20,806 nucleotides of DNA from a virus. A program made the translations under genes and the position numbers. Below are positions 1-20,806 of this stretch, piece after piece. Under the pieces are notes generated by a model. It did no database searches. It worked only from the letters and a program-made list of their open reading frames with translations, and was not told the origin of the DNA. Each line of letters begins with the position of its first letter. Position 1 is the first letter of the stretch. The DNA lies in the IMG/VR virus record IMGVR_UViG_3300025168_000850, positions 1 through 20,806 of that record. One strand, 5' to 3'.

Positions 1-46
1 GTGTACTAGCGTATATCTGTAGATATTAATAGCGCCCTCCCCTATA
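1..46. other. Short non-coding left end, downstream of the HNH gene
   Basis: This is the sequence left after the HNH stop codon. It holds a near-palindrome ATATCT-GT-AGATAT at 13-26 flanked by two direct copies of TAGCG (7-11 and 30-34). I see no gene or poly-U terminator. If the window is circular or a concatemer unit, this stretch joins the region at 20681-20806 to give about 170 bp between the HNH gene and the small protein upstream of the small terminase. Confidence 0.4.
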
Positions 47-370
47 TTATTTATCTCTTGCACTCTTTCTGTTATGACAGGAGGTACATAAGCCTTGTAA
101 GTTATCAGCACTGTACTTAGCTCCTCCCTTATTAATTGTTAATATATGATCGACTACAATAGAACTAACAAATATATTCTTCTTCTCACAATCCTTACAT
201 ATTGGATCTCTCTGTAGTATCATCAGTCTTAGCTTGCGCCATTGTCTACTGTTATAGAATGTAGCATTACTTCTATCCATTCCACTAAAGGCTTTATCTT
301 TATCCTTAACATAAGTACTTCTAGCCTTAACTGCTAATGTTGTTCTATTTCCTTTAGGTATATTAGGCAT
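47..370 (-). CDS. HNH endonuclease
   Basis: This 107-aa protein is a small HNH nuclease, a metal-dependent enzyme that nicks or cuts DNA. The zinc-binding CxxC pairs are at residues 58-61 and 95-98 (CTSCH), the HNH catalytic core DH is at 74-75, and N90 and H99 complete the beta-beta-alpha metal site. The YNSRQWRKLR stretch (about 39-48) is the usual lead-in for phage HNH proteins encoded beside terminases. The ATG at 370 overlaps the upstream gene by 8 bp, so it is the last gene of the replication operon. In HK97 and many cos phages an HNH protein is encoded beside the terminase and is needed for cos cleavage. Here the small terminase lies at the other end of the window, so the link holds only if the ends join. 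The nuclease call is firm; the packaging role is inferred. Confidence 0.9.
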   Translation of the reverse strand: MPNIPKGNRTTLAVKARSTYVKDKDKAFSGMDRSNATFYNSRQWRKLRLMILQRDPICKDCEKKNIFVSSIVVDHILTINKGGAKYSADNLQGLCTSCHNRKSARDK

Positions 371-725
371 CTTCTAACTTATCTAATACCATACTGATTA
401 AGCTCTCCATCTTCTGCTTATAATATTCTTTAAATGTTAACATACTATTCTCTTGTTCATGTAGTAAGTATAAGGCCTCTCTTAGTCTTTGGCTATGGCT
501 CTTACCTTTAATATCCTTTAGCTCTTTGGTAGTATGTTCTATTATATCCTTTTGCTCATCGCTTATATCTCCTGTAGATAATAATAGTAGTACTTCCTTT
601 CTTCTATAATCAAATAGCTCAGCGCACTTAGTAGAGTCTAACTCAGGTGTGCCAAATGTGAGCTTTAGAGTACCATCAGCTCTAGTAGCTATTGCCTCAA
701 GGCCAGCTGGTATTGTAATAGTCAT
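363..725 (-). CDS. Conserved Bacteroidota-phage protein of unknown function
   Basis: The product is about 120 aa when started at the ATG at 725. A GTG at 764 would add 13 residues rich in Tyr that look non-genic, so I prefer the ATG. The N-terminal part (ITIPAGLEAIATRADGTLKL, followed by a TFGTPEL motif) looks like a small beta-rich domain. The rest is charged and helical, with a KSHSQRLREALYLLHEQ stretch and a FKEYYKQKMESLI helix near the C terminus. From memory this resembles a family found in flavobacterial phages near replication genes, but no function is known to me. The 8-bp overlap with the HNH gene downstream and the placement in the replication operon suggest a DNA-metabolism role; that is inference only. 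Confidence 0.75.
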   Translation of the reverse strand: MTITIPAGLEAIATRADGTLKLTFGTPELDSTKCAELFDYRRKEVLLLLSTGDISDEQKDIIEHTTKELKDIKGKSHSQRLREALYLLHEQENSMLTFKEYYKQKMESLISMVLDKLEDA

Positions 726-782
726 ATAATTATAATAAATATATGTATGTTTTGCAGCACTCACGCAGCTTGCTCTCGTACT

Positions 783-829
783 ATACTACTCTTTTAAATT
801 CGAAAAACTGGTTATAAAGTGAGTAGTAT
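783..829. repeat. Inverted repeat in an intergenic gap
   Basis: Perfect 9-bp arms ATACTACTC (783-791) and GAGTAGTAT (821-829) enclose a 29-nt spacer that itself contains TTCGAA. It fills most of the 105-bp gap (726-830) between the small membrane protein gene and the next gene. No U-tract follows on either strand, so it is not an ordinary terminator. It could be an operator, an RNA-processing hairpin or a leader structure. A TATATTTA box (one mismatch to TAnnTTTG) lies in the gap nearer the 725 start, but I see no convincing -33 partner. Confidence 0.5.
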
Positions 830-830
830 T

Positions 831-1073
831 TTATAGTGTTTTTAGTGTGTCAATTAGTGTCATTACATCCTCATTAGATATAACCCCTAACAATCTACCT
901 AATACAATAAGCCCTGTAATGATGTACATTATCATCTTAGGCCAATTAACCTGTCCTGGCTTAGTAAAACCATCTTCTCTAATGTTATTCTGTATTTCTT
1001 TGATAACATTACCAAAGGGTAAAGCTGGTACAATACCCTTAACTATTTCTTTAATTAATTTCTTTAGTTTCAT
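831..1073 (-). CDS. Small membrane protein, possible holin-like
   Basis: This 80-aa protein has a Lys-rich amphipathic N-terminal helix (about 2-28), a polar middle and one clear membrane helix at about 46-66 (MIMYIITGLIVLGRLLGVI), then a short acidic tail. Such single-span basic proteins occur in Bacteroidota phages, and some are labelled holins without proof. The gene overlaps the nuclease gene upstream by 23 bp, so it is translated from the same message. Its position among replication genes rather than the lysis pair at 5.0-5.6 kb argues against a classical holin, though holin candidates can lie apart from the lysin in compact phages. The membrane helix is seen; the holin role is speculative. 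Confidence 0.7.
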   Translation of the reverse strand: MKLKKLIKEIVKGIVPALPFGNVIKEIQNNIREDGFTKPGQVNWPKMIMYIITGLIVLGRLLGVISNEDVMTLIDTLKTL

Positions 1074-1455
1074 GTGTTCTATTGTTTAATAAATAATTTT
1101 CAAGTGTTTCAATACATTCATCATAACCTTTGCATACTACTGCATAATAGCCTCTATCTAGTAAATCACTAATCCAATCTTTCTGTAATTGGCTAGGGTA
1201 ACAATTTTTATTCAATTTAATCTCTATAAATAGGCCAAAATACCCACCTTTAGCTGCTAGTATTTGAAGATCAGGAAAACCAGCGACATACCCTGTAGAT
1301 TTGGCCTTTTTTCTTTGGCTTATATGCTTCTGGTATTGTCCTCCTAAACTAGCGCAGTATCTTACATAAGGCCATCTATTTTTTATATAATTAACTACAG
1401 CTGTTTGTAATTCTGCCTCTGTCTTATGCTCTATAATGGCTGCCCTTAACTTCAA
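1051..1455 (-). CDS. VRR-NUC domain nuclease
   Basis: This 134-aa protein matches the VRR-NUC family of PD-(D/E)xK nucleases, which in phages are stand-alone structure-selective or Holliday-junction-type endonucleases. The signature residues are present in order: an N-terminal Glu (E13/E15, in TEAELQ), GFPD at 59-62 with D62, and the FIEIK motif at 77-81 with E78 and K80, followed by Gln residues in YPSQLQKDW. The reading frame opens with TTG at 1455 and no ATG lies upstream of the domain, so TTG is the likely start; it is preceded by AGAGA. It overlaps the upstream gene by 32 bp and the membrane protein downstream by 23 bp. It probably resolves branched DNA during replication or before packaging. 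Confidence 0.85.
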   Translation of the reverse strand: MKLRAAIIEHKTEAELQTAVVNYIKNRWPYVRYCASLGGQYQKHISQRKKAKSTGYVAGFPDLQILAAKGGYFGLFIEIKLNKNCYPSQLQKDWISDLLDRGYYAVVCKGYDECIETLENYLLNNRTHETKEIN

Positions 1456-2197
1456 TCTCTATGTGTTTTAATATTTCATAAAATTTATGATATAATGCTA
1501 TACAGCTTGCATACATTCTAGCAGTTTTAGGTATCATTAGCTCATCTAAGCTAACTCTTTCACCTGTTGATCTTCTCTTTTTTAAATCAGCTTGCCAGGA
1601 CTCAATAGCCTCTTTTCTGTATTGCTTAATATCATCTTTTGAGAGCTTAATATACTTCAAATTCCAAAAGTGATTAAATATAGCATAAGTAGCCCAATCA
1701 ATCTTAGGCTGTTTCATGGTCTTTCTCTCATCAATGTAGGGTATTATACATTTCTGTAAAAACTCATGCTCTATCGCGCTAATTTCAACCATTGTTGGCT
1801 TTTTATGTGCTATACTCAAGCTAGTACTTTTAAAATTCTTTATTTTATTAGCTTTATATGTTTTATATGCAGCTATCACTTTACCCATTGTAATAGAGTC
1901 TAGTTTCTGATACATTTCTATTCCTAGCTGACCAGCTACGCCTAATCTAAATGCGTGCTTTATTTCATCTGTGCTAAAATTACTAAAATTTTTTAATATA
2001 ACCCCATTTAGTACGCTCTCCTCAATCTCATTAAGCTGGTTATCCTTTTTAACATTAAGCAATACATAAAGATAATTAACCAGCTCAATAATCTTTTCAG
2101 GGCTTTCTAGGTGTTTTATTCTTTGCTCTCTGTAGTCATTACTATAAACTAACTCCAAAGGCGCGCTTTGTGTCGAAATCGCTAGCTCGTTTTTCAT
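1424..2197 (-). CDS. Uncharacterised replication-region protein
   Basis: This 257-aa, largely helical, basic protein has no catalytic motif that I recognise. Conserved-looking stretches are VLNGVILKNFSNFSTDEI (about 65-82) and SITMGKVIAAYKTYKANKI (about 101-119); the C-terminal half is rich in Lys, Arg, Tyr and Trp. It starts at ATG 2197 inside the 3' end of the DUF6291 replication gene (56-bp overlap) and is followed by the VRR-NUC gene. In phages with a DnaD-like or DUF6291 initiator, the next gene is often a helicase loader or a primosomal partner, so a loader role (compare lambda P) is a reasonable guess. No Walker A motif is visible, so it is not a DnaC-type ATPase. The function is unproven. 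Confidence 0.75.
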   Translation of the reverse strand: MKNELAISTQSAPLELVYSNDYREQRIKHLESPEKIIELVNYLYVLLNVKKDNQLNEIEESVLNGVILKNFSNFSTDEIKHAFRLGVAGQLGIEMYQKLDSITMGKVIAAYKTYKANKIKNFKSTSLSIAHKKPTMVEISAIEHEFLQKCIIPYIDERKTMKQPKIDWATYAIFNHFWNLKYIKLSKDDIKQYRKEAIESWQADLKKRRSTGERVSLDELMIPKTARMYASCIALYHKFYEILKHIEIEVKGSHYRA

Positions 2198-2720
2198 TTT
2201 TCTTAGTATTTAAGTTATCTCTTTTTAACCAATTCTTAGCTGTTAGGTATAAGTTTTTGTATTTAGTATTTCCTTTAAAATTCTCAATCTGATCTAAAAT
2301 ATCATTCACCTTTTGTTTATCATACTCATTAACTAATTTATCATAATCATCTAAATTAATTTGTAGGTGTGAGAACTTTCTATATACCCTTTCATTAACA
2401 TTAACATTTACATTATCATTTACATTAACATTAACATTAGGGGTTTTCTTGGGGTTTTTTAGGGGTTTTTTAGGGGTTTTTGGCCTACCTCCTTTCTTAC
2501 CTGAGTTAGCACCTTTTAAACCATTTAAATATCTTTTATGATTAGCATCAAGCTGAGGTTTTATAAGGCTAAATAAGGCTTTTTGTACATTATCAAGCTC
2601 TAACTCTTTTCTATCTAGCGCATAACTACAAATTGCATAATATAAATCTGCTGCTTGCTCAGTTGTTAGCGTTTTTGTGGCCTCAAAAAAAGACCTATAA
2701 AATATAAAAGAATCTCTCAT
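2142..2720 (-). CDS. DUF6291-type replication initiation protein with internal repeat linker
   Basis: From the ATG at 2720 the product is 192 aa; the frame also has a TTG six codons upstream, but the family begins MRDSFIFYRSF, so the ATG is right. Residues 1-65 form the DUF6291 domain, an all-helical DNA-binding-type module found at the N terminus of phage replication initiators. A basic linker GRPKTPKKPLKNPKKTP (about 78-94) and an Asn-Val tract (about 95-109) follow, then a C-terminal domain (about 110-180) with a YLTAKNWLKRD helix like those of DnaD/initiator C-termini. The linker DNA is repetitive (2394-2476) in a way that suggests an origin. The gene sits between a small HTH protein and an unknown replication-region protein, as O-like initiators often do. 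The initiator role is inferred from domain and context. Confidence 0.8.
   Translation of the reverse strand: MRDSFIFYRSFFEATKTLTTEQAADLYYAICSYALDRKELELDNVQKALFSLIKPQLDANHKRYLNGLKGANSGKKGGRPKTPKKPLKNPKKTPNVNVNVNDNVNVNVNERVYRKFSHLQINLDDYDKLVNEYDKQKVNDILDQIENFKGNTKYKNLYLTAKNWLKRDNLNTKKNEKRASDFDTKRAFGVSL
2394..2438. repeat. A+T-rich hexamer array (seven and a half units) inside the initiator gene
   Basis: On the plus strand the array reads as ATTAAC twice, ATTTAC, ATTATC, ATTTAC, ATTAAC twice and a final ATT. It has seven C and no G on that strand. It encodes the alternating Asn-Val tract of the DUF6291 protein. The order of variants is symmetrical about the central ATTATC unit. The array directly abuts the phased G-block repeat at 2440-2476. 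I read it as a candidate DNA-unwinding element; simple slippage repeats are the alternative. Confidence 0.85.
2440..2476 (+). repeat. Four GGGG blocks at exact 11-nt spacing (G-quadruplex motif, possible origin repeats)
   Basis: On the plus strand GGGG begins at 2440, 2451, 2462 and 2473, separated by 7-nt T-rich spacers (TTTTCTT, TTTTTTA, TTTTTTA). This meets the usual G4-N7 quadruplex pattern. The period of 11 nt is one DNA helical turn, so G-runs and T-tracts recur on the same helix face, a pattern that also bends DNA. The gene is on the other strand and 11 is not a multiple of three, so successive copies are read in different frames (TP-K, KPL, NPK) and protein-level selection cannot explain the regular spacing. 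Confidence 0.85.
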
Positions 2721-2782
2721 TTTTTTGTATATTTGCAACCTAGTATTTTTTTCATAATCTGGTATTAGTTATTATCTACATT

Positions 2783-2809
2783 AAGCCCTAGTCTTTACTA
2801 GGGTTTTTT
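2783..2809 (+). terminator. Hairpin with U-tract pointing along the plus strand
   Basis: Stem CCCTAG (2786-2791) / CTAGGG (2798-2803) with loop TCTTTA is followed on the plus strand by TTTTTT (2804-2809). In the minus-strand message the same hairpin contains the stop codon of the 53-aa HTH gene, but CTTAATG rather than a U-tract follows, so it should terminate only plus-strand transcripts. No plus-strand gene is seen. It may block antisense transcription or end a very short plus-strand RNA. Confidence 0.5.
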
Positions 2810-2949
2810 GTTATTATAAACTTAACACCATCTATCTCAACAGCCTTAACTACATTATCCTTAATCCATCTGTACACGCTAGTAACAGATACATTCTGAT
2901 CATGTGCATAGCTCTGAACAGATATTAAATTTTCTGTATCTACTTTCAT
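2788..2949 (-). CDS. Small helix-turn-helix DNA-binding protein
   Basis: This 53-aa frame starts at ATG 2949, two bases after the SSB-like gene stops. The sequence from SVQSYAHDQNVSVTSVYRWI to KDNVVKAVEIDGVKFII matches the compact winged-helix layout of excisionase/MerR-like phage proteins: a first helix (SVQSYAHDQ), a recognition helix starting at VTSVYRWIKD, and a beta wing (VKAVEIDGVKFI). It ends KNPSKD inside a hairpin. The start spacing and the folded-domain look make it a real gene. It lies just before the replication initiator and could regulate this operon or help load the initiator. With no integrase nearby, an excisionase role is unlikely. Confidence 0.8.
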   Translation of the reverse strand: MKVDTENLISVQSYAHDQNVSVTSVYRWIKDNVVKAVEIDGVKFIITKNPSKD

Positions 2950-2951
2950 AA

Positions 2952-3419
2952 TTAAAATGGTAAATCAGTTGTCTCTTTCTTTCCTTTCTTAGCTTTCTTA
3001 ACTTCCTTGTACTCTGTATTCATTACCCAATCAACAAACACACCAGCAAGCCTTAAAATAGCATCTGCATCATCACGCTTAATACATTCAGCTGCTGCTT
3101 TAAGACAGCTCTGTTTAACAATCATTTTCTGTACATCATCGCCTCTATTAGCTTTTTGTACATTGTTAAAATTGCCATCTCTACTAGGTGAGGCTTTAAA
3201 ATTATATACAGGCTTTATCTTTGGAAATTTAGGCTTTGATGTATCAAATATATAATCTGCTTGAACACCCTCAACAAAGTTGCTCTGCGTAGCGCTAATA
3301 CTATTATATTCCCCTACATCACCATTTTCCATTTCTACCTCATATTTATAGAATGTTTTACCATTAAAGTCAAATGTTCCATTTGCTTGCACAGACTTTA
3401 CTATATCATTTTTCTCCAT
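2952..3419 (-). CDS. Putative single-stranded DNA-binding protein
   Basis: This 155-aa protein begins with a beta-rich stretch (about 6-72) that looks like an OB fold: alternating strands in ANGTFDFNGKTFYKYEVEM, GDVGEYNSISATQ and VQADYIFD. A helical segment with MIVKQSCLKAAAECIKRDD (about 99-117) follows, then a Lys-rich linker and the C terminus TTDLPF. An acidic-hydrophobic tip ending in (D/I)(L/I)PF is the protein-docking tail of bacterial and phage SSBs, which recruits replication and repair partners. The gene lies in the replication operon, just upstream of the HTH and initiator genes. The SSB call is an inference from tail, fold pattern and context; no single motif proves it. Confidence 0.65.
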   Translation of the reverse strand: MEKNDIVKSVQANGTFDFNGKTFYKYEVEMENGDVGEYNSISATQSNFVEGVQADYIFDTSKPKFPKIKPVYNFKASPSRDGNFNNVQKANRGDDVQKMIVKQSCLKAAAECIKRDDADAILRLAGVFVDWVMNTEYKEVKKAKKGKKETTDLPF

Positions 3420-3537
3420 CTTTGTTTAAATTTAAAGTGTTTAATTGATTAATTGTTAAGTTATATGGCGCATAAGTAATATGCTCCCAATTACAGACCT
3501 TTACAAGCCTTTTAATATTATTTAATACCTTGTTCAT
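3406..3537 (-). CDS. Small coupled ORF of 43 aa, unknown function
   Basis: This frame runs from ATG 3537 to TGA at 3406. It starts 20 bp inside the end of the 62-aa gene upstream and stops 14 bp inside the start of the SSB-like gene, so it exactly bridges an otherwise empty 98-bp gap. The product is basic at its N terminus (MNKVLNNIKRLVKV), then has CNWEHITYAPYN and an Asn-Leu-rich tail. I do not recognise the family. Overlap on both sides is typical of translationally coupled phage genes, but the frame is short and the A+T-rich sequence could leave it open by chance. Confidence 0.5.
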   Translation of the reverse strand: MNKVLNNIKRLVKVCNWEHITYAPYNLTINQLNTLNLNKDGEK

Positions 3538-3700
3538 CTCCTACCAATTTAATTAGATCCTGGTTAAGTTTTAAAGCTCTCTGTAAGTTGTTGAGCTGTC
3601 CGTTATCATGGCCACCGATTGAAGATATACAGCATACATTAATTAAGCTGATTAATTCGAGCTGCTGGCTGTTTAATTGTTTTAGCATTTTCTTTTTCAT
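3518..3700 (-). CDS. Hypothetical protein, 61 aa or so
   Basis: The frame remains open up to 3733, but the upstream part is the stem and U-tract of a terminator, so the start is the ATG at 3700 (MKKKMLKQL). The product is small and helical, with a basic N terminus and a Leu/Ile/Asn-rich body containing CCISSIGGHDNGQ. It has no membrane helix and no motif that I recognise. Its message must pass the terminator at 3704-3731, only a few bases upstream, so its level is probably lower than that of the preceding gene. Some read-through is expected, because all the replication genes lie downstream. Confidence 0.6.
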   Translation of the reverse strand: MKKKMLKQLNSQQLELISLINVCCISSIGGHDNGQLNNLQRALKLNQDLIKLVGDEQGIK

Positions 3701-3703
3701 AAT

Positions 3704-3731
3704 CAAAAAAATTAAGGAGGCCGAAGCCTCC
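3704..3731 (-). terminator. Rho-independent terminator with UUCG tetraloop (probable attenuator)
   Basis: In the minus-strand RNA, GGAGGC-UUCG-GCCUCC makes a perfect 6-bp G+C-rich stem closed by a C(UUCG)G tetraloop, one of the most stable loops known, followed by UUAAUUUUUUU. It starts 7 bp after the stop of the 89-aa gene and ends 3 bp before the next start codon. It follows the first gene of the operon, so it should give that gene much more transcript than the rest. Confidence 0.85.
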
Positions 3732-3738
3732 ATTTATA

Positions 3739-4008
3739 TTATAGGTTATCAAATGTAATTGCAAATGGGCGCATTATTGCTTGTGTTCCTAAATCTTTTG
3801 CGCTTATTGTCGCTGTTCCGTTATCACCATGTAAAGTTAACTCGAACATATCGCCTGATACACTTCCGTTTTCGTGAAAATCAATATTCCAAAGCAAATC
3901 TAAAGTTTTAGATGGTAATAAATTTTCTCTGTTATCGCAGCTCATTAATTGGATTAAATCTTGTGCTAACTCTGTTGCTTGCTCGTTTGATAGATTGTTA
4001 ATTGTCAT
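3739..4008 (-). CDS. First gene of the early operon, 89 aa, unknown function
   Basis: The frame has a TTG at 4062, but that codon lies within the operator and just upstream of the -7 box of the promoter and cannot be in the transcript; I take the ATG at 4008 (MTINNLSNEQATELAQDLIQ). The product is small and acidic: a helical N terminus with LSNEQATELAQDLIQLM, then a beta-like part with GSVSGDMFELTLHGDNGTA and a C-terminal ITFDNL. I do not recognise it. As the promoter-proximal gene followed at once by a strong terminator, it should be the most abundant early product. Host take-over or anti-defence proteins often occupy this position, but nothing in the sequence shows that role. Confidence 0.65.
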   Translation of the reverse strand: MTINNLSNEQATELAQDLIQLMSCDNRENLLPSKTLDLLWNIDFHENGSVSGDMFELTLHGDNGTATISAKDLGTQAIMRPFAITFDNL

Positions 4009-4044
4009 AATTTCTAGTTTTTTTAGTGTTTCTACTTGTTTGAT

Positions 4045-4060
4045 GTTGTAAATGTACAAC
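4045..4060. promoter_or_regulatory. Perfect inverted repeat over the -7 element: likely operator
   Basis: GTTGTA-AATG-TACAAC is a 16-bp dyad with perfect 6-bp arms, a size and spacing typical of sites for dimeric XRE/CI-type repressors. It covers the whole -7 box (4049-4056) of the promoter for the early operon, so a bound protein would block RNA polymerase. No XRE repressor gene is visible in the window; the 53-aa HTH protein or a host or prophage repressor could be the ligand. Confidence 0.6.
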
Positions 4061-4079
4061 AATAAACTAAACCACCAAA
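4049..4079 (-). promoter_or_regulatory. Bacteroidota-type promoter for the early/replication operon
   Basis: On the minus strand TTTG (4079-4076), a 19-nt spacer and TACATTTA (4056-4049) match the Bacteroidota sigma-ABfr consensus TTTG-N19-TAnnTTTG with one mismatch in the last base. Transcription would begin near 4043, leaving a leader of about 35 nt before the ATG at 4008. It is in the intergenic gap after the phosphoesterase gene, where late transcription ends and the replication genes begin. Confidence 0.7.
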
Positions 4080-4107
4080 CAAATATTAAAAAACTTTTAA
4101 AAAAAGA

Positions 4108-4962
4108 TTATTTAGCTCTAATAAATTCGTGCTTGATAACTTGATTCTCAAAGTAAAACCTTAGCCACCATGCGCCTAAAGGCTTAGGAGGTCGGCCTCT
4201 CTCTCTGTGGTAATTTTGGCCATCAAGATACTCCTCTTTGTATGTAGGTAGACAAATGTGTTCTTGTTCATCTAGGTAAATCTTGCCTTGTGGATTAACT
4301 CTTTCTCTTGGAATTGATATTTGCCAGCTCTCATGTATATGCCCACTAACGCAAATCTGCGCATCAGGTAAATATACTGCTTTTCTGTTAGTTTGTATTA
4401 CACCTCTAGTAACAGGGCCACCTCCTCCATAACCATGAGTAAAGTTTAATAATACAGGTGTTAGCCTTGAATTTCCTGATGCCTTTTTAAAGCTAAATTT
4501 TACATATCCTGTGTATAGCCCTTTAGTAAGCTCTGTGCCATTCTTATAATTTAATGTAGTAACAAAGCGCTCTATTAAATCAGTTTCGTGATGTCTCCTT
4601 ATAGCGCTCTCATGATTCCCCTCAGCTACTAAAGCAAACATATCAGCATAAGGGCTAAACCAATCAACAGCTGTATTTACTACTGCATCAAGATAATTAT
4701 CAACCTGATGCTCAGGTCTAAGGTCTGTCTTTGATGATCTTCTATCATATTTACCCTGCATAACACAAAATAAATCTCCAAAATCAAGTATCTTAGCATT
4801 TCGCTCTCTAGCCTTGTCTAAATGTGTTTTTTGTAATTTCCAATCTGAATGAGGATTATCCCAATGTCTATCAGAAGATAAAAGATACCATTGCTCAAAA
4901 CCAGCTTTATACTCATGGTCAATGTGTAATACTTGTGGACTTATTCTTTTTATTTTAGGCAT
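4108..4962 (-). CDS. Calcineurin-like metallophosphoesterase
   Basis: This 284-aa protein has all five metal-ligand motifs of the calcineurin-like phosphoesterase fold in order: DRH at 31-33, GD at 62-63 (LDFGDLF), GNHE at 115-118, a His at 176 (FTHGYGGGG) and GHIH at 207-210. It should be an active di-metal hydrolase of a phosphomonoester, phosphodiester or nucleic acid. The GNHE form is shared with nucleases such as Mre11/SbcD and with phage phosphoesterases that remove nucleotide phosphates. It overlaps the DUF5675 gene upstream by 8 bp, so it is probably made late, at the end of the structural/lysis message. It could be a nuclease for host DNA, an enzyme acting on signalling nucleotides, or a cell-surface enzyme; the substrate cannot be read from sequence. 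Confidence 0.85.
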   Translation of the reverse strand: MPKIKRISPQVLHIDHEYKAGFEQWYLLSSDRHWDNPHSDWKLQKTHLDKARERNAKILDFGDLFCVMQGKYDRRSSKTDLRPEHQVDNYLDAVVNTAVDWFSPYADMFALVAEGNHESAIRRHHETDLIERFVTTLNYKNGTELTKGLYTGYVKFSFKKASGNSRLTPVLLNFTHGYGGGGPVTRGVIQTNRKAVYLPDAQICVSGHIHESWQISIPRERVNPQGKIYLDEQEHICLPTYKEEYLDGQNYHRERGRPPKPLGAWWLRFYFENQVIKHEFIRAK

Positions 4963-5368
4963 TGTCTAATATGATTAAATTAAAGCCATCAGGAGCAACC
5001 TCTAAAAGATGCTTCATAGTTCTGCGGCTATGAGTAATATCACACTCCCCATCCTTATTAATATCATAGAATTTATAGCCGACTGCAATACATCCTTTCA
5101 GCTGTGTATAGTAATTAGCTGGATGAATCAAGATATAATCTCTATTTTCTACATTCTCAACAAGGTAATGATTAGCATATTTTTCTGATGATCTAGGCTT
5201 AACATTATATTCGCCTGTAGGTATGCAGCTAGTATTTCTTCTATTATTATTATCAGGAAGCTCTAAGGTACAACACTCATACTCCATATCTAAACCATCA
5301 AATATAAATAATCGCCCTAGCGTTTGCTTTCTATTTTCGTTTAGTCTTATGAGTACTGCTCTTTTCAT
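4955..5368 (-). CDS. DUF5675-family protein, putative cell-wall (lysis) enzyme
   Basis: This 137-aa protein matches the DUF5675 family: TLELPDN (34-40), CIPTGEYNVKP (48-58), and a conserved IHPANYYTQLKGCIAVG block (81-97) with H82 and C93. A His followed by Gly-Cys is reminiscent of the L,D-transpeptidase (YkuD) active site, but the spacing is shorter than in YkuD, so the similarity is only suggestive. The ATG overlaps the TGA of the membrane protein upstream (ATGA), so the two are translationally coupled. The order tail fibre, one-helix membrane protein, DUF5675 is where a holin/endolysin pair would sit, and no other lysin is seen in the window. I infer a role in peptidoglycan cleavage or modification. 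Confidence 0.75.
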   Translation of the reverse strand: MKRAVLIRLNENRKQTLGRLFIFDGLDMEYECCTLELPDNNNRRNTSCIPTGEYNVKPRSSEKYANHYLVENVENRDYILIHPANYYTQLKGCIAVGYKFYDINKDGECDITHSRRTMKHLLEVAPDGFNLIILDNA

Positions 5369-5628
5369 TTATATAATTTTTTCTTAATATCTTTTATATC
5401 TTCCTTTATTTCAATCAAGTCTTGTTTTGTTGTTGCTATAGTTTGCAAAATCAAATCATTCTGCATATCAAATTCAACGCGAGTTACTTCAGGCTGAATA
5501 GGTACAGGTAGCTTTTTAGCTTCTTCTATATCTTTTTGCAATACAATATACTCTCCTACGAGCAACGCAATAATGCCTCCTATAGTTAATAAATTTCTAA
5601 GGCTTATATTAAACGTTTGATCTTCCAT
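5365..5628 (-). CDS. Small one-helix membrane protein, holin- or spanin-like
   Basis: This 87-aa protein has a short N terminus, one membrane helix at about 12-30 (LLTIGGIIALLVGEYIVL) and a charged tail with a Pro-rich elbow (PVPIQPE, 41-47) and a coiled coil at about 55-86 rich in Ile, Lys, Glu and Asp. N-in with a long coiled coil outside the membrane would fit an inner-membrane spanin (Rz-like) or a pinholin-type protein. No signal-peptidase site or lipobox is visible. It starts 2 bp after the distal tail gene stops and is coupled by ATGA to the DUF5675 gene, which supports a lysis role. Confidence 0.7.
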   Translation of the reverse strand: MEDQTFNISLRNLLTIGGIIALLVGEYIVLQKDIEEAKKLPVPIQPEVTRVEFDMQNDLILQTIATTKQDLIEIKEDIKDIKKKLYK

Positions 5629-5630
5629 TT

Positions 5631-8600
5631 TTAAACTGCTTCTATTGTTAATTTAGCTCCGTAAATTTTATCTGTGCTACCAAAGTTAAACTCTAAAATA
5701 ATATATTTTCCTAGTATGCTAGTCCAGGGGCTTGATAAGGTTAATTCTGTGTTTGAATTACCCGTATCAATGCTACTTGTACCACTTCCCGTAGCGCTTC
5801 CCTCTAAAACTGTAAAACCACGAGCAGTATCAGAATAAATATTAACTTTAGTTAGCTTGTAATTTTCTGGAATAAAAGAGGTTGCGTAAACGTGTGAGCG
5901 GCTAACATACGAGCTAGGTTGTACACTTGCCATTTCATCTCTAGAATACATTGAGATAGAGCCTGAGCTAGTTACAACAAACTCATCAGGCTTAATATAA
6001 ATAGCTGTAGTAGTTACACCTTTGTATAAATTAGGGGTTGGTGTTATTACATTTGTAAAATCATATAATAAAGGGCTTAATACTGAGCCTATAGGATAAG
6101 ATATATTAAGTGTAAACGAAGATAAATCTATTTGTGTATCTGAAGTTGTTGAATCCCCTGCTGCTGTTAATACAAGTGGATGCGATCCATTTGGGTAAGT
6201 TAAAACTAATTTTTGACCATTATATATTTTACCTTTACTAGCTGCAGTTAATGTTACTTTTGTATATGTTGTACCATTATTTATATCAGAACTAATTTTA
6301 CCATAACTATTATCATTAAGTAAACCTCTACCCACCACACTTATATCAGTATCGTACTGCTCACTTTCATTAAAAGGGTCTTGTGGGGTAGGGCCGTTAG
6401 GAGTGTTTTCTTCGGTTATATTTGTAGTAATTGAGTTTACTTTATACCATTCGCCACTTAGTATTTCTGATTGAGCCTTAAAAGTACCCCCTAAAAATTG
6501 ATAATATTTAAAAGACCCATCATTATTAATAGAATACTTAACTAGCCTAAGCGGAGATATGTTTGCACTTTGTATCTCAGCTTGTAATATTTCTAATGGT
6601 TCTATTTGAAATTGTAAAAATTCAGTTACTAATAATTGAGAAATATTTTTATAATCCCCACTATTATTTCTTCTAAATGCTCCTGCTACTTCATAAAATG
6701 GACTTCCTGTAGTACCTGAGTTATATTGAAAAGAATATAAATTATTTACAGGACTTGTACCCAAATTTACATCACCTAAATCAAATTGCTCAATAGATGT
6801 ATTATTAGTTTGTGATGCAGTATAAATAATACCATTACTTACATCATTATCTTGATTGTTATCTGTTGGTATTAGTGTAATATTTTCACTTGTAATTCCT
6901 GTAGCTCCAGGAGTAGGGTCGTTTATATTACCATATACAACAGGTTCACTTGAAACAGTTGGGTTATACATTTGATAATAATCATTATCACAAGTAAATT
7001 GTATATAAACATTCCCTGATATATCAGGTTGTTCAACAGTAGCATTAAATATTATGTCAGTCCAAAATTGTTGGCTAGTACTTCCAGTAGTTACACTACT
7101 ACAAGGGCCACCACTTTGAAAAGCAATATTACTGATTGGTCCTGTAGCCATAAAAGAATTATTATTAACAGGTAAAATATCACTTGCTGCATAACCTCTT
7201 TCAACACTTATGGTTGTAGCTGTATTTTGCCAAGTTAAAATATTACTCCCAACTGTTTGCTTTAGCCATCTTTGAGTTATACCATTATCTATATACATTG
7301 TTAATGTACCTGTTGTTAAAAAACTTGATCTATTTACAGTATAATTTTGTAGTAGTGTTCCTGGTGCAACTGTAAAGTTAAAATCATCAGGGTCAACCCT
7401 TTCATAATATCTAGCTGAAAAACTTAAAGTTAACTCACCTGTTAAACCTGCTTGTAACGCTCCTGCAAAAAATGAATTATTTAAATATTGACCTGACCCT
7501 ACATTAAAATTAGAAAAACCTCCTTTATGATTAACAACAACCCTTTCAAAACTTGGTTCATAACTAATTGTAGAGCCTTGTAGGAGTACATTACTAGATT
7601 GGTCTATAGTAAGTAATGTATTTACAGTTTCAGAAGGATCAACTACAGGTATTCCTGTGTCAAAATACCCGTAAAATTTTAAATCTCCTGATGTATTATC
7701 TGCTAAACTATTTGGTTGAATAAAATTGTAATGTCCTTCTGCTAAAAATCCAACAGTATTAAAACTTTTTAAAACACCATTAAAAACATCGTATGCTTTA
7801 TATTTATAAGAGTTAGGATCTTCTACAATTTCATTATTTTCATTATAATTTGTGGGTTGGCTAACAAACCCTTTAGAAACAAAATAAAGTAGAGCAGGGT
7901 TATTTGAGTCGTAAGTATCTCCTTCTCTCCACCAATCTAAACTAGTTCGAAGCCATCTTAAACTTGAAGGTACAGGAGCTACATTACCTGAACCTGATAA
8001 TTTTATATCCATATCACTACCTAAAGTAACAAGAATATCTTTTATACTATGTGGTGCATTTTTTTCATCTTCACCACTAAATAATTTATCTTTTTGTTTA
8101 CCCCAAAATCCATAAGAATCAGTTGCTGTTAAGTTAAATTGATAAGGATAAGGTGCGTTTTCTATAGCATCAAATGCAGGTTGTATCCATCCATACCACC
8201 AAATATTATCATTATTGACAGCTCCTCTATATATTCTAATAAAGTATTCTTTATACCCTAAAGCAAATGAATTATATAAAAAGTTTTCATCAATATCGTT
8301 TTGTACTATATAATTTAATTGACACTCTGAACCTAAAAATTCCCTATCTCTTGTGCCTCCACTTCCATTCCAAGTAATCTCAAATCCCTCACCTGATGTA
8401 TCAAATTCTAGGGCAGGTGCAAAGTATTTTTTTAATGATATTGATTTAACATCTCCTGCAAAAGCGGTAAGGGGGTCTATAGATAAAACACCTCCGTTAG
8501 CTGTTACAACTTCAGTTTTTGTACCGTCTGAATTAAAAAGAGCAGTTGCTGCTGTTCCTAGTTTTACTTGAACGCTTCCTGCTGTTACACTAGCTAACTC

Positions 8601-8921
8601 TATTGTTACCTCATAAGCTACACCACTCTCAAGAATAGCGCCACCAGCAAAATCATAAATTAAGGCATCCGATGAGCCTGTTGTGTGCCTTGCAGCTCCT
8701 CCATTATCAGAGGTAAATGCCCAATTTGATGCACCATTCCAATATAAAGTAAAAGCTCCTCCGCTTGAAAAATTTCTTGCTGCTGATATTATTGGATATT
8801 CAATAGTATTACCAGCAGCATCAACATCAGCATTATTCTTTTTCCAAATTTCAATATTCCAATCTGAACCTTTTTCTCCTTTAATGTTAGAGTATCGGTA
8901 TTTACCAAATCTTAAAGCCAT
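5631..8921 (-). CDS. Distal tail / adhesion protein with inserted sugar-binding-like domain
   Basis: This 1096-aa protein follows the tape measure, where the tail-tip and adhesion proteins are encoded. The N-terminal module is split: WNIEIWKK at 21-28 should continue at ALEFDTSGEGFEITWNGSG (about 170-188) and GGTRDREFLGSEC, EYFIRIYRG, WWYGWIQP (188-248). Between them (about 30-167) is a beta-rich insert with YEVTIELASVTAGSVQVKLG and a closing GDVKSISLKK, which resembles carbohydrate-binding jelly-roll domains of phage fibres. Residues about 450-800 are Asn/Thr/Ser-rich and beta-like. The C-terminal region (about 900-1096) with YATSFIPENYKLTKVNIYSD and IYGAKLTIEAV looks like a fibre tip. No peptidase or depolymerase residues are evident. 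It probably forms the tail tip and binds the host surface. Confidence 0.75.
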   Translation of the reverse strand: MALRFGKYRYSNIKGEKGSDWNIEIWKKNNADVDAAGNTIEYPIISAARNFSSGGAFTLYWNGASNWAFTSDNGGAARHTTGSSDALIYDFAGGAILESGVAYEVTIELASVTAGSVQVKLGTAATALFNSDGTKTEVVTANGGVLSIDPLTAFAGDVKSISLKKYFAPALEFDTSGEGFEITWNGSGGTRDREFLGSECQLNYIVQNDIDENFLYNSFALGYKEYFIRIYRGAVNNDNIWWYGWIQPAFDAIENAPYPYQFNLTATDSYGFWGKQKDKLFSGEDEKNAPHSIKDILVTLGSDMDIKLSGSGNVAPVPSSLRWLRTSLDWWREGDTYDSNNPALLYFVSKGFVSQPTNYNENNEIVEDPNSYKYKAYDVFNGVLKSFNTVGFLAEGHYNFIQPNSLADNTSGDLKFYGYFDTGIPVVDPSETVNTLLTIDQSSNVLLQGSTISYEPSFERVVVNHKGGFSNFNVGSGQYLNNSFFAGALQAGLTGELTLSFSARYYERVDPDDFNFTVAPGTLLQNYTVNRSSFLTTGTLTMYIDNGITQRWLKQTVGSNILTWQNTATTISVERGYAASDILPVNNNSFMATGPISNIAFQSGGPCSSVTTGSTSQQFWTDIIFNATVEQPDISGNVYIQFTCDNDYYQMYNPTVSSEPVVYGNINDPTPGATGITSENITLIPTDNNQDNDVSNGIIYTASQTNNTSIEQFDLGDVNLGTSPVNNLYSFQYNSGTTGSPFYEVAGAFRRNNSGDYKNISQLLVTEFLQFQIEPLEILQAEIQSANISPLRLVKYSINNDGSFKYYQFLGGTFKAQSEILSGEWYKVNSITTNITEENTPNGPTPQDPFNESEQYDTDISVVGRGLLNDNSYGKISSDINNGTTYTKVTLTAASKGKIYNGQKLVLTYPNGSHPLVLTAAGDSTTSDTQIDLSSFTLNISYPIGSVLSPLLYDFTNVITPTPNLYKGVTTTAIYIKPDEFVVTSSGSISMYSRDEMASVQPSSYVSRSHVYATSFIPENYKLTKVNIYSDTARGFTVLEGSATGSGTSSIDTGNSNTELTLSSPWTSILGKYIILEFNFGSTDKIYGAKLTIEAV

Positions 8922-8926
8922 AATTT

Positions 8927-10744
8927 TTATCTTCTACTTTTTCGTCTATTAGCTTTATCAAATACTATTAGTAAATCATCACCTGTTATTCTTACATCGG
9001 GTATTACTGAGCCACCTAAAGCATCATTTGGTACTATACTGCCTGATGAGCTAGGTACAAATAACTCAGGGCCTACTTCACCAACCATGTAAGGTTTATT
9101 TGATCCTACAGGCCCACCATTTGCTCTACCAGGTATTCCTCCCATCATTCCTGTAAGTAAGCCACTAAAACTAGTTGCGCCACCTCCAGCAGCTTGAGCT
9201 GCGCCTAAGCCTGGAATCAATGAAAATACAGCTGCTAATAAAGCAGCTTTTACAAGCATTGCACCTATTTGTTTTGCTAAGTCTTTAAATATATTACCCA
9301 TGCTAACCATAAAGTTTTCACCACTTGTTATAGCAGTTGCAAAGCTACCAGCAAAATTATCAACCATTGCTAGGCCAAAGCCTTTAGCTGATTCTTTTAA
9401 AGCATCAATTTTTTCTTTTGTAGCTAGTAAGGCATTTCCATAAGTGGTATTTACAACCTCTGCTTCCTCCTCAATCTCATCAACGTCCATGTCCATAAGA
9501 CTAATAGGCGCATCTCCTCCTGATGTTTCTCCTCCTCCTGTACCTATACCAATATCAGTACCTAAACCAAATAAAGCATTTTTTGCTTTTGTTGCTGCAT
9601 TGCTTACAGCATCACCAAACGATCCAAATTCTGTTGTTACTTCAGGCACTTCTGCCTTTAATTCTTCTAAGTAACCAGAAACAGCTTTAAATGGATTAGT
9701 AACACCCTCTCCTCCTAATTTTTGAATTAATAGATTATAGCCATCTATAATAAAAGAGAAAGGATTGTTTTCTATAAAAAATTGTAGAAAGCTAATAACT
9801 GCGTTTTGTAACTTAGCAAATACAACTGAGCCAACCTCTTTAAATGCTTGCATATTATCAGCAACAAATATAGCAGCTGCTGCCAATGCTGCTAAACCAG
9901 CTATAACAGCTCCTAGTGGACTCATAAAAAAACCTACAACAGAAACCAAAGCACCAAATAAAGTAACCATTGGGCCAATAGCAGCTAACACTCCTCCAAG
10001 TGTTATAATAGCTATTTTTAAACCACTATCTAAATTATTCCATGCTGTAATCATGTTATCAACACCAGCCACTAATTGATTTAATACAGGGATAAGCATC
10101 TCGCCTATCTTCTCCATTAAATCACCAAATCTATTAGATAATTGTTTTAGTGGCCCAGCACCAGCTTTGGCAGCTGCCTGAGCTTGCCCATCAAATTGGC
10201 CTTTTAAGGCAAGTACAGCGCTATCTAATCTATCTGTACTACCTACAGCGCCCTCAATTTGTATTCCGTATCTACTTAATGCGTTTGTGCTACTACCAAC
10301 AGATTTAGCTACTAAATCGGCTGCTGCTGTTAAATTCATTCCTTTGGCTGTAGCCATGTCTTGAATCAATGGAGTAAGGCGCTTAATAGCTTCTTCCTCT
10401 AAGCCCATTGATGCGAGCATAGATTGAGCAGCCATTGTTTCCTCATCACCAAAAATAGTAACTTTTTGTAGCTCTCTAGCTTGCGCTGTTAAACTCTTAA
10501 ATGCTTCTTTGTTTCCTTTAAGAGCTGTGTTTAATTTAGCCTCTGCTTTGGCTTGAGTATCAAATGCCTTAATAGATGCAGCTGCAAAGGCTGTAAGAGG
10601 AGCTGTAAGGCTCATGCTCATAGTTTTACCAGCTTTTTGGATGTTTTTACCCATCTTCTTAAAGCTAGTTGATGCTTTGCGCATCTTACTCGTAAACTCG
10701 CCTATATCAGCGCCTAATTTTACTGTTGCCTTTTTAAGTCCCAT
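8927..10744 (-). CDS. Tail tape measure protein
   Basis: This 605-aa protein sets the tail length and leaves the tail with the DNA. It has a basic N terminus, Ala-rich helices with ATVKLGADIGEFTSKMRK at 6-23, a coiled-coil region to about 240, a long hydrophobic stretch at about 243-295, a second one at about 490-520, and the C-terminal block MVGEVGPELFVPSSSGSIVP that is a signature of many tape measures. At roughly 0.15 nm per residue it predicts a tail of about 90 nm, short for a siphovirus. It sits directly after the two tail-assembly chaperone frames and before the distal tail gene, the standard order. No lysozyme or peptidase domain is visible. Confidence 0.93.
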   Translation of the reverse strand: MGLKKATVKLGADIGEFTSKMRKASTSFKKMGKNIQKAGKTMSMSLTAPLTAFAAASIKAFDTQAKAEAKLNTALKGNKEAFKSLTAQARELQKVTIFGDEETMAAQSMLASMGLEEEAIKRLTPLIQDMATAKGMNLTAAADLVAKSVGSSTNALSRYGIQIEGAVGSTDRLDSAVLALKGQFDGQAQAAAKAGAGPLKQLSNRFGDLMEKIGEMLIPVLNQLVAGVDNMITAWNNLDSGLKIAIITLGGVLAAIGPMVTLFGALVSVVGFFMSPLGAVIAGLAALAAAAIFVADNMQAFKEVGSVVFAKLQNAVISFLQFFIENNPFSFIIDGYNLLIQKLGGEGVTNPFKAVSGYLEELKAEVPEVTTEFGSFGDAVSNAATKAKNALFGLGTDIGIGTGGGETSGGDAPISLMDMDVDEIEEEAEVVNTTYGNALLATKEKIDALKESAKGFGLAMVDNFAGSFATAITSGENFMVSMGNIFKDLAKQIGAMLVKAALLAAVFSLIPGLGAAQAAGGGATSFSGLLTGMMGGIPGRANGGPVGSNKPYMVGEVGPELFVPSSSGSIVPNDALGGSVIPDVRITGDDLLIVFDKANRRKSRR

Positions 10745-11119
10745 CTATAATTTTATTCTTTTAGGCTCTTTATTCCTATATTTTTTTAATACCTCCTGAA
10801 TCTCCTCTTGACTAGCTACCTTTTTCTTTACTTTCTTTTTATCATCCCAATCAAAAGGCATTATTTCCGATGGCTTCATCTTACGCTTTAGATGAGGTGA
10901 TAAGCATGAATGTACTATCATTCTAGTTTGTTCCCAATGATTCTGCATTATCATCTCCTCCCTTTGGCTATAACCAATCATTTTATTGCTAAAAGAGCGA
11001 GGGGTTAAATTATACATCTCATCTATGGTCATGCTTAGCATTCCTAATCCTTGTTGTTCTAGCTTATCCCAAGTGAAATCCTCAGCATCATCTAACTCCT
11101 CACTCTGTACTACTTTCCC
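10745..11119 (-). CDS. Tail assembly chaperone, frameshifted C-terminal part (gpT-like)
   Basis: The -1 frame is open from the slip site (GGG codon at 11119) to the stop at 10745; there is also an internal ATG at 11041 that would give a 98-aa protein. The 26 codons before that ATG have no stop and encode an acidic linker (VVQSEELDDAEDFTWDKLEQ), so the part is better read as the T domain of a G-T fusion of about 221 aa. The C-terminal part is basic (KKKVKKKVASQEE, KRIKL) and contains MLSMTIDEMYNLTPRSFSNK, like the T domain of HK97/lambda-type chaperones. The gene ends just before the tape measure start. Independent initiation at 11041 remains possible. Confidence 0.8.
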   Translation of the reverse strand, partial: GKVVQSEELDDAEDFTWDKLEQQGLGMLSMTIDEMYNLTPRSFSNKMIGYSQREEMIMQNHWEQTRMIVHSCLSPHLKRKMKPSEIMPFDWDDKKKVKKKVASQEEIQEVLKKYRNKEPKRIKL

Positions 11120-11409
11120 TTTTTTTGAGGTTGGTCTATTTTAAAGGCCTCGAATATCTCATTTACTTTTGAGAAATCCTCGTTATCTAACCAATTCTCA
11201 ATATCTCTAACTTTGTACTTAAATTCTTCGCCATTTTTCTTAGCTCCGTATTTTAAACCATAATAGGCTATAATACCTATATGGTCTATCTCAGTACCTA
11301 GCTGATCTATTTCATTTAACTTTAATTTACATTCATTGCAAATTTCTTTTAAAGCCAAATAACTAAATCTAATTGGCCTCTTTTGGCCTCCTATTTCAAC
11401 CTTTTCCAT
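11110..11409 (-). CDS. Tail assembly chaperone, N-terminal part (gpG-like)
   Basis: This 99-aa acidic-to-neutral helical protein lies between the tail tube genes and the tape measure, the fixed position of the lambda G / HK97 gp13-type chaperone. Features are RPIRFSYLALKEICNECKLK (11-30), an acidic middle (NEIDQLGTEID) and DIENWLDNEDFSKVNEIFEA, typical of the helical chaperone fold that coats the tape measure during tail assembly. Its last codons CAA AAA AAG contain the slippery heptamer A AAA AAG, giving a longer G-T fusion at a set frequency. It starts one base after the stop of the preceding tail gene. The name rests on position, size and frameshift. Confidence 0.85.
   Translation of the reverse strand: MEKVEIGGQKRPIRFSYLALKEICNECKLKLNEIDQLGTEIDHIGIIAYYGLKYGAKKNGEEFKYKVRDIENWLDNEDFSKVNEIFEAFKIDQPQKKGK
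11119..11125 (-). promoter_or_regulatory. Programmed -1 frameshift site A AAA AAG
   Basis: In the gpG-like frame the codons CAA AAA AAG GGA AAG TAG hold the heptamer A AAA AAG in the X XXY YYZ phase, three codons before the stop. A -1 slip continues GGG AAA GTA GTA and stays open through the gpT-like part. AGTGA and TCACT downstream could form a weak 5-bp stem, so a strong stimulatory structure is not obvious. Confidence 0.85.
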
Positions 11410-11410
11410 T

Positions 11411-12781
11411 TTATTGATTTAATGTAGTTACTCCTGTACCTGTAAATGTAGCTGAACACGTTACATTATCCTCAACACCAGCATCAAAATTAACAGATGT
11501 TACTAATGCGTTTCCTTGATAATGTGTTATAGTTGTTGGATCTTGATAATCTGTTGCATCACTTGTAAGCTCTATTTGCCATGATGATACAAAAATAGAT
11601 TGATTTGTTACATTAGTGTTATAAGTACCAACATACATTCTAAACTCTATATTTGATTTACCACTTGCACTAATAGGTGAATTAGATGTTACTTTTACTC
11701 TAGTCCAATTTTGCGTAGCTGTTCCACCAAAACCAACATCATCAATTTTATCTATTTTACCTGATGGCTGTATATTTGATACAACACCTGAGCCTGAAAT
11801 TACTTCAGTAGTAAAATCATTAAATGCTATGACACTTGAGCCATCTGATAATTCTCTATTAATACCTACTGATACACTATCATTAGTAGCATCAATACCT
11901 TTAACATAAAAAGACCATACAAAATTTTTGTTTTCAAATCTTGCTATGGTAGTGTTATAATTTAATCGAGAAAAAGGACCTCCTGAATTAACTAATTTTG
12001 AAGCTGTTGATGCTCCAAATGGATCAGGTTGTGTAAGGGTTTGTGTAACTGTTGAAGTAGTAAACCCATCAACTCCTGATGAAGTCAAATTTGTAGCAAT
12101 AATATTTCTTATTCTATCAGAAAAAGCTACATTCACCTCATCTCTTTCACTTAACTCATGGAAGAAATCAGTACCATCTAAAGGCACATCAGGATTAACT
12201 GATTGTAATACTTCAGTAGAAATTTCAAAAGACTTTAAACCACTCTTAGATTCTGAATATCCCCCTGAATCTTTTGTAGTTACATCTCTTAAATCTACAC
12301 TTGTGCTAAATGAAGCTTGTGTACTAAAAGCTACAGGGTCAAATATTGCTGATGAGCCAGGTGTTACTATTTCTATTATAATAGCATTATTATTAAGAGT
12401 AGCTATAGGACTTGTTGTACCTGTTACAATTTGTAAAGTTGGAACTAATCCAACAGCACCATTTTCAAAATCTCTATAAATATAATTACCATCTGTTTGA
12501 TTAGACCCTGAAGAGTCAACATAGTCATAGGTGGCACTAGTTAATAGATTAGTTATTTGAGCTAATACAGATGTACCCGTATTAGTAGCCTGACCCGTTG
12601 TAACACTATCAGTTACAACACCAGTATCATTAGTAATATTGTTAATATTAAGCCTCCCTTGGGTTTCACCATCAGCTAATGTAATAGGGTCAGTAGTTAA
12701 TACCCTAATCCTAGTAACTTGTTTAGCTGCTGCTGTCGTCTTAGCATAAACCAATAAATCCGATGCGTTTGTAATTGCCAT
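11411..12781 (-). CDS. Tail-tube-like protein carrying an inserted jelly-roll-like domain
   Basis: This 456-aa protein is a paralogue of the major tail protein encoded just upstream. Residues 156-175 (ASFSTSVDLRDVTTKDSGGY) match 29-48 of that protein, and 421-456 (YQGNALVTSVNFDAGVED onward) match its last 36 residues. Between the two halves is an insert at about 229-417 with PDPFGASTASKLVNSG, FVWSFYVKG, NWTRVKV and IFVSSWQIEL, the pattern of concanavalin/CBM-like jelly-rolls common in phage fibres. An extra N-terminal domain (about 1-125) precedes the tube core. It may be a minor decorated tube subunit, a tail-tip or neck ring, or the exposed adhesive part of the tail. The homology of the two halves is visible; the binding role is inferred. 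Confidence 0.8.
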   Translation of the reverse strand: MAITNASDLLVYAKTTAAAKQVTRIRVLTTDPITLADGETQGRLNINNITNDTGVVTDSVTTGQATNTGTSVLAQITNLLTSATYDYVDSSGSNQTDGNYIYRDFENGAVGLVPTLQIVTGTTSPIATLNNNAIIIEIVTPGSSAIFDPVAFSTQASFSTSVDLRDVTTKDSGGYSESKSGLKSFEISTEVLQSVNPDVPLDGTDFFHELSERDEVNVAFSDRIRNIIATNLTSSGVDGFTTSTVTQTLTQPDPFGASTASKLVNSGGPFSRLNYNTTIARFENKNFVWSFYVKGIDATNDSVSVGINRELSDGSSVIAFNDFTTEVISGSGVVSNIQPSGKIDKIDDVGFGGTATQNWTRVKVTSNSPISASGKSNIEFRMYVGTYNTNVTNQSIFVSSWQIELTSDATDYQDPTTITHYQGNALVTSVNFDAGVEDNVTCSATFTGTGVTTLNQ

Positions 12782-12805
12782 AATAAATGGATTTATATGT
12801 TAATA

Positions 12806-13216
12806 TTAAGGATTCTGCGTAAGTGTACCTGTACCTGTTAAAGAGATTGAATAAGTTGCGTTTTCTTCTACTCCAGCATCTATTGAAAAAGATGTTATAA
12901 TTGCATCTCCTCTATATAGCATACCTGATAATCCGAAATCACATGATACAGCATCACCTACTAGCATAGTAGTAAATAATTCTTCTGAGTCTGCTTTACC
13001 AGCTACACCAGCTATTTCAATGAAACCCTCTCCTGATAATTCCCAAGATTTAAGGCCACCAAGATTAGCTTGAAAGCCTCCCGATGATTTAGTAGTTGAA
13101 TCTCTTAAATCCAAGCTAACTGATAACGATGCTGATGTACAATGAGCTATCTCTTGTTTAGAGCCTCCTGATGTAACACTAAGCACTACATTTGTAGCAT
13201 TTTCTATTCCTGCCAT
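12806..13216 (-). CDS. Major tail tube protein
   Basis: This 136-aa protein forms the tail tube, probably as stacked hexamers. It has an all-beta pattern with VSLDLRDSTTKSSGGF (33-48), GGLKSWELSGEGF (53-65), and a C-terminal YRGDAIITSFSIDAGVEENA (101-120) ending in TGTGTL, typical of the tail tube fold shared with TP901-1/HK97-type tail proteins. Its place between the tail terminator and the chaperones is the expected one. It starts 26 bp after the tail terminator gene stops, one of the larger gaps in this gene cluster; I see no promoter or terminator in that gap. The length is at the short end for the family, in line with no C-terminal Ig domain. Confidence 0.88.
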   Translation of the reverse strand: MAGIENATNVVLSVTSGGSKQEIAHCTSASLSVSLDLRDSTTKSSGGFQANLGGLKSWELSGEGFIEIAGVAGKADSEELFTTMLVGDAVSCDFGLSGMLYRGDAIITSFSIDAGVEENATYSISLTGTGTLTQNP

Positions 13217-13242
13217 TTTACTTTTTTTTTGTGTTTACTAAT

Positions 13243-13659
13243 TTAACTAATTATTCTTAATCTATAAGTACTTTCGATGTAATAAAACTTGTTTTCACCA
13301 TCGAAATCGGTTGTCTGTGAGTCTAATATACAGCTTTGTATTTTTACTGTATTATATGTCCCCTCAGATATTTTATCTAGCAAATGTTGCACTCTTACAG
13401 CTAATGTAATTACATCAGCATACTTAGGCATAAAGCACTCAATTTGTAGTGTTACAATAGTAAGATCAGCTTTATTTGCTGTCTTTGTGTTTTCATTATC
13501 AACACCTAATACATCATAATAAACACCCTCTTTAGGGCTTTTTATATATATTGCGCTAGGCTGTATATTAGTTGCTCCTTTTATTAATGTTGTTAAGGTA
13601 GAGTCCCCTGATAATATATTATATATCGCTTTTCCTGTTTCTAAGCCTATTGCTGCCAT
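13243..13659 (-). CDS. Tail terminator protein (DUF3168-like)
   Basis: This 138-aa protein resembles the DUF3168 group, which includes the tail terminator (gpU-like) proteins that cap the tail tube and join it to the head. Visible features are an N-terminal helix ETGKAIYNILSGDSTL, YIKSPKEGVYYDVLG, a central strand TIVTLQIECFMPKYADVI, the helix LAVRVQHLLDKIS and a final strand pair FYYIESTYRLRI. It shares one base with the stop codon of the gp10-like gene (TAATG). The order connector, closure, gp10, terminator, tube is the HK97 order, so the call rests on both sequence and position. Confidence 0.8.
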   Translation of the reverse strand: MAAIGLETGKAIYNILSGDSTLTTLIKGATNIQPSAIYIKSPKEGVYYDVLGVDNENTKTANKADLTIVTLQIECFMPKYADVITLAVRVQHLLDKISEGTYNTVKIQSCILDSQTTDFDGENKFYYIESTYRLRIIS

Positions 13660-14111
13660 TACTTTAAAAATTTCATTGCTGCCTTTAATATTTCTTGCTC
13701 TAACATACTCTCAGCTTTTCCAGCTGTAGACTCAAAGGCTTTCTGTGCGTATCTCCTACCATCAAAATCAATATTGTAGCCTGTATCATTACCAAACTCT
13801 ACCCAATGCCCAACAAAGCCCTTATTACTCCATTTCCTTTTAACTCTAGGCCCTACATATATACTAGGAAACTTTTTACTTCTACCTGTAATCTTACCTA
13901 TAGACTTTTTTAAATCACCACTAGAGCGCGAGTATTTAGAATTTGAATAATCTCTACCACTAGGTTCAATATTAGCCCTCATAGCCTTTACTAAAGGTGT
14001 TGCTGCTTTACGCATACCACTTAATAAAACCTTTTTTGTAAGGCTTTTACTAGCTTTAAATAATGCTCTGTTTATTCTCTCTGCGCCCTCTATTTTAGCA
14101 AATGGTTTCAC
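13659..14111 (-). CDS. HK97 gp10-like tail-completion protein
   Basis: This 150-aa basic protein matches the HK97 gp10 family of neck/tail-completion proteins. Seen are GAERINRALFKASKSLTKKV (9-28), RKAATPLVKAMRANIEPSGR, GDLKKSIGK, a GHWVEFGND motif (about 111-119) that corresponds to the family's HxxEFG signature, and a C-terminal helix YAQKAFESTAGKAESMLEQE. It starts with GTG at 14111 overlapping the upstream TGA (GTGA), and there is no ATG until residue 34, so GTG is the start. It is encoded between the head closure protein and the tail terminator. Confidence 0.85.
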   Translation of the reverse strand: MKPFAKIEGAERINRALFKASKSLTKKVLLSGMRKAATPLVKAMRANIEPSGRDYSNSKYSRSSGDLKKSIGKITGRSKKFPSIYVGPRVKRKWSNKGFVGHWVEFGNDTGYNIDFDGRRYAQKAFESTAGKAESMLEQEILKAAMKFLK

Positions 14112-14437
14112 TCTTTAGTTTGTGCTATTATTTCTATATATGCTTTATTTCCTTGTCCTTTATAACTTACTCCTTGTATATCAAACTCATCACTATCATA
14201 GGTGATTGTATCACTAGCGCTTACAATCTTAACTACACTATCATAACGAATAGTGAATACTGCTTGTCTTACACTTGATAATATACCTCCACTGAGCTTT
14301 TCTTTAGCTTGCACCCATTTAATGGCTGCGTATTTATAAACATTTGTATCAGCTGCTGTGTAGCCTCCATAATCAGTTTCCTGAGTAAATGTTTTTAAAT
14401 TTACTTGTATTTTATATCTAAATAAACCAGGATCCAT
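14108..14437 (-). CDS. Head closure / head-tail adaptor protein
   Basis: This 109-aa protein looks like the SPP1 gp16 / HK97 head-tail joining family, a small beta-barrel ring that closes the capsid channel below the connector. It shows FRYKIQVNLKTFTQETDYGG (6-25), then KWVQAKEKLSGG and a Val/Ile/Tyr-rich beta-strand series FTIRYDSVVKIVSASD and DEFDIQGVSYKGQG. The family typically starts with a short strand then GR/K-I-x-L and keeps WA-x-v. The ATG directly abuts the stop of the connector gene (TAGATG). Sequence similarity is moderate, and the position makes the call likely. Confidence 0.78.
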   Translation of the reverse strand: MDPGLFRYKIQVNLKTFTQETDYGGYTAADTNVYKYAAIKWVQAKEKLSGGILSSVRQAVFTIRYDSVVKIVSASDTITYDSDEFDIQGVSYKGQGNKAYIEIIAQTKE

Positions 14438-15013
14438 CTACCACATATAATTTTTATACTGATTTATAATTCTTTGGTATCCTATTGGTAGCTCTTTAGG
14501 GCTTCCAAATGTCACTGCTGTTCTGTTGTCATATAAATGGCCTATTAATAAATACATCGCCATTTTTAATGGACGTGTACTATCTGCATTTTGTGGCTCT
14601 ACATGATAATGAACTCTTACAGCATCTATTCTATCATATAATAAAGGTTTATTATAAAATTCTATTTTTGGCATTCCTGAATTAGCAACACTTATCCAAT
14701 TACCTGTTTTATTAAATGTTGTTATACTATTAGTATTATCATAATAAGTTATAGATATAGCTGTACTACTTAAATCACCATTGTATCTAAGTGTTAAAAC
14801 ACAATCATCAGGCCACTTATCAAAATATTCAGTTATCTCAGTTTCTACTATTGCTGTATTAGTATCATTAAATACTTGCATACGAGCAATTTTTATAAGC
14901 TCTGTAATGTAAGTGTTATCATCAGTATGATCTACACGCAAGTAATCTCTAGCCTCATCTAAAGTAATAACTTCTGTGCCTGAGTACAATTCTATCTTTG
15001 CTTGTTGTGCCAT
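14438..15013 (-). CDS. Head-tail connector protein (gp6-like)
   Basis: This 191-aa protein matches the phage gp6-like head-tail connector family, a ring that binds the portal. The hallmark is the N-terminal helix motif ITLDEARDYLRVDHTDDNTY (16-35), followed by ITELIKIARMQVFNDTNTAI. The rest is beta-like (VETEITEYFDKWPDD, AISITYYDN, RIDAVRVHYHVEP) with a C-terminal helix PLKMAMYLLIGHLYDNR that is common in the longer members. It follows the capsid gene after a terminator, so it is probably transcribed by read-through at a lower level than capsid protein, which fits a 12- or 13-copy ring versus hundreds of capsid subunits. Confidence 0.88.
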   Translation of the reverse strand: MAQQAKIELYSGTEVITLDEARDYLRVDHTDDNTYITELIKIARMQVFNDTNTAIVETEITEYFDKWPDDCVLTLRYNGDLSSTAISITYYDNTNSITTFNKTGNWISVANSGMPKIEFYNKPLLYDRIDAVRVHYHVEPQNADSTRPLKMAMYLLIGHLYDNRTAVTFGSPKELPIGYQRIINQYKNYMW

Positions 15014-15023
15014 TATTTATATT

Positions 15024-15055
15024 AAAAAATAGGGATGGCGCTAACCACCCCTATT
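15024..15055 (-). terminator. Strong Rho-independent terminator after the capsid gene
   Basis: In the minus-strand RNA the arms AAUAGGGGUGG (15055-15045) and CCAUCCCUAUU (15038-15028) pair over 11 bp with one G-U, the loop is UUAGCG, and a U-tract overlaps and follows the 3' arm (15029-15024). It lies in the 62-bp gap between the capsid gene stop and the connector start, with no new promoter visible after it, so it is probably a partial terminator that lowers neck and tail gene expression. Confidence 0.85.
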
Positions 15056-15075
15056 ATAATTAATCAAATTACTAA

Positions 15076-16317
15076 TTATGAATTCGAATCAGTACAACGC
15101 TGTAAAGTTGTTCCTGGTCGAGCTGCTTTACCATCTACTAAAGTAGTTACTACTAATCGGCCTAAACCTTTGGCTGCGTTAGTATATGGATCAAATAAAA
15201 CGCTCATACCACCAAACTGACCTAAGTGTACATCAGAGAAATCTCCAAATAATACTTGATCAGCTGAGCCTGATGCTACATTCCCAACATTACTAGAAAT
15301 ATAGTAATTGTAAGTATTAAAAGTCTTTTGGAAATTATCCATAAAACCAGGAACGTAATCATTATCTGCTAAACCTTTAATAACTCCTAAAGCACTACCA
15401 TTAAATAAATAAGCTAATCTAGCTGATGCTGGATTAATGTTATTTTCTAAAACATTAGTTTCACAAGTTATCATTTGTGCAATAGTTAAAGCAGCTGTTG
15501 CATCTACAACAGAATTAGCATCTAAGAAAATTGATGTAGGCCCTGATGTTGCATCTGCATCTGCTAGCAAATTCTTTTCCCATTGTGCAGTAATAGCCTG
15601 AGCCATGTTACGCTGTAAAGCTGATTCTACTCCTGGGTTTTGTTGCATTAACTCAGCACTCATACCAACAACAGAAATTAATTTACTAGGCTCTAAGGTC
15701 ATAGTAGAAAATGCTCCTGATTCAGCTACAGTAGCACTACCATCTAAATTTTCACCTATAAAAGATGATGTTACAGATGAAATAATAGGGAATTTTCTAT
15801 CAGCAGTTAAGCCTGTATAGAAATTAGCACCAGCTTGAGCAAGTACTGAATTAGCTTCTAGTTGATCAACAAAAGATGCCACCTCTACACCAGCTTGTTC
15901 ACCTAATGCAGCACGCGTTTGTAAAGCAATAGCTGGAACAGCTACACCTCGAAACATTTGTCCTGGAGCTTCCATACGAGCCTCAGCATCCATTTCTTTA
16001 ATAATTCCATCTACCACACCAGTATAAGCTGCTTTAGCTACAGCACCAAAAGAAAACCTTTTAAGGTCTTTATCTGTCTTAGCTACATCTTGTGTAGAGA
16101 AAGATATAGGTGTGTTATTTTTAGCCAATTCTAAAGAACGCTCTAAGCGATCAATTCGAGATGCTAAATCATTTACGTTTTTTTCTGTAGTATCAAAAGA
16201 CTTTTGCTCATCATCTGTAAGATTACGATCTTCAGCCTCTGCTACATTAATTAGAGCTGTCATTTCATCTAATGAAACTTGGCGCTCTTCTCTTAGTTGT
16301 TTTAGTGTTTTGTTCAC
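15076..16317 (-). CDS. Major capsid protein, HK97 fold
   Basis: This 413-aa protein is the HK97-type major capsid protein. Residues 1-65 form a charged coiled coil (LKQLREERQVSLDEMTALI and VNDLASRIDRLERSLELA), the built-in scaffold (delta domain) that the adjacent protease is expected to remove. The body shows GVAVPAIALQTRA, FPIISSVTSSFIGE, SKLISVVGMSAELMQQNP (a typical capsid motif for the spine helix) and a C-terminal GLGRLVVTTLVDGKA. It starts at GTG 16317, overlapping the TGA of the protease gene (GTGA), and the delta domain begins right there, so GTG is the start. The gene is followed by a strong terminator, as expected for the most abundant virion protein. Confidence 0.93.
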   Translation of the reverse strand: MNKTLKQLREERQVSLDEMTALINVAEAEDRNLTDDEQKSFDTTEKNVNDLASRIDRLERSLELAKNNTPISFSTQDVAKTDKDLKRFSFGAVAKAAYTGVVDGIIKEMDAEARMEAPGQMFRGVAVPAIALQTRAALGEQAGVEVASFVDQLEANSVLAQAGANFYTGLTADRKFPIISSVTSSFIGENLDGSATVAESGAFSTMTLEPSKLISVVGMSAELMQQNPGVESALQRNMAQAITAQWEKNLLADADATSGPTSIFLDANSVVDATAALTIAQMITCETNVLENNINPASARLAYLFNGSALGVIKGLADNDYVPGFMDNFQKTFNTYNYYISSNVGNVASGSADQVLFGDFSDVHLGQFGGMSVLFDPYTNAAKGLGRLVVTTLVDGKAARPGTTLQRCTDSNS

Positions 16318-16889
16318 TTTTTTAATTTTAATAGTTTAAGTTTACTCTTACGAGTCTTTACATTGTCCTTATTTATTACTTTATGATGGTCTAAAGATCG
16401 GACTGCTGCACTTGTTTGTGGATAGGCTGGCCTAGTAACTAAACTAACATCAATTAGTCTTTTTACCTCCTTGACTTCTCTTACAAATCCTGTGCTATCT
16501 TCTACCCATTTATCTTTATCTACATAAAAACCAAAGCTCATTTTAGAGATGTCCCCTCTTTCCATAAGCTCAATAGTATCTTTTGCAGCTTGTGTATTTG
16601 GCATAGTTATTTCAGACACTAAACCTCTCTCATCTACTGAAAGCTTTAATGTGCCTGATGTTGTGCGCCCAAATACTATATTATTATCATGATTCAATAA
16701 AGCTACTACATCATTCTCAAGTACTTTATCAAATGCTCTATTATTAATCTTTTCTTTAAAACCTCCTAAATCTTCGCTTAGTTGGTCAAATACAGCTGCA
16801 TAACCTCTTACGATTGTTTCGCCTGATTCTGTTTTTTCTGCTCTTAGCTCAGAGCAATCAAATTGTCTAATTTCTAAATCTTTACTCAT
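16314..16889 (-). CDS. Prohead maturation protease (S78/U35, HK97 type)
   Basis: This 191-aa protein is the serine protease that trims the capsid scaffold domain. The family's residues are seen: GYAAVFDQLS (29-38), the catalytic His in LLNHDNNIVFGRT (H67), the nucleophile in KMSFGF (S118) and a strand near RLIDVSLVTRPAYPQT (144-159). The C terminus is a Lys-rich tail. The start ATG overlaps the portal gene by 8 bp and the end overlaps the capsid GTG start by 4 bp, the classical portal-protease-capsid block. All key residues are present, so it should be active. Confidence 0.92.
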   Translation of the reverse strand: MSKDLEIRQFDCSELRAEKTESGETIVRGYAAVFDQLSEDLGGFKEKINNRAFDKVLENDVVALLNHDNNIVFGRTTSGTLKLSVDERGLVSEITMPNTQAAKDTIELMERGDISKMSFGFYVDKDKWVEDSTGFVREVKEVKRLIDVSLVTRPAYPQTSAAVRSLDHHKVINKDNVKTRKSKLKLLKLKK

Positions 16890-18063
16890 CGCCTTGCTTT
16901 TCGTTTGTTGCTAGCATATTCATTGGTACATAATATTTATCTCCGTCTACGCTATCATTCATGTTTTCCTTTCTTCTTATTTCGTTTGGGCTAATTGCAC
17001 CAATAGCAAACAGCTTAGAGTAATATTCAGCTCGCGCTTTACTATCTCCTCTTAATAATGCTGTTGTATTAAATTCAAAATAAGTAACACCTTTATCATT
17101 TTCAAATATTAGCTTCTTATTAAATTCCTGTTCAATCTTCTTTAACATCGGAGTAATACAGAAATTCAAATATTCAATAGACTGATGCTCTATATTTGAA
17201 AACGTAGCTCTGTCTAAATCTGCTAATAAATGAGGAGGCACGCGAAAAATACGCGCTATCTCTAATATACTAAATTTACGAGTAGCCAAAAACTGAGCTT
17301 CATCAGGCCTAAGTTGTATAGGCTTGTAGGTCATGCCCTCCTCTAAAACTGCTGTTTTAAATGATCCACCATATCCACTATGATAAGTACGATGCCATTG
17401 ATCGCTTAATGACTTCATCGCGTCAGATCCTAGTTGGCCTGGATGCTGTAAAACTCCTCCGACCTTTGCGCCTGACTCAAAAAATTCTTTCCCGTAAGTC
17501 TGCGCTGCTATACCTAGAGCAATGTTATCTTTAGCTGCTGATATTCTACTTTGTCCGACTAAGCCATCTAAAGCCATATCAGGTATATGTATTATATCCG
17601 ATGCCTCGTAATTACCTTGTTCTTTTACTTCATAGATAATACTATTCTCCTTTACTATAATTTTTACATCATCAGGATGAATAAGATATAAAGAAATAGG
17701 TAAGCCTCTTTCATTCCTTTGTATATGTGCATAAGCGTTACCATATAACAAAAGTGTATTTATTAAAGTTTCGAAAAATATGTACTTTGTTTGAATATGG
17801 TTCGGCTCACTACCTACCAAAAGATATAAAGGATTCTCTGTATATTGTTCTCTGCCTCTATCAGTTTTGATATAATAATTAAAAGGCAGCTGGCTTATAG
17901 TTTCACTTATTACTCTAACTGCTGCATAAACAGCGCTAAAGGTTAAGCTAGTCTGTGGATTAACAATAACATTTTTGCCTTGTATATTTCCTAAAGCATA
18001 ATCAATATAACCACGCTTTTCAGGCTGTTCTTTCTTAGCTCTGAATATGTCAAAAAATCCCAT
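16882..18063 (-). CDS. Portal protein, HK97 family
   Basis: This 393-aa protein forms the dodecameric portal through which DNA enters and leaves the head. Recognisable parts are SAVYAAVRVISETISQLPFN (43-62), FFETLINTLLLYGNAYAHI (96-114), GQSRISAAKDNIALG (170-184), and the clip/stem region RPDEAQFLATRKFSILEIAR (252-271) with RIFRVPPHLLADLDRATFSN (271-290), all standard for HK97-type portals. The length is typical. It starts 50 bp after the large terminase stops, a gap with a promoter-like sequence, and overlaps the protease by 8 bp. Confidence 0.95.
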   Translation of the reverse strand: MGFFDIFRAKKEQPEKRGYIDYALGNIQGKNVIVNPQTSLTFSAVYAAVRVISETISQLPFNYYIKTDRGREQYTENPLYLLVGSEPNHIQTKYIFFETLINTLLLYGNAYAHIQRNERGLPISLYLIHPDDVKIIVKENSIIYEVKEQGNYEASDIIHIPDMALDGLVGQSRISAAKDNIALGIAAQTYGKEFFESGAKVGGVLQHPGQLGSDAMKSLSDQWHRTYHSGYGGSFKTAVLEEGMTYKPIQLRPDEAQFLATRKFSILEIARIFRVPPHLLADLDRATFSNIEHQSIEYLNFCITPMLKKIEQEFNKKLIFENDKGVTYFEFNTTALLRGDSKARAEYYSKLFAIGAISPNEIRRKENMNDSVDGDKYYVPMNMLATNEKQGDE

Positions 18064-18080
18064 TAAATATTATTTTTTTG

Positions 18081-18110
18081 CAAATTACGAATATTTTTTG
18101 TATAAAGCAA
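18081..18110 (-). promoter_or_regulatory. Candidate Bacteroidota-type promoter for the head operon
   Basis: In the 50-bp gap between the large terminase and portal genes the minus strand reads TTG (18110-18108), 20 nt, then TAATTTG (18087-18081), close to TTTG-N19-TAnnTTTG but one base short in the -7 box. Transcription would begin near 18075, about 12 nt before the portal ATG. It would allow the head genes to be transcribed separately from the terminases. The match is imperfect. Confidence 0.4.
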
Positions 18111-18113
18111 TAG

Positions 18114-19676
18114 CTATATCGTAAAAAAGCCCTTATTATCTCGCTTGTATTTACTAACTACAGGAGCTTCAGAGTACATTTCCTCACCTACTGCCATACA
18201 CATAGCCATTATAGTATCTATTTTATCAGAGCTTTTTGCTTTGTTTGGCTTGATATTTCCAGCTGGATCGGTTTCAAGTTGCACATTTGCGAACTGCCAT
18301 CTTACTACAGGATCATTAAAGTATATTAAATCTCCTGTCATTACTTTGCTTTCTATCTCCTTTGCAGCTGGTGATAATGATTTATACCCCATACCGAATG
18401 CACTCATTTTAAGACCCTCCTCTATACATTCTATCACTAATTGACTACTATTCCATCTGTCATAAGCTATACTTTGCACCTGATACATCTCACATAGCTC
18501 AAACATTTTAGCTTTTACATAATTATAATCAGTAACATTGCCTGGTGTTATCTCTAAATGGTCTGCAAACTGCTGATAATTTACCCCATCTTTGCCTCCT
18601 GTTCTACCCTCATATTTGTCTTCAGGTATAAAAGTCCAATGCTTACAAATAATCTTTTCACCTATTCGCCATGATAAAACAAAGCTAGTTAAATCTCTAA
18701 CAGATGCTAAATCAAGGCCACCATAACAAGGCGCATTAAGTAAAACCTCCTCGCTTATAGTATCATTACAGGCTAGTATATCATGGTCTGCAAGCCAAGC
18801 TGTCATTGAGCCAGACCATAAGTTTAAATGGAGTCTCTTAAACAAATTAATATAACTAGGCTGAACTAATGCCTTTTTAACTTCACGCTCCATATATGAA
18901 CGCTTTAAAGATACATCTAAGCCAGGATTAGCTTTGGCCCATGTATCAGGATCACTTATATCATCATCTTCATCAGCCTCAAATATTACAGGTAAAAATT
19001 GCTCATCAATTAAACTACCATCTTTTACACGCTTTGCATAATCGTACATCTTATAACACGCACTAAACTTATCAAATCCAGCTGTAGTAATTGCTATAGA
19101 TATTGGGCTTTTTCTTGCTCCTGTAGATGTTTCTAGTACTTGCCAAAGGTTCTCAGTACCATCATCACGCATCCCATGTAGCTCATCATAGATAAAAGCG
19201 CTAGTATTAAACCCATGCTTTGTGCTTGTTTCTCTACTTATGGCTTTGTAAAAGCTACCCTGTGCATTATATACAATACTATTTTTAAATATTTCAACAA
19301 AACTTTCTAGCTTCGGATTATTTTTAACCATGTCAGCCACTACACTATATACAATCTTAGCTTGCTCTTTGTCATTGGCAGCGCTATAGTACTCAGCTCC
19401 GTACTCCTGATCTAAATATAATAGAGTAAGTATTATAGCAGCTGCTAATGTAGATTTGCCATTTTTTCTAGGTAGAAATATAAAAGCTGTTCTGTACTTT
19501 CGGCTATCATCTTCTTTATTTTTCCAACCAAATAAAGGTTTTATAATTTGTTCCTTTTGATATTCCTGTAAAATAAATGGAGTCTTTGCTAGCTCACCCT
19601 TTGTATGTGTTAGATGTGTTTCTATAAACTGAACAGCCTTGTTAGCTGTTTCTTCATCAAAATAATATTTACTCAT
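18114..19676 (-). CDS. terL: Terminase large subunit
   Basis: This 520-aa protein is the packaging ATPase-nuclease of the Terminase_1/HK97 type. The Walker A variant is LPRKNGKST at 68-76, Walker B is FIYDE at 161-165, and the coupling motif is at ITTAG (196-200). The C-terminal RNase-H-like nuclease has its acidic residues in GGLDLASVRD (D322), IAYDRW (D406) and the SSDKIDTIMA stretch (D484/D487). The length is standard and all key residues are intact. The ATG overlaps the stop of the methyltransferase gene by 4 bp. It acts with the small subunit and, in HNH-type cos phages, with the HNH protein to cut and translocate DNA into the prohead. Confidence 0.96.
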   Translation of the reverse strand: MSKYYFDEETANKAVQFIETHLTHTKGELAKTPFILQEYQKEQIIKPLFGWKNKEDDSRKYRTAFIFLPRKNGKSTLAAAIILTLLYLDQEYGAEYYSAANDKEQAKIVYSVVADMVKNNPKLESFVEIFKNSIVYNAQGSFYKAISRETSTKHGFNTSAFIYDELHGMRDDGTENLWQVLETSTGARKSPISIAITTAGFDKFSACYKMYDYAKRVKDGSLIDEQFLPVIFEADEDDDISDPDTWAKANPGLDVSLKRSYMEREVKKALVQPSYINLFKRLHLNLWSGSMTAWLADHDILACNDTISEEVLLNAPCYGGLDLASVRDLTSFVLSWRIGEKIICKHWTFIPEDKYEGRTGGKDGVNYQQFADHLEITPGNVTDYNYVKAKMFELCEMYQVQSIAYDRWNSSQLVIECIEEGLKMSAFGMGYKSLSPAAKEIESKVMTGDLIYFNDPVVRWQFANVQLETDPAGNIKPNKAKSSDKIDTIMAMCMAVGEEMYSEAPVVSKYKRDNKGFFTI

Positions 19677-20089
19677 AATATTACTATCATACTATCGTGC
19701 ATACCACACTTATTTTTAACTAATTCGCCTTTTGTATTATATCCAATAAATTTTATACGACCTTTTAAAAATCTAATATCTTTTGCGTTTGGCAAAATAT
19801 GTTCATGAAATAAAATAGTTGATGTGCTAACAGGAATTAGCAATATTGACTTTTTACCTTTTTTACTTTCTGCAATAGCTTTTTTAACAAAAGCATCTTT
19901 TAATTTTCTACTATAAGGAGGATTTACAAAATTTACATCATGCCAATCTATATCTAATCCATCCCAATCATTTATATTATGATTTAATGGGCAAGGATCG
20001 AACATGTTACCAAACTCCTCGTATAATGGTTTCATGATATAATCAGGTGTAGCCCAATTATCAGAATGGTTTAAATTTCTATTTTTCAT
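19673..20089 (-). CDS. Phage Dam-like DNA N6-adenine methyltransferase
   Basis: This 138-aa protein matches the short phage Dam family (DNA N-6-adenine-methyltransferase). It begins with the family's NWATPDYIMKPLYEEFG (11-27), the SAM-binding FDPCP (30-34), the catalytic NPPYS (56-60), a SKKGKKSILLIPVSTST strand and the C-terminal GRIKFIG plus DSMIVI strands. It transfers a methyl group from SAM to adenine in DNA, probably in a short site, to protect phage DNA from host restriction or to mark it. It overlaps both neighbours by 4 bp and sits between the two terminase genes, which is not the usual place. Confidence 0.93.
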   Translation of the reverse strand: MKNRNLNHSDNWATPDYIMKPLYEEFGNMFDPCPLNHNINDWDGLDIDWHDVNFVNPPYSRKLKDAFVKKAIAESKKGKKSILLIPVSTSTILFHEHILPNAKDIRFLKGRIKFIGYNTKGELVKNKCGMHDSMIVIL

Positions 20090-20550
20090 AATTTAAAAGT
20101 ATTATCTATAATCTCAGGTGCGTTTATTCTTGTTCTAGCTGATGGTGTAAGCCCAAACTGACAGGCAATCTTTAAGGCTTTAGCTAGGGCATCGTTTGCT
20201 ATTCTCTGCTCAGGCTTTGCTTGTCTTTTAGTTAGCGCTCCATCTTCATTATAAAATTCATCTATTCGCCCTAGTGTTTTTAGCTTCTGTTCCATCTCTA
20301 CATACAAGCCCATCTCATTAGCGTAAGCAGTAACTAAAGATAAGTCTACTAGATGCAGCATCCTCTTGCTGTGTAGCTCTGTGCAAACTATCTCAAATTC
20401 ACGCTGTCCCTGTTCACTTAATAGCATAGGTGCATCAGGAATGTTAGCAAGCAAACTAACTTGCATCTCATTATCATTAACTCTACAAGGCTGATCTGTT
20501 CCAGCCATTCTCTTTAGAGCTGTTGGTTTTGCTGGTCTACCTTTACCCAT
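20086..20550 (-). CDS. terS: Terminase small subunit, P27 family
   Basis: This 154-aa protein recognises the packaging start site on phage DNA and hands it to the large terminase. The P27-family signature is at its start: GKGRPAKPTALKRMAG, then a helical core with LLSEQGQREFEIVCTELHSK, LVDLSLVTAYANEMGLYVEM and the C-terminal KQAKPEQ-like turn followed by LAKALKIACQFGLTPSARTR, the typical ending with LGLTPxxR. The frame has a TTG two codons upstream, but the ATG at 20550 overlaps the stop of the small ORF before it and gives the canonical N terminus. It overlaps the methyltransferase gene by 4 bp. Confidence 0.93.
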   Translation of the reverse strand: MGKGRPAKPTALKRMAGTDQPCRVNDNEMQVSLLANIPDAPMLLSEQGQREFEIVCTELHSKRMLHLVDLSLVTAYANEMGLYVEMEQKLKTLGRIDEFYNEDGALTKRQAKPEQRIANDALAKALKIACQFGLTPSARTRINAPEIIDNTFKL

Positions 20551-20680
20551 TGTCAAAAATTATTCCTACATAAATAACTAAGAAAAACATACGCAGCTCA
20601 ACGCTGTCCATTTCAGGTATTTCATCAATAGTAACACCTAAACAAAAGCCCTTAATAAATGCAAATTCTATATGTAACAT
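20543..20680 (-). CDS. Small 45-aa protein coupled to the small terminase
   Basis: This frame runs from ATG 20680 (MLHIEFAFIKGFCLGVTIDE) to TAA at 20543 and overlaps the small terminase start by 8 bp, so reading it would couple terminase translation. The middle is acidic (DEIPEMDSVE) and the C-terminal half is hydrophobic (MFFLVIYVGIIFDNG), perhaps a membrane-associated or buried helix. From memory, short proteins of this form (IEF..KG start, acidic middle, hydrophobic aromatic end) occur upstream of structural genes in other flavobacterial phages; the function is unknown to me. It is too short for most gene callers. Confidence 0.7.
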   Translation of the reverse strand: MLHIEFAFIKGFCLGVTIDEIPEMDSVELRMFFLVIYVGIIFDNG

Positions 20681-20806
20681 TTTTTAGTTTGGGTTAAACT
20701 TACATTGGCACTAAGTAGAGAAACTACAAAATAGTAAACCCTTTTTTGCGTAGGGAATTCCCTTAGTTTTTGAAACCCCCCAATTTTGCACGCATAAAAA
20801 GAAAGC
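20681..20806. other. Non-coding region upstream of the terminase genes: candidate cos / packaging site
   Basis: I see no gene here. On the minus strand it holds a G6 tract (20781-20776, in AATTGGGGGGTTTCA), a perfect 12-bp palindrome AGGGAATTCCCT (20752-20763), and a short dyad AGTTT-GGGTT-AAACT (20686-20700) just upstream of the small ORF. G-tracts with nearby dyads are common at cos sites of HNH-type phages, and cos lies next to the small terminase gene. A weak TAAGTTTA box (20703-20710 region) has its TTTG at 24 nt, too far for a good promoter. The cos assignment is inference. Confidence 0.4.

Follow-up and report, generated by a model that had tools for sequence, protein, structure and literature searches.

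An 11-nt iteron row and adjoining TAATGW array inside a phage DUF6291 gene: a probable replication origin within its initiator gene

The window analysed here, the whole 20,806 bp of one IMG/VR virus record that is itself a fragment, carries all its main genes on one strand. Its DUF6291 (PF19808) gene occupies positions 2142-2738 of the minus strand (Pfam E=2e-21) as an open reading frame from the TTG at 2738; the ATG at 2718-2720 is the likelier start, judging by relatives, which begin there (MRDSF...). It encodes a predicted three-helix N-terminal domain, the DUF6291 domain (2478-2711, minus strand), a tail, KGANSGKKGGRP (2481-2516, minus strand), coded immediately ahead of the first repeat described below, a linker and a C-terminal domain (YRKFSHLQ...NWLKRD; 2217-2384, minus strand) recognised from PHROG matches and relatives. 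In the AF2 model of the window protein the helical N-terminal domain is confident and the linker disordered. PHROG names and gene neighbours point to an initiator role for the protein: residues 85-179 weakly match phrog_13246, a replisome organizer, and the C-terminal domain, by its likeness to relatives, is probably a primosome or helicase-loading module. The Pfam scan of the window protein returns PF19808 only and no RepA_N (PF06970), though a remote structural kinship with RepA_N may exist. A structure search with the AF2 model and PDB profile searches gave nothing convincing for the DUF6291 fold, and the C-terminal domain has no PDB match; a profile match of the latter to methionine sulfoxide reductase (E 6e-4) looks like chance. 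The downstream gene (1424-2197, minus strand, 257 aa) encodes a phrog_26016 protein, a PHROG of unknown function, in the slot where relatives have a G39P-like loader or a DnaB helicase. Farther off, between terminase-region genes, an ORF with an NPPYS motif (19673-20089, minus strand) resembles, by its sequence, a phage DNA adenine methyltransferase.

On the plus strand GGGG begins at 2440, 2451, 2462 and 2473, a pitch of 11 nt and exactly the positions given in the first-pass annotation. TRF finds an 11-nt repeat of 4.1 copies at 2437-2481 and, directly adjoining, a 6-nt repeat of 7.8 copies at 2393-2439. There are two overlapping occurrences of G4-N7-G4-N7-G4 in the window against none in 100 dinucleotide shuffles. 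The coding (minus) strand reads AAAACCCCTAA four times. Counted along this strand, the copies are iteron 1 (2470-2480; plus strand TTAGGGGTTTT, GGGG 2473-2476), iteron 2 (2459-2469; plus strand TTAGGGGTTTT, GGGG 2462-2465), iteron 3 (2448-2458; plus strand CTTGGGGTTTT, GGGG 2451-2454) and iteron 4 (2437-2447; plus strand TTAGGGGTTTT, GGGG 2440-2443). The CCCC starts on the minus strand fall in codon phases 1, 0, 2 and 1, spanning all three, so that the four copies are translated in different frames, as had been claimed. No 11-nt self-match in the whole 20.8-kb record is stronger than this array, and within the window gene alone the 11-nt self-identity exceeds both a synonymous-codon null (P = 0.003) and a codon-order null (20,000/20,000 trials).

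Iteron 4 meets, at the conserved junction CCT-AATG, an array of TAATGW hexamers (2393-2439, minus strand), which read as the codons AAT-GTW-AAT-GAT and encode NVNVNVNDNVNVNVN (2394-2438). The first-pass annotation had described four G-repeats, which holds for the iteron half of the structure and leaves out the hexamer half; the A+T-rich region that it mentioned beside the repeats of lambda-type origins has its counterpart here in this directly adjoining TAATGT array, probably a DNA-unwinding or loading element. The 20.8-kb fragment contains no second array. Its GC skew has a single sign throughout and does not switch at the array, the search for DnaA boxes returned a single 1-mismatch match at 2772, which is background level, and a nucleotide search of public phages with the 2.7 kb around the array gave no match.

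Relatives were collected as 80 loci by a protein search of IMG/VR, and their DNA from the DUF6291 domain to the NVN run was cut into 11-mers counted from the junction and aligned by eye. Four to eight short cores occupy the stretch from the DUF6291 domain codons to the (TAATGW)n array. Relatives about 80-90% identical in protein carry AACCCC-N5 (L003, L023), AAGCAAA-N4 (L004, L005, L007, L008) or AACCAAA-N4 (L006, L022), the latter two classes being free of G-runs; at 35-50% identity the same classes are found, or else CAACCAA, TAGCAAA or one of the palindromic classes ACCnnTGGTT and AACCCCnnAGGGGTT. Across the 80 loci the 11-nt pitch thus stays while the core class changes, and because the core is conserved while spacer bases vary, the arrays are not recent slippage products. 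Most of the 75 canonical members belong to the AAGC or AACC class; the spacing of successive AAGC cores is a multiple of 11 in 143/180 cases and that of successive AACC cores in 131/210, the remainder of the latter being mostly 5+6 splits. For autocorrelation the last 66 nt of each of 69 distinct linkers were used. Lags 11, 22 and 33 give self-identities of 0.591, 0.567 and 0.582, the lag-11 value standing against 0.441 +/- 0.008 under synonymous recoding and 0.365 under codon shuffling, with z-scores that overstate independence because the linkers are related; the best lag within 4-18 is 11 in 54 of the 69. The spacing had been predicted to be kept at DNA level even where residues differ, which is what dozens of relatives show, and the accompanying claim that protein selection cannot maintain it is borne out by a pitch that survives residue changes and by the rejection of the synonymous-codon null. 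Seven loci (L335, L438, L329, L396, L072, L050 and L336) possess palindromic iteron classes with a repeat of 22-24 nt, i.e. two turns, such as AACCACTGGTT; these would suit dimeric binding.

DNA-level constraint extends to the hexamers. The junction xxCT-AATG is present in 71/75 canonical members, and codon usage was compared in protein-found loci only, as loci selected by pattern bias the codon counts. In 11 relatives with GC >= 0.43, Asn within the array is encoded by AAT 81 times versus AAC once, whereas elsewhere half of the Asn codons are AAC; Val within the array of the same relatives is GTA or GTT in 54/54 codons, compared with 54% elsewhere. Iterons and hexamer array together are therefore held at DNA level independently of the protein. 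A scan of IMG/VR for TAATGTWAATGTWAATGWTAATG yielded at least 117 matches in the NVN frame, nearly all of them in DUF6291-like genes, and in a genome collection array genes occur in MAGs labelled Clostridia, Bacilli, Bacteroidota and Spirochaetes, among unrelated simple repeats. Pfam recognises PF19808 in 49 of 50 sampled array-bearing proteins (49 from contigs of the TAATGTWAATGTWAATGWTAATG scan and the window's own) and, by contrast, Pfam DnaB_2 and NCBIfam DnaD_dom in just 2/50. The C-termini differ among array-bearing proteins, with PHROG matches to primosomal protein (23 members), DnaD-like helicase loader and O-like replication initiation protein. That the ladder is kept across many kinds of C-terminal domain points to recognition by the common N-terminal domain, to a host factor or to easy melting. 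A TAATGW ladder is also found in a different initiator-like protein (MAKTIIEREFWNDEQ...), unlike the usual DUF6291, at L259:5883-6863 (minus strand) and in L352 (Anaerococcus senegalensis), and such ladders may be common to other phage initiator families.

Fourfold AACCCC was further searched in IMG/VR by DNA alone at pitches of 10, 11 and 12 nt. At pitch 11 there are 68 stretches, 43 of them in ORFs with a DUF6291-type N-terminus and 25 outside recognised DUF6291 ORFs; at pitch 12 there are 106, with 6 weak matches to the DUF6291 profile that lack NxNxN and a GGRP tail, and at pitch 10 five, none in DUF6291 genes. Two 11-nt AACCCC arrays (L591:1497 and L600:748) lie in or near other initiator-like ORFs that the DUF6291 profile misses. 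Five contigs, G001 (L583), G002 (L584), G003 (L614), G004 (L601) and G006 (L597), contain a second 11-nt AACCCC array, in a stretch that lacks a long open frame and lies 10-25 kb away from the DUF6291 gene, so that 11-nt sites occur also where they have no protein to encode. The in-gene class of these contigs is AACCCC in G004 and G006, RACCCC x7 in G001 and the ACCnnTGGTT palindrome in G002 and G003. In G001-G003 the intergenic region has the ACCnnTGGTT palindrome, with nearly the same spacer (CATCATGTAAAACC), beside the AACCCC array, and two iteron classes thus stand together. The second arrays of all five contigs are possibly an oriR analogue or a site for rival initiators.

In L027, L072 and L080 the DUF6291 gene is followed by one for a G39P-family helicase loader, and in L033, L046 and L064 by one for a DnaB helicase. 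The sole PLSDB match is a circular 51-kb element of Bacteroides finegoldii (L641:2501-3175, NZ_OY725926.1), annotated as a plasmid, with dnaB directly after its DUF6291 gene and a phage-type integrase. In the phage NrS-2 (L323) the cumulative GC-skew minimum at 17.5 kb lies no more than about 1.5 kb from the DUF6291 gene at 18.6 kb and coincides with a change of gene orientation; in the Riemerella phage GRNRAP2 cumulative GC skew is uninformative on the origin.

Core class goes together with the residues that follow the last helix of the DUF6291 domain. Among the 75 canonical members the tail KGAxxGxxGGRP accompanies the AACCCC class in 8/9, GGRP the AACCAAA class in 22/22 and GGAPxGN the CAACCAA class in 2/2, and 30/30 of the AAGCAAA class are without a GGRP-type or GGAPxGN tail; the TAGCAAA class is left out as evidence because its iterons encode part of the tail. 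In the independent, DNA-selected AACCCC set the KGAxxGxxGGRP tail occurs in 41/43. Both the Riemerella phage GRNRAP2 and the Nitratiruptor phage NrS-2 have a GGRP tail and cores of the AACC class. The B. finegoldii element, which played no part in defining the rule, has the tail KGAVFGKKGGRP and, as predicted from it, AACCCC cores at 11-nt pitch that end in AACCCG-TAATG. On a tree of the domain only, core class needs at least 21 changes: the domains of the window and of L005 are 98% identical, yet L005 is of the AAGCAAA class, and L004 and L022 have identical domains with different core classes. Where AAGC and AACC-type classes switch on well-supported branches, the tail agrees in 3/3 independent pairs (p = 0.25), and since tail and iterons are adjacent such a match is also expected from their joint transfer by recombination. 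The idea that the tail of about 12 residues (KGAxxGxxGGRP, GGRP, GGAPxGN or a lysine-rich KxKxK) reads the class of the adjacent 11-bp iterons (AACCCC, AACCAAA, CAACCAA or AAGCAAA), and that tail and iterons swap as a unit between otherwise identical initiators, is evenly poised between true and false. If true, such swapping would set replicon compatibility groups, and for thousands of uncultured phages the sequence would be enough to read both origin and specificity.

What such a row of sites does may be read in several ways. The G-quadruplex of four GGGG runs acting at initiation, which the first-pass annotation offered as one option, suits the window and other members of the AACCCC class, which fit G4-N7. 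It is nonetheless very improbable as the conserved element, because G-runs occur in that class only: relatives about 80-90% identical hold the same pitch with AAGCAAA or AACCAAA cores free of G-runs, and the AAGC and AACC classes account for most canonical members. Intrinsic bending, with selection on curvature and not on sequence recognition, fares little differently, and we give it hardly any credence. The window array indeed has the highest predicted curvature in the record, and TAGCAAA-class arrays are also extreme, but in the same calculation, which used approximate wedge parameters, the AACCAAA and CAACG arrays, at median percentiles of 0.81 and 0.66, show no unusual curvature. The bending proposed in the first-pass annotation thus describes the window array and not the classes at large; as the latter two do not stand out, curvature is not the conserved property, and it would leave unexplained why core specificity is tied to the protein tail. 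A slippage-made low-complexity linker, or a recombination hotspot that swaps initiator domains, with no role in protein binding, would be in keeping with the wide variety of C-terminal domains found behind a single N-terminal family and with the low complexity of the linkers. Conserved cores with varying spacers, a pitch out of frame, the rejected synonymous null, the existence of non-coding arrays and the failure of the 10- and 12-nt controls make this reading next to untenable.

A different question is posed by sites that DUF6291 or another phage protein binds for autoregulation, incompatibility, partition or a replication switch, and not as an origin. Binding and origin function are inseparable in silico, and the arrays in non-coding DNA 10-25 kb away in the five contigs imply that the sites can act apart from the gene. 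Iterons at a fixed phase to a conserved AT-rich array, within a cassette of initiator, loader and helicase, are however the standard layout of an origin, and a purely non-origin role appears unlikely.

The reading preferred here, which we hold to be highly probable, is an origin of replication lying within the DUF6291 initiator gene, with the repeats as the half to which the initiator binds. That the array acts as an origin, and that the DUF6291 protein binds it, is what we infer from sequence. DUF6291 proteins, through domain and tail, would bind the cores as one monomer per helical turn, all on the same face of the DNA, and form an ordered row; this row would strain and melt the adjoining AT-rich hexamer array, whereupon the C-terminal primosome or DnaD-like domain, or a neighbouring G39P-like loader, could recruit the DnaB helicase for theta replication. 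On this view the linker peptide would be mainly a by-product that must remain hydrophilic and stop-free, and DNA-level selection would explain the odd NVNVN linkers. A very large phage family keeps a row of one-per-turn sites inside its DUF6291 gene, most likely at the place where the protein starts the copying of the genome. Most uncultured phages have, to our knowledge, no known replication origin; in this family it would be readable from DNA as a rigid 11-bp core array with a TAATGW ladder inside DUF6291 genes, in IMG/VR phages, the cultured Riemerella and Nitratiruptor phages and the circular Bacteroides element, as well as in many contigs from gut MAGs. DUF6291, by name a domain of unknown function, would gain a role, and the family offers a natural series of switches in initiator-site specificity with the remainder of the protein barely changed. 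Our literature search returned no paper on DUF6291, on NVNVNV in phages or on an 11-bp in-gene phage origin, its scope lying outside most subscription journals (e.g. for TP901-1/Tuc2009-type origins). The layout of an in-gene origin is known already; the DUF6291 version appears to be new, though it may have been noticed elsewhere before.

Repeats within the initiator coding sequence and an adjoining AT-rich candidate unwinding element, as found in the window and its relatives, are shared with several known systems. The SPP1 initiator binds both oriL, which lies within gene 38, and oriR at another place in the genome, and the loader gp39 and the DnaB helicase gp40 are encoded next to the initiator gene (PMC6316719). 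Direct repeats with an AT-rich unwinding element in the initiator gene are the common layout (PMC6316719), and DUF6291 relatives resemble SPP1 also in their G39P-family loaders and, in some, a second, non-coding array; the differences are the DUF6291 initiator and the 11-bp single-turn cores of several classes. In ori-lambda, too, iterons adjoin an AT-rich tract midway through the initiator gene O, and the origin codes for a linker (PMC7466680). However, the lambda iterons are inverted repeats of about 19 bp, whereas those of the window are 11-nt direct repeats, and DUF6291 arrays in general consist mostly of short direct 11-bp cores with a palindromic minority at 22-24 bp. Bacillus DnaD has as its recognition element paired 5'-TnnT-3' in single-stranded DNA (PMC10201434). 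TnnT recurs at most codon steps along the coding strand of the hexamers, and a DnaD/DnaB_2 C-terminal domain is present in a few relatives; the ladder, however, persists with many unrelated C-terminal domains beyond the two sampled proteins in which DnaD is recognised, and that DnaD-like parts recognise the ladder is no more than a guess. In RepA_N plasmids, pSK41 among them, rep combines an N-terminal binding domain, central Rep boxes that code a dispensable linker and a C-terminal DnaD-like domain (PMC5703833), and DUF6291 genes appear to have the same layout as pSK41 rep described there. At sequence level RepA_N is another Pfam family, and it belongs to plasmids whereas the DUF6291 array lies in a phage; the hexamer array, absent from the RepA_N description in the consulted part of PMC5703833, further sets the DUF6291 genes apart.
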